Origin: Moniliella sp. 'wahieum'
Taxonomy: Eukaryota > Basidiomycota > Moniliellomycetes > Moniliellales > Moniliellaceae
NCBI GenBank assembly: GCA_003971905.1
Contig: RSEE01000062.1
Span: forward strand, 337,695-401,694
Direction of reading: 5' to 3'
DNA: 64,000 nt
Shown: piece by piece, positions 1 to 64,000 of the stretch
Layout: every line of letters begins with the position of its first letter
How positions within the stretch are numbered: the stretch's first letter is position 1
Notes under the pieces: generated by a model
Databases searched by the model: none
What the model saw: the letters and a program-made list of their open reading frames with translations, nothing else
Told to the model about the DNA's origin: nothing
Position numbers and translations under genes: made by a program

Positions 1-81
1 GTCGGTCTCCTTGGTCCCCTTCACTCTCCCCTGTTCCCCTCACTTCTCTCTTCCCACCCACACCTTCACGTCCCTTTCACT

Positions 82-1837
82 ATGCGCACGATTCTCACTG
101 CATCTACCGCCGCCCTGGCTGGCGCCGTGAATGTCCTCGCCGGAAAAAGCGGCACTGGATTCACTGCTACGTCTGTCTCGCTCTCCTCTGCCGTGGGCGG
201 AGGCCCCGCCGGAGCCATTGGGAACGGTGTGAATGCCCAAGGCTGGTCTTGGGGCATCAACAGTTCCGGTGGGGGCGGGGGCAATTCGTCCAAGCGCGGC
301 GATCAACCTGCGGAAAGCTGGCTGGCCAGCCACATCAACCTGTACAACAACAAATCTCTCCAACCCGGACAATGTGATCCTAACCAACGACCCGGCTGGC
401 TCGGGTCAAGTGCTGTCGGTCAAGTATGGGGCAAATCGTACGGCTTGCATACCACCCCCTCCGGCGGCACTTCGTTTTATTCTCAGCCCTTTTGGGTTCG
501 GGAAACTCTCGCTCGGTCTCCAACCCGTTCGTCTCTGCCACCCATTCCTCTTCGGATGGCAACTCCGCTTCGCGCCAGGAACTGGTACTAGCCTATTCAG
601 TCTTCTTCCCAAACGATTTCGACTTCGTAAAGGGTGGAAAGCTCCCGGGTCTTTACTCTTCGGTCGCTAGCGGAAGCGGAGGCACCCTCAGTGCTGATAC
701 GTCTGGTTGTGAGGGGGGATCAGAAGGTGGTGTCGGAACTTCCTGCTGGTCTACTCGTATCATGTGGCGCACCAATGGCGAAGCTGAGATTTACGCCTAC
801 ATTCCCACCTCCCTCCAAGGTACCAACTACAAGCTCTGCCCAGCGGACTCAACCACATCGCAGGGATCCAAGCTAATCTGCGACTCCGATTATGGCACCT
901 CCATTGGTCGTGGGGCCTTTACCTTCCAAAAGGGCAAGTGGAACGATTTGGCTTTGCATGTCAAGCTCAACTCCGATGGAAAGGCCGACGGCATGGTCCA
1001 ACTGTTTTGGAATGGCGCCTCCACCCCAAACATCCATTTGAACAACATTGCCTTCCGTGGCTCCAGTGGTGGCTCCAGTGGTTCGAGCTCAGGATCCAGC
1101 TCGGGAAGTGGATCGTCTAACTCGCGCCGTTCCCTTCGGAGGTCCAACGGTCTGGGCCGTCGCGGCTCTTCGTCTGGCAACTGGGTTGACAAGATTATGT
1201 TCACCACCTTCTTTGGTGGGTCGGGTTCGGAATGGGCCACCCCCAATGCGGTGCAGACCTACTACAAAAACGTCGCCTTGTTTGCTGGCTCGGGATCGAG
1301 TTCCACTAGCTCAATGGCACTTCATCTGGATCGGCCTCTTCCATGCGCCTTCCTCTGCGTCCTCTCATGCTTCCCATGCTTCCTCGGCGGCCACCACAGC
1401 CAGTACGGCGTTGCCAGTGCATCGGCTTCATCCGCCGCCCCCAAGCCTTCATCCCAGGATGGACAGGGTCCCTCTTCTGGTTCGGGTTTGGGCCCCAATT
1501 CAGGATCGGGATGCTCGGACGACTCTTCTGGCTCGGACACGGGATCATCGGAAAGTGCTGGTTCTGACACCGGTTCTGACTCGGGATCTTGCTCAGCAGA
1601 CTCTGGCTCAGAGTCCAGCTCGGGTTCAGGATCGGGCTCAGAATCGGACTCAGGATCGGAGTCGGGTTCGGGTTCGGGTTCGGGTTCGGGTCACAGCGCC
1701 GGCGCTCTACTCGTGCCGAACGTGATGCAGCGGTCCAAGCCCGCACCCAAGGCCACCTCGATTTCCCATTCGGAAAGCGTATGCACCACCACCGGTCTCG
1801 GAAGTCCATGCATGCTCGCAATGGGATGTGGATCTAA
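82..1837 (+). CDS. Secreted family-14 polysaccharide-lyase-like protein
   Basis: The start at 82 gives a short hydrophobic signal-like N-terminus (MRTILTASTAALAGAVNVLA), so the product is probably secreted or wall-associated. The core contains VFFPNDFDFVKGGKLPGLY (about 603-660) and, later, NWVDKIMFTTFFGGSG (about 1180-1230); both are typical of the fungal alginate-lyase-like PL14 fold. A Ser-Gly tract interrupts the core near 1055-1110, and a long Ser/Gly/Asp tail runs from about 1470 to 1700. The reading frame changes at least three times (near 350, 430 and 490, and again in the tail). The changes at 430 and 490 fit one lost base in a G run and a T run. The end is taken from the basic tail in frame 2 (RRRSTRAERD onward, stop at 1837); frame 3 would end at 1913. 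Family assignment is fairly sure; substrate is unknown. Confidence 0.72.
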
Positions 1838-2517
1838 AAGCGGGCTCAATCCCCCCTCCCCCCTGTGCACCCGTTGGTCAAGGTCGTCTGTTGTTGCGTG
1901 CCCCCTTTTTTGATGACAGACCCACTGGTTGGGCTCATCTTTCTCTCCCCTTCCCTATATATGTCTTCTCTGTCTTTCCGTGGATTCATCAATTCATCCT
2001 CTCCGACGGGTTCGGAGTAGCTGCCACACATTACGGAAATCTGCGGTAGTCGATCTTCGATGGCGTGCATATATATCTTCATTAATCATTGATGCATCAC
2101 ACACTCGAGCTTAGCTGTGAACGTGTATAACCTTCTATGAATGAGACTGGCTGGGTAATCTCCATGTGCGCAACGTACCACCTCTTTGTGAGCTCTGTGA
2201 CAACATGTCTTCGAACGTGTCAGTCGGCAAGGGCTCTCCATGTTTTGGTCATGATCCTACTCTTATTTCTTCTCCTTTCTTTCGTGGTCGAGAGCAATAG
2301 CCTACAACAGAGAAAATTGAGCGTCGGTGAATAAGACATAGCATAGCAAAAGGCTCCAGGACATGATGGTAGAAAAATTATATTAAGCGCGCGCTGATGC
2401 GCTGATGAGCAGTGACAAAAGTGAGAAAAAACTGAATAACCGTATTGTTGTAACCCGTAACCGACATAACCCCATCAACCAAAAACCCGATGGTTTGGGG
2501 ATTTAGGAGAGTGGAAA
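1838..2517. other. Intergenic region between convergent genes
   Basis: Both flanking genes end here, so it should hold two 3' UTRs. It is AT-richer than the coding flanks, with short TATATA runs near 1955 and 2070. I see no gene, tRNA or repeat. Confidence 0.5.
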
Positions 2518-5500
2518 TCATGGGGAATCCAGACGGCCCGCATTGATACCCTGCAGCGATGCCAAGGTGCGGAACATGCCATCCCGACGGGCAAGAAGTT
2601 GCGCAGGTGGGCCAAACTCCATCACCTTCCCTTCGTCGAGGACGAGCACCACGTCGTAGTCGACAATGTCCTCGATGCGGTGAGCAATGGTAAACACCGT
2701 TTTGCCACTGTTGGCATGCGCGTGAAGCAAACGCTGGATTTGCATGTCACTCTCGCGGTCCAAACTCGACGTCACCTCGTCGAGTACGACAATCGGCTTG
2801 TCCCCCAGAAGAGCGCGCGTGACAGCCAGGATCTGGGACTGGCCCCGGCTAAAGCCAGCCTCCTCCATAGGCGTCGCCAACTTATTTTCCAGCTTGGACA
2901 CCTTCTCCTCCAGTCCCGTCTCCTTCAGAGCCCACATGGCCTCGTCTCCGCTCGCCTCTTTCGCGTCATTGTCATGGTCGGGATTGAGATCGGCACCACC
3001 CAGCAACAAGTTGTCCCGCACCGTCAGGCCGTCCACCAAGAAGGGCTCCTGCACCACCACCGTCATCATGTGCCGCAGCCCCTCGAGGGACATGGAACGA
3101 ACATCAACGCCGTCAATGGAGATGCTGCCCGCCGAAATCTCCTGCATCCGCAAAAGACCAGCCAGCAGCGTGCTCTTGCCCGACCCACTGCGGCCACAGA
3201 TGCCCAGACGCACCCCGGCGGGTACCGTGAAGGTAACGTCATGCAACACCTCACGGCCGTCATCATACGCAAGACCAACGTGCGAAAAAGCGATTTCGGC
3301 GCCCGCGCGGTGCACGGAGCTCTCAACCACATCAGCCTTGGACGAGGCGCCATTGCTGGCAGGGTCCTCCTCCACGGGTTTGACCCCGGCCTGACGCGCA
3401 GCAGCGGCAGCGACGGTGAACTCGGATGCGGTTTGGGCAAACTCTTGGAGCCGTTCAAAAACGATGGCAACAATCTCCACCTCCATCAGACTGGCCACTG
3501 CAAAGCGATTTCTCCGGAAAGTGAAACAGTCTGGGTAAGGGCCACACCAAGCATGTTGACGCTGTGAGAGTGCCGCCGCCCAATGACGACGAGGACGAGG
3601 GTGACATTCATGAGCATCGCTGCGATTTGAAGCCAGGTTTGGAGCCACTGTTGGGCGGAGAACAGGGAGTAGGTCGCCTTTTGTAGGTTGGTAGCGTACT
3701 TGGTGTTCATCCCTCGCAATGGTTCCACCGCCCCAAAAGCTCGAATCACCGCCAATCCCGAGGTGCAGTCGCCAAAGAGGGTGTAAAGAGGGGAGCGAGA
3801 AGCCATCTCCAAACGCCGCATTTGCCGCGAATTCGGAAGATACATCCAACGAATCAAGGTCGCAATCGCCACTGCTGCAACAAAGGTGATGGCCGTATAG
3901 GGTGCTGTGACAATCATGAGGATGCAGCTTCCCAACAGGCTGATGGCAAGAAGAAGGAATGCAAACAGGGCCATAATCCACTCCATGTCAACCATAAAGA
4001 GATCACCCGAGTGTCGAGCAACCACTTGCCCTGAAGAGCGGGCGTTAAAGAAAGACATGGGCGCAGCCAGAACGGCGCGGAGGATGCGCTCATGGATGGT
4101 CCAGCCGGCCGGGATCGTCGTATGGACAAAAGTAAACTGGATGCACATCGCCGACAAGATGAAAAGGCTTGCCCATAGTGCCAAGTAACCACCCATCATA
4201 GGTCCATAGGTGCCAGGTGCAAGCGCGTCCCGCCGATCCGTCCAGTGCTGGATGTAGATTTGGTAGGCAAGGTTCGACATGGAAGCGAAAATGAGAAGGA
4301 TCACCATAACAGCTACTCGCCAAGGCCCAGCTGCCGTGACCCAGAACCAATAAGACGAGAAGCCGACCCGGTTCTCAAATACTTCATCCATCTTGTTTTG
4401 GTCTTCGTCGTCATCCACCACCTCTTGGTCCATTTCAATGTCCTCGAGAATATCAAGACGGTCCATATGGACCTTACCTTGCGCTTCCCCTCCAAGACCA
4501 ATTTGCATGTCGTCCTCGAGCAGCTGCCTGCGGCGCCCCTCTGCCACAGTCTGGACAATTCCGGGAGCGGCGCTAGCGGTCAAGGCGGCAGGAGTATCTG
4601 TGTCCGCTGCGTCTTGCTGGGCCAGGTCGTGAGCGAGAGCAGCAGAAGCTGCTTCTTTGGGGGTGCGTAGCAGGGCCTTCCCCCCGGCAGAATGTGAACG
4701 ACACGGTCAGCATCTTTGAGACGGAAGACAGCGTTGGAGGCGAGGAGTACACGACGGCCCTGGAGCAGCCCGCTCGGGCCAAACAAATGTGTCCAAATGT
4801 GCGCCTCAGTCTTTGCATCGACGGCACTGAGCGGATCGTCAAGGATAAACATGGATGCCTGCCGGGCATACACCGCGCGGGCCAGGTTGATGCGTTGCTT
4901 CTGCCCTCCACTCAGACTCTTGGCCAAACGCTGGTCTCCAAGTTCAAATTGGCCAGGTCGGGTTTGAGGGCACATGCCTCGACAACTTGGTCATACCACA
5001 CTGGATCGTACCCGAGTGGGTTGTAGAATACGATGTTAGCACGGATGGTCATGGTCTCTTGCGTCCAGTAGTCTTGTGGCGCATACCCCACCAGCTCGGT
5101 CCCTGAGATTGGTCGAGGTAGATGCTCGGTATGGCCACTCAAGATGCGCGTCTCGCCCAAGAAGGCGTTGAGGAGCGTCGACTTGCCCGCTGAGAGGCGA
5201 CCGACGACCATCGTCAACCCTGGGGCGAGGGCGAGGGAAACATCAGACAGGACCGTCTCCTCCTTCCAACCAATGCTTGCGTTCACCAAGCGCGGCTCGT
5301 TAGGGGAATCCGACACATGGAGCGAGGCCAGAGGTGATAGGGAGGCCTTCACATCTGTTGGTGGCAAGGTCAGACTCGGAGCCATATTAGGGGTTTTGGG
5401 TAGCTCCTCCAAGGGGATGGCTTCCGATCCCGATTGGTCCCACAAGCTCGAGTCATTCCTTTCAGTCCCCAACTTGCCATCCTTGTCCAGACTCGAGGAT

Positions 5501-7375
5501 TGGAGATCATTGCCGTCATCAACCTTTTCATCCGACAAGAGGTACTCCTCCAGCCGCTTGATGCTAGCCAAGGCCTCCACTAGGGACCCGATCTGTTGCC
5601 CGATCTCAGCAAGTGGTTGGACCATAATGTTGATAGCGTTCAGGGCGGTGAACACGCGGGGCGCAGTAAACGAGTAGTGCACCGAGTCGGGATATTTGTG
5701 CGACACAGCCGCCAGTGCGACAAATGTAAACACGGGGATAGAACCGCCGAGAATGTGAGTGGAGCAAACGACCTGTAATGGCAAGGTGTCAGTATCATCG
5801 TCTTGCCAGCGTTACCTACAAAATGAGAAAGGGGAAAAGGCAACGTACGGCAGTAAGTTGTGTGCTAAACTTGCGGAAGTTGTTCAATTCTGTCCTGCGC
5901 AACGCAAGGATCTTGCGAACAAAGAACGGCTCTAAGGCTGACATCTTGATCGCCTTGATCGAACCAAAGACAGATGTTGTTAGACGAACACGACGATCTG
6001 TCGCACCAGACCAGGCGGCCTGCGAAGGTCCCATGGGAATCGCACATGCCGGTCCCAAGACCAGGATCAAGAAGGCCATAAAGAGCACCACCACAAACAC
6101 GGTGTGCGCATCCCATGTAATGTAGATCGCCACGGCGATAGTTGCAATCGCCGACCAAATTTCATGAACCGGGTCAATGAGCTTCATGATTCTCTGCACA
6201 TCTTGGGACATGATGTTCATTGCCTTGGCCGAGCCGAGTTCGGTGGCGGTGCTGAGCTCAATCCGGACTGCTTTGTCGTACAAGGACTCCAGTAGGGCCC
6301 CACTGATCACCACTTGGTTCTGCTTGGTAGCAAACAATACTGCGACGAGGCCAGGGCCTGGACGGTATACACCAGCGCATAGGCGCCAGCGAGGGACCAC
6401 CCTTTGCTAGCCGGCTGAGGCGGATAGTCTGGAATGCCAGCATAACTTCCAATGTAGACAATGGTATCCTGGATCAAATACGGCTGGGATAGCGTCACAG
6501 CGGTCGAAACAATCTTGGGGATGATTGGCGTGACCAAGTTGAGGAAAAGGCACGGAACAGCCCACCGAAAAGCCCGGTTTTAGGAATGCGACCCTGAGCC
6601 ATACTGCTGTAGGGGTAAGCCGCGCGGAAGCGCTCCCCCAAGCGGCGTGTTCCGTACCGCGCACCCAGCGATGGGAGCTGCTCGATCGTTAACGTGCGGC
6701 GCATCCCACCAAAAATGAGGGGCATGAGCCAGAAAAAGCCAAGACGGTTGACAAACGACGCATCCTGCTCAACGCTGGCCAAGTTGGTGCTGAGAAGGAA
6801 AAAGAGAAAGGTGCGGATACCCAGCATGGCGGCAAAGACACCGAAATAGGCCGTGCTGCGGATGGCCACCGGATGGGCTGGAAGTTGGCAATAGGTCCGC
6901 AAGCGTGCACCATCAAACAGGATTGTCGAAAGGAGGAATAAGGGCAAACAAAGGAGCCACCGCTTGTACGCTTGCGTTCCGCCAGCACGGCCATAAACAC
7001 GCCGATTGAACCGATAAACTCAAGGGCCTGAGCTGCGAGGAGTAGACTGCGCCCCCCAAGCGCCAGCTGCTGGACCGAGTCTAACCCTGCACAGGCGCAG
7101 GCAAGAGCGGCTGTGGCCAGGACCGCAAGCGCACAGCCACTAACGGCCTGGGAGTAGCCAAGAACATCACAGGGGGCGAAACGAGTGGGCAGGCTGGCTT
7201 TGTGGGAGATGCGGGGCAGGCGGAAGGCGAGAAGGAGGACAATGAGAACGGCGTGCGGGAGGATGGTGAGGACAATGTTCTCAAAGGCAGGCGTAAAGTC
7301 AAAGCTGCGGCAGGTGGATGCCGGTCCCCAGCGGCTGGCATCGACGCAGACGCCGTCGATGTACACGTTCCTCAT
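2518..7375 (-). CDS. ABCC (MRP)-type ABC transporter
   Basis: A full-length ABC exporter of the multidrug-resistance-associated class, predicted in vacuolar or plasma membrane and probably moving conjugates or organic anions. From the N-terminus at 7375 there is a hydrophobic extra membrane region (7.3-6.8 kb), a first membrane domain (6.7-5.6 kb), NBD1 (5.3-4.7 kb), a second membrane domain (4.3-3.5 kb) and NBD2 (3.3-2.6 kb). NBD1 has Walker A GRLSAGKSTLL, signature LSGGQKQRINLARA and Walker B ILDDPLSAVD; Asp after Walker B is the degenerate-site state common in ABCC proteins. NBD2 has GRSGSGKSTLL, FSRGQSQ, VVLDEVTSSLD and the H-loop IAHR. One intron is clear at 5773-5848. Several frame changes break the frame (near 6.9, 6.5, 6.35, 4.95, 4.6 and 3.5 kb). 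The substrate cannot be inferred. Confidence 0.88.
5773..5848 (-). other. Intron in the ABC transporter gene
   Basis: On the minus strand this runs GTACGTTGCC...TTACAG. Removing it joins ...QLTAV to VCSTHILGG in frame, a continuous transmembrane segment. Confidence 0.75.
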
Positions 7376-7417
7376 AGCCTGGACGTAGGTTAGGGAGCAG
7401 GCAGACGGGAGAGGAGG

Positions 7418-7530
7418 CGATGGGGGTGGGGATGGGGATGGGGATGGAGATGGAGATGGAGATGGAGATGGGGATGGAGATGGAGATGGCGATGGCGATG
7501 GCGATGGCGATGGCGACGGCGGATGGCGGA
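7418..7530. repeat. GATGGN hexamer microsatellite
   Basis: About 18 imperfect copies of a GATGGG/GATGGA/GATGGC hexamer. It lies 45-155 bases upstream of the ABC transporter start, probably in its 5' UTR or promoter, where the transcript would read as CCATCN repeats. Confidence 0.85.
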
Positions 7531-8354
7531 GGCAATATACAGGGAGAGGATGACGCGGCTGCTGTGTGGGTGATGGCTGGAAGGAGCGGGTGCTAGGAGG
7601 CTGAAAAGATAACCACGTTGGTATGGTGAGTGTGCCGGCCGGCTCGCAGTGCGCACAGCTGTGCCTCGCAGTTTGGTTGGCATTAATTGATTAATCGGGA
7701 TTGGGTGGCCCCGGTGCGTGCTACTGAGTAGCAAATAGTGCTACTGAGTAGCAACTAGGAAGTCGCAACTAGGAACTCTCAGATCTCACAAACAACTATC
7801 GACGATTTCGATCATTCGATTGTCGGTTATCGAATACCGATTTTGCCTTATGGCCGTCTGACGAAACAGCTGGCCAGCCCGCACGCCGGGTGCACAGGGG
7901 GGAAGACCACGTTGTGGGGACGCCTCGTCGGCAACGCTCGCGCGCAGCGCCGAAAGCATGTCACATGTGATGCGGAAAGTCACACAGACCGCGCTGCGCT
8001 ACACGAGCTGTACGAGGCTGTACTACGCTGGGCACTGCTGTACTGCTTCGGAACATGCTTCATTGAACAACGCGTCGGAAGAGGCTAGTGATTCCAATGA
8101 CTAGTGACTAGTGACTAGTGACAGTACTAGTGGCTAGTGACTTGCTGTGGTCGACCAAAAAAACCGCGGCCTCCGACAGCAGGCCCCAGCCTGAGGCCTG
8201 AGGATGCTACCGGCGGTCAGCCCGCCATCGCCCTACTCTTGGCTGTGAGTGCTCAGGCTCCTCAAGGCCGCAGGCCCGGTGACCGGTTACTTACCCCGGA
8301 CCGATCTGTCGATCAAACGATGGTGGCATCCTGTTCGTGAAAATTGAAAAAAAA
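7531..8354. other. Intergenic region upstream of the ABC transporter
   Basis: No credible gene. It contains two copies of GTGCTACTGAGTAGCAA (7718-7755) and a run of GACTAGT units (8089-8140). The ABC transporter promoter should be at the left end, but I see no clear TATA element. Confidence 0.4.
8089..8145. repeat. GACTAGT short tandem repeat
   Basis: Several tandem or near-tandem copies of GACTAGT, a palindrome-rich heptamer. The same CACTAGT/CTAGTGAC core recurs at 12357-12366, 12478-12486, 12773-12782, 23560-23600 and the right end of the window, mostly in gene-poor DNA. Confidence 0.7.
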
Positions 8355-8439
8355 CGCCCCACGTGGGACTCGAACCCACAACCGTGAGATGGACCTCCTA
8401 AGTAAGAGTCTCAAATTCTACCGATTGAAATAGCGAGGC
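8355..8439 (-). tRNA. tRNA-Lys(CUU) with intron
   Basis: Minus strand. The acceptor GCCTCGC (8433-8439) pairs with GTGGGGC (8356-8362) with two G-U pairs. The T arm is GTGGG-TTCGAGT-CCCAC, and the anticodon stem TGAGA/TCTCA closes a loop with anticodon CTT (8404-8406). A 12-base intron (8391-8402) sits after position 37. The D stem is weak (TTTC against GAAT), so the gene may be drifting or inactive. Confidence 0.8.
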
Positions 8440-10335
8440 TGAATGACATCGCCAACCTTTGTAAATGTTTCAGTACACTGGACCTGCTTAATAGTTCTTT
8501 CTATAGGTCTCTCTCTCCTATACCAACTAACACTGAATAATGATCCTGATGGTTCCCCAGCGGTGTCATAATAACGAAGTTCAGTAATGCAGTGGTAGTT
8601 AAGACATCTTTTCATGATGTACAATCCTATATTGAGACCGGCCGAGAGGAACGTTTTGTTAGTCGACCACATTCTTTCCTAGTTGTTTGCTTTTTTCATC
8701 ACATGCAGCCCTCGTTCTTTTTACTTCTTCCCTCCCAACGATTACTACGTTCTCTGATCTTGTCTCTACTCTGGTCTTCCTCGCCTTGGCTCCCCTCTGT
8801 GACGATATATAAACGTTTGACTGCAGAGGGAAGTCGGAGATATATACTTACTTTAGGGCATTATGGTGTGAAAGTGCCTGAAGGCGTACGGGGACTGACG
8901 ACATTTCCATTCTTGAAAAGAAGGCCGGCACCCCTCTCGTTTGTTAGTTATATGCCAAAAAACGGCGATTAATACATCAGCGTCAGCAGGGTCACATGTC
9001 AGGCCTCACAGGCATCATGTACGTGCTTATTACTGGAGCGAGATTGGATTCGAGGAGAATTGGAGAGATACTGAGGGTGTGCCTTTGATACTGCATCCAT
9101 CTGAGAAGCGGGTAGCATTGCCAGATGCCTGCATGGCCAGGGACTCGAGCTCTGGGAAGACATGCCCAAGGTTGATGACGCACCCTTCACAATGGCTTAA
9201 ACTGTACTCACATACTGATAAGACGAGGCTTTTCGTAGCCTCTGCTCCACTCCATGCAGTTGGGGGGGAGCGAAACGAGGTGTTGGCGTGGAGTTCCTAT
9301 GTATGGGGTTAATTTGGAACCCAGTGGTTGTTGGGGACCTCTCTTCCGAGGTAAGAAGGGCAACCATCGTGACATCCTCAAGACCATGTTGCCTTTTTCC
9401 TAGGGGGGTCGGGGGTTATCAGTTACCGGTTACTCACTTTCTTCTAACCGTACATAGGCTTCACTCCCGGAGCGTGCTGCAGCGCCATAGAGGTTAACGA
9501 CTCCCTTATCACCATTGTTGAACCTGTATGCGCACACGACAGGAGAGACGGTTAAGAAGCAACGCCTCCCCTCTAGCACTGTGGGGAGGAGCGTTGACAG
9601 GTGCTGTTCAACAGCGTCAAAGAAAGCGGTAGTTGGCCCCAAAACTCACGGGTAGACATTGCTGTGCTTTCAGCGACGTTTGACTTTCCCTGATGCCGGC
9701 ACAGCACCTCACGCTCACTGACAAATGCAGGTCCGGATTTTGCGCCGTTCCTCATGGAGCAAGTGCAAGTGTTGACTACTCAGTGTTTTAATCGCCTCAT
9801 AGCCCGCTCCCGCATCCAACGCGAGTGTGGGGTATTCCACAATAATTAAGAGGTCGTGCCGGATCCATTCCTCAAGCTTGTACCTTCCATCCGGGACATC
9901 TGGCGGTATATGTTCTTTCGATGCACCAGCTGTGGATGAGGAAGAAGAGGGAAGGCCCCAGGTGTGAAATGCAACACATGCGTATCCTGGTCACCAGAAA
10001 TGCAGCCTGAGAAGCGTTTGGAGGATCAGGAATAAAGGTAGAGCACACAGCCCTACGGACTCGGGTACAATAACAGGAGCAAAGGTCAAGGTTGCGCACC
10101 GCCGCGGAAGGTATATAGTGCACAAAACGACGGCAGCGCCGGTGGAAAAGGCGATGATAAGGACCTGCATCGACTGTTTTGTGGAGCAAGCGATGATCTA
10201 CACTGTGGTGACAAGAATGTCATCCAAGTACCACAAGGCTACACTCCACCAGCAACAAGAGCCCTATTTTCCCCTTGGTGTTGGTCATATCACGATATAC
10301 GAGTAGTAGTTGTGCACTAGAAAGGGAACTTACTG

Positions 10336-10368
10336 ATGAAGATTCTTCTCTCATTGGAGAATCTTCAT
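10336..10368. repeat. Perfect inverted repeat, 11-base stem
   Basis: ATGAAGATTCT and AGAATCTTCAT are separated by 11 bases. In RNA it would form a hairpin. No gene ends nearby, so a terminator role has no support. Confidence 0.6.
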
Positions 10369-11816
10369 TGTTATTACATGTCTATTACCATGCTCCTTCG
10401 CATCCACTCGCGTTGTTATACATCCTGTTTGAAACGAGTGGTGGAAGATCGTTGAGCCTCAACTGTTTCTGTAGCGACGTGTTCTGAGCACTGATATTGT
10501 TTTTGGCCTAGGGAGTTGGACGGGCAGAAGATGAGGAGAAGGTGATGGATTAGAGCCAGAGTTGGGTCTGGGTACAGAGGCATCTGTATAGGAGGCCGGA
10601 CTAGGTACAGGGCCAGCGAGTCTCACACAGGAGAGAGTGCGCAGGGCGCAGGGACCGTGACACGCTGGGACACCCGCAGAGTGTAAGCCGATGGAAACGA
10701 GGTGAACCTGGTCTACCGAATGGGAGCCGGAGGATCACAGTCAACAGATACTTAGCAGTAGAGATGAGCAAGAACGAGAGGTAACGAACACAGCTAATCG
10801 AAAATGGCGGTAACAAGGTTCCGGAAGATATGTGAGGACTACGTAAAAAATTCAAGGGGGCAAGGCCACAAGATTGTGCACCAGAATTTCGATTAGCCAT
10901 GAAGAGTGAGCGAAGAGGTGGGAGTGGAGTGATAAGGAAGAACAGGGAATGTGCGGTATTGTCTCAACTAGATGTGCAACTCAAGGTGGTGAGGCGCCAT
11001 TTGGGAGCAGGACGCAGGCCAAATCCAGGCCACAAACCTCTAACTAATAGGGCATATCCTAGTGCCATACTCACAGCAGCCACGGTGCAACATCACCCAT
11101 GGACCTCCTTTTGGTTGAACTGTTGGCCGAGCCCCGAGCTGCACACGCCGCGGATGAATGTGCCAGTGGCTCAGCGTTTCGTCCCTGTCTTTTCCTTTCG
11201 ATAGCTGTGCTGGTCTTGCCTCAACCTCTGCCTTGCGGCTTTGCTGCGAATGAGAAAAAATGGGGTATTGGGCTTGGCAATCGCATGGTACCTCAGCTGC
11301 TCAGGTCTCAGACTCAGATCTCGGCCTGAGAGTAGCTCAGCGACCGAGTGACTGATGAGGAAACGTTCGGATGAACACGTTTTGAACGTACGTACGTTGA
11401 ACGGTTGAACACCGCCAGTCGCACAACCGCGTGTGGAGATACATATCACTGTGCCAATAGTAGCCCAGCGGTGTTGATCGATGATGTCGATGATGATGAT
11501 GATGCGATCAGGAACGAGATGATGCAATGATGGATGATGGCAATGGTCTCGATCCATGATGCATGATTATCGATTAATATTTAATAGACTAACTATCGGC
11601 TATCGGCTATCAATATCAGACTTGCTATAAGCTTGCTGCCCCTGTGCGTTCTACGTACGGCGCCTGTCACCGTTCAGACGTTTAGAGGGGGAAACCCGCC
11701 AAAGGGGAAAAGTGTATGTGCGTCACTCGCCACTCGCCGCTCCGTCACGCGTCACTGGGCTCCAGCGCTTATCCAGTGCGTCTCCCCACATATGCCCCAA
11801 CGCAGCCCTTCCCCAA

Positions 11817-11838
11817 CTTGAAGCTTGAAGCTTGTGAA
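11817..11838. repeat. AAGCTTG short repeat
   Basis: Tandem CTTGAAG units. Related AAGCTT-rich tracts occur at 12190-12262, 22935-22958 and 23587-23632, only in the two gene-poor regions. Confidence 0.6.
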
Positions 11839-13363
11839 GCCCGACACGGTGACTTTTCTGGATCTGACAGATCTAAGATCTAACATCTGACAGGTGACAT
11901 GCCGCGACACGTGACATTGAGACGAGATATATACTGTGAGACATGTGATCGATGATCGATGATCTCTCGTGCCGTGTGCCTGGTGTGCCTGGACTGTGGC
12001 GTGGCGTACGTTGCGTCCTCTTTTTACGCCTTTTACGCCTTGCTAGTAGGTCTTCGCGCTTTATAGGCCCTAAAGACTTCGTAGATCGAGTAGATCGTTT
12101 GTATACGACAAGCTATTGGCTCATCCTCCCCCTTTCCCTTGCTCCGCCCTCTCGCTCATGCGGAGCGCGTCTCTTTAAGCTATCCAACCTCTTCAAAAGC
12201 TTCAAGGCGCTTCAAGCTTCAAGGCTCGTTAGTCAAGGTTCAACGTTCAAGATTCAAGCTTCTAGCTACAAGCATCGCGTCATGCACGTCATGCCCCCAT
12301 TGACCATCACGCTCAGCATCAAATATTATTAGTCGGTCGATAGACAGAGGCTATATAGTCACTAGTCACTGCTGTCAGGCCTGCCAGCGCTGAAGAGGCC
12401 AGAGCGCCTGAACGCCTACCTGAGGCCTCTTGGGCCCTGGTGAGCCCTGGTGAAGCCTCAGCCCCCACATGGGCGCAGTCACTAGTAGTCAGCTGCCGCT
12501 TTCCAAAGGCAAATGTCAATGAAGCGCGCCACGGCGTAAGTGCCTGCGCTGCCAAGCTTTGCGCGTTGCATTGCATCAGTACATGATGCATGAGATCTGA
12601 GATAGCATCGAAATGCGGGGGGCGGACAAGGCGGACACATGCCTGCTCGAGCGGGAGAGAGGGCTTCTGGGGTCTGAAGCTCATACAGACCCCCAGTGCC
12701 TGGGTGCTTGAGCCCCTCCATAAAGCAGAGCGCCAGTGCCAGGGAGCGCCTATTGGCTCTTATATATTCGTCGTCACTAGTAACTGAGACGTTATCAGTG
12801 TGTCGATAAGCTGTGCGCCTTCGCCCCGTCGACTGACCTCGACATGTGCTTGCCGAGTTCTACGCCTTTTCTCTGCCCACCCTCCTATTTGACAAATGCC
12901 GGATGGGGGAGGGGTTGGGGCATTAGGGTGTTTGGGTGCATTGAGGTCTGATGATGCCATGAGGCGAGAGGCCTGTGAGGGTTCTCTCTCTGGAGCTCTC
13001 TATGAGACCCTGCACCCTTGAGCTTTGATTCTGTTGTGGCTCGCGCCTTGTCCTTTTTGTGCACACGAAAGAGCCTTTACTTGCTAGCACCATTCGTTGA
13101 TGCCCCAGCTCGGTCCTCTTTCACATATTGTTAGTAACCACACGGATATAGTCACAGTACCGAAAATGGCTGTGGTGGTGTATGTATAAACCAACCGCCA
13201 CAACAGGCTCTCCGTCCCGCCCCACCCTGCCCCTTTCGTTCATCGCTGGACAACCACTTCTATCACAACTTCACCACTGTCCCAACAGCCTTACAGCTCC
13301 AGCCCAGCACACTCTCCGACAAAGCGCCTTTGGCCCAGTCAGCCCCAGCTCACCGTCGTAACC

Positions 13364-15846
13364 ATGGTTGCCCGTACGCTCTGACCCCTTTCCTTCCTCG
13401 TCTACCTAGAGGTGTGCGAATTGTTACTACATCGCATCCCTATGAGCTAACCCCTTCTTGCTCATACTCTGATTCAGCATCCCAAACCGTGGGTTTCGAT
13501 GAAAGCGTGGTTCCGGTCGGTTCCAAAGATGATAATATCCTCCGGGCGGAGGTTAATAGCACCAGTCCTATTGACGAAAAGAAGTTGGATGGGATCGACA
13601 GTAATGTGCTCGAAAAGCTTAGTGGAAGTGACGCCCGCCGCTTTGATCCTTCCTTCACCCATCCTCTACCCACTATCGACGAGCTGAAAACTCTTCGTCG
13701 CCTTCCTGCCCCAGTTCCCTGGCGTGCGTTTGGCGTGGCCATATGTGAATTGGCAGAACGCTTCTCGTACTATGGTGTCATCAACGCCTTCACCAACTTT
13801 ATTCAACAACCCCGTCCTCCCTACAGTCAGGTGGCCGCAAGGTGCCAATCGAGCCTCGAATGGGGTGACGGGTGCGCTCCACAAAGGTCAGCGGGCCGCA
13901 TTTGGCATTACAACCTTCAACTCCTTCTGGGTTTACTGCATGCCTCTGCTCGGTGCTTACCTGGCCGACTCATACTGGGGTCGTTTTAAAACGATTGCTA
14001 TTGCACTGGTCATCGCAACCATTGGCCACATATTCTCATTAGTACGTGCATTCCCCCTCCTTTTCATCACAGCGCTGAGACAATCCGGCGGGAACGTGAC
14101 ATTGACTTTGACTCGCAGTCAGTGCCATCCCTTCCGTTATGGACAACGTCAACGGATCGTATGCCTGCCTCATCATTGCTATCATTATCTTTGGTGTGGG
14201 TACAGGTTGGTTCAAGTCTTCGGTACGTTTCTGGCCTCTCGTTCACCGATATAATATTTCATTGAAAGGTATGTACTGACTTTTGAGCATCTTCTGTTCT
14301 CAGGTGAGCCCTCTCATTGCCGAACAGGTAGCGGCAACCAAGATGTACACCACCACCCTCGAGAAGAGCAACGAGAGGGTGATTATTGACCCCAGTCTGA
14401 CTCTGACGCGCCTGTTCATGGTCTTGTACGTCCCTTTTTTCTCACGGAAGAGAATAGCATATATATATATGCGCACTTATTGATCTACCGTCTATGTTCA
14501 GCTATTTGTTCATCAACATTGGTGCCCTGGGCGGCCAAGTTGGTATGGCCTACTCTGAAAGTACGTCCCCCTTTTCTACCATTCTACCTTCTTTACTAAA
14601 CGCTGTTATTGACGGTGCTTTTCTGCCCAATAGAATATGTAGGATTTTGGCTGGAGTACACCTTCCAACCATCTTGCTGCTGATCTGTGGGCCCGTGTTA
14701 TACTTCTGGCGCAATTACTACATCAAGACACCCCCATCTGGATCGCTCATGCCGTCAGCTTTTCGCATTCTGTGGTTCTGCACGAAACCCTGCTTCAGCT
14801 GGAACCCAGTCAAGATGTTCAAGAAGATGAGGGCCGATGACTTTTGGGATTATGCGCTTCCCAGCCGCTTCTCCCGGAAACGCGTCCCAAGTGGATGACA
14901 TTTGAAGATATATGGGTGATGGAGGTGCGCCGGACGTTCAAGGCATGCCAAGTGTTTTGTCTCTTGCCCATTTCCAGCTGGCGTACAATCAAATGACGTC
15001 CAACCTTCTCTCGCAGGCTGCTACCATGCGACTTAATGGTGCCCAACAGTATCATTCAGAACCTGGACCCCATTGGTATGCCTCCTTCTTGACTCTCCTT
15101 CTTGCTTGTTGTAATTATCGCAACGGATGACAGAGTATGCTAACCTTTTGAACCCACCCGCCCCCTCTAATAAATAGCCATTATCATCCTTGTCCCAATT
15201 CTGGACTTTGTCGTCTACCCCATGCTGCGTCGACGCGGATGGAGGGTGTCTGCACTTCAGCGCATGGCGGTCGGGTACCAAGTTGCGGCTCTGGCCATGG
15301 TGTACGCAGCCGTGACCCAGCACTTCATTTACAAGAAACACCCTGTGGCTACTACGCCGCCACGTGCGACACAAAGGTGCCGATTACCGTGTGGCAACAA
15401 TCGGGGGCGTACATTCTGATTGCCACATCGGAACTCTTTGTCAATGTGCCTTCGCTTGAGTATGCCTACTCCAAGGCCCCCAAAAAGATGAAGTCGTTTG
15501 TGATGGGCATCCAACTGTTCACCTCAGCTATCAGCTCGGCCATCGGAGAGGCATTTACCCCCATCAGTAATGACCCCAAGCTGGTGGAGAACTATATCAT
15601 TGTTGCTGGCCTTTCGAGCGGAGCGGGGATTGTATTCATCTTTGTACGCACAGTGCACTCTCTCTTTTCGAAGAGAGGAGGGGGGGATGCGAGCAAAGCT
15701 AACCTGTGAATTACTTTCTGCTCTGCAGTTGTTCTACAATCTGGACCGCCAAGAGGAGCACCTCAACAATCTGGACCGCGAAGGGGAAACGGTTGGAGGA
15801 GGAAATCCGTCACGAGCACAAGCGGGCACAGCACCACGAGACTTAG
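13364..15846 (+). CDS. POT/PTR2-family proton-coupled oligopeptide transporter
   Basis: A 12-TM major-facilitator protein predicted to import di- and tripeptides with protons across the plasma membrane. Exon 1 (MVA..) starts at 13364 after ACC. The family motif ELAERFSYYG is at about 13750-13780, followed by WVYCMPLLGAYLADSYWGR, the PTR2 signature region, at 13928-13984. FLFINIGALGGQVGMAYSE lies in the middle and ELFVNVPSLEYAYSKAPKKMKS at 15430-15490. The C-terminus is a charged helix ending EHKRAQHHET at 15846. At least seven introns are visible: 13374-13477, 14043-14118, 14223-14304, about 14431-14501, about 14557-14631, about 15075-15178 and about 15641-15729. Frame changes near 13830, 14660, 14870 and 15340 look like missing bases. 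Confidence 0.87.
13374..13477 (+). other. First intron of the peptide transporter
   Basis: GTACGCTCTG...GATTCAG. Splicing joins ATGGTTGCCC to CATCCCAAACC, giving MVAPSQTVGFDES; without it the ATG reads into a stop after six codons. Confidence 0.65.
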
Positions 15847-16776
15847 ACGTACCTCATCTACTTCCGCGCTCGTATCTCTCTCTATACGCGGACTGTGGTT
15901 GCATCAACGCTTCTTACCTTCCCCCCTTCGCCCACTCTCTGTTCCTTCTCTTTGTATCGTTCGCCACCCGCTTTGGTCGCCGTACCGATGACACTGTGGG
16001 CCTCACACATGTCGCTGTCATTTTATCATGTGTGGGCCATCACTCTTGTGGCTTTATTCCCGTTGATATGATTTGTATATGTACTACGAGGCCCCGTCAA
16101 CACAGTGTGCTCGTGTGAGTGGGTCTGTGGCTGTCGGTCTCTTGTCCCTGCTCTGTTATCCCCGCCTCTCGCTTTTTGACAGTGTGGTTTCGCACGCCCG
16201 CATTTCTTGTTGAATATTGTTGATGGCACCTCACGTTAAACATGTTGACGATAACGCATGTCGATGTTGCATCCATTTTCTGGGTCTGATACAGGACAAT
16301 AGTAAGAAGAAAGTGTTTTGTTACGTGAGTTTATGGTAATACTACAGCCAATCCGACGTGTCGTGGTATGTATTTCCCCCGTACTAGTCCAAACGGAAGT
16401 CCACTATATTGCGTTTGACTTCAAATTGCTTTCTCGTCAAGCTCTGTGGTGGCGTGTTGGTGGAAAGAAGAGCGCAGTCTCTACAAAAGCATGGAACGAT
16501 GGTATGCAAAAGGTCAATATAATATCGAAGGACACTGGATGTCTTACCCACACGTACCAAACACGTCGCTTTTCATCAAGCAACAACTATACATTGAAGG
16601 TATGCATTTCCAGCCCAATGAAAAATGAGGTTTCCACATTCACTGTCCTCTCTGGTGGCACACAGCGGTGTGATCCCATTTGGAGTTGCAATAAAAGAAA
16701 CCACAGGGAGTTTAGCTTTTGCAGCTGCTGGAAGGCCTCTGGAAGACCCATGCTTCAAATGAGCTTGCAAAAAAGA
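15847..16776. other. Intergenic region
   Basis: Downstream of the peptide transporter and of the tRNA-Gly 3' end. Open frames here have no family motif and one runs through the tRNA. Nothing else is seen. Confidence 0.45.
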
Positions 16777-16870
16777 TGCTTCAAAGGGGAATCGAACCCC
16801 TGTCACATCGACGCCTCACAGGCGCGGGGCCATCTGGCAACGATGTAGTATACCACTAACCCATTGAAGC
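16777..16870 (-). tRNA. tRNA-Gly(GCC) with intron
   Basis: Minus strand. The acceptor GCTTCAA (16864-16870) pairs with TTGAAGC (16778-16784) and 16777 is the discriminator. The D arm is GGTTAGTGGTATAC and the T arm AGGGGTTCGATTCCCCT. The anticodon stem CATCG/CGATG closes a loop with GCC (16836-16838). A 23-base intron (16812-16834) follows position 37. Its 5' end faces the LTR element. Confidence 0.9.
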
Positions 16871-16919
16871 TTTGAAAGGGTGTGTAGCCATAGTTTTTCC
16901 TCCAAGAGGAAGATACCTT

Positions 16920-16924
16920 AGCCC
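16920..16924. repeat. Target-site duplication, left copy
   Basis: AGCCC immediately left of the left LTR, matching AGCCC at 21625-21629 on the far side. A 5-base duplication is usual for LTR retrotransposon integrases. Confidence 0.85.
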
Positions 16925-17275
16925 TGCTAGAGTGCGACTTGGGAGCACTCGCGATCCTATGGATCGGCTGCAAAGCAGCCTTCAGACAAGGCGTGAAGGC
17001 AAAGTGGTGAGCCACAAGTCTTCAAGCAACGTCTCATTGTGAGGAGCAACAGGTCAAGAAAGGAAGCAGAGGCGTACCTTCAGACAAGGCGTGAAGGCAA
17101 AGTGGTGAGCCACAAGTCTTCAAGCAACGTCTGAAGGGAAGGAGAAAGGAGAGAGAGAAGGGAGATGGAGCGAGCAGGGCGCGCGCGGCCTGAGCGGAAC
17201 GCTTCCGCTCGGCTAGGCGAGCGTCACCGATCCATTGAGGGCCGTGCAGGAGAACCCTAGCAGTACCCTCTAGCA
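16925..17275 (-). repeat. Left LTR (3' LTR), 351 bases with internal duplication
   Basis: Same sequence as the right LTR except for about 100 extra bases. A block of about 55 bases (TTCAGACAAGGCGTGAAGGC onward) occurs twice, at about 16980-17035 and 17080-17133, separated by about 43 bases. Otherwise only a few small differences separate the two LTRs. Confidence 0.9.
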
Positions 17276-17828
17276 GCCCCCCTCGGTGAGCTCGCCAGAC
17301 CACAGGTGGTGGTGGTCCTCGGCCAAGGGCCAAGGCATGGATGAAAGAAGAAAGGATGTCTCCAACGCCTCTGGTCAAAAGTGAAAGGAAAACATAATTG
17401 GCAAGCGATGTTGCCAAGTCAAGGAAGAAACAGTATATTCAACGCATGGAGGTAAGGAGGAAGCGTAGAAAGTCACAGAGGTCAATTCAACTTGGAAGTA
17501 TAAACAACATGTGCCAAGTCGAAACAGGATGTTCAGCGTATGAGGGGGAAGCGTAGAAAGTCATAGAGGTCAATTCAACTTGGAGGTAGAAACAACATGT
17601 TCCAAGTCGAAAGAGTATGCTGAACGTGTGCAGGTAAGGAAGTTTCGAAAGTCATAGAGGTCGATTCAACTTGGAGATATAGACAATATGCCAAGTCGAA
17701 CCGAAGCCAAAGTCGAACAGTAAAAACGTAGAGTTGGAGGTCGAGTAGAGCCATAGAAGGCAATTCAACTGGAAAGAAACCAACAAGTCAAAGTGGCACA
17801 GTCATGAAAAAGAGAAAAAGGACCAAAT
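17276..17828 (-). repeat. Imperfect ~90-base repeats beside the 3' LTR
   Basis: At least four diverged copies of a unit containing GTCAATTCAACTTGGA and CAAGTCGAA start at about 17481, 17569, 17660 and 17759. They contain stops in all minus frames, so this part looks non-coding, unlike the repeats that follow. The extreme left holds the candidate polypurine tract. Confidence 0.65.
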
Positions 17829-20800
17829 TCAGGACAGAAAAAGGATGACGACTGGTTCAACCGCCACGCGGACCAGCGTCAACGATGGTTCGAAAGTACC
17901 TTGTAGGTGATCAGTACACTTCGCAAGCAGCACCGCTGGCAAAGGAGCGACCAAAGTTTCCGGGCCCGGGTCAGGGATGAAAGTGCAACGGCTGCTCATG
18001 TAGCGTACACTAGAGACAGTGCCTCCCGTCTTGAGACAGCCAAAGAAACTCCCACTTGGGCCAGAAAGGAAACCATAGCCGCCCATGCAGCCCACATAGT
18101 CAACAGCACCGCCAATCTTGGAACGGTCAAGGTACCCCGCGCCCGGGTCAGGTAGGAAACGGCCACAACCATTAGTGTAACCTAAACCGTCAACAGCGCC
18201 ACTGCTCTTGAGACGGTCGAAGTATCCCCCGCCCGGGTCAAGTAGAAAATTGCCACAACCATTAGTGTAGCCGAAACTGTCAACAGTAGCACTGGTCTTG
18301 GGACGGTCAAAGTACCCCCCGCCCGTGTCAAAGAGGAAACTGCCACCGCTGTCAGTGTGGCCCAAACTGTCAACAGCAGCACTGGTCTTGGGACGGCCAA
18401 AGTACCCCCCGCCCAGGTCAGATAGGAAAGTGCCACCGCTGCCCGTGTAGCCCAAAACATAAACGGTGCCCCCGATCGTCGATCGGTCAAAGTACCACTG
18501 GTCCGAGTCAGGTAAGAAACTGCCACAGCCGCCCGTGTAGCCCAAATCGTAAACGGTGCCTGTGGTCTTGGAACGATCAAAATACCACCCGCCCGGGTCA
18601 GATAGGAAGCCGTCAGAACCCCCATCATGTTGGGTGCAATGGGAGAGCGGGACGTTAAAGCAGAGCACACAAGAGGACCAACGAGTCCGCACATTACCTC
18701 CCTAGCTAACCAAGTAAGAAGGCAGCTAGGGTGGCTTGCGTCGGTGTTGGGCCCCGGCCAAGAGACCTCAGGTCAGTATCAATATTCTCTCCCGACATGA
18801 CAATGTGTGCCTGAGGGTCGGTGCCGTGCCCGTGCTTAATTTGGAACAGGCAGGCCTGCCAACACATGGTGAGTATCGCTGAAAAGGGTGGGTGGGAGGG
18901 AACAGTAAGGCAAGGTGGTCCGGGCGCGTAAATGCATGTGCGGAAGGACGAGGGCAGCCCCCCTTTTTCCCGCATCCCGTCGATGGCCGCAAGCTCTGAC
19001 ACAGCGGCAATCGCCTTCCCTGCGTATGGTGCTAGGCCGACCGTGCAAAGCTTGTCCGCAAGCTCGGCGACCGTTAATTCTCCATGTCCAGCCGCCAGGT
19101 CGACACCGCCACACGCCATCGGCCCCCCTTGATCGGACGCTCGGCCAATAGCAGCGCGCGACATCGGTCCCCCTTGGTCAGGCACCAGGCCGACACGTCC
19201 ACACGCCATCGACCCCCCTTTGTCAGGCGCCTGGCCAATAGCACCACACGCTATCGGTCCCCCTTTGTCAGGCGCTTGGCCAATGGCACCACACGCGGTC
19301 GGCCCCCCTTTGTCGGGCGCCTGGCCAATAGCACCACACGCTATCGGCCCCCCTTGGTCGGGTGCCTGATGGACGTCAATGGGAACCGGGCCACCAAGCG
19401 CCTGGTCGGACGCCATGCCATCCACCGGCCCCCCTTTGTCAGACGCTAGGCCAACCCACCGGCCCCCCTTGATAGGGTGCCAAGCCAACCACCGGCCCCC
19501 TTCATCGGGTACCGGGCCAGCCATCGTTTCCTCTTCATCGGGTGAAGAGGCACCAAGCGCCATCGGCCCCCCTTGGCCAGGCGCTGGACTTTAACAGGTA
19601 CCAGGCCCGAGCGCCTGATCAGGTGCCATGCCATCCACCGTCCCACTGTATCACGCCAGGCCAGCCACCGGCCCCCTTGATCGGGTGCCAAGTCAGCCAT
19701 TGTTTCCCCTTCATCGGTGCAAAGGACCGAGCGCAATCAGCCCCCCTTTACCAGGCGCCGGGACTGCAACGGGTACCGGGCCACCAAGCGCCTGACGGTG
19801 TCTGATCCTGAGCCACGATAGCAACTGACATGGACCTGGGGGAATGCACCTCCCGTGACGCATAGTCACCACCCGCTGGGGGTAAGTCCGGGCCGACAGA
19901 TGTCATCGCAGCCACAGGATCCGGTTCGGCGATAGCAGCTGGCGTGGACCTGGGGGAATGCACCTCCCGTGACGCATAGTCACCACCCGCTGGGGGTAAG
20001 CCCGGGCCGACAGATGCCATCGCAGCCACAGGATCCGGCTTGGCGATAGCAGCTGGCGTGGACCTGGGGGAATGCACCTCCCGTGACACATAGTCACCAC
20101 CCGCTGGGGGTAAGTCCGGGCCGACAGATGCCATCGCAGCCACAGGATCCGGTTCGGCGATAGCAGCTGGCGTGGACCTGGGCGAATGCACCCCCAGTGA
20201 CGCATGGTCACCACCCGCTGGGGGTAAATCCGGACCAACAGGTGCCATCGCAACCACCGCTGGAACCTGAGCAGCAACAGCAACTGACCCCTCCTGGAGC
20301 GAATGCGCCCCCGATCGTATGGACTTGATCCGCCGGTCGTGAATCAGGGTCGACGGATTCCATCGGAGCCACAAGGTCATGAACCACGACAGCAGGTGAC
20401 ATGGACTCGGAGGAATGTGCTTCCGACGGTATACAGGCACCATGTTCTGTGAGTAAGTCCGGGCCAACAGACGGCATTGCTGCAACAGGGTCGTACCCAA
20501 CAGCAGTTAACTCAGCCCCGGACTTGGGACTAGCGGAATGCATCGTCAGTAAATCAGGACCAACGCGTGGCATCTTGCCCAGAGGCTCATGGGCGACAGC
20601 AACTGGCTCACACGCGGGCGAAGCAAGGTGTTCCGCTGGCTCGCTGGCACCACGAGCCGGGAAAGGCTCGTCAACGAGTGGTGCTGCAACCAGAGGTTTA
20701 CCCTCTCCACCAGTGCAATCACGAGAGCAATCCACATCCTTGGGGCCAGGCACGACCACACCTTGGGGCTCTCTGATACAGTCCGCTGGGTCGAGGAGCA

Positions 20801-21369
20801 TGTCACGCATGGCACGACGCTTCAGATCGACATGGTGTTTGGAAGCCTGATTGCCCTCGTACAGTTTCCAAGCATTACGCACTGCCTTGAGATGGCGAAG
20901 ATTGCCTTCTGCAAGTCCTCAAAGGTGGAGAAGCGATGAGACTTGGTATAAAAGACGTAGGCAACATAGAAGTCGGTCGGTGTGAGCAAGAAGTTTTCGC
21001 CACCATGGCCTTTATTGTAGTCGGTAATGATATCAGCCACAATAGAGTCCTTGTCTGCCACTGCAGAACCAGGGAGCGGGGAGGCGATGCCACTCATCGG
21101 CATACCCAGTGGCGAATGGTAGGAATGACTTCCAGGATGAACTTGGCAGCGACGTCCTCGTCAACGTCCGAAAGAACGACGTTCAGTTGAGCCCAAGCAT
21201 AAGTCGTGCCCTTGATGCGAAAAGCCGGCCACTTCGCTGTCGTGCCAGGAGCTATCCCGACTTGGGAGTTGGGGTCAAACTCGCCACGACGAACATACGC
21301 TTCCACAATGTCGCGAGGCGAGGAAACCGGGTGCGCAGAATGCGCAGAGGCAGAAGATAAGGGCGACAT
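17829..21369 (-). CDS. Repeat-rich protein of the LTR element (gag-position, unknown)
   Basis: Minus-strand coding runs from ATG 21369, five bases from the LTR edge, to about 18706 or 17829. The first 180 or so residues look like a normal folded domain (VEAYVRRGEFDPNSQ, KWPAFRIKGTTYAWAQLN, DFYVAYVFYTKSHRFST), then a helical stretch (NAWKLYEGNQASKHH). Next come three tandem-repeat classes: 38-residue units (DLPPAGGDYASREVHSP) at about 19810-20230, 15-residue units (GQAPDKGGPIACGAI) at about 19090-19370, and 30-residue units (DPGGGYFDRLKSSGAV) at about 17940-18640. A non-repeat segment with AELADKLCTVGLAPYAGKA separates the last two. The frame breaks at least five times, as in neighbouring host genes, and a stop at 18706 may divide it. 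No known family recognised; its place matches gag. Confidence 0.5.
17940..18645 (-). repeat. 90-base tandem repeats, about 8 copies
   Basis: The unit is exactly 90 bases where measured and encodes a 30-residue Gly/Asp/Tyr-rich repeat on the minus strand (GGGYFDR, GYTNGCG). The copies are degenerate but stay in one frame through about 280 codons. Confidence 0.85.
19085..19375 (-). repeat. 45-base tandem repeats, about 6-7 copies
   Basis: The unit is 45 bases and encodes GQAPDKGGPIACGAI on the minus strand. Less regular related units with the core CCGGCCCCC continue to about 19760. Confidence 0.85.
19805..20260 (-). repeat. 114-base tandem repeats, 4 copies
   Basis: The unit is 114 bases and encodes a 38-residue repeat with DPVAAMASVGPDLPPAGGDY on the minus strand. 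Related single units (VGPDLLT) continue to about 20570. Confidence 0.88.
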
Positions 21370-21373
21370 AACC

Positions 21374-21624
21374 TGCTAGAGTGCGACTTGGGAGCACTCG
21401 CGATCCTATGGATCGGCTGCAAAGCAGCTTCAGACAAGGCGTGAAGGCAAAGTGGTGAGCCACAAGTCTTCAAGCAACGTCTGAAGGGAAGGAGAAAGGA
21501 GAGAGAGAAGGGAGATGGAGCGAGCAGGGCGCGCGCGGCCTGCGAGCGGAACGCTTCCGCTCGGCTAGGCGAGCGTCACCCCATTGAGGGCCGTGCAGGA
21601 GAACCCTAGCAGTACCCTCTAGCA
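21374..21624 (-). repeat. Right LTR (5' LTR), 251 bases
   Basis: Begins TGCTAGAGTGCGAC and ends ACCCTCTAGCA, with a perfect 8-base terminal inverted repeat. It carries an internal GAGTGC/GCACTC hairpin. Apart from the missing internal duplication it is almost identical to 16925-17275. Confidence 0.92.
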
Positions 21625-21629
21625 AGCCC
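21625..21629. repeat. Target-site duplication, right copy
   Basis: AGCCC immediately right of the right LTR, identical to 16920-16924. Confidence 0.85.
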
Positions 21630-22376
21630 AGCCTCTGAATTAGGTCGAAAACCATCTGTCTCCCGACCCGAAAATCAAATGTAGCTCGAGTGGATGTAAT
21701 GAGACATGTCGGAGCGATTCGATGAAGGTTGAACCTGCTAAAGACGATCTCTTCAACTGGTTCTTTCGAGTTTTCAAACGCTTTGGGTGTGCCTTGGGTG
21801 CTACTTCTTTCGATGTCAAAATTAAAGCACCCTCTCGTCCCTGTGGACTCTTTCGTTCCCGAGTACCCCCTCCAAGGTACATAGATGATCAAAATAGCGA
21901 AAAGAAGTAAACCCTGGTCGTATGACCGACGGAAGTAGTAGAATCGCGACAGGGAGAACCGTATATAACACGTATCATCATATAGTTGAAGGCAAAAAGG
22001 GGTATAGCCATGGCTGTAACTAGTAGACCGCAACATTGCCGACAAAAGAAAGTGCTCCCTCTCTGTACGACGAGTCAAAAGGCACCCTTGCGCCATTTAG
22101 TTGGATACCCACATTAACTGAAGTCACAGAGTTCGTCATTGAGTAACAACATTCTTTGGGTTAGAGCAGCACACACAGAATGGGCTGTGCGGCAAGCACT
22201 AACCATCTGTCTCTATTGCCTTAGGCCTTAAGGCCCAAGTACCTTTCATCCTGGGCTTTTCTCACAGGCTCTATTTATGGGGAATATGGGGAGCCAGAGT
22301 AATTGCATGTTCTAGTGCTGAGTGAGGCGAAAAATGTCATGCGATCGAGAGGGCATGAAAGCCTGCTAGAAGGAAG

Positions 22377-22425
22377 TGCTAGAGTGCGACTTGCCACTCT
22401 CGCAAGATCCTATGCGGAATCGCCT
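22377..22425. repeat. LTR fragment, relic
   Basis: TGCTAGAGTGCGACTTG followed by a diverged GATCCTATGCGGAATCG matches the first 45 or so bases of the intact LTRs. The rest of the LTR is missing, so an older copy was probably lost here. Confidence 0.65.
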
Positions 22426-23219
22426 CCATTCTATGGCTCCTGTGGTATATTTGGGTCACTCTCAGCACCATACATCAGGCTATATCAGGAAAAAAGAAAA
22501 GACATTTTTCGTATACTAGCCTGTATCGCGAGGAGGTGAATGGGATCGACCACTCTAACCCGCCGAAACCCCAAAACCGTCGAACGAAACCAGATGGCAG
22601 AATACTCAGAAACACATTGAACCAGGCACACAAAGCCTTCTTCAAAAAAAGAACACTCAACACCGTACTGACCTTTCGAGGAAAAGCCGCAGGGTGAAAG
22701 GCACCAACTAGTGCCATGCTTATATACAAGTATTTCACTACGACCCCTTTTTGATAGTGTACACGTCACCAATATCCATCGTGGCCTTGATGTCGCTGAT
22801 GTCAGAAACCTTATTTATTCTGACATCCAGGATGTCAGCGCCATCTCGGCTCTCCCTTGCTATCCTCGTGTCAAGGACGCGAGTGAGGTCAAATCTGTTA
22901 TCGGCGATCACAAGGACAGCATGCCATCAGTCTTCAAGCTTCAATGTTCAAGCTTTCAGCAAAAGGCAATGGTCCCTGGATCTGCTTATGCAACTTGATG
23001 GTGGCCGGTCAGAGGGCAGGCACCCTCGCATCGTATCTTTGTGCGGGGCGATGGCCCCGTGTTCCGCCGCTGTTCCGCTCCTTGGGTGTGTTGGCCGCGT
23101 ATTCGCTGCTTCGCCACAGTTGACCAGCGATGGGCCAGGCATTCATCAATCGCACCACTACTTTTCTTTGCATCTCGTCCAACTAAGCGATCTGTGGGCG
23201 ACCGCTATGCGCCTCATAG

Positions 23220-23400
23220 GAAACCACCGGGCCCACGGCCCGGTCTGCTGAGGCTTCGCCCCAGCTTGTTAGGCTGGGTCACCGTTGCCACGGTAGCCGC
23301 CGTTCCATTGGTCCACCGGTCCACCGTTCCACGGAGAGACAAAATAATATCACCAACGAGGAGACCACCGGGCCTACGGCCCGGTCAGCTCTTCGCCCCA
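23220..23400. repeat. Duplicated block with conserved hairpin
   Basis: Two copies about 141 bases apart, each with ACCGGGCC-NAC-GGCCCGGT, a perfect 8-base stem with a 3-base loop (23225-23243 and 23366-23384), each followed by CTTCGCCCCAGCT. Only the loop changes (CAC to TAC). Confidence 0.65.
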
Positions 23401-24227
23401 GCTCGGTGCTTGGCCGCCACCTTAGCCACCGTTCCCCCTAGAGATACGCGCTGGCTGGACTGGAACGTGGCCCGTCAGCTGATGTAAAAGTGCACAGGGG
23501 CGTTTCCCATTTCCTATTTTTTCACACCGCCTCACGTAGTACGAAGAGTACTAGAGTACTGGTGGAGCTAGTGACTAGCGGCTAGTGAAGCTTGAAGCTT
23601 GAAGCTTGAAGAGCTAGTGAAGCGAAGCTTGAAGAGATTATCGATTGGCATGAGATCTGAGAATCGCAGTAGGCGATCAGTCGATGGCGCCGCAGGCAGC
23701 AGGTTGTACTGGTGCTCTCATGCGGCCCCGTGCGGCGCCAGCACAGGGCTGTGTAGTGTAAGGTGCATCCAAAGCATCTAAATACGATGGGCGTGAGAAA
23801 ATTGGTCTCGGTCGGCCTGAGCAAAAAGCAACTCATGTAACGCGTACGCCGCAGGCGCAGACAGCGTACCGGAAGGCGGTACATGAGAGCACGCACCGAC
23901 GCCTTTAAAGCTCTGTCAATGATAGGGATGCAGTATAGAGAAAACTAGTAAAAGTAACTCAACACACACTCCTCTCAGTGTGGCATGTTCGGTGTAATCG
24001 TATTCTATGTCCTTTAATTGACCCAAGTTGCAGCACGGTGTTGAGCAACCGGGTGCCTCCTTTGTTTTGGCCAACGCTCCAATCGCCAAGTGGTGCCCCA
24101 GTAGGGTAAAGGCGTAGTGCAAAAGCGCAGAAACCTTCCTGGTCATTCCTTCCAATACTCCTTCCTGGAAGGCACAGGAGTATTCTCTATTATGCCTCTG
24201 TATTTTCTTTTGACTCTTGTTACGAGG

Positions 24228-24317
24228 CGCTCCGGTGTCTCCCGACGCAGAGCCCCGCATGTCATAGGCATCTCTTACTAGCACGTCAGCCTCTACATAG
24301 GCTAGCAAGAGAGAGCT
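24228..24317. repeat. Left arm of a diverged inverted repeat
   Basis: Its reverse complement aligns over about 90 bases with 24484-24573, sharing AGCTCTCTCTTGCTAG, AAGAGATGCCTATGACATG and GAGACACCGGAGCG. Both arms encode a similar peptide, RDAYDM.GSAS.DTGA, in opposite directions. Confidence 0.7.
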
Positions 24318-24483
24318 TATCTATCCATGCAGCTGGCATCCTTCGCAGCCCGCTCAATATGGGCGCATGGGTACGATGCTTTGTTCCCATTGCGCCCACA
24401 GTCTTGGCAGAACCCTTTGTCTGCTGCGGCCTACCGGACCGCGGACTTGACAGAACAGACTGCGCTTTTTGCCTTACTACTGT

Positions 24484-24573
24484 AGCTCTCTCTTGCTAGG
24501 CATGTAGAGACTGAACGTGTTTGGAAGAGATGCCTATGACATGTGTGGCTCCGCGTCGAGAGACACCGGAGCG
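24484..24573. repeat. Right arm of a diverged inverted repeat
   Basis: Partner of 24228-24317 with a spacer of about 165 bases. A further looser direct repeat (24028-24190 against 24751-24870) brackets the structure. Confidence 0.7.
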
Positions 24574-26427
24574 TCCCATACCATCTCTGTAGCTCATCCG
24601 CTCATGTGCAAAATGCAATACACCGTCAACTGCCTGCTCTCTGGTCTTTCACATCATTATTCAGCCCACCGGACACGGTTCCATGCGCTAGTATGTCCGT
24701 CGAAGCGGAGGGTGCACTACACAGAGCAAGTACTTGCGCTATCTATGACAGTTGCAGCACGGTTCCATGTGGCGTATACCAGGCCACGCGCCAAAAGTGG
24801 CGCCACTGTAGGGAAAAGGCGCAGCCAAAGGGAACCTTCCTTATCTCCAACAGGAGTATATTCTCCTCTACTGTAGCTCTCATTGCAAATGTTTAGTAGC
24901 ACTAGTAGTAGTTCTTAAGGGCGAGGCCAGCTCTTATTCGTCCCACCGCCTGAACGCTTTCGGACCCCGCAAGTCTCGATATGGCTCCCATCAGACCCGA
25001 TGTGGATATTTGATGACAGCCAGTGGCCTGGCGAGGCAACCAGACTGCATCCAGGACGAGCAGGTCGACATCCGCGAAAACCTCGGCCATACGTTTGTTC
25101 ACCTCCAAGCCTATTTCCAAGCCGCGGCCAGCCGCCTACTGTTGGAGAGCATGACGTGCCCGACACCCCATGTGGAGGGCCATGATCCGACTCCAAGATC
25201 AGGTTGCAGACGTCCGCGAAGCCGTAAGTGGGGTAAACGAAATGCAACATGAACTCCATGAAGCGCAAAACGGAAAGTTCTTCATGGGATCATGACGCGG
25301 ACGGCCACATGTCGGAGGCCACTGCGAGCCAGGATGAAGACGCAGAAAAGCGGACTCGAGATGCTGTTGGCCAAGTCCGCCCTATGTCTGTATGCCTCCA
25401 TTTTTCATCTTCAGATGATTAAGGCTGACCACAGCATCTTTTTCCGTTTAAAGGCATTTTGGTTTTGCAGCGCAAGTACATCAAACAGCTAGTCATGCAT
25501 TCCATGAAGGCTCCTTGGGAAGCGTCTCATCTAGGTGCCTTTGTGCGGTATGTACTATCTATCTTGGATCGCTCGAGACCAGCTTTCTCTCTGACAAAGG
25601 AAGAAAGGAAGGTTGGGTAGAGCAGGAATGGGCCAAAAGTCACGTTGCCAGACCGAGGCCTCCTGGCACCGTTATCGATGCTGTAACTGATGATAAAGGG
25701 TGCCTAGGCAAAGAAGTACGGGCAAGAATAACGCTAGCCACAGCGGTCATCCGCTACGAGATCGTAACTAATGTGCGTATCTTCAATTGGTTCCTTTCCT
25801 CTTCACGGTACGTTCTGAACGCTTCTATCCGAACCCACTTGCAGGTGGAGACGCACCACTGGGTAAGTAAGGCCCGCGGGCCCACGTTGGGTGTCGTCAG
25901 TGTGGCCTCATTTCACAAGAAGGTTGTCAAACACAACCTGGGAGAGTATGACCGCAACCTCAACGGCGTGGAGGGCAGGGTCCTTCCCATGCGCATTCCC
26001 ATCCTCCTTCATCTCTGTCTCGATTTGCTGAATATACAACCAGGTGAAGCTGTCTACTAACAGACTTTGAAACCAGTGGGACATTTCACTGGATGCCATC
26101 CCTGAGACTCCGATGCAACTGTACCCGCTGAGCCTCGTCGCAGCGCCTGTGATACTAACCCTTCGAACACATGTGGTGACCTGGTACGATATGCAATACC
26201 AATCTATCCAAATACCAGATCTCCTTTTTGTGGTTTAATTATAGGATTAGCCATTATTATTGGATAGTCCCCCATTGGCAAGGAACGTGTACGCAACAGG
26301 AGCAGTCATAGTCCTCGATGTCGACAGTGTCATCGGGAGATATTGATGTCGGGGAACCCGGGGACATCTATGCCATCGTTGGAGACCTATTACCCCTATG
26401 GTATCACTCACGTCAATGACACCCCCG

Positions 26428-26500
26428 ACGTCTAAGGCACTCACGACGTCTAAGGCGCTCACGACGTCTAAGGCACCCACGACGTCTAAGGCATCTTTGG
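26428..26500. repeat. 18-base tandem repeat, 4 copies
   Basis: Four copies of GACGTCTAAGGCRCYCAC. On the minus strand they read as six-residue ALDVVS units in a frame that is open from 26633 to 26247, just downstream of the RA-PH gene. Probably a minisatellite; a coding role is uncertain. Confidence 0.7.
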
Positions 26501-26797
26501 TAGTGCTGTCATCGCCGACATATTTGACGTGAACCCTATCATTGATAGGGCGTAACCCTTTGATGTTTTCCCCGTCCCTGATGTCTTTGATACATTGAGC
26601 GAGTCTCGCATCCATGTCGTCAATGACATCCATTTCGTATCTGACATCATGGACATCACTACCGTCCCCGTCATCGAGAACAGCTGCGTTATTTACTTGA
26701 TGTCTATGACATCAAAGTAAAGGTCCTCAATCTATGACAGTCATGATCGTCATGATCGTCATGATAGTCATGGATGTCAGAAAGGGGTCGGTAGTGT

Positions 26798-29700
26798 TTA
26801 ACGTCGCCCCTCCACCATGAACAGACTGGGGAATTCCTGTTAAGAACGTAGGTACGAGCCAGAAGAATGGAGCGGACCCAATCTCGGTGAGCTGCTGGGT
26901 CCACAGAGAAAACACGACGACGGAATGATGGATGTCGGATCCGGACCGAGGCGAAGCTTGCCTACGTACGGCAAACCCGTAGGCTTTGGGTAACTTGAGA
27001 GTGGTGGCTAAAGGTGCGTGGATCACCTCGACGTCCCACTCGCGCAGCCCACCAACTAGGACCTCGTCCTTGCCACTCATGTTCTTGGCATGGAACAAAG
27101 CATGATCACGAAGTTCAAGCCAGCGCTTGGTCCACTTGTTCTTCTGATCGCGCATAAGAACCCAGCCTCCCAATGTGGGTGCCTCAACCGGTGCTGAGCG
27201 CATGGTGAGGTACGACGACAGCTCCGTCGGACGTAGGAAAAAGTAGTCTGACTTGGAGTTGTCACGGCAACAAAGAACATGGCCCACATTTTCGTTCTCA
27301 CGGAGTGGACGTTCTGTGTCCATATGTCAGAAGCGTATTAGGTGTAAGAATTAAGAAGCGAGATGCAAGGTGTAACGTACCCAAGCCTAACTGTGCGCTC
27401 ACATCAAACATACACCATCCACCAGATATGTTGTCATCCACTCCAGCATGAGCCCCTTTGGTCATAACAGCCACAGTAAGCTCCCGCGCATTCATCGTTT
27501 CCGGATAAATGTAGAGGTTGACGTAGCATTGCTTGGTCACAATGTATACTCGCACTGATACGGGCGAGCGTGCGCTGCTTCGGGTTCCCGATGAATGACT
27601 CTGGCGCTTTTTTTCAGAGTTAACTGAAACCGGAGCGATCTGCCCAAAAGGCATTGCTTGGGATCCCATGGGAAACATCGGACCCACCATCCCAGAAGGG
27701 CGGGAAAGAGGGGCAACGGGAAGTGGGGGTGGAATCGGGGCATCGTAAGGTGCCAGACTCTGCCCTGATCCGGTGGACTTGTTAGTGAACGGGGTACCGA
27801 TAAAGAAATCATAGGTTTCGACTCATTCGGTTCCCGCCGCATCGCCACTTTAGACAGGGACTTTCCCTGGTTTTGGGCACGCATCACAGGCACAAGACGC
27901 TGCATCAAGTCCACTGGATCGAACCCTTGGCCCCACCCTTGCACTGCATTTCCCCAACCTGCCATAGGCCGCGCCCCATCTGCGGCAGCCTGCACCTTGC
28001 GAGCGACCTCCTCGGCCGTTGGATGCGGCTTTGGGTGTAAGGGTATTGAACACTGGAGATCAAAAAGCAGTTTCATGTGCAAATGCGCTTGAGGCGTCTG
28101 TGGCACATGAAATGTTTGGGAATGACCATGGGCGATGGACCACAGTATCCGTGTCTTATTGAGCAGCCATAATAGCACGAGTCGGGAGAGGCTGATCCTT
28201 GCCGCTTACATCAGGCAACGTTTTCGGGACAAAACCGGGCCAACCAGAATCATCACTAGAAGGAATGGGCAACGCAACTTTTGACCGAGGGGTGGATGAG
28301 TGGACGGCCAAGATAGCATTGGCACTGACACGAGAAGTTGTTTGGGAACCACTCGGCTGAGGTGGCTCCTCCATTTTCCCAAAAGCACGTTCGGGTTGCT
28401 TTGATTGAGAGACGATATCACCCAGCAATGCTGTTGTACGCCAGGCGTTTGGCCTTAACCCAACTGAAGGTTGGTCGCAAGCCTTCTGATTCGCACCCAC
28501 GTTCAAATCCAGTGGTAGGGAAGACATTTCCTCTCCATCACTTGCGTGTTTGAAGAAGAACACATGCCCCTCTCTGACTCCTTCACAAGTGAAACCCCAG
28601 TGGAATAAGCAATCCCGGGAGATACGGCAGGTGGGATTGGTGAGGCGGAGGTGCCCTTATGAAGGGTGGCAGGTCTGTTTCCCACCGCTCCCTGTGCTCA
28701 ATGCTCAACTCTCCTTTTCCTTCCTCAGGAACGGCCAAGAATGGATCGGGGTCGTACGGTAATTCAATCTCGGAAGGCGACTGGTTTTGTCTTGAATCAT
28801 TGCAACGGATGTGCAAGCTCCCGCGAGAAACTGAGTCAGGTGAAGAAAAGCATGATTCTTCGCTGGTTGACACGAGGGATGTTGTTTCTTCCATACGGCA
28901 GCCATCAAAGCACTCGTATTCATCTCCTCCAAGATTGAATCGAGGAGATGAGTGACCTCATCCGACCCCATCGACTGCTCTTTTTCACGAGGGCAAGGTA
29001 ATTCGGTATAATCCGGTTGGACTTTCAACAGTTCTAGTGTCTTAGGAAGCGATGGCACATTCTCCTTTTCTTCGTCCTCTTCCTCATGCATCCACCGCTC
29101 TTTCGCCTCACCCGTCCATAATTCTTTCTGCCCGAGATGTGATGATAATAATGACGAAGTGGATGTGCTCGATTCTGCAGATGTACAGTCATCCTTGAAT
29201 TGGTGACCCTCATCTAGGTAGAAATGGCGCGTCGGCACCTTCGTCGCTTGCTTCAGACTCACCGTCGTACCCCGATCCTGCTTCAGGCGAGCCTTTCGGT
29301 ATAAGTTCGCTTTCGACCCTCCTCATAGGTGACGCCCGTCGTGTGTGGGCGATCTTAGAGAGACGAAACGGTTGAATGAGCAAGAAAAAAGTTCATTCGA
29401 GGGAGACTGTTTTCCATCGTCGTCGGTTCCGACGCCGATCCGTCAAGCAAGGCCGAGGTGCTCTGCGCCAGTAACTCGCGCGTGCGCTTCACACTCAGAC
29501 GATCGGAATCCATTGCGACCAGGGTCCCCGCTTTTAGAACACTGGGCGGCCGTACAGCAGGGTCCACCGTCCCTTGTTTATTGCACTTTGATGGAGCTGC
29601 ATCTGGCAATGCTTGTTGCGGCACTGTATCTTCCTCTCGCTGGCTCCTGACCGGGTGCGATGCGTTCCCTCTGGATTGTACGGCCTTTTTGTAAGACAAA

Positions 29701-32242
29701 GCAGGTTGCGAATGAAGAGCCGCCTCATAGTCTGGCATAGCAGGATCTTCACCCATCATTAGCCGTCCCACAAAATCGAAGCCTTTCGAAGATGAAGAGG
29801 AGGGATTCTCCCCACCAGCAGCGCAATCCAAGAAAGCGCCAGGAGAATCGCACATGCCCCTCCTGTCAGTGCCGGGTTCGTTTTGAGCGCAGGGGCGCCA
29901 GAACGGTGATTGCGGGACTGCTTCATCGCCTTCCTCCTCCTTCGCCACATTCTCCTCTGTTCCGTCCAGATCGACCCCATCATCTACGAGTATGGGGAGG
30001 GGGGAGACAGAAGGTTGTTGGGGTACCAATGCCTCATTCGCTTTTGGAAGTATAACCACAGCTGTGGTGTCAGCGCCCATGGGGATGGTTGTTGAGCTTT
30101 TGCTGATAGACAAGGACGCTTTTTCATCCTTCCCCCCCTCGTCTTTGTACGGAACCTCGCTTGCTGCTGGGTGCGCGTTGAGGCCACTAAAGATAACTTC
30201 TTCGTTGTTCTCTTTAAACTGAAGAGAAGGGGAAGCGTCCAAACAGTCTGGAAGAAGATCGAGTTCATGCACCCTAAGAGATACTCCGTTCTCATCCTCC
30301 CTCTATGATGACTCGCCCATCAACACCCCTGGTTGATCTGGCTCCATCCGGGCAAGAATATCCCACGTCGCCTCCAAAAATGTCACGATTGCGGCAACAC
30401 CTTCGTCTGAGAGGCTATTAGTATCAGTAGGGGGATGAAAAAGTGGGGAGTTCCTGTCGTCCAGTTCAGGCTGGCCCAGGTAGGTTTCCCCCAAGTTGGG
30501 TTCATCAATGTAAGGGTGAATGGGCAGACTGGATCCCAAGCTTTCCGGGGCGAGGTGGCTAAAACCACCGTGAGAATCAGATGTACTGTTTGCAACGGAA
30601 AACCGAGGTTGCAATGTGAAGAGGGGAGAGGCATTACGCTCTTTCCAAGGAGGAGCAAGGTCGTATTCAGAATCTTCCCTTGTCTGTTCTTCTTCTGCGT
30701 CCCCATGCACTGGAATTCTTGAGGATATACGATGGAAACCCCCGTTTCTCCAAGATCTTCATCGTCTGAATCGGTTGGGGGCTCGGACTGAAACTGAGGT
30801 TCGGGATATGCTGGGTATCGGATCCCCCTCTGCTCTCATTAAAGACAGAGCGCGACAATAAGGTCACCGATGATGCAGAAGACGTGTAAGGGCATTGCGC
30901 TTCTTTTTGGAAAAATCGACGACTTTCCAGAGATGGAGAAGCCTCCAGCGCTTCTTCACGGGCTTCTCCGCCACAGACAATGGGTATTTTGGTAGAGATT
31001 GGAGTGAAGAGGGTTCGCGTGTCGAGCCCTGAATGCGTTGTATTATCAAAAGCAACGGGCAATGGGGCAGCATGTGGAGATGAGATGACTTGGCCTGTTG
31101 CAATATGATGACGCAGGTGTTCCCTCCTTCTCAGAAAAAGAATACGGCGAAGAAGCCGTCACTCTTCCATTGTGGACAATGGCGGACTCTGAAAAAGTCG
31201 TGAATGGAGGGGAGAGGAAATCTTCCTCCCACATCGCTTCCAACGGGATTAGCTCCTGTGGAGAGGCGGATGCCTCATGGACCCGCAGACCACATGGGAT
31301 TGAGCGGCGCTTCTGTGAAAAAATGGGCATTACTGAACGTGACCCGTCCCGTATTTGAGATGGAGGGATCTTCCGCTCAGTACGTGAAGGGGACTAACGT
31401 GATTGCTGAACGGGGCTGCTGCTCCAATACTGTTGAGTGTTTGCATCAGGGGAGTGGTGTGAGGGAATAATGAAGAATGCCCGGACGAGTCCCGCTCCCG
31501 CACAGCAACTCCAGGAGGATATTTTGGTCACAATGACGGCGAGCAGCATGCCGTCAAGAGGCAGAATGCACTCGGCCTCTGATGGCAGGGCGGGGCCACC
31601 CTTAGACCGAGATGGAAGTGGACCGCCGGATACGTTGGGAGAGACGCCGTAGTAAGCTGGGGGTGCTTTTGTTTTGTGGTTATTAGGCGAGTCGAAGTGC
31701 GGGTATGAAGAGCGCGGATGGGGAAGAGGCAGTTTTTTGGAATTACTCTGGGCTGGAATCAGGCGGGACGAATTTCGGGGCTTCGGTGGTATGGGCGGTG
31801 CGGGTGCGGGTATGGTGGTTTTTTGCTATGAAAACGGTCCGAGGGTTAGCTTGCAGTAAAAGTGGTGCGGAAAAGGGGGTTATATGCTAGAGTTGTAGGT
31901 GCACACATACGTACCGTGGTGGAGGAAGGAGGGGGTTTGGTATCAAGGGCGTATGTGTCTAAGGACCGAGGGGCTGGTATTGAAATGGGGGCTTGCTTGA
32001 GGGTGAAGCTGTTGGGATGAGCGTGGAATTGGGTGGTGTTGGTTGAGCATGAAATGATTGAAATGGGGCATGGGGGGAAGGGGTGGCGGAGCGTAGGGGT
32101 AGGTATGCTGGGCGATTTTAGCGCAATGGGCGGGGGCGGGGACACGATAACCGCGCGGAGGCACAAGTGTACCCGACCCTACGGAAGGGGCGGGGCGGGT
32201 TCGGAGGTGTGCATGAAGGAATGAAGGTGAGGGTGGCAGCAT
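26798..32242 (-). CDS. Large disordered RA-PH domain protein
   Basis: A minus-strand gene with probable start at 32242 (MLPPSPSFLHAH), a Pro-rich first exon and about 1,700 residues in all. Most is low-complexity, Ser-, Glu- and Pro-rich, with one ordered stretch near 30330-30420 (EGVAAIVTFLEATWDILARM). The C-terminal part holds a Ras-association-like domain (27580-27240: VSVRVYIVTKQCYVNLYI) directly followed by a PH domain (27170-26830: GGWVLMRDQKNKWTKRWLEL, then HRDWVRSILLARTYVL). It ends QEFPSLFMVEGRR with TAA at 26798-26800. RA-PH tandems occur in MRL (RIAM/lamellipodin) and Grb7-type adaptors that link small GTPases and membranes to actin; such a role here is inference. An intron is clear at 27314-27380 and likely at 31850-31914. 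Many frame changes make the middle uncertain, and two genes cannot be excluded. Confidence 0.68.
27314..27380 (-). other. Intron between the RA and PH coding parts
   Basis: GTACGTTACACC...GGACACAG on the minus strand. Splicing gives QLGL-ERPLRENENVGHVL in frame, inside the RA domain. Confidence 0.7.
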
Positions 32243-33364
32243 GCAGCGATGGCGGTGATTGGATGGCGCTCCAATATTAATAAGGGCAACACGCTGACAG
32301 GGCTGTGTTGAAGGTGAGGACGAGGGAGAGAGTGGTGTAGTGGTGGTGGTGGTAGTGTGGTTGCGGTGAGGTGGTGGTAATGGAGAGGATGGAGGGACTG
32401 GGGAGTTATGTCTGAAGCATTCAGCTTATGAAGAAGTGACCTCTTGGTGATGATGGTGTGAACTACTAATATTTTGCGGTTAAGCATCCCCATCTATAAT
32501 ACCTTAGCTTTAACCTCTCGGCGATGATCGATGATCGGACTGATCGCTGATGGGCGCTGAGGCGCTGAGCTGAGCCTGCTGTGAGCCTAAGCGCTGAGGC
32601 TCAGCGGCTCAGCCGAGCGGCCTCGCTAATAACCGGCTTTTAATAACCTTCGGGCCGTCCTTATGACCTTGACAAACCCGCCTGTGAACTTGACATCAGC
32701 CACCACCTCTGGTAACAAACCCGTGAGCTGTGAGCTCACAGCCAAGCTAAGGACCTCGCCAGTCCACCTCACCGGCCACCCAAGTACTCCCACCAGCCAT
32801 GGAAATCTAGTCATCATCGATAAAACTACATCTAGATAGAGCCCTAAGGCCTACTAAAGCCTAACAGGGCTATAGGACCATCTATTATACACAACCTCCA
32901 TCTTGGTCGTGATATACTCAGTAGCAGCGGCACAAATGATGATGTCCGACACGTATGGCTCCATTTTGGCTCCCGAGCAGGTGGCCAGGGACGCTGTGGA
33001 AATCCGGTAAGGGGGAGGGTGCGGAACACGCACCCTTCCAGTGATCGGCGCCTACCATGCCTGAGCGCCTGAGCGCGGCACATGCGACCCCCTGAATCGT
33101 TTTGGCGGCCGGGTGTGGTTGTGGGAATTGTGCGGGATCCGTAATACGTTGCATGCTGAACGTTAATTTAGTGAATTTCACACCAACAGACCCATGTTGT
33201 ATGTACGTACGGCACGAGCCATGCTCCTGGGCTGGCCATTCATTGCCATCTCACGTTGTGCCCTTTCACACCTTGCCACCACCCCCCCAAGGAAGTGCAC
33301 CCGACCGCACCCATGTACCGTGCACGACGCCGCTTCTCGAGGAGCGGAGCGCCCAGCTTTGACC
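32243..33364. other. Divergent intergenic region
   Basis: Lies between the RA-PH gene and hexokinase, so it should contain both promoters. It has a GCTGAG-rich stretch (32545-32615) and a GATGATCGATGATCG tract (32522-32537). I see no gene. Confidence 0.45.
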
Positions 33365-35090
33365 ATGTACGTCGCCTGTGTGTTTCGTTCTTCTGGCCAC
33401 AGTCAAACTGACTGGGTGAATGCTGCACCCCCTGTTCTTGGTCCACAGGTAACCTTCCGCCGTGGGAGCAGCAGCGATGGCAAGATGCCTGAAATGCGGC
33501 AGGCTGAACTCAATAAAATGTTGGCCAAATACACTGCTCTCTTCACCGTCTCGCCCGAACAACTGCAGGAGATTACTCACAACTTTGTTCAAGTCTTGCA
33601 GAACGGCTCGACAAGCACGAACAGACTGTGCGTATGTTTGCGACGTACGTCTTTGGGTTTCCCTCCGGTCACGAAACGGGAAAGTACCTGGCTCTTGATC
33701 TAGGTGGAACCAATCTGCGGGTGTGCCTCATTGAGCTTCACGGCGACCGTACCTTCCACCTGACCCAATCCAAGTTCAAATCACCGAAGAGCAAAAGCAC
33801 TGCGAAGGTTCAGAGCTATTTGACTTTTGTGCCCAATGTCTAGGCACGTTTGTTGACGAGTCCGTCCCGCGCAAGCCGGATGGATCGCTTGACATTGAGG
33901 AGCACATCCCCCTTGGCTTCACGTTCTCCTACCCTATGGAGCAAAGCCGGATCGACCATGGCGAGCTGGTTCGCTGGACCAAGGGATTCGGCAATCCCAA
34001 TACGGAAAACCATGATGTGGCAGCCATGTTCTCTGCCTCGCTCGCCAAGTACAACATTCCCATCCGTCTTACCTCGCTCAATGACACAACGGGTACACTC
34101 ATGGCCTCGCACTATGTTGATCCAAAGGTGAAGATCGCTTGCATCTTTGGTATGGATGCAATGCAGCGTATATGGAGCATGTGCGGGACATTCCCAAGTT
34201 CACCAAGGACCATCCTGAGGTGAATGTAACGGATGATTGGCGATCAACTGCGAGTACGGTGCCTTTGACTCGTACGAACCCAAGTTCTTGCCCGCACCAA
34301 GTACGACGTTGGAGATTGACCTGACGTCCAACAAACCAACGCAACAAGTGTACGAGAAGATGATTTCGGGTTTGTACCTCGGCGAAATTTTCCGCCTCTG
34401 CATGGTGGAGATGGTGGATGATGGTAAGCTGTTTGTAGGCCAGAATACATACAAGATCGAATCGTCCTTTGAGTTTTAACACTCCTTTCCTTTCCCTCAT
34501 GGAGGCCGACCCACCCCCGAGTTGCTCACCATCACCGGCCTTTTCATTCACTTTTTCGGCCTTGAAACCACCCTGGCTGAACGCCAGTTCTTCCGCAGCC
34601 TGGCCACCCTTATCTCGACCAGGTCGGCGCGCCTGTCGTCATGTGGCATTGCCGCTTTGGTAACCAAGATGGGGTATGAGGAAGAAGGATGTGGCGTGGG
34701 CGCGGACGGCAGCTTGTTCACCAAGTACCCGATTTCCCCAACCGCATTTCTCAAGGCCTCATCGACATTTTTGGGGAAGAAAAAGGCTCCAAAATCACTT
34801 TATGCCAGGCGGAGGATGGCTCCGGAGTGGGCTCGGCTATCATTGCGGCCATGACCAAAAGCCGCAAGGACCAAGGCGTGTATCCCGATCTAGTCCGCGT
34901 CACCTTTTTAGTTTCCAAAAATACCATTCTCGTCTCTACATTCCCTTTGTCTCACCTTTCTTTCCATTCACGCGCCTCGAGTGCCCAGCGCGATGCAGTT
35001 GGCCACAACAGATCTGTTCGGTCTTTAACTACAAACATTGGACGATTCACCACTATACCGCGACACATCATATTGCCACAAACTGAATGA
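33365..35090 (+). CDS. Hexokinase
   Basis: Cytosolic ATP-dependent phosphorylation of glucose or fructose at the start of glycolysis. The small domain has GFPSGHETGKYLALDLGGTN (33655-33715; DLGGTN binds phosphate) and the sugar-binding part has PLGFTFSYP (33910), WTKGFG (33978) and LNDTTGTLMASHY (34077-34115), with the catalytic Asp in NDTTGT. KFLPAPSTTLEIDLTSNKP, GQNTYKIESSFEF and QAEDGSGVGSAI (34805-34840) follow in family order. The start is uncertain: ATG 33365 is in frame with the first conserved part, ATG 33485 (MPEMRQAELNKM) is the more compact choice. About six frame changes occur. The true stop is probably near 34890, just after GVYPDL, as the rest to 35090 has no family similarity. 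Which hexose is preferred cannot be told. Confidence 0.88.
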
Positions 35091-35339
35091 AGGTAAAGTG
35101 AACGTTTCTGTCGCAAAAAAGTCACACTAGAGCAAGGAAAGGAGCACAAAAAGGTAGCCATCACTCTCTCTAGTACTGAACGACACATAGAGGCTAAAAC
35201 AAAAGGAGAGAGAGGTGTATATGCGAAGACACGGAGGGATCGTTCACGAAAAGCGACCGAGATGACAAACGGTGGGACGCGCAAAAAAGGCCTTGGTCAG
35301 CGAGTTTGAAATTTGACGCCGCAGTTCAGAGAGGACAAA

Positions 35340-36047
35340 TCAGTCGAAAGGAGTGCCCACCGACAGGGCCGGTAGGTTGTCAGGGGGGTTTGGCGGGCAT
35401 GGGCTCGACGCGTACGACGCCAGTGTTGTTGTGCTTAGGGTTAACCCACGCGTATGGAGTGTCGCCATCGTAGTGCAATTCGATGTGTTGCGCAAGGGGA
35501 AGTAGTCCACGCCCCGCTTTCCCCTCTTGGAAGCGGAACCAAATGGGCAACTGGGACGAGTCGTCACTGTAAGAGCACTCGACAGGCGAGAAGCTGTCAT
35601 CGTCGTTGTGTTGAAGGCAGTGGCCGGTACCACTGTGCTTGATGTGTCTGGGGAAAAGGAAAAAAGTCAGTCAAAAGCCATGCTCCCTCGCTGATTCTAT
35701 GCATGCCCCAAACGTACCCCCAGTTTTCAAGAGGAGCGCCCATGCTGCCTCCTGCGTTGCGGCTGAAGTCGTCACTAAAGCCCATGTAATGCGAGCCGGG
35801 GCACTTTTCAAAGATGAACGAAACGCTGGAGGTGAGGGCGGCGTTGGCAGAGCTTGCCGCGATGGATGTGGACATGCACCTGGGGGTCGGTCGTGCTGTA
35901 CTCGTCGCCAGTGGGGAAGAGGAGCAGGGGCGCGGTTTTCTGGGTGGTGCAGGTAAAGGTGTTTGCTGCAGGCGCGGCAAGCACCATGCTGGTGGCGGAG
36001 GCAGCGGCAAGCAGCACGAGAGCGGTGGCAGAGGCAGTGGATTTCAT
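35340..36047 (-). CDS. Small secreted protein, unknown function
   Basis: A start at 36047 gives a clean signal peptide (MKSTASATALVLLAAASATS, then MVLAAPAA), so the product is secreted. The mature part is about 170 residues with several Cys (TFTCTTQKTAP, EKCPGSHYMGFSDD, SGTGHCLQHNDDDSFSPVEC) and ends VGTPFD at 35340. An intron lies at 35648-35717. Frame changes near 35830, 35530 and 35420 break it. A TATA element lies 88 bases upstream. I recognise no family; a small Cys-containing secreted protein could be a wall protein or secreted effector, and I have no evidence for either. Confidence 0.68.
35648..35717 (-). other. Intron in the small secreted protein gene
   Basis: GTACGTTTGGGG...TTTCCCCAG on the minus strand, 70 bases. 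Splicing joins GAPLENWG to HIKHSGTGHC. Confidence 0.65.
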
Positions 36048-36134
36048 AGGTGCAGAGGTGGGGAGGGGTGGGAGAGAGAGTTATTGTGGGTGAGATGAGA
36101 GAGAAGAGCAGGGAATGAAGGTACTTGGATTGGC

Positions 36135-36141
36135 TTATATA
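36135..36141 (-). promoter_or_regulatory. TATA box of the small secreted protein gene
   Basis: TATATAA on the minus strand, 88 bases upstream of the ATG, a usual spacing in fungi for a strongly expressed gene. Confidence 0.55.
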
Positions 36142-36149
36142 TCTCTCGC

Positions 36150-38986
36150 GCGGCAGGGGTAGTCAGGTGAGATCACCGGTCCACAGCCTCGAGGCTCCTT
36201 CCGGCGCGTCGGCGGTTGTTGGTGTGGCAGCCACCTACGCTGTTGTGTCTCCGGCGGTGATGCATGCATGATGCACTGTAGTATTCAGTTACTGCGCTAG
36301 TCAATAAGCATTGCGCAGCGGTCGATGAGTTCGCATGCCACATGGCACAGACCATCGACCAAGTGGCCTGTCACAGTCTGGCTCAAAATACGCCGCGGCT
36401 GGTGGGCGCGCGCGGCACCCCAGGGCACTCGCGCCTGGCGGTCGAGCAGGTCCGAGCATCGCCAAACTCCCCCCGCCTGCCCTGCTGAGGCGCTCAGCCT
36501 CCGCCTTTCGCCCCACTGTCGCCGCACCAGTGCCGCACAGCCGCCCCAGCCACCCCCCACACCGCTCACCGCCACGCATCACACGCCCCGGACTTCCGGG
36601 GTGCGCTCATCTGCTTGTTCTGTGTCATCGATCGCGCGATCACCGGCACCGGCATTCCACAGGCTGTGTTTACATCTTCCTCGGTTACCAACACAAGGCA
36701 ACACACCGTCCCGGCCTCCAGTACCCAGTTCGGATAGCACATATGATGCCAAGAACACTGCTGCCGAACCAGCCGATCGTCGATCAGGCGCTCGGGCCTC
36801 AAGACGGCTAGCCGTTGCAGGTTCTTATGGTTGCCATCCTGCTGCTCCGCTCGCGTAGTGGCGTGAGTAATTGTATTCGTCTTTGGGACTCCGAGCCCCC
36901 CTTTCCTAACATGACCTCTGCTCTGGAGGAGGGAAGGCTTGGCGAGAAGTCCTTGGGGCGTCGCGGAGCAGTTTGGTCAGGGCAAAACGCGCCAAGCATT
37001 CCATACTTTTCCTTCTCCATTTTCCGTCGAGAAACTTCTGGCAAGTGGGGGGAGATCAAAGACCCCTGGCACCGTTCATGATACGCCGCTCCACCTTCCT
37101 CTCATCGCCGATATGTGGTAACGGAGCTGAAGCGCGCTGCAGCTTCCCGGTCGGTGTACGTGTGGTTTCATTTGCTGATGGTTCTGGCCATGGACATCAA
37201 TGAAAGCACATGGCCCTCTTCAAGCTTCATTGACATCGAGAAGAATGCTAGTGTCGCGGCGTCTTTGGGTGGGCTACGTATGTTACAAAGGCTACTATCA
37301 ATTCACGGCCTGCGACGACTCAATCCAAAACAATTGATGGGTCTCCGCGGTATGTGGTGCTTCTCCGTCGGAGTTTTTGTGGTCGCTACGCATCCTCTCC
37401 GGAATTGGAGAAGGCAAAAAGCTCTGTAAGTGTGGACGTCCTCATGTGTCCGAGATGAAGACGAGGTGAGCGACAAAGAGTGACTAGGGGGGGGGGGGAA
37501 GAGGTAAGAGCGAGTAGGTCTACGCTAAGCGCTGATGTGACCACATCAACCCTGCAATCATGTGGTACTTCTTAACATTTGTGCAGTGGCCAGTGCAAAA
37601 GGGATGTGGACAAAGTCGTAATCGCATTTGGTTCATGCGCACAATGAAGAGAGAGAGGGCAGATGGTAATCTTGAGAGCTTCGTGCTTCGACGTTGCCAT
37701 TTCCACAGCCCCGCTTGTTGACTAACATTTTTGAACTCGGGGGGCTCCCTGGAGAAGATCAGCACACGCTACGTGCCCCAAAGCACATTCTATGTGATGT
37801 GGGGTGGGGCGAAGTCCCTCTTCGTTTTTTCTTCTTTGCCTCTCTCTTTGTTCAGCCGTTCACAGGGGGAGCGGGAAGATCAAACCGACCAAGTAGTCAG
37901 TACGAGTTCCTCCGAAGTCCCTCGTTTCTCCTTTTCTTTCCAAGACACAGCAGACTCATCGTGGATGCGGCGAACTACTACTGATCGTGCTCATCCAGTA
38001 AAACTCAGCCTGTGGCGATGAAGAAACGTCCCTTTTGTCTGTTTCGAAGGGTGCTTTCCGAATTTTGGCCTTCAGACTCCCAGAAGGCTTTTAACGAATC
38101 AGTATAGTCTCAGCTGAACTACAAAGCGGCGGCTCTCCTTGTGTGCCCCCCTGTTCAGGATCACTTTCATTCGCTTCCCTGTATGTGTTTCGGTCCTGTC
38201 GCATGGCCTCGGCCTCTCACACAGCCCCAAAGGGGAGAGGGCGCCGGTGGCTACAGTCTGACGTTCCCGTAAACGCATGGGTGCATATGTGTATAGTGAT
38301 GTTGTGGAGAGAAGGGTGGCATCAGTGGCAAGGCCAAAAAAAACTGGCGTTTGGGTATGGTATGGAAGAGTGGACCCAATATACTCTGTCCCGATTCGTC
38401 AGTCGAGTTGTGGTTATTGCGAGGCATGTGGCATGCGAGCGACACCCGAGACCCCGTGTATCACATGTCACAGGAGATCACGCATCATGGATAGCTATGA
38501 GAGCAACCTCGTAACTGGTATCGCGTCGTGCAGCTAGGGTTCCTAGGTAGCTAGGATAACTAATCAGGATTCCTGTCAATTTCAAATTCAGGCCCACCCG
38601 TGGAGATGTGAGTGCTTGTCTGCGCACGCGGCAAGAGGCGGCGGACCACCGACCGGGAGGGAATTAGGGCTAGAGATCGGACACTGCCCACCTGCGATGG
38701 GCGGAATGGGCGCCAAGGCGAGGGGCACGCGATAGTGGGCCTGTGCCGTGGGCGCCCGCCAGCGCCTCAGCCTCCTGTGTGTTCCGATGTCTCCCGGTAC
38801 CTGCGTTGGACTGCGGGGTAGACAGACAGGGCAGGGTAACCAGCCTGCGGGAGCGGCTGGCCAGCTGGACAGAGCCTGCGCCCGGCCAGGGCGTTCGGTC
38901 TGCGACAGTCCGCTCGGCCCAGCCGGGCCACCCAATCAACACTCTTCTCTCCACCGCCAACCACCACCTGTGCCAAGTCACGCACG
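36150..38986. other. Long intergenic region without a recognised gene
   Basis: 2.8 kb between the secreted-protein promoter and glycerol kinase. Open frames are short and overlap on both strands. A run of 12 G lies at 37487-37498. CTAG-rich sequence (38532-38565) precedes the glycerol kinase promoter. I cannot exclude a fast-evolving gene. Confidence 0.4.
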
Positions 38987-40636
38987 ATGCCAGACTGTGT
39001 CGCCTCCATCGATGCTGGCACACGTCGGTGCGGTGCATCATCTTCGACCAGTATGCCAACATCCTCGCCACCGACCAGGTCGAGTTCACCCAGCTCTACC
39101 CTTTCCCCGGGTGGCAGGAGCAGGACCCCGACGAGCTGGTCGACAAGAGTCAAAAGGTCGTTGCGAACGCTGTGCCCAACTGGCCATCCAGAACGCAAAG
39201 ACGGGCATCCAGTATACCGTCCGTGCCGTTGGCATCACCAACCACGTGAGACAACGCTGGTGTGGGACCGTCGTACGGGCAGGCCATTGTACATGCATTG
39301 CCTGGCCCGACGTGCGCACGCTGCTACGGTCCACGAGCTGAGCAAGCTCGACCTCAGTGGGGTCGACGTGCTCAAGGAAGCTACTGGGCCTGCCGCTCAG
39401 CACTTACTTCAGTGTGTCAAGCTACGTGGATGCTCGACCACCTGCTGAAGTGCGCGAAGTGCACGATGCCGGCATCTCATTTGGCCAGTCGACCACCTGG
39501 CTTGTTTACAACTTTACCGCGGCAAGTCGGGCCCGAATGGGGGCTTGCACGTCACCGACTGTTCCAACGCAAGTCGCACGATGTTGATGGACATCCACAA
39601 GCAGGCTTGGGACCAGGACCTGTGTGACTTTTTGGTGTTGAGATGAACTGTCTCCCCGAGATTCGCTCCTCGTCGGAAGGTGTACGGCCACTTTAAAGGA
39701 GGCGCCTTGATGGTCTCCCATCGCTGGCATCTTGGGTGACCAACAGGCAGCCCTGGTAGGCAACAAGTGCTTCACCCCTGGCGAGGCCAAGAACACCTAC
39801 GGGACTGGTGCCTTCTTGCTCTACCATACGGGTGAGCAAGTTGTCGACAGTGACAATGGCCTGCTTTCGACCATTGCGTACCAGGCAGGTCCGAATGCGC
39901 CTGTCTACTACTCGCTGGAGGGTTCGGTCGCTGTGGCCGGATCGGCAATCAAGTGGGTCCGTGACCAGCTCGGTCTGATTCAACACACGTCCGAGATTGG
40001 CCCCTTGGCCGCGCAGGTGGAAGACTCGGGAGGCGTGTACTTTGTCACTGCCTTCTCTGGTCTGTTCTGCCCCTACTGGGACGACACGGCGGCGGGAACG
40101 ATTGTTGTGCGTACTCACCCTTGCTGGCGAAGCCAAGCGAGGAGACTGACTTGTGCTTGTACGTAGGGCATTACGCAGTACACCGATCGGCGTCACTTTT
40201 GCCGGGCTACGATCGAGGCCACGTGCTACCAAACGCGTGCGATCCTCGAGGCCATGGCGCTGGACAGTGGAATTCGCCTCAAGTCGCTCGTAGTCGATGG
40301 CGGCATGACCAACAGTGACGAAGCGATGCAAATCCAGGCGGACTGCTCGGGATCGCGATTGAGCGCCCGCAGATGCGTGAGTCCACGGCTTTGGGATCAG
40401 CCCTGATGGCTGGCTCGGCGTTGGGTCTGTGGGGGTGGGACCTGAGCAAACCCGAGACGCTGAAAGAGGTCAATACCAAGGGCAGGCATACGTTTGAGCC
40501 CATCATCTCAAACGAGGTCCGTGCTGCGGGTGTCTTGGGCTGGGAACGGGCAGTGGAGCGTGCTCGTGGCTGGAGGCGTGAGGAGATTGAGCAAGAGGAA
40601 GAGATTGACCAGCTTTTGCGCGAGGGGGTCATCTAA
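38987..40636 (+). CDS. Glycerol kinase
   Basis: FGGY-family kinase converting glycerol and ATP to glycerol 3-phosphate, for glycerol use and lipid synthesis. The start at 38987 ([12 protein letters not shown]) places the phosphate-binding [15 protein letters not shown] at the N-terminus, as expected. Further motifs are [11 protein letters not shown] (39099), WLVYNFT (39497), [13 protein letters not shown] (39726), [31 protein letters not shown] (40062-40106) and [18 protein letters not shown] (40293-40345). The protein ends LLREGVI at 40636, about 530 residues, normal for fungi. An intron lies at 40107-40166. Frame changes near 39015 (CC to C in GGCACCACG), 39160, 39250, 39290, 39390, 39480 and 39650 look like missing bases. 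Confidence 0.92.
40107..40166 (+). other. Intron in glycerol kinase
   Basis: GTGCGTACTC...GTACGTAG, 60 bases. Splicing joins AAGTIV to [11 protein letters not shown], the conserved family order. Confidence 0.75.
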
Positions 40637-40930
40637 GATGTCATCTCGGCCCTCCCCTTAACATGGATGCCCGCCCGTCAAAGGGGCAAAACCAGGCTCC
40701 AGGTGGTCCAAGATCTCTCCTTCATCTTTTTTGTCCTCGTTATTCATCTTCATCATCAAAAACCACTCGCAGGGTTTGTATTGTGGGAAGGATGTGAGAA
40801 GGATCAATTTGAATGGGAAACTGAGTACACTGAGTCACGCCGAGTCGAGCGAGAGATGAACGAGATAAGCTTCAAGACGCATGCGTTTCTTCGAAGGAAC
40901 TGATTATGTACACCGCTCACCAAGCAAGTA

Positions 40931-41030
40931 GCTTCGTTGGCGCAGTTGGCTAGCGCGCAGGTCTCATACATTTGTATGAGTGGAAAGCCACGTCATCCTG
41001 AGGTCGCCAGTTCGAGCCTGGCACGAAGCA
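40931..41030 (+). tRNA. tRNA-Met(CAU), elongator type, with intron
   Basis: The acceptor GCTTCGT (40931-40937) pairs with ACGAAGC (41023-41029) and A41030 is the discriminator. The D arm is GGCGCAGTTGGCTAGCGC and the T arm GCCAG-TTCGAGC-CTGGC. Anticodon CAT is at 40965-40967. A 26-base intron (40969-40994) begins after position 37. The G1-C72 pair fits the elongator, not the initiator. Confidence 0.93.
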
Positions 41031-41880
41031 TTCTTTTGGGGGCATTTGTTCCACTTGTATATATTCGTTTCACAAGTGCAACACCTGTGCTCCCACAAGT
41101 GAACGAATCTCCGAGCCTCCTATCCTAACCCGATTCTGAAAGTGCCTACATACTGCGAGCCTCAGACTGCGACCACCAAGGGCAGGGTGGTAAGGCCAAG
41201 GGTGCGGCAGGCGTAACATGTAACACTGGTGTAACCGCGTTTGAACCCCTGGGAAAGGCTGAGAGTAGTGAGGCGGTGGCAAACGGCGTGAGCGCGCAAG
41301 CCTGCGTGCTCTAGGGTTCGCTCAGTACGGTAACCAAACCGGCAGCCCTTCAAGCTTTATGCATCTTGTTGGAACAGCACATTTCAGGGATGGGTGATCC
41401 ATGCTTCCGAAAGCCAACAACCCCCGCAAATTGTTCAGGAGGAAGGGGGCAGGAGGCCAGAGGGGGCTAGGTAGCTAGTCCCTGGTGCATGGCGTCAGAG
41501 CAGAGCAGACATAGGCGCAGTGGGGGGGAGGGATCCGGGTTTGGCCAGACGTTGGCTCGTGCCGACCAGTTACTCAGTACGAGCGAGACTCGAGACTCAG
41601 CCAGAAGGCAACGCGAGTCCTTGCGGGCTCTGAGTTTGAACGTTCAGTTGAACGTTGATAGTTGGCTGCTTGACTTAACACCAGTGCGCTGGTGGGCAAC
41701 CGGCTGCACCACGCCGCAACAGCCCAGGAGGGACTGCGGCGCAGGCCACTGCAGCAGCTCGCGAATGGCCAGCCTCCGCTTGCCACTTGGTCATTGGTCA
41801 CATGCAACCTGTCGCCGCGCCCCGTCACTAGTCACTCGTCTCCACCACCACCCTCTATCTGTTGTGCTCCCCCCTCCACC
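41031..41880. other. Intergenic region, GSK3 promoter side
   Basis: No gene seen. The last 80 bases before the GSK3 start are C/T-rich, usual for a fungal 5' UTR, and contain one CACTAGTCACT motif at 41823. Confidence 0.45.
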
Positions 41881-43228
41881 ATGTCCAGCGTCTTGCCCCC
41901 AGCCGCTGACGAGGTCATCAAGGTCCTCGCGTCGGACGGCAAGTCTGGTGAGCCTACCGAGATTGGCTACCATTCATGCAAGCTCATCGGCAACGGCTCC
42001 TTCGGTGTCGTCTTCCAGGCCAAGCGTATCTGGCATGGAGCCCAAGGCTGGTCCTGACGATCACAACGAGATTGCCATCAAGAAGGTCCTCCAGGACAAG
42101 CGCTTCAAGAACCGTGAGCTCCAGATCATGCGCATCATTGACCACCCCAACGTGTGTGCATTGCGTGCTTTTTCTACTCGAATGGAAGCAAGGTATGTAC
42201 TTTCGTGGCTATGTTTTTGGCTGCGTCTGCTTTGCGTTCATCTAACCCCCCCTAACCCCCACCCCGTCTCCACACATATCCTCATTTCCATCCCTGACAG
42301 AAGGATGAAGTGTATTTGAATCTAGTGATGGAGTATGTGCCCGAAACCATTTACTGGTCGTTGCGCAACTATGTCAAGGCCAAGCAGAACATGCCGCCCA
42401 TCCTCATCAAACTCTACATGTACCAGCTCTTCCGCTCTCTGGCCTACATTCATTCGATTGGCATTGCCATCGGGACATTAAGCCGCAGAACTTGCTGTTC
42501 AATGCTCAGGCAGGCGTGCTCAAGCTCTGTGATTTCGGCTCAGCCAAGATCCTCGTACCGGGCGAGCCCAACGTGTCGTACATTTGCTCCGGTACTACCG
42601 CGCTCCCGAGCTCATCTTGGTGCTACAATTACACGACTAGCATCGGTACGTCCCCTGCCATGTCTGTTCTATTGGGCGCTAACCTCCTTCGCCTGCTACA
42701 GACATTTGGTCGGCTGGATGTGTCATGGCGGAGCTGATGCAGGGCCACCCCTTTCCCAGGTGAGAGTGGAATTGCCAACTGGTCGAGATCATCAAGATCC
42801 TTGGCACACCGACACGAGAGCAAATCAAGCAAATGAACAAGAATTACATGGAGCACAAGTCCCTCAGATTCGCCACATCCGTTAACAAGGTCTTCCGTCC
42901 CCGCACCGATCCCGACGCCATTGATCTGATCTCTCATTTGTTGGACTACACTCCTACCGCTCGGTTGACCGCGATTGAAGCGCTGGCTCACCGATACTTT
43001 GATGAACTGCGCCAACCTCCGCCTGAGGGGCAAGCGTCCCACTTGCTCCCCAATGGCCGGCCGTTCCCGGAGCTGTTTGACTTTACACGCGAGGAGCTCT
43101 CCGTTTCTCCCGACTTGATTCCCAAACTCGTCCCTGCCCATGCAGAGGCGACTCTCAGGGCGCGGGGGATCGACGTGCACAACTTTAAGCCCATCCCGCC
43201 CGAAAGCTTACGCGCGTCATTGGATTAA
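41881..43228 (+). CDS. GSK3-family serine/threonine kinase
   Basis: Glycogen synthase kinase 3 (shaggy-type) proline-directed kinase acting in nutrient, stress and differentiation signalling. Start at 41881. In order: glycine loop [14 protein letters not shown] (41975-42020), VAIK-type lysine in [35 protein letters not shown] (42323), catalytic [10 protein letters not shown] around 42470-42495, DFG in [11 protein letters not shown] (42520), activation loop [14 protein letters not shown] (42570-42610), and [12 protein letters not shown]. The YICSRYYRAPE tyrosine is present. Introns are 42193-42300 and 42646-42701. The protein ends SLRASLD at 43228, about 390 residues. Frame changes at the HRD, RYYR and LGATNY motifs and near 42755-42800 each fit one lost base in a homopolymer. 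Confidence 0.93.
42193..42300 (+). other. First intron of GSK3
   Basis: GTATGTACTT...CCCTGACAG, 108 bases. Splicing gives [16 protein letters not shown], the conserved family sequence. Confidence 0.85.
42646..42701 (+). other. Second intron of GSK3
   Basis: GTACGTCCCC...CTGCTACAG, 56 bases. Splicing gives [16 protein letters not shown], the conserved subdomain IX. Confidence 0.85.
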
Positions 43229-43927
43229 CATAGTGCGCGGCGCCACCTCCCAGTTTCGTTCGGGGAACTGGCACCTTGGCTTGCTCCTGTTGACTGGGCA
43301 ACACATGTGTCGCCTTGTACCCATGTCGCTCCCTGCCATTTTCCTCTTCACCTGCTCGCCCCAACGTTGGACAATGCTTGTCGACTGTATTGTGGCACCG
43401 TGTTTAGAGGCATGGCGCTGTGGCGTATGATCGTTTTTGAGCTACGCGTCGCTCCTCCTTCCTCACGGTCTCCTGCGCCTTCCTGAATGCTTGGCCGATT
43501 CGACGGGAAGCCTGGGGCCTACAGCACCCGTCCTTCATGTACCAGCTGCAAGCTTCCTTCCCTGTTCGTCACACCCACTAGTAGTTCTTTGCTTCGACAT
43601 CTGTTCCCCTTTCCAATGCCACCCTCACCAGCCCATTGTACCATGTACGAGATCCAGGCTGCGCTGCCTGCAATGGCCTCTTTTGCCTACAGAGCGGTAA
43701 CAACTTGGTATTCTCCAGGGCGAGAGCCTCACCTGCTAGGATGAGGATCCCACTGGAGCTCCCACTTCAGACTGCACAACATATGGGCAAGAGCTGTCCT
43801 TAGAGAGGCCTGCCTGCAATCGCACCATCCGCCCGGCGCCAACGTTCAAATCATCAACACAGTAGATTGCAAATAGAGATATGGCTTCAAGGACTGAGGT
43901 TTGGGCAGCGTCTCGTTGCGCTCGTCA
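43229..43927. other. Convergent intergenic region
   Basis: 3' flanks of GSK3 and of the small minus-strand gene. No gene, tRNA or repeat seen. Confidence 0.45.
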
Positions 43928-44358
43928 TTACAGACGTCCCGACTGGATGTCTTCCACATTCTTCTTCCAGTGCGAGAAGAGATCGAGACTGGGAAACGAT
44001 TCGAGGGGTTTAGTTTCCACTGTCGCACATTGGCACGGAGTGAAACGTACGCTTTCTTTGTTCCGTCGTTGGTCGACTCACTCGCGGCCTGTTCAGCCTG
44101 GAAAATATCCAAGGCGTCCGTAATCGCGCTGTGCAGACGCATCAGCACCTGTTCCAACTCATACGGGTTCTCTAGCGCCGTTGCAATCGTGGCACCATGG
44201 GGGCCTTGCGCGCCGCCGCCTCAGGGTCGGCAGTCAAGCCCGACTCGGGAAACCCCCAGCCGGATTCAGGGCGGACACGCCCGGGCCCCGGTTGGTTTCA
44301 CCCAATCTTCGGCCGTGGAATCAGGGAACTTGCTCTCCGTTTCGGCGTGCCAGGACAT
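43928..44358 (-). CDS. Small protein of unknown function
   Basis: About 140 residues, from MSWHAETESKFPDST (44358) to KNVEDIQSGRL with TAA at 43928-43930. The middle is a likely helix (LEQVLMRLHSAITDALDIFQ), followed by a charged segment and a Trp-containing C-terminal part (FPSLDLFSHWKKN). Two or three frame changes must be assumed: near 44265, near 44215, and near 44020, where one lost G (CAGGTGG to CAGTGG) restores the frame. Its composition is protein-like and it fills a gap of normal gene spacing, but I recognise no family, and without expression or homologues it stays provisional. Confidence 0.45.
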
Positions 44359-44758
44359 GGTGTACAGAGGAAGGTGGGGGCACGGAAAGGAAACGACAAG
44401 ACCCGGGGGAGGGGCAACAAGCAAGGTCAAGAAGCGGGAAAGAACGAACCGGGGCTTTCTCCGGGCTTGGTGCTGGGTGCTGGGGTGCTTGCTTGCCGGC
44501 TCACACTCCTGCCTGGCTAACAACTGGCCCGTGCGCCCTTGGCAGTGCCCGCTTTCGCGTCTATGACGTCAGCTGACCAATTCTCGATTATCGATTGCCT
44601 GTCTGGGATTCTTGAGCTTCTGAATCTGAGTTCTATGGCCTCCTATAGCCTCTGTGCTTGGTGCTGACCGCCTCTCCACACCAAGACCTCGGATGGGGAA
44701 CACGGCATCGTGGCTCCGATACATGGTCAATAGGGGGGAGGGGAGGCATTTGAGCGTT
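44359..44758. other. Intergenic region
   Basis: Promoter side of the small gene and 3' side of the tRNA-binding-domain gene. No feature seen. Confidence 0.4.
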
Positions 44759-45696
44759 TTACGACAGGGTGGCGCCAGCAAACGTGGCCGTGTATACAGG
44801 TCCCTTGTCGCTGCGGAGGATGCGAACCGTAGGCTCGGCACTGGCTGGGTCCTCGTCGGGCCCAATCCCCTTCCAGGCGCAGATCTTATCGCTGGTGGTG
44901 AGATAGTGGGGCTGGATCGACTCGAAAATCTTCTTTTGGGGTTGAGCTGGGCTTCGGGGGGCAGGCCTTGGTACCCCTCGACATACACCCGGTCGCCAGG
45001 GACGGAGCCTGGGGGAGGAAGGACAGGTTCTACCCCCTCCTCCGGCCCGGTTTGGGAGCTGGCACACAATAGCATCCCATAACTCTTGATCCCGCGCATC
45101 GACACTGGCTTGAGGTTGCAAATCCCGACCACCATCCGATCCTTCAGCGCTTCAATCGGGACGTACTTGACCAGCCCACTGAGTACAGTGCGCGGCTCTT
45201 CTTCGCCAAAGTCAATCGTCTCCAAGTAGAGCGAGTCGGCGTTTGGGTGGCGTTGGATGTCGACAATTTTGCCCACACGAAGATCGATAGAGGAAGGGAG
45301 AGGGCGGAGCGGTGTAGCGGGTGGCTTGGCAGCCTTTTTCTTTTTCTTTTCCGTTTGTTGTTGTCCTTGGGCCAGAGCAGAAGAAGCGCCGGGGTTGGAC
45401 GTAGGGTCTGTGTCCCTTGGGTCCTTCTGATCGAGGCGGGAGGAGGTGGGGACATCCAGGGCCTCGTTGGTCGGGCGTGTGCTGGGGGTCAGGCGAAGGA
45501 GGGAGGACGGACGCGGGGTGGGAGGAGCTGAAGAAGAGCATGCAGGCGACTGGAATGGGACGGGGGCAACGGAAGGCAGTGGGCGGCGCATGGGGGCAGA
45601 GAGCCACGGTCGAGAGGGGGGTGCGAGCAGGGCGGGCATGGCACTCCACCCACCAATTGCCACACGCATCCCAGCCCGGGGCAGCGGGAAGAGCAT
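44759..45696 (-). CDS. EMAPII/Arc1-type tRNA-binding-domain protein
   Basis: The last 170 or so residues form the OB-fold tRNA-binding domain of Arc1p, AIMP1/EMAPII and MetRS C-termini: SIDLRVGKIVDIQRHPNADS (about 45300-45235), LYLETIDFGEEEPRTVLSGL, VKYVPIEALKDRMVVGICNL, then MRGIKSYGMLLCAS, and finally the EMAPII-like tail HYLTTSDKICAWKGI to ATFAGATLS at 44759. A Lys-rich linker (QQQTEKKKKKAAK) precedes it, as in Arc1 and AIMP1. The first 70 residues from 45696 are rich in Arg, Pro, Ser and Ala with no acidic residue (MLFPLPRAGMRVAIGGW), more like a mitochondrial presequence than the GST-like domain of Arc1. One frame change near 44935 fits a lost base in an A run. Role: probably a tRNA-synthetase cofactor; location uncertain. 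Confidence 0.85.
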
Positions 45697-46298
45697 GAGT
45701 GTTGTGGTGGCCAGGCAGCATCGGGCTCACGCGCGTGTTGTGCTGCCCCGGCCCGCCGAAGGAAGGAGGGAGGATCTTCGGGGCGCGAGGCGTTTGAAAC
45801 TTGCGAGTGCACTTGAAACTTGCACCCTTGCACCCTTGGTAGGACCACAGCGGCAGGAGGACAGTGGCCAACTCATGCATCCTGGCGGCCAGGGCGTCCT
45901 GCTCCCCTTTTCCGTGGGCGTGGGGCCGCGCCCAGCGGCGCATATGCCTGCGGCGGAGGCATACGAGGAATACAGTTCGACGGCCCCTTTGGCATTGCGC
46001 CCCATCCACCCTTTCGGCAGACGACTGCGAGTCTGCGTCCCAGCCCTCGTCTCGTGCGGGGAAGCGACCACAGGACTCCCCCTCTCGTGTGCCTTATCAT
46101 GCGTCTTCAGTAGACGCAGCCGACGCGCCGGGGCACAAACCCTGTGCGCTCCTGGCTCTCCGTCACGGGCTCGATCACTCATTGATGCCCAACAGTAGTA
46201 TAGAAAAACGACGGGCGATATGGCTGCTGCCTTTTAGATTTGCTATACGCTGCCTCTTCCTCGCCACCTCCCCACCACCATCCGTGTTTGATCCCTCC
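45697..46298. other. Divergent intergenic region
   Basis: Should hold promoters for the tRNA-binding-domain gene (left) and glucan synthase (right). Overlapping open frames exist on both strands but none has family motifs. Confidence 0.45.
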
Positions 46299-49200
46299 AT
46301 GCCCCCTGCCCCGGCCTCCTCCGCACGCGGGGTGGCTCCCCTCGCCGTTGGGATCGACAGCCTCAACAACAGCAGCTCTTCCAGCCTAACGCACGATGGG
46401 CCTGCCACGGAGCTCCTTGCTCATCATCCGTCTGCAAGCCCCCCTCCTATCTCAGCGCCGCACATCGGCATGCAGCATATCCTACGACCTTGACACCAGT
46501 GCTGGCCGCCCTTCTCCCTCGCTGGACACCAAGCATCGCGGTAGCTACACGCCCAGTGGCTACAGTGTGCCTGATCCCACCCAGGCAACCTATCCCGACC
46601 CAAACAGCGCCTCCGCTCCCCCTTTGCGTCAGCGCGATCCTTACCCGGCATGGACCGTCGAACATCAAATCCCCCTATCCAAGGAAGAGATTGAAGACAT
46701 TTTCATCGACCTCACTGCCAAGTTCGGCTTCCAGAAGGACTCGATGCGTAACATGTACGACCACCTGATGATTCTACTCGACAGCCGCGCCAGCCGAATG
46801 ACGCCCACAATGGCGTTGGCCACCCTCACGCCGACTACATTGGAGGCGAGAACAGCAACTACCGCAAGTGGTACTTTGCCGCCCAGCTGGACCTCGATGA
46901 CGCCATTGGACGAGTCCAGAATCCCGGTATCGCGACACGGGCCGCCTCCCTACACCGTCGGCCGTCGGCCGCCCGCTCCCCTCATGGCGCGGACGACAAG
47001 ACAATCAGCCGGACAAGCGCATTGATTAACGCCAACGTCAAGTCGCTCCAGAGTGCCCAAATTCGGTGGCGCGACGCGATGAACCGAATGAACGATTACG
47101 ATCGTCTCCGTCAAATCGCACTTTGGTTACTCTGCTGGGGGGAAGCGGGGCAGGTGCGCCTGACACCCGAGTGTCTCTGCTTCATTTTCAAGTGTGCCGA
47201 TGACTACTATCGCTCAGAGGAATGCCAAAACCGAATGGACCCAGTGCCCGAGGGCCTGTATCTTCGGGCTGTGATCCGCCCAATCTACCGGTACCTGCGC
47301 GACCAGATCTTCGAAATTGTGGACGGCAAGTTTGTCAAGCGGGAACGCGATCATGAGAACATCGTGGGCTATGACGATGTCAACCAGCTCTTTTGGTACC
47401 CGCACGGCATCTCTCGTATCGTTCTTCAAGATGGGACTCGACTCGTGGACACACTCCAGCCCAGCGCTTCCTGAAGTTGGACAAGGTTCAATGGCACAAG
47501 GTGTTTGTCAAGACGTACAAAGAAAAGCGCACCATCGTTCATCTCCTTGTCAACTTCAACCGCATTTGGATCCTCCATATTTCTTCCTTTTGGTACTTTG
47601 TTGCGTAAGTTCTGCTGTGTGGGGTTGTTAGGAAAGAATGATGCTGTACTGACTTTCAACCCACCGGCAGGCCCAATGCCCCAAAGATTTACACTCAGGA
47701 TACTCCCACAATTGAGCAGAAGCTGTCGGCGGCAGCCCTAGGTGGCTCGGTATCGGCATTCATTATGATTCTCGCCACCCTGGCAGAGGCATCGTACCTC
47801 AACGCAACATGGAACAACCTGATGCTCCTCGTTCGCCGGCTCATTTTTCTTGGGGTGGCTTTGGGCTTATCGATGTGCCCTGTGATCTACGTTTTTGGAT
47901 GGAACGCGCATGGTACACCCTCACAGATTGTAGCTTACGTCGGAATTGCCTTTTCAGCATGTGTTACCATCATTTTTGGTATCATCCCAAGCGGCCGCAT
48001 GTTCGGCGATCGGGTGGCAAGCAGCTCTCGCAAGTACCTTGCCAGCCAGACGTTCACTGCCTCATACCCACCGCTGCCGTGGAAGCGGCGCGTGGTCAGC
48101 TGTGCATTATGGTTCCTCGTCTTTGGGTGCAAATTGACGGAATCCTATTTTTTCCTCACCCTCTCCTTCCGTGACCCGCTGGCCATCATGGTCAACATGA
48201 CGGTGCAAAGCTGCGAGGACAAGTACTTCGGTCACAACCTGTGTAAAAACCAACCGGCGTTCACTTTGGCCGCCATGTTCGTCCTCGATCTGTGCCTCTT
48301 CTTCCTCGACTCATACCTGTGGTACGTCATTTGGAACACAACATTCAGCATTGGATGGGCGTTCTTCGATCCGGCATTTCGATTTGGACCCCTTGGAGAG
48401 ATATGTTCCAGCGTGTGCCCAGACGGATCTACGCCAAGCTCCTGGCCACTGATGATATGGACTTTAAATACAAACCGAAGGTGCTCGTGTCCCAGGTGTG
48501 GAATGCGATCGTCATTGCCATGTATCGCGAGCATCTACTCTCCATTGACCATGTTCAAAACTTGCTCTACCACAAGTTGCCTCGGCCGACGGAACCAAAC
48601 GCATCCTACGGGCCCCGCTGTTCTTCATCATGCAAGGAAAAGGCGGAGGTTCACGGTCTCAGTTTTTTTCCTGGTGGTTCGGAGGCAGAGCGGCGGATCA
48701 GCTCTTTGCTCAGTCTTTAACGATGGACTTACCGGAGACGCTTCCGGTAGACGCCATGCCTACATTTACAGTTCTAACACCCCATTACTCAGAGAAGATC
48801 CTACTCTCGCTCCGCGAGATTATCCGGGAAGAAGACCAGAACACACGTGTGACGCTTCATCAGTACCTTAAGGAGCTCCACCCTCTTGAGTGGAAAAACT
48901 TTGTCAAGGATACTCGTATTTTAGCCGAAGAAACCGAGGGGAAAACGCCCGCGCCCTATGCCCATCAGGAGAGAATACAAGCCAACAGAGCAAAATGGAT
49001 GACCTTCCCTTCAACTTCATCGGATTCAAATCCTCGTCGCCTGAGTACCCACTCCGCACCCGCATCTGGGCCTCCCTTCGAGCCCAGACTCTGTATCGCA
49101 CTGTCTCGGGCTTCATGAACTATTCCAAAGCTATAAAACTGTTGTACCGTGTGGAAAACCCCGAGGTGGTCCAACTGTTGGGGGGCAACCCGGAAAAGCT

Positions 49201-51816
49201 TGAGCGGGAGCTGGAGCGAATGGCCAGGCGCAAGTTCAAGTATGTTGTCTCCATGCAGCGCTACGCCAAGTTCAACAAGGAAGAGCACGAAAATTCAGAG
49301 TTCCTCCTTCGCGCCTACCCCGACCTCCAAATTGCCTTTCTCGAAGAGCAGCCTCCCCGGAAGCAGGGAGGCGAGTCCCACTGGTTCTCGGTCTTGGTCG
49401 ATGGGCATTCGGAAATCCTTCCCAATGGAAAGCGCCGGGCTAAGTTCCGCATTGAGCTGCCGGGAAATCCAATTCTGGGCGATGGAAAGTCAGACAACCA
49501 AAACCACGCGCGGTGGTATTTATCCGGGGTGAGTATGTGCAACTCATTGACGCCAATCAAGACAACTACCTCGAGGAGTGCCTCAAGATCCGCTCTGTTC
49601 TCGGCGAGTTTGAATCATTCACCGTCTCAAACGCCAATCCCTATGGGAAGAACTATGACGAGCATAGCAAGGCTCCAGTGGCAATCGTCGGTGCCGGGTA
49701 CATCTTCTCGGAGAATATTGGCATCTTGGGGGATAATGCGGCCGGAAAGGAACAGACCTTTGGGACGCTCAACGGTCGTGGCCTAGCCAACATTGGCGGC
49801 AAACTCCACTATGGTCACCCGGATTTTCTCAGTGCCATCTTTATGAACACGCGTGGGGGCGTATCCAAGGCACAAAGGGACTCCATCTCAACGAGGATAT
49901 CTACGCTGGGATTATGGCCTTTTCACGAGGAGGTAGGATCAAGCACTGCGAATACTATCAGTGCGGCAAGGGACGCGACCTTGGGTTCGGTACAATCCTC
50001 AACTTCACCACCAAACTTGGCAACGGAATGGGGGAACAACTGCTGTCGCGCGACTACTACTATTTGGGTACCCAATTGCCGATGGACCGGTTCCTCACGT
50101 TTTACTACGGACATCCTGGGTTTCAACTGAACAACGTGATCGTCATCATGTCGGTGCAGCTCTTTATGTGACACTTATGTTGTCGGGACCTCACTCGTCG
50201 CTGCAAGTATGTGAGACGACCCACGACAATTTCATCGTTGGCACTTCGGGATGCTACTACCTTAACCCGGTTTCTCTTGGTTGAAACGAACGGTCATTTC
50301 GATTTTCTCGTGTTTGCCATTTCCTTTCTTCCTTTGTTCATGCAGGAGCTGTGCGAGCGGGGCCCATATCGGCCGTCTTCCGCCTCGCCCGTCAGATCCT
50401 CTCGCTTAGTCCCGTGTTTGAAGTGTTTAGCACCATGATTTACGCCAACTCGCTCCTGTCCAACCTGACCTTCGGGGGCGCACGGTACATTGCCACGGGT
50501 CGTGGGTTTGCCACCAGTCGGCAGAGTTTTGCTCTGCTCTTCAGCCGCTTTGCTGGTCCGTCGATCTACTCCGGATCGAGGTTGGTGCTTCTGCTTCTGT
50601 ATGCAACTTTACCGTGTGGTTTTACACTTGATCTATTTTTGGATCACATGCGTCTCGCTCTGTGTCGCTCCCTTCCTCTTCAATCCCCACCAGTTTTCCT
50701 TCCCCGACTTTGTGGTGGACTATCGCGAATTTCTGCAATGGATGTCGCGCGGCAACTCCCGCTCACACGCAAACTCATGGGTTGGCTACTGCCGTCTGAG
50801 CGACCGAACCAAGGTGACGGGGTACAAAAAGAAGAGGCTTGGACACCCTTCGGAAAACTGGCTGGCGACGTACCCCGAGCTGGGTGGAGGACGATCATCT
50901 TTGCCGAGTGCCTCTCGCCAATTGCGATGGCTGTCATCTTTGTGTGTCTTGTATGCGTTTGTCAAGTCATTCATCGTGCTTCCGACCCACCCGGGGGGCC
51001 ATTGTGCGGATCGCTATTCTTTCACTTGGTCCCATTGCGCTCAACGCGGCAGTGCTTTTGATCTGTTTTGCCATTTCCATCCTCTTTGGCACTGCACTGA
51101 GCCAGCGCTGTGGACGGGTTGGGTCCATCATGGCCATCATTGCCCATCTATTTGCAGTGCTGGGAATGATTGGTGCGTTTGAGCTGCTGTTGGTGATTGA
51201 ACGCTGGTCGCCTTCGCATGCCCTCCTGGGCCTAATTGCTGTCATGGCCATTCAACGGCCATAATGAAGGCCCTCGTCGCCCGTTCTCTCCCTGAGATGA
51301 AACACGAAACCAACAGTGCATGGTGGACAGGGCGCTGGTACGGACGCGGTCTCGGGTCTCATGCCTTCTCCCAGCCACTTCGTGAGTTTGTGGTCAAAAT
51401 CATTGAGATGAGTTACTTTTCGGCCGACTTTGTCTTGTACGCAGCCCCCCCCCCCTGCTTTTTGTCACAAAGTACTAACTGTTGAGTAATGCCAAACACC
51501 CTCATTTTTGTCCTTCTTCCCTCCGAATTTACAACTTGCCGCAGGTGCCACATTATCCTTTACGTATTGGCTATTCCAATGCTTCTGCCTTTCATGGACC
51601 GCTTCCATTCAATGATTGCTTTTCTGGCTTCGTCCGAGCCGGGACCTGCACAAGCCCATTTTCTCTCTTCGACAGAGAAAGGAGCGTCGCTGGATTCTGT
51701 TGCGCTACGGGCTGCTGTTCTTCTTGGGCTATGCTTGCTTTGCCGCCCTGATTGCCGTCCCTATCACCTTCCCCCACTGGCTCGTGTTTGATTGTGGCTC
51801 AGTATGCACGCTCTGA
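46299..51816 (+). CDS. FKS1: 1,3-beta-glucan synthase catalytic subunit (FKS, GT48)
   Basis: Plasma-membrane enzyme making the main wall glucan from UDP-glucose; target of echinocandins. The start at 46299 ([11 protein letters not shown]) precedes the FKS1 N-terminal domain ([20 protein letters not shown], 46670; [15 protein letters not shown], 47115). A first set of membrane segments lies at 47580-48400. The cytosolic GT48 region spans 48650-50100: [20 protein letters not shown] (48750), [10 protein letters not shown]-type segment, [20 protein letters not shown] (49095), [16 protein letters not shown] (49525), [20 protein letters not shown] (49925) and [11 protein letters not shown] (50100). 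A second membrane set follows to GSVCTL at 51816. Length, about 1,800 residues, fits FKS1. An intron is at 47605-47670; one is likely near 51440-51545. At least fifteen single-base frame changes occur. Confidence 0.95.
47605..47670 (+). other. Intron in glucan synthase
   Basis: GTAAGTTCTG...CACCGGCAG, 66 bases. Splicing joins SSFWYFVA to PNAPKIYTQ, the conserved FKS order. Confidence 0.75.
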
Positions 51817-52620
51817 GAGACAGTAAATGCGTCTCCCGCATATTCTCTCTCTCTCTCTCTCACTGAGGCTCATTATACCATTCCATCTGCCCCCCCCCTT
51901 AGTACGTTGTTCTCTTTCGTACCCTTTCTTTTGTCACCTCTTGTTTTGGGTGTTGCCTCTTGCAAAGGGGGTCCAGAGAAGCCCGTGCTGATGATTGTGA
52001 TCTATGTGGGCTCCCTTCAATTACCAAGACGGGGAGAATTCCTGAATTCTATACCTTACGTCTGATGTGCCTCATGCCAAAGGCTATGTGTGCGTTTTGT
52101 TACCCTTCTTCTTCCGTCTTTCTGTCGTGATTTGTGTTACGCCTCTACACCTCCCTCCCCCTCTTCACCCTTTGAGAGACGAACACGCATTCCCTACCCT
52201 TTTTGACTTGCGTGCCCCCTCCCCCCTTTCTAACAGTAGCTCGGAAGGGAATGAAACCAAGAGATGACGGAGATGATGATCGAGAGGATGCGACTATAAG
52301 CGCAATAACGAGTGTGGCAGTGGCGTCGTATAGGGCCTATTACACAATGCCATGGGTCTTGTTTTAGCTCGGTGACAGACCGACGTCTCACAATTAACGC
52401 GTCAAAGTGTCTTATATGCAGTGGTGCTTCGTCAACTAGCAGTAGATTGTGATAACTTGTTGATACACTGCACGATAGCAAAACGCGAGTGCATCTGGTG
52501 GTGGGCAAAGCAGGTTTTTTTGTTTTGCCGAGTTTTGCAAGTCGAGACATTATGGGTGTCTCCTACCCTCACAGACGAAAGATTGAACCAAACAATAAAT
52601 AAATCCCAAGTAGGAAAAAA
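51817..52620. other. Glucan synthase 3' region
   Basis: Contains a (CT) dinucleotide run at 51843-51861 and pyrimidine-rich sequence. No gene seen. Confidence 0.5.
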
Positions 52621-52707
52621 TGGACGAATAGGGAATCGAACCCCAGACCTCACACAGAAGAAGCATAGAATGCGAAGCGTGCGCTCTACCAACTGAGCTA
52701 TCCGCCC
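52621..52707 (-). tRNA. tRNA-Ala(CGC) with intron
   Basis: Minus strand. The acceptor GGGCGGA (52701-52707) pairs with TTCGTCC (52622-52628, two G-U pairs) and 52621 is the discriminator. The D arm is TAGCTCAGTTGGTAGAGC and the T arm TGGGG-TTCGATT-CCCTA. The anticodon stem CACGC/GTGTG has a loop with CGC (52672-52674). A 14-base intron (52657-52670) follows position 37. Confidence 0.88.
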
Positions 52708-53511
52708 ATTCCATCTTGATAGCAACGAATGCATTTCTTGCGTATCGAACGCGAGGGTGGCATAGCGATTCTATCGGTCTAATAGGGTTCTTGTTTCAGA
52801 GCTTAGGACCAGTGGCGCCTACAGTGTGGGTTGATGAAACCCCAGTGGGCGGGATTATATATATATAGGTGTCGTATGTATACAGGTCTCATTCCTGTGC
52901 ATTTTACCTTTCGATATCCCGTGGGGGTCCTGCGAGAGAAGAGTGTTCCAGTGACCAAGGCGTGTCCTACCCGCGGCCGTTGCATGCGCCACCGGTCACG
53001 GCCTTACGGCCAACCCTCTAGGACTACAGACTACAGGCCCGTCAGTCTTGCTGTTGTTCCGGCACAAGCGCAACCACACACTGTTATTCATCTGCCGCGC
53101 GCGAGCCAATGTCCCAATTAAGGGGCCTCTCTCACACCTCGTCTCCGTTGCGCTCCGTTTTTCAGTAGTGTCCAGGCTCAAAATCAACTGTGAATTTTCC
53201 CTCCTCAGGCCTCACCTTCATATGGAAAGCGCCCCGAAACTATGGCTCGGGCTCCAGTCATCACGCTGCAAAGCCCCCGCCGGCTCTGTAATATGCAGAC
53301 AGGGCTGAGACATAAAAGCCGGAGGAAGAACGGGTACAATATCCTAGTAGTTCCATATCAAAGAGAGGTACACGCAGACACACCGACCTGTCTGCAAACT
53401 CAAGAACAGTGGTCACTGTCTGAGGTATAGAGAGAGAAGAGAAAAGAGAGGAGAGGACACGAGACGTAGGGTTTTTATTGTCGTCCTTTATAGCCTTTAG
53501 TTAGTACTCGT
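52708..53511. other. Intergenic region
   Basis: Lies between tRNA-Ala and the end of the KRE6-like gene. A TATATATATA run is at 52857-52866. No gene seen. Confidence 0.45.
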
Positions 53512-55597
53512 TTATGGTTGCTGTCCGCTGTTCCAAGACGATATGGAGCACTGAGGCTGGTGGGTGCCAATCGACGCAGAAGGGTATCGGGAGCTTTGGG
53601 GATGGGCTGGCTGGGGCTTCCTGGTTGGGGTGGAAGGCGAAACGTTGCAACCGTCCGGTTGAGCCGGTTGCGTGGCCAGTTGGCCCGTACCCACCCCACG
53701 CCGCCATCGTTTCCCCAGAGTGTATAATTTGGGATTGGTATATGCCTCAAGATGACGATTGATGTAATCAGCAGTGGGGTAGTCGGGCGGGTCACCCCTA
53801 CGTGGTCTTGCTGGATCCTGGTATACCGATCCAATTCACTTCCATTGAAGAGGGCCAATCTGCTGGTTCCACGAAGGGGCGCCAAAGTTTCTCCGAGATG
53901 CCCACGTTGGCTAGGATGCTCATCGGTTCAGGTGAGATGGTGCGAGAGGCAATGCCCGAAATGGGATCCGGTGCCAATTGGGCCGGAGTGAGCCGCCAAG
54001 TTTGGTTTCCGCGCTTGCCCTCTATTGGATGAATCCTCGTGGCCGGGCTGGTACTCGACGACAGCAAACTCGGTGAACGTCCCCGTAGAGTTGTCGGGCA
54101 AATACTGCACGCCCGTCTGGTCTGTAGCAGTAACGCCCGAAAATGCTTTGCTGGTCAACCGCCTGATAGGAATTGACAATGGTTCGATGGTTTAGCAATT
54201 CGGGCTTGGCCATGGGACGGTAGGCATTGTATTGATGGGGCGAACTGAGCACTCTGGGAAGCAGTCATGTCTTCGTTTTTGGTTCAAACCTGAGCTCGAA
54301 AAGATCATCTCAGGAGCCATCCGGCCCGGATAGGAGCCGTTGGGAAACTGCGGGCCGGGGTGGTCCTCGCCCGGACAGGTGCAAGCCGACAATCGTTGCC
54401 CGGGGAGATAAGAAGGGATTTACTGTTGTGTTTACGGTTGTAAACGCAATTGCCCAGGGTAGAGGTATCGGGAAAGAGTGTCAAGGGTCTGTCTGGTTGG
54501 GGAGGGTACCAACGTCGCATGCATCATAGCTGTAGGGCCACGTACCCTCCAACGTGGCGCCATACCCGGCACGCCCCAAGTTCCCCATCATCCAGATTGC
54601 TGGCCAGAGACCGGCCACGTTGGCTTTTCCTGGAAGGCGCACATTGGCCACCAGCGCACCCCTGTAAAGCAAAATTTGTTCCAGGACTGAATCATGCCTC
54701 CACGAAAGTTCAGATTATGCTCAGGGTGTTCGCTTAGGGTAATGCGAAGCGCGCCATTCACCGTCGTCACAGCAGCTGGGTCGTACCATTCGTAGTTGTT
54801 GGTGGCCCAGTAATGGAGATCGACAGCTTCCCAAAAGGGACTGAAGAAGGTTAGTGAATTTCCACTCATCGTATACTATAACGTCTATTGAGTATATGAT
54901 CCTGAGATGAAGGAAGAGGTGGGGGAGGCATGATGTGGATACTTACTCATCACCAGGATAAAAACTGCGGCCTGGGGTTTCAAACTCATCGGAAAAGACG
55001 AGGGCCAAGGTCGTGGTACCATCAACAGAAAGGCGAGTGTAGGCATCTTGGGGTGTGTCGGGTCAATGAGTGATGTGCGGACCCCGGGAATGTGGCCTAC
55101 TTGACCGGAAGCGTTTGTGCCCCCAAGGCCATAGCCCCCTTGATTGTCGAAGGAGTTTTTGTGATGGCGATAGTGAGACAGGATGGGATAGCCAGCAAAC
55201 AGCACGAGCAGGACAAGAGCGAAAGTAGAACCGTTCCACCATTGATAAAGGCCCGGGGATTGGCTCTGACGCTCCAGATGGAGGGATTGTCCACCCGGGG
55301 CCAGCGGTGACAATGCGGTGTCCTCCCTTGCCGTCGGGCTCATACTGGAGGCATAACCTCGTCGTCCAACTCTTCCTCATCCAACATGTCATAGGGGTAA
55401 AGAAGGGCGTGTGTGGCATATATTTGAGGAACAGGCAGCTGGTTGATGTTGCGGAAATTATGGATGGACACGTCGGCTGAATCAACGGGGTTGGTGGAGA
55501 TGGACCAAAAGTTGCTGGAATAATGTCGCTTGAAGAGAGTGCTCACGGTGCTTCGTATGGATATCCGTCCTGTCTCAAAAGGTCTCTTCATTGTCAC
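53512..55597 (-). CDS. KRE6/SKN1-type GH16 glucan-synthesis protein
   Basis: Type II membrane glycoprotein of the secretory pathway needed for beta-1,6-glucan assembly. The N-terminal part is cytosolic ([20 protein letters not shown]), a single membrane anchor follows ([18 protein letters not shown], about 55215-55165), then the lumenal GH16 domain: [19 protein letters not shown] (54820), [30 protein letters not shown] (54610-54550), [17 protein letters not shown], and the acidic GH16 active-site motif E-I-D-L-F-E around 54295-54313, broken by one missing base. The C-terminal part has GFIQW, SMEVNWI and [14 protein letters not shown], then ends NSGQQP at 53512. Intron 54841-54946. The first exon may begin further upstream than 55597. 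Frame changes are frequent. Confidence 0.9.
54841..54946 (-). other. Intron in the KRE6-like gene
   Basis: GTAAGTATCCAC...CTTCTTCAG on the minus strand, 106 bases. Splicing gives [17 protein letters not shown], matching the family. Confidence 0.8.
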
Positions 55598-56419
55598 CGC
55601 AGACGAGGTGGATTGGTGATGCTTGAGGGCAGAAGTAGAGGAGGCAAAGGTGGAGACAGCGGGCTCGCTACTCGATGGTTGTATGCACTGATCATATGCA
55701 CGGGTGACGGTGCGCGGGAGTGGGTTTTTTGCATTTTGGGAGGAGGAAGAGGAGGAGGACGAGGCTTGCGGCGAATGCGCGCGGAGGGAGCGGATGGGAG
55801 CCGGGGGACTGGCTTATTTCGGTTGATGGGTGTTGTGGCATCATGGAGAGATGAGTGGAGAAGGATGAGGGGGATGGTGGTGGTGGTGAAGCAGCAGACG
55901 CAGAGGGCAGGGATGCCCCGGAGCGAAGAGTGTGTTGAGTGTCCCAGCGTGCATGCGTGGCTGTGCGTTGGCTGGCGTGCAGCGGAGGGCATGCATGGAG
56001 GGAAGCGAACGCACGGAGTATTGCGGCTGATACTGCGGCTTGGATATCCTCTGCTCTCTCCTTGCGCTACCACCACACCAGTGCTCGCAGCAGCAGCGCA
56101 CAGCCCCGCACGCTGTTCCAATGCCCGGATCGCATCTCGCATGCCACATGTCAGCACGTAGGAGCAAGCGAGGTGCTGCGAAAGAACCACATTGTGCAGC
56201 AAATAACAGCCATTAATAGCGGACCCATTCCCGCCCCCTTGCTTTCCTGCCGTCTACACCCGCCCTGTCTAGCCCCATCGCCATCATCTGTCTGTGCCAT
56301 ATACGACCAGGTCCGCTTGCCACCCAATCAGATTGCACCGAGTGGATGGGAGACATGTATGAGGGCCTTCTTCGTCTCCCGCCTAGATCCGGCCCAGTCC
56401 TTCCATGCCCATGTCTGGC
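55598..56419. other. Promoter region of the KRE6-like gene
   Basis: The left part may still encode the N-terminus of the KRE6-like protein: a minus frame here is rich in Ser and Pro (SPLSPPLPPLLLPSS, 55670-55620). The right part is the 3' flank of the GH3 gene. No other gene is seen. Confidence 0.4.
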
Positions 56420-59045
56420 TCACCTGGATCTCCCTCGGGCCAGCTCATCCTTGGGGTTGGACGACAAGGCCAGGACAACCTCGTATCTGCCAGCCTCGAC
56501 CGACCAGTGGCCATCCTCGCCTCCCACCCACGAGGAGACCGCCTCTTGGTCTAGATCGATCGTGACCTGCTTCGCCTCGCCTTGCGGAAGACGCACCGCC
56601 TCGAACGCAGCAAGTTTCCGGGCGCGCCCACCCACGTTGAGAACGTAGAGCTGCACTACTCCTTTGCCCGAACGTGAGCCCGTGTTGGTGACCTCCACTT
56701 TCACTTCCACTGTCGAACTCGGGCCGGAGAGTGTACCTTGGATCCCCAACAACGTGTAGGAGAACGTTGTGTATCCGCCGAGGCCTTGTCCAAACCATGC
56801 CAGCGGTTTCAGTTGCGTACTTTCAAAATGCGCTGCTCCAATCTTGACACCTTCATCGTAGTATACATTTGGGCCCACGGGATCCTCCTCCTCTTTCACG
56901 CCTGGGAAGAGACGAGCGCTTGCGGCTGTCGGAAGGTCGCGAGTTTTAATGGGCCATGTACTGGGCATCCTCCCCGACGCTGGGGCGTCCCCCGTGCAAG
57001 CAGAACATCGGCAATCGCAGCCCCGGACTCTTGTCCGCCAAACCAGGTTTGTACCACGGCCGCGGCAGAAGAGAACCAAGGCATCTCGACTGCTGCCCCG
57101 GTAACGCTCACCACCACTGTGTGAGGCTGATGCTGAAGGACGTGGGCGACAAGTTTGTCTTGGTTCTTGGGCAGCGTCAACACTTGACGATCGTTCTCCT
57201 CCCCCTCGAAGCTCGATCCCGTTCCAACAAAAACAATGGCTGTTAAAACGTGTTAGCTTCTCAAAATGGCTGTATGGGCGCTTGATATGGAGGAGAGACG
57301 TACCCAGATCAGCCTCAGCCGCTGCCTTGGCCGCCTCGTCGATGGGGATCTGCTCGTCCTGATCTTCAATCCAGCCAGACAAGACGATGGAATAGTGAGC
57401 ATTGCGCGCCCATTCATCAAGCCCCTTGTCGTCCGAATAGCGGTCAGGAGGACGGTACTCCACTGTCACCTCTTTCGGCTGATTGGAGAAGGAGAATGCC
57501 CTGCTCTTCCAGCCGTTGGTGGGATTGACAGCAACCATAGCCACATCCTTCTCAAACGTCTCAGTCCAGGTTTCCTCCCCGGCAACCTGGACAGAAACCG
57601 TTCCCAGCCCCACAATCGCCAGCTTGTGCTTTCCTTCGGATGGCGGGGAAAGGGTTGTGGTCAGACGCACAAACCAGTTCCCCACTTCAGCTCCGGACGG
57701 GAGCGGGGTCATGCTCTTCCCCCACTCGAGCGCATCCTTCTCCAGCGTGGCAAAGCATTTGACATCCCCTTTCTGCTTTCCATTGAAAAACTCTAGTTTC
57801 ACCGGACCATTGGGAGGACTAGGAGGAAATTCCCACATGGGCACACCCTCGTGGTAGGTAAACTCGGACGAACCGAGACCTTCTTTGAGGGCATCAATGG
57901 GTGGAGACAGGTACTGCGAGGTCAGATTGGCACTGCCCCCACCCGATTGAAACGCTTTGGCAGCGATGGCAGGGGCACCAACGAGAGCAACCTTCTTGGG
58001 GGCATGTGCTCCTGAAGCGAGGGGCAAGATGCCATCGTTTTTAAGCAGCACGGCTGCTTCGGCGCCAATGGTGCGAATAGCGCTGGAAAGTTCCTTGCTA
58101 CGCACCGAAGACTCATTCTCTTCGTCCACAGACGTAAGCAGCCCAAGCGGCTCCACTCGTTTGATGAGTTGCAGCACGCGTTTGACCCGTGCATCAAGGT
58201 CGTCTTGAGTAATTTCCCCCTTCTCAATGAGGGCCTTGACTGTCTCTGGCTTGCGGAAAATGGAGGGACCAGGCATCTCCAAATCGGTCGTCTTGAGTGC
58301 ATGATCATGCAGAGCAAACCAATCGGACATGACCAGCCCCTCGTACCCCATTCGGAGCGAACCACATCCTGCCACAGCCGTAGGTGCTCTGATGCACTCA
58401 CCCTGTTCACCCGATTGTAGGCCGTCATGAACGCCGCGCTCTGGCCATTGAAAGGAGCAGCTTTCTCCTCTCCCTTTGCTCCAATGGCGCGAGCCACGTC
58501 CCGAAGGGCAATCTGAAACGGCTTAAGGTAGATCTCCCGCAGCACAATTTCATCCACATTGGAGGAGGAGATGCGACGCGCAGTCTCCGTCTCGTTGGCG
58601 ACGAAATGCTTCAAACAGGCGCCCACACCCGTCGACTGGCAGCCACGCACCCAAGCGCCGGCCAACGTTCCACACAACAGTGGATCCTCTGAAAAGGTCT
58701 CGAACGTACGCCATTGCGAGGATCGCGAACCATATTGATGGTGGGGCCGAGAATGACGTGCGCCGCTTTGGACCGTCCGTCCTGGGCGATCCACTGCCCC
58801 ATCGTAAACGCATGAGCACGATCAAAGGTAGCCCCTAGCGCACTGGCAGAGGGGAAGAGGGCGGCCGGAACCGAGTCCATCAACCCGCCGCCGCCACGGG
58901 CTCCGACAGGGCCATCGGACAACTTAATATAGGGCAAGTGCGCTTCCCCCTTTGCATACGTTCTCCACATGTCAACCCCGGCTACGAGGAAACACTTGTC
59001 CTCAAATGTGAGCGCCTTGAACACATTCTCCGGATCGAACGACAT
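56420..59045 (-). CDS. GH3 beta-glucosidase, intracellular type
   Basis: Family 3 glycoside hydrolase removing terminal beta-glucose from glucosides or glucan oligomers. The start at 59045 (MSFDPENVFKALTFEDKCFL) has no signal peptide, so the enzyme is probably cytosolic. In order: VAGVDMWRT and KLSDGPVGARG (58950), FPSASALGATFD, ACLKHFVANETE (58620), YEGLVMSDWFALHDH (58335) with the nucleophile Asp in MSDW, AAVLLKNDGILPL (58050), a PA14-like insert (57850-57500), TWFGGQESGAAIADVL (57040) and a C-terminal fibronectin-III-like domain ending ARGRSR at 56420. About 850 residues, normal for PA14-containing GH3. Intron 57240-57303. Frame changes near 58730, 58370, 57000 and 56960 fit missing bases. 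Confidence 0.92.
57240..57303 (-). other. Intron in the GH3 gene
   Basis: GTACGTCTCTCC...TTTTAACAG on the minus strand, 64 bases. Splicing gives AAAEADL-AIVFVGTGSSFEGE, the conserved family sequence. Confidence 0.8.
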
Positions 59046-59390
59046 GGTGCTTGCTCGAGTGAGGCCCTCAGTACAGATAGCGCGTCGCGTGGTGGTTGCA
59101 AAAGAGAGAGAGAGCGGCCCGTTCAAACTGCTACGAGCGGCTCAATTTGACGGGTGGAAACGCTGTTTCCAGCGTGGCCAGTGCGTCGATCTTACGTTAT
59201 GTGAATGGGATACGATCGCGTGTTAACATGTTAACCTGTAAGGTCAAGCGCACCGGCATGATCAGGTCACAGGCCAAGTGGGCGAAGGTATTCAATGCTT
59301 GGATCCAGCGTAACGCGCAATGGCCTCTCTGCAACAATGGCGAAGTTGGTGCGTTGTCCAACCCGGAAGCAAGATACTTCCGACAAAAAA
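59046..59390. other. GH3 promoter region
   Basis: Between the GH3 start and the 3' end of tRNA-Ser. It contains GTTAACATGTTAAC, a 14-base palindrome at 59221-59234. No gene seen. Confidence 0.45.
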
Positions 59391-59485
59391 CGACAATGAC
59401 AGGATTCGAACCTGTGCAGGCAGAGCCTAATTGATGGTTAGAATGCAATTCTAATCAATCCCCTTAACCGCTCGGGCACATTGCC
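59391..59485 (-). tRNA. tRNA-Ser(AGA) with intron
   Basis: Minus strand. The acceptor GGCAATG (59479-59485) pairs with CATTGTC (59392-59398) and 59391 is the discriminator. The D arm has the class II form GCCCGAGCGGTTAAGGG. The anticodon stem ATTGA/TCAAT has a loop with AGA (59450-59452). A long variable arm (GGCTCTGCC) and T arm CAGG-TTCGAAT-CCTG follow. A 13-base intron (59436-59448) follows position 37. Confidence 0.9.
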
Positions 59486-59717
59486 TTATGATGACAGGTG
59501 ACCCGGTTTACTCAGGCGGTGCAGGCAAATGGGCCTCATTCCGCCCGGCGGCTCCACACCGCTTCGCAAAACACTGTCGATTCCGCATCAGGTAGTGCCC
59601 ACAGCGAGCACAGACGACTGTGACCACTCCAATCAGTCCATCTGCGTTAGCACGCACCGAGGCCACCAGCCGTCCACGCTCCGCCTCCCTTTTGCATCAC
59701 CACAGCCTGCCTAGTCG

Positions 59718-60820
59718 ATGCCGGTCCCGGCGGCAGGGGGCCGCTGCCGCCATGGCGCCGCATCCTTTGGCAGCGTCAACCCTACGCCGATAACTACACG
59801 CCCCCGTCATTTCTTGCCTCCCTCAGAGCCCCGCCTCCGCCCCGCCGGGGCCTTGCCCAGCTCGTCCTTGCTGCCCTTCCCCTCGGCACACAACTCAACA
59901 TCATCCTGGTATTTGTTGCCGTTTTCCTCCGCCTGCAAGCACGGGTGTGGCACCCACCGCTCGTGTCCTTGGCCATCGCGTTTCTCACTGTCATGGGGTG
60001 GGCCGTGTGTGAGGCGCTGCAGTCATCCCAGCTGTCTCCCACTGGCGCCATCGCTCAGCCCAAACACCCCGTGCCGATGGTCCGTCGGAGGAGTAAGCGA
60101 GCTCAGACGGTTCTCTCTTTTCTGCTACTCTGTCTCGTGCTCTATGCTCTCTCGCCACTCATGCGCACCATGACCGCCTCAACGACAAGCGACTCGATCT
60201 GGGGATTAGCCGGCGGTCTCTTCGCCCTCCATCTGGCTGCCGCCGAATACCGTCTTTCGGGACCTACCTTGATGCCCATTCGGCCGCACAGGCGGGGCGG
60301 CGATGCGCCCTCGCCCGAGGCAGGGGTCAAATACATTGTGGCTGGATCGCGTGACAGTGGCGATGGTTCGCTGCCATCGCACATATCCTTGAGCGCGGCC
60401 ATGTCTGCGAGTGTGGTCCTTGCTTCCCGCCTACGGTCTGAGGCAGGCGTTTTTGCCCTCCTGTTCACCAGTCTCTTCCTCTTTGCCCTTGTGCCGGCAG
60501 GACGGTCACGGATGGTGCGGTACCTATCTACGCAGACGCGAGGCAGCAGCAACGGGAGCGGGAGCGAAGGGGCTGGCGCTGCTGCGTCGGTTGGGCTGTT
60601 TGGTGTGACGCTGGTGGTGGGCACGCTGCTGCATGGTTACTCGTTTGACCCAGCTGCGACCCCTGCGCTGCGGGTAGTGTTGGCGCTGCACGGCGTGCTG
60701 CTTCTGCTCGTGACGGGGGCCGGACCGCTGTGGCTGCACTGGGCTCAAGCCAGCCGGCAGAGCCTGGCAGGGCCTTGGGATCCGGCGGTGCCTATTGTAC
60801 GTGCTCGCGGGCCAGACTAG
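59718..60820 (+). CDS. GPI2: GPI-GlcNAc transferase subunit, PIG-C/GPI2-like
   Basis: Multi-pass ER membrane subunit of the complex that adds GlcNAc to phosphatidylinositol, the first step of GPI-anchor synthesis. The diagnostic N-terminal stretch WRRILWQRQPYADNYTPPSF (59753-59812) is followed by membrane segments, then SPLMRTMTASTTSDSIWGLA (60153), the PIG-C signature SLSAAMSASVVLASRLRSEA (60387-60446), further membrane helices, and the conserved end GPWDPAVP (60772). The conserved part has no ATG in its own frame before 59945, which lies too late. ATG 59718 (MPVPAAGG) is in the next frame; one base lost in the G/C run at 59730-59750 would join it. About 365 residues, in the normal range. 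Confidence 0.88.
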
Positions 60821-61531
60821 CCAGGGGGAGGTGGCCGGGGGGGCTGATTGTTATGCGTTTGGGCAAGGTATGCGCGGGCGGGCCGCTGGGGCATTGGGTG
60901 GATGGATGGATACATAGGTTGGCTGATTGTGGGTGGATGGGCGAGGGTGGAGAGTGGGGACGTGGCAGCCGGAGTCGTGTGAGCCTGGGCAGCGCGTAGG
61001 GCGACAGGAGTGCAGGAGCGCTGAGCCTCAGCGGTGGGGTGTCACCGACCGCGGGCGGCCCGTGGTTGCGGCGGCGTCTTGGTCTGCGTCGGCGCGTCGG
61101 CACTGCCCTTTGGCCGCCGCCCCCCGCCCCCTGCCCACCACGCCACGCCCCCAGAGGCCGAACAGCTGGAGGGAACCCTATCCGCCAGGACAATCCGCGC
61201 GTTATTCCACAGGCATCCGGCCAGTCGGGCGTGGCAGCACCCGAAGCAGGGGCACAAGCCCGCAGGGGGGATATGCGGGCCGCACGGCACGGCACGGGGC
61301 CACTGAGCCGTCGCGGCCGCCCCGCCTGCTGCTCCACGCGCCCTTCGCCTGCTGTTCTTGGCCGGCCGCACTGCCTCGGAGCTTGCACACGCCCTGCGGC
61401 TGGGCTGGGCTGGGCTGGGCTGGGCTGGGCTGGGCGGCAGCTGGCGTTACCAACACCACCAGCGACGACCACCACCGCCCCACCACCTAGCACCCCCACA
61501 CCCGCCCTCACGCTTACCCATCTCTGTCGCC
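60821..61531. other. Intergenic region, calcineurin promoter
   Basis: Very GC-rich. It holds a GGGCT pentamer repeat (61399-61435), and the last 60 bases before the ATG are C-rich. Long overlapping open frames here follow from GC content, not genes. Confidence 0.5.
61399..61435. repeat. GGGCT pentamer microsatellite
   Basis: Seven tandem copies of GGGCT, about 100 bases upstream of the calcineurin start, likely in its 5' UTR. Confidence 0.85.
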
Positions 61532-63683
61532 ATGGCCTCGACCCCCTCGGCCCAGGCCCACAAGGAGCATCTCCACGCTGCCCTCGACGAGATCCAGCGC
61601 AAGAGCGAGCTGCCCAAGCCCGAGATCGACTTCACTGTCCATACCCTTGACGATGGCACCGAAGTCTCCACCCAAGAGCGCGTTATCAAGGATGTCCAGG
61701 CCCCGCATTTCATCTTCCTACCGACGAGCAGTTTTATGCCGACCCCGAGCACACAAAGCCCGACCTGGCCTTTCTCAAAAACCACCTCTACCGCGAAGGC
61801 CGTCTTTCGGACGAGCAGGCTCTTTTCATCATCCATGGTGCTACCAAGGTTCTCCGCACCGAACCCAACCTTCTCGAAGTCGACGCGCCTATCACGGTCT
61901 GCGGGGATATTCATGGGCAGTATTACGACCTGATGAAGCTCTTTGAGGTGGGGGGCAATCCCGCCGAGACGAGGTATCTGTTCTTGGGCGACTATGTCGA
62001 CCGCGGCTACTTCTCCATCGAGTGTGTATTGTACTTGTGGGCCCTCAAGATGTGTTACCCTGAATCGGTTCTCCTCTTGCGCGGGAACCACGAGTGCCGC
62101 CACTTGACCGACTACTTCACCTTCAAACTCGAGTGTATGTCGCACTCCTTTGGCCCTGCTTTTGAATCCTGCTGCTGACTGTCCTGTCCTTTGCCTCATG
62201 GGTCTCTTCCCTTCATAGGTAAACATAAGTACTCAGAACACATCTACGACGAGTGCATGGAATCGTTCTGCACTCTTCCCCTTGGCGCTCTGATGAACAA
62301 GCAATTCCTTTGCATTCATGGGGGCCTCTCTCCCGAACTGCAAACTCTGGACGACCTGCGCGATTTGAACCGCTTCCGCGAACCGCCGACGCATGGACTG
62401 ATGTGTGACCTTCTTTGGGCGGATCCATGCGAGGATTTTGGGTCAGAAAAGACCAACGACCTCTTCCTTCACAACCACGTCCGCGGCTGTAGTTACTTTT
62501 TCACCTATGCCGCCACCTGCCAGTTCCTTGAGCGCAACAACCTTCTGTCTGTCATTCGGGCTCACGAGGCGCAGGACGCCGGCTACCGCATGTATCGCAA
62601 AACAAAGACCACTGGTTTCCCCTCAGTCATGACCATCTTTTCGGCACCCAACTATCTTGATGTGTACAACAACAAGGCGGCTGTGCTCAAGTATGACAAC
62701 AACGTCATGAACATTCGCCAGTTCAATGCGTCCCCCCATCCTTACTGGCTTCCCAACTTTATGGATGTCTTTACCTGGTCCCTCCCTTTTGTCGGTGAAA
62801 AGATCACTGACATGCTCATTTCTCTCCTCAACATTTGCTCCAAGGAGGAACTGGAAGAGGAGGACGAGGAAGATCTTGTGTCTGAGCACGAGGGCGGGGA
62901 GGGCGTGCCAGCGAGCGATGAAGATGTGGAGGTGGACGATGAAGAATCCTTCATTGATGAGAATGGCGAGCGCCGGGTGGCAATCAAGAACAAGATTCTC
63001 TCAGTCGGCCGTATGTCTCGTGTCTTCTCCCTGTTGCGTGAAGAGACAGAGCGGTCCTCGGAACTTCGCTCGGCGGCGGGCGAGACAAGTTTGCCGTACG
63101 ACAGCCTCGTCCTTGGTGCCGAAGAGGTCAAGGACAACATCCATGGCTTCGATGACGCTCGCAAGGTGGACATTGAGAACGAGCGTTTGCCTCCCGACCT
63201 GATTGATGCCAACTCGCCCGAGGCGATGATGGGGATCGAGTCGGCCGAAGGAAGTGTCTTGACGCAATCTCCCACCGGCTCGTCCACGCCTTCCTCCCCC
63301 GTCACTTCCGCTTCAGGCATGACTGGGGCCGAGAGCACGCCTGCCAAACCAGCCCCATTTGCCTCGTTCGCCAATGCGGGCGGCAAGGCCAACTTGAGTG
63401 GACAAAAGACATCGTTCCGCCCGCCGGGGGCCCATCGCCACTCTCGGTCTTCTCGCTGGGTACGACCATGTCCTCCCCATCCAACCGGCGGCGGTCGATC
63501 GAATCAACGATTTCGATGATCAAGGAGGCGATGATCGACGAGGACGCTGCGCCAGGGCAATCCTCCGAAGACTTGGAACGCCTGGCGCGCAACCTTTCGG
63601 GGCACCGGCCCAGAAGGTCTGTTGATGCGTCCACCGCTGCTGCGACAGAGGATGTACCGATGCCTTCTCAACAGGAACTCTAG
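61532..63683 (+). CDS. CNA1: Calcineurin A catalytic subunit (PP2B)
   Basis: Calcium/calmodulin-dependent protein phosphatase 2B, needed for stress, ion and wall-integrity signalling. The start at 61532 (MASTPSAQ) follows GCC. Metal- and substrate-binding motifs are in order: [13 protein letters not shown] (61903), [12 protein letters not shown] (61988), [10 protein letters not shown] (62075), IHGGLSPEL (62322), and [11 protein letters not shown] (62563). The B-subunit-binding helix ([18 protein letters not shown], 62790) and a calmodulin-binding stretch ([20 protein letters not shown], 62980) follow. The C-terminus in the next frame has a Ser-rich region and an autoinhibitory-type stretch ([12 protein letters not shown]), ending MPSQQEL at 63683. 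Intron 62135-62218. Frame changes near 61705 (GG to G) and 63440-63470 fit missing bases. Confidence 0.95.
62135..62218 (+). other. Intron in calcineurin A
   Basis: GTATGTCGCA...CCTTCATAG, 84 bases. Splicing gives [19 protein letters not shown], the conserved family sequence. Confidence 0.9.
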
Positions 63684-64000
63684 TGGTCATGCCGTCCGGC
63701 ACCAGCCCGCTCGCACCTCCGATTTCATTGGACTCGGGACTGTTCCTTGTTGGCGTTGGTTCAGTGCCATGCGCCTGGACGCCGGACGATCCCGGAAAGA
63801 ATCTCGCTCATTGTGTATTCCTGGAGGGTTGTATTATCTAGTGGTGGGACCCGTGTCAGGACCGACGGCCGTATTATTCACAAGCCCATGCAGCTCGCAG
63901 ATGAAAAGATGGAGCGGATTGGGGCATCTCCGAGTCGATGGCAGCGGGAACGTTCGGATTAGGCGGATGCTGGTCAGTCACTAGCCACTAGTGTCACTAG
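63684..64000. other. Calcineurin 3' region
   Basis: No gene seen. The window ends in another CTAG-rich tract (CACTAGCCACTAGTGTCACT). Confidence 0.45.

What the first reader, a model, noticed from the sequence alone, without database searches (positions are those of the whole stretch)
16925..21624. Recent LTR element with a coding interior but no polymerase
Two near-identical direct repeats with perfect TGCTAGAG/CTCTAGCA termini and a 5-base AGCCC duplication define a 4.7-kb insertion. I cannot find any reverse transcriptase, integrase, protease or zinc knuckle in it. The sequence shows a complete, young element; that it is mobilised in trans is inference.
Basis: partly seen in the sequence, partly recalled or inferred. 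Interest (0 to 1): 0.72.

Follow-up and report, generated by a model that had tools for sequence, protein, structure and literature searches.

The report
Helper-dependent jumping element in a fungus
A 4.7-kb jumping element, in what is probably a fungal genome, has no genes for copying itself but keeps the two ends and the first part of the capsid gene of a fuller relative in the same genome, which probably copied it; it is a known kind of helper-dependent element with an unusual repeat-filled middle.

Summary
In detail: 16925-21624 is a complete, young LTR insertion with an AGCCC duplication, and a paralogous stretch of the same genome has the empty site. Corrections: the LTRs are 351 and 251 bp (99-bp internal repeat unit; 0 substitutions in 249 aligned bases) and the coding strand is minus. 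No protease, integrase, RT or zinc knuckle was found.

A 6.4-kb Ty1/copia family (A; six loci with this RT) shares the primer-site region, about the first 595 interior bases (N-terminal part of Gag), the polypurine tract and about 58 bp of U3. The rest of its LTR differs, so a search for a shared LTR could miss it. Nine copies have the window-type 5' end (N). N is A's two ends around an unrelated, repeat-rich 3.5-kb middle; one N copy has a 797-codon frame from the Gag start into the repeats.

Leaders of five of nine N copies are mosaics with sharp breaks against A, as expected if the RNAs shared particles (inference). Codon tests show no protein-level constraint on N.

Closest kinds: LARD and TR-GAG; it fits neither fully. 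Modest novelty. Movement was not observed.

The parts
16920..16924 (.). target-site duplication AGCCC, left copy
   Evidence: single copy in the empty paralog on C17
16925..17275 (-). 3' LTR in coding sense, 351 bp, with an internal direct repeat (units at 16980 and 17078)
17276..17310 (-). polypurine tract (GAGGGGGGC directly before the LTR) and neighbouring stretch shared with the autonomous family
   Evidence: 36 bp at 94.4% to L039; sequence
17276..20780 (-). middle without likeness to the autonomous family; tandem repeats of about 90, 45 and 114 bp and a ~90-bp repeat near the 3' end; ORF pieces 17829-18692, 18706-19563, 19748-20500, 20208-20882
20781..21373 (-). primer-site region GGTTATG, leader and N-terminal Gag codons 1-197, in three frames in this copy (ORF pieces 21094-21369, 20822-21103, start of 20208-20882)
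21374..21624 (-). 5' LTR in coding sense, 251 bp, lacking one unit of the internal repeat
21625..21629 (.). target-site duplication AGCCC, right copy

Best explanation
A non-autonomous Ty1/copia-type LTR retrotransposon, coded on the minus strand. It keeps the ends of an autonomous family of the same genome (primer-site region and leader, polypurine tract, LTR tips) around a middle of other origin. Shown: the anatomy, the shared ends, the empty site, the relative with Gag, protease, integrase and RT parts, the mosaic leaders. Inferred: transcription from the 5' LTR, packaging of the RNA in particles of the autonomous family through the shared leader, reverse transcription and integration by that family's enzymes. 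The retained Gag fragment is more likely kept as RNA (primer site plus packaging signal) than as protein.
For: Empty site and 5-bp duplications. Nine places match the first 973 interior bases over at least 926, eight others only over about 570-592. One of the eight, L037, is a 6.4-kb element with 98.8% identical LTRs; another, L039, has CCHC Gag, Pol_BBD, rve, SH3_retrovirus and RVT_2 in this order. Interior and L039 match only at the two ends, 595 bp at 91.6% and 36 bp at 94.4%. LTR tips and polypurine tract shared. Leader mosaics: 0 of 20,000 permutations reached the observed break in each of 7 tests. No excess of synonymous change in N: 31 synonymous, 97 non-synonymous, expected share 0.29.
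Against: Movement, transcript and particle were not observed. Both autonomous copies read in full (L037, L039) have pol in several frames as assembled; whether an unbroken copy exists was not examined. Most of the LTR differs between N and A. The host's initiator tRNA was not found, so the primer site is unproven. The leader shows no unusual RNA fold (z -1.27). Mosaics could come from gene conversion, and parents and breakpoints were chosen after looking.
Confidence: 0.8

Rival explanations
1. N is moved by another copia family of the genome; the shared ends with A reflect common descent only.
For: The A RT query found 134 matches in the genome (150 of 155 candidates scored), most of them to other, more distant families with long open frames. 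Both A copies read in full have broken pol as assembled.
Against: Leaders of N copies exchange with A. The leader search found no other family (17 places), and the junction pattern found 16 places, all N or of the 592-bp class.
Confidence: 0.12
2. N encodes a functional chimeric protein, the Gag N-terminal domain fused to a long repeat tail, that enters or disturbs particles of the autonomous family; the frame itself is what is kept.
For: Frames of 797 codons (L015) and 531 codons (L038) run from the Gag start into the repeats; repeat units of 114, 45 and 90 bp are multiples of three.
Against: No excess of synonymous change over the frame (31 against 97; expected share 0.29; p = 0.90). The frame is broken in the window and several other copies as assembled. 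No Pfam or PDB match.
Confidence: 0.07
3. A simple internal deletion product or decayed autonomous element.
For: Shared 5' and 3' ends, as a deletion derivative would have.
Against: The 3.5-kb middle has no blastn match to L039 at E 1e-3, recurs as a unit in nine copies and in more diverged relatives.
Confidence: 0.04
4. Assembly artefact or false join.
For: Short indels outnumber substitutions 13 to 1 over 7 LTR pairs, so the assembly probably holds indel errors.
Against: Empty site with one AGCCC; eight complete copies at distinct sites, 7 with their own 5-bp duplication.
Confidence: 0.01

Closest known systems
LARD (large retrotransposon derivative)
   Same: Two LTRs, primer-site region and polypurine tract, over 4 kb, no pol, an interior unlike a gag-pol gene set; LARDs are reported in some Boletales genomes (PMC5689174, passages).
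   Different: LARDs are described as non-coding (PMC5689174 passage); here the 5' end is N-terminal Gag and long frames stand in some copies.
TR-GAG
   Same: A pol-less LTR element that carries gag sequence and has a relative with the full gene set; TR-GAG transposition was reported in Arabidopsis (PMC8704663, passages).
   Different: TR-GAG has a single ORF for the Gag protein; here only the N-terminal ~197 codons are left, without the knuckle.
The autonomous Ty1/copia family A of the same genome (L037, L039)
   Same: Primer-site region, leader, N-terminal Gag, polypurine tract, U3 start, LTR tips.
   Different: It has the rest of Gag and pol; most of the LTR and the whole middle differ.

Membership tests
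LTR retrotransposon | direct LTRs with TG...CA tips, target-site duplication, primer site and polypurine tract next to the LTRs | tested here: met
   tRNA partner of the primer site not identified
LARD | longer than 4 kb and without pol | tested here: met
   4,700 bp; length limit from PMC6696364 passage
LARD | non-coding interior | tested here: inconclusive
   Gag codons 1-197 present and frames of 797 and 531 codons in two copies, but no codon-level constraint
TR-GAG | single ORF for the whole Gag protein | tested here: not met
   only Gag residues 1-197 of 645 match, no CCHC
Ty1/copia (the relative A) | order protease, integrase, RT with RVT_2 | tested here: met
   L039: Pol_BBD/Asp_protease_2 (the latter below its cut-off), rve, SH3_retrovirus, RVT_2
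Ty1/copia (the window element itself) | copia-type pol | tested here: not met
   no pol; placed near copia by its shared ends only
Half-tRNA priming as in copia and Ty5 | primer site complementary to the host's initiator tRNA anticodon arm | tested here: inconclusive
   GGTTATG fits CAUAACC (tRNA sequence recalled); two typed patterns for the host tRNA found nothing
Helper-dependent movement | transposition by enzymes supplied in trans | not testable with these tools
   needs RNA, particle or population data

The most novel reading that the evidence does not exclude
N is a retrotransposon parasite that makes its own protein: the N-terminal Gag domain fused to a long repeat tail, which loads N RNA into, or poisons, particles of the autonomous family, while the Gag N-terminal domain of the autonomous family diversifies to escape it.
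Probability: 0.07. Interest if true: 0.7.

Novelty: new variant of a known kind. Interest (0 to 1): 0.36.

Why it matters
It gives a likely pair of helper and dependent element in one genome, with the shared parts cut down to roughly those that the replication cycle should need in cis, so candidate packaging and priming signals of a copia element can be read from the comparison. The mosaic leaders suggest that both RNAs have met in one particle. It also shows that looking for a partner by whole-LTR likeness can fail when only the ends are shared.

Tried and rejected
tRNA targeting: the window copy lies about 50 bp upstream of a tRNA gene and the L017 copy about 190 bp from one, but 19 of the 20 fetched regions L009-L028 have no Rfam tRNA within 200 bp of the LTR. 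Not supported as a rule.

Self-priming: no shared stretch of 5 or more bases between the reverse complement of the first 20 leader bases and either LTR. Host initiator tRNA: two patterns found nothing. Leader RNA fold: z -1.27, 26 of 200 shuffles fold at least as well.

Older relatives (L046, L047, about 72%) cover mostly the 3' end and gave no codon test. Structure prediction and fold search were not run: the long open frames lie on loci that the tool's stated scope does not name, and the window's own frame is broken. Viral, phage, plasmid and prokaryote collections were not searched. The organism was not identified beyond a probable fungus.

These are mended here (15 exact and one with 2 mismatches; 14 of 14 unread).

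Full report
OBSERVATION. The window lies in a 69.5-Mb, 223-contig genome. A 1,3-beta-glucan synthase gene in pieces at 47765-49786 (FKS1_dom2, Glucan_synthase) and a eukaryotic LSU rRNA in L016 point to a fungus (inference). At 16925-21624 stand two LTRs with TGCTAGAG/CTCTAGCA tips between AGCCC repeats. They are 351 and 251 bp, have no substitution over 249 aligned bases, and differ by gaps of 2, 99 and 3 bases. The 99-bp gap is one unit of an internal direct repeat; L016 has a similar long/short pair (98 bp).

REALITY OF THE INSERTION. The left flank has an 88% paralog on contig C17. There the left flank and the first 90 bases of the right flank meet with a single AGCCC and no element: an empty site; the likeness ends after those 90 bases. 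The LTR query gave 40 scored matches of 368 first-look candidates. I read 20 regions and C145. With the window this gave 8 complete copies, 7 of 8 with a perfect 5-bp duplication (C15/L018 has none). Of 12 single LTRs with both ends found in L009-L028, 9 have a perfect 5-bp duplication and are solo LTRs; three more single LTRs had no recognisable end. Over 7 LTR pairs there is 1 substitution in 2,256 compared bases, with 13 indels of 1-3 bases and two of 98-99. At the fungal rate of 1.05e-9 used in PMC5689174 (passage) this is about 0.2 million years on average, a rough figure. The excess of short indels suggests remaining assembly errors, so broken frames must be read with care.

ORIENTATION AND ENDS. 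The coding strand is minus: directly after the right LTR (5' LTR) comes GGTTATGTCGCC, and GAGGGGGGC stands directly before the left LTR (3' LTR). Six window ORFs gave no Pfam family.

THE PARTNER. The first 973 interior bases match 17 places: 9 over at least 926 bases, 8 only over about 570-592. One of the eight, L037 (C42), is a 6.4-kb element with 98.8% identical LTRs. Another, L039 (C59), has a 645-codon frame: an N-terminal stretch without Pfam match, then Gag with a CCHC knuckle; protease/Pol_BBD, integrase, SH3 and RVT_2 pieces follow in this order, which is the Ty1/copia order. In L037 and L039 pol lies in several frames as assembled. Six loci carry this RT at 78-100% (C59, C76, C84, C42, C14 twice), and C11 a shorter match at 71%. 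BLAST aligns the two LTR types only over about 58 bp of U3, at 81-86%; the last bases agree too. The window interior matches L039 at its two ends only: 595 bp (91.6%) and 36 bp (94.4%). The 5' junction pattern occurs in 16 places, 15 exact and one (C3) with 2 mismatches, against 2 for the reversed control: 9 window type (N) and 7 of the other class. So N is A's ends around a foreign middle.

THE MIDDLE. It holds tandem repeats spaced 114, 45 and 90 bp and a further repeat of about 90 bp near the 3' end. Apart from the nine N copies it recurs at 70-89% in eight contigs (C112, C139, C39, C6, C74, C78, C135, C26). In L015 the Gag start opens a frame of 797 codons through repeats, in L038 one of 531. 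Seven other N interiors against L015 as frame show 31 synonymous and 97 non-synonymous distinct changes, expected synonymous share 0.29, p = 0.90 for an excess (gapped and very divergent neighbourhoods left out, C18 not included): no sign of protein-level constraint. The N-terminal Gag part shows none between A_C59 and A_C4 either (15 against 66, expected share 0.263), while the Gag core of the same pair does (31 against 24, p = 1.9e-5). C4 is a degraded copy, so this is a hint only.

MOSAIC LEADERS. Fifteen copies (9 N, 6 A; the second C14 copy and C3 were left out) were aligned over 600 bp. Positions 6-57 differ by 0-3 bases from A_C59 in every copy. From 58 to about 301, C36, C15, C71 and the window carry the type of C24a, C24b, C49 and C18 (3 of 39 informative sites of the window match A); from about 311 to 525 the A type (53 of 54); after 528 the N type (0 of 22). 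C145 is A type up to 525 (91 of 94) and N type after (1 of 31). In each of 7 tests 0 of 20,000 permutations reached the observed break; the parents were chosen after looking. At least two exchanges are needed; the direction is not polarised, one may be between N copies, and gene conversion is not excluded. Template switching in a shared particle is the usual route for LTR elements (recalled).

MECHANISM. N RNA, made from its own LTR, would be packaged by A particles through the shared leader, primed at the shared site, copied by A's RT through the shared polypurine tract and integrated by A's integrase through the shared tips. The anatomy is shown; every step of the cycle is inferred. GGTTATG fits the initiator-Met anticodon loop (recalled). 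That copia uses a half-tRNA is in a passage, and that Ty5 uses the initiator anticodon arm is a title in the reference list, of PMC5371799. The host tRNA was not found.

COMPARISON. LARD (over 4 kb, PMC6696364 passage; called non-coding in PMC5689174, passage) and TR-GAG (whole Gag; PMC8704663, passages) bracket it. It fits neither in full: it carries a Gag fragment without the knuckle. Seven literature searches listed no fungal element that I recognised as having this plan; only listings and passages were seen, and most subscription journals are not held.

Noticed in passing
window 16777-16870 (-): The tRNA gene next to the insertion, longer than the Rfam model (intron inferred), has at least 38 further near-identical dispersed copies of about 100 bp in the genome (87-95% in most; 40 of 68 candidates scored). 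ARAGORN did not report it.
   Followed up: partly
L045 (C17:484500-486000): Paralogous copy of the insertion flank, tRNA gene included, without the element.
   Followed up: yes
L039 2353-2943 and L040: The N-terminal Gag part differs more between two copies of the A family than the Gag core and shows no excess of synonymous change, while the core does. Fast divergence or a degraded copy; not settled.
   Followed up: partly
window 17268-17275 and other N copies: The window copy has the U3 tip TGCTAGAG of the A copy L037, where the 24 LTR ends printed for L009-L028 read TGTTAGAG in coding sense.
   Followed up: partly
C112, C139, C39, C6, C74, C78, C135, C26 of the genome: More diverged or partial relatives of the N middle (70-89%) suggest that the foreign middle has been in the lineage for long.
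   Followed up: partly
L016 6019-7680: Part of a eukaryotic LSU rRNA gene lies about 0.9 kb from a complete N copy.
   Followed up: no
LTR pairs of L011, L014, L015, L017, L018 and window: Thirteen indels of 1-3 bases against one substitution over 7 pairs (L016 is the seventh) suggest remaining indel errors in the assembly.
   Followed up: partly
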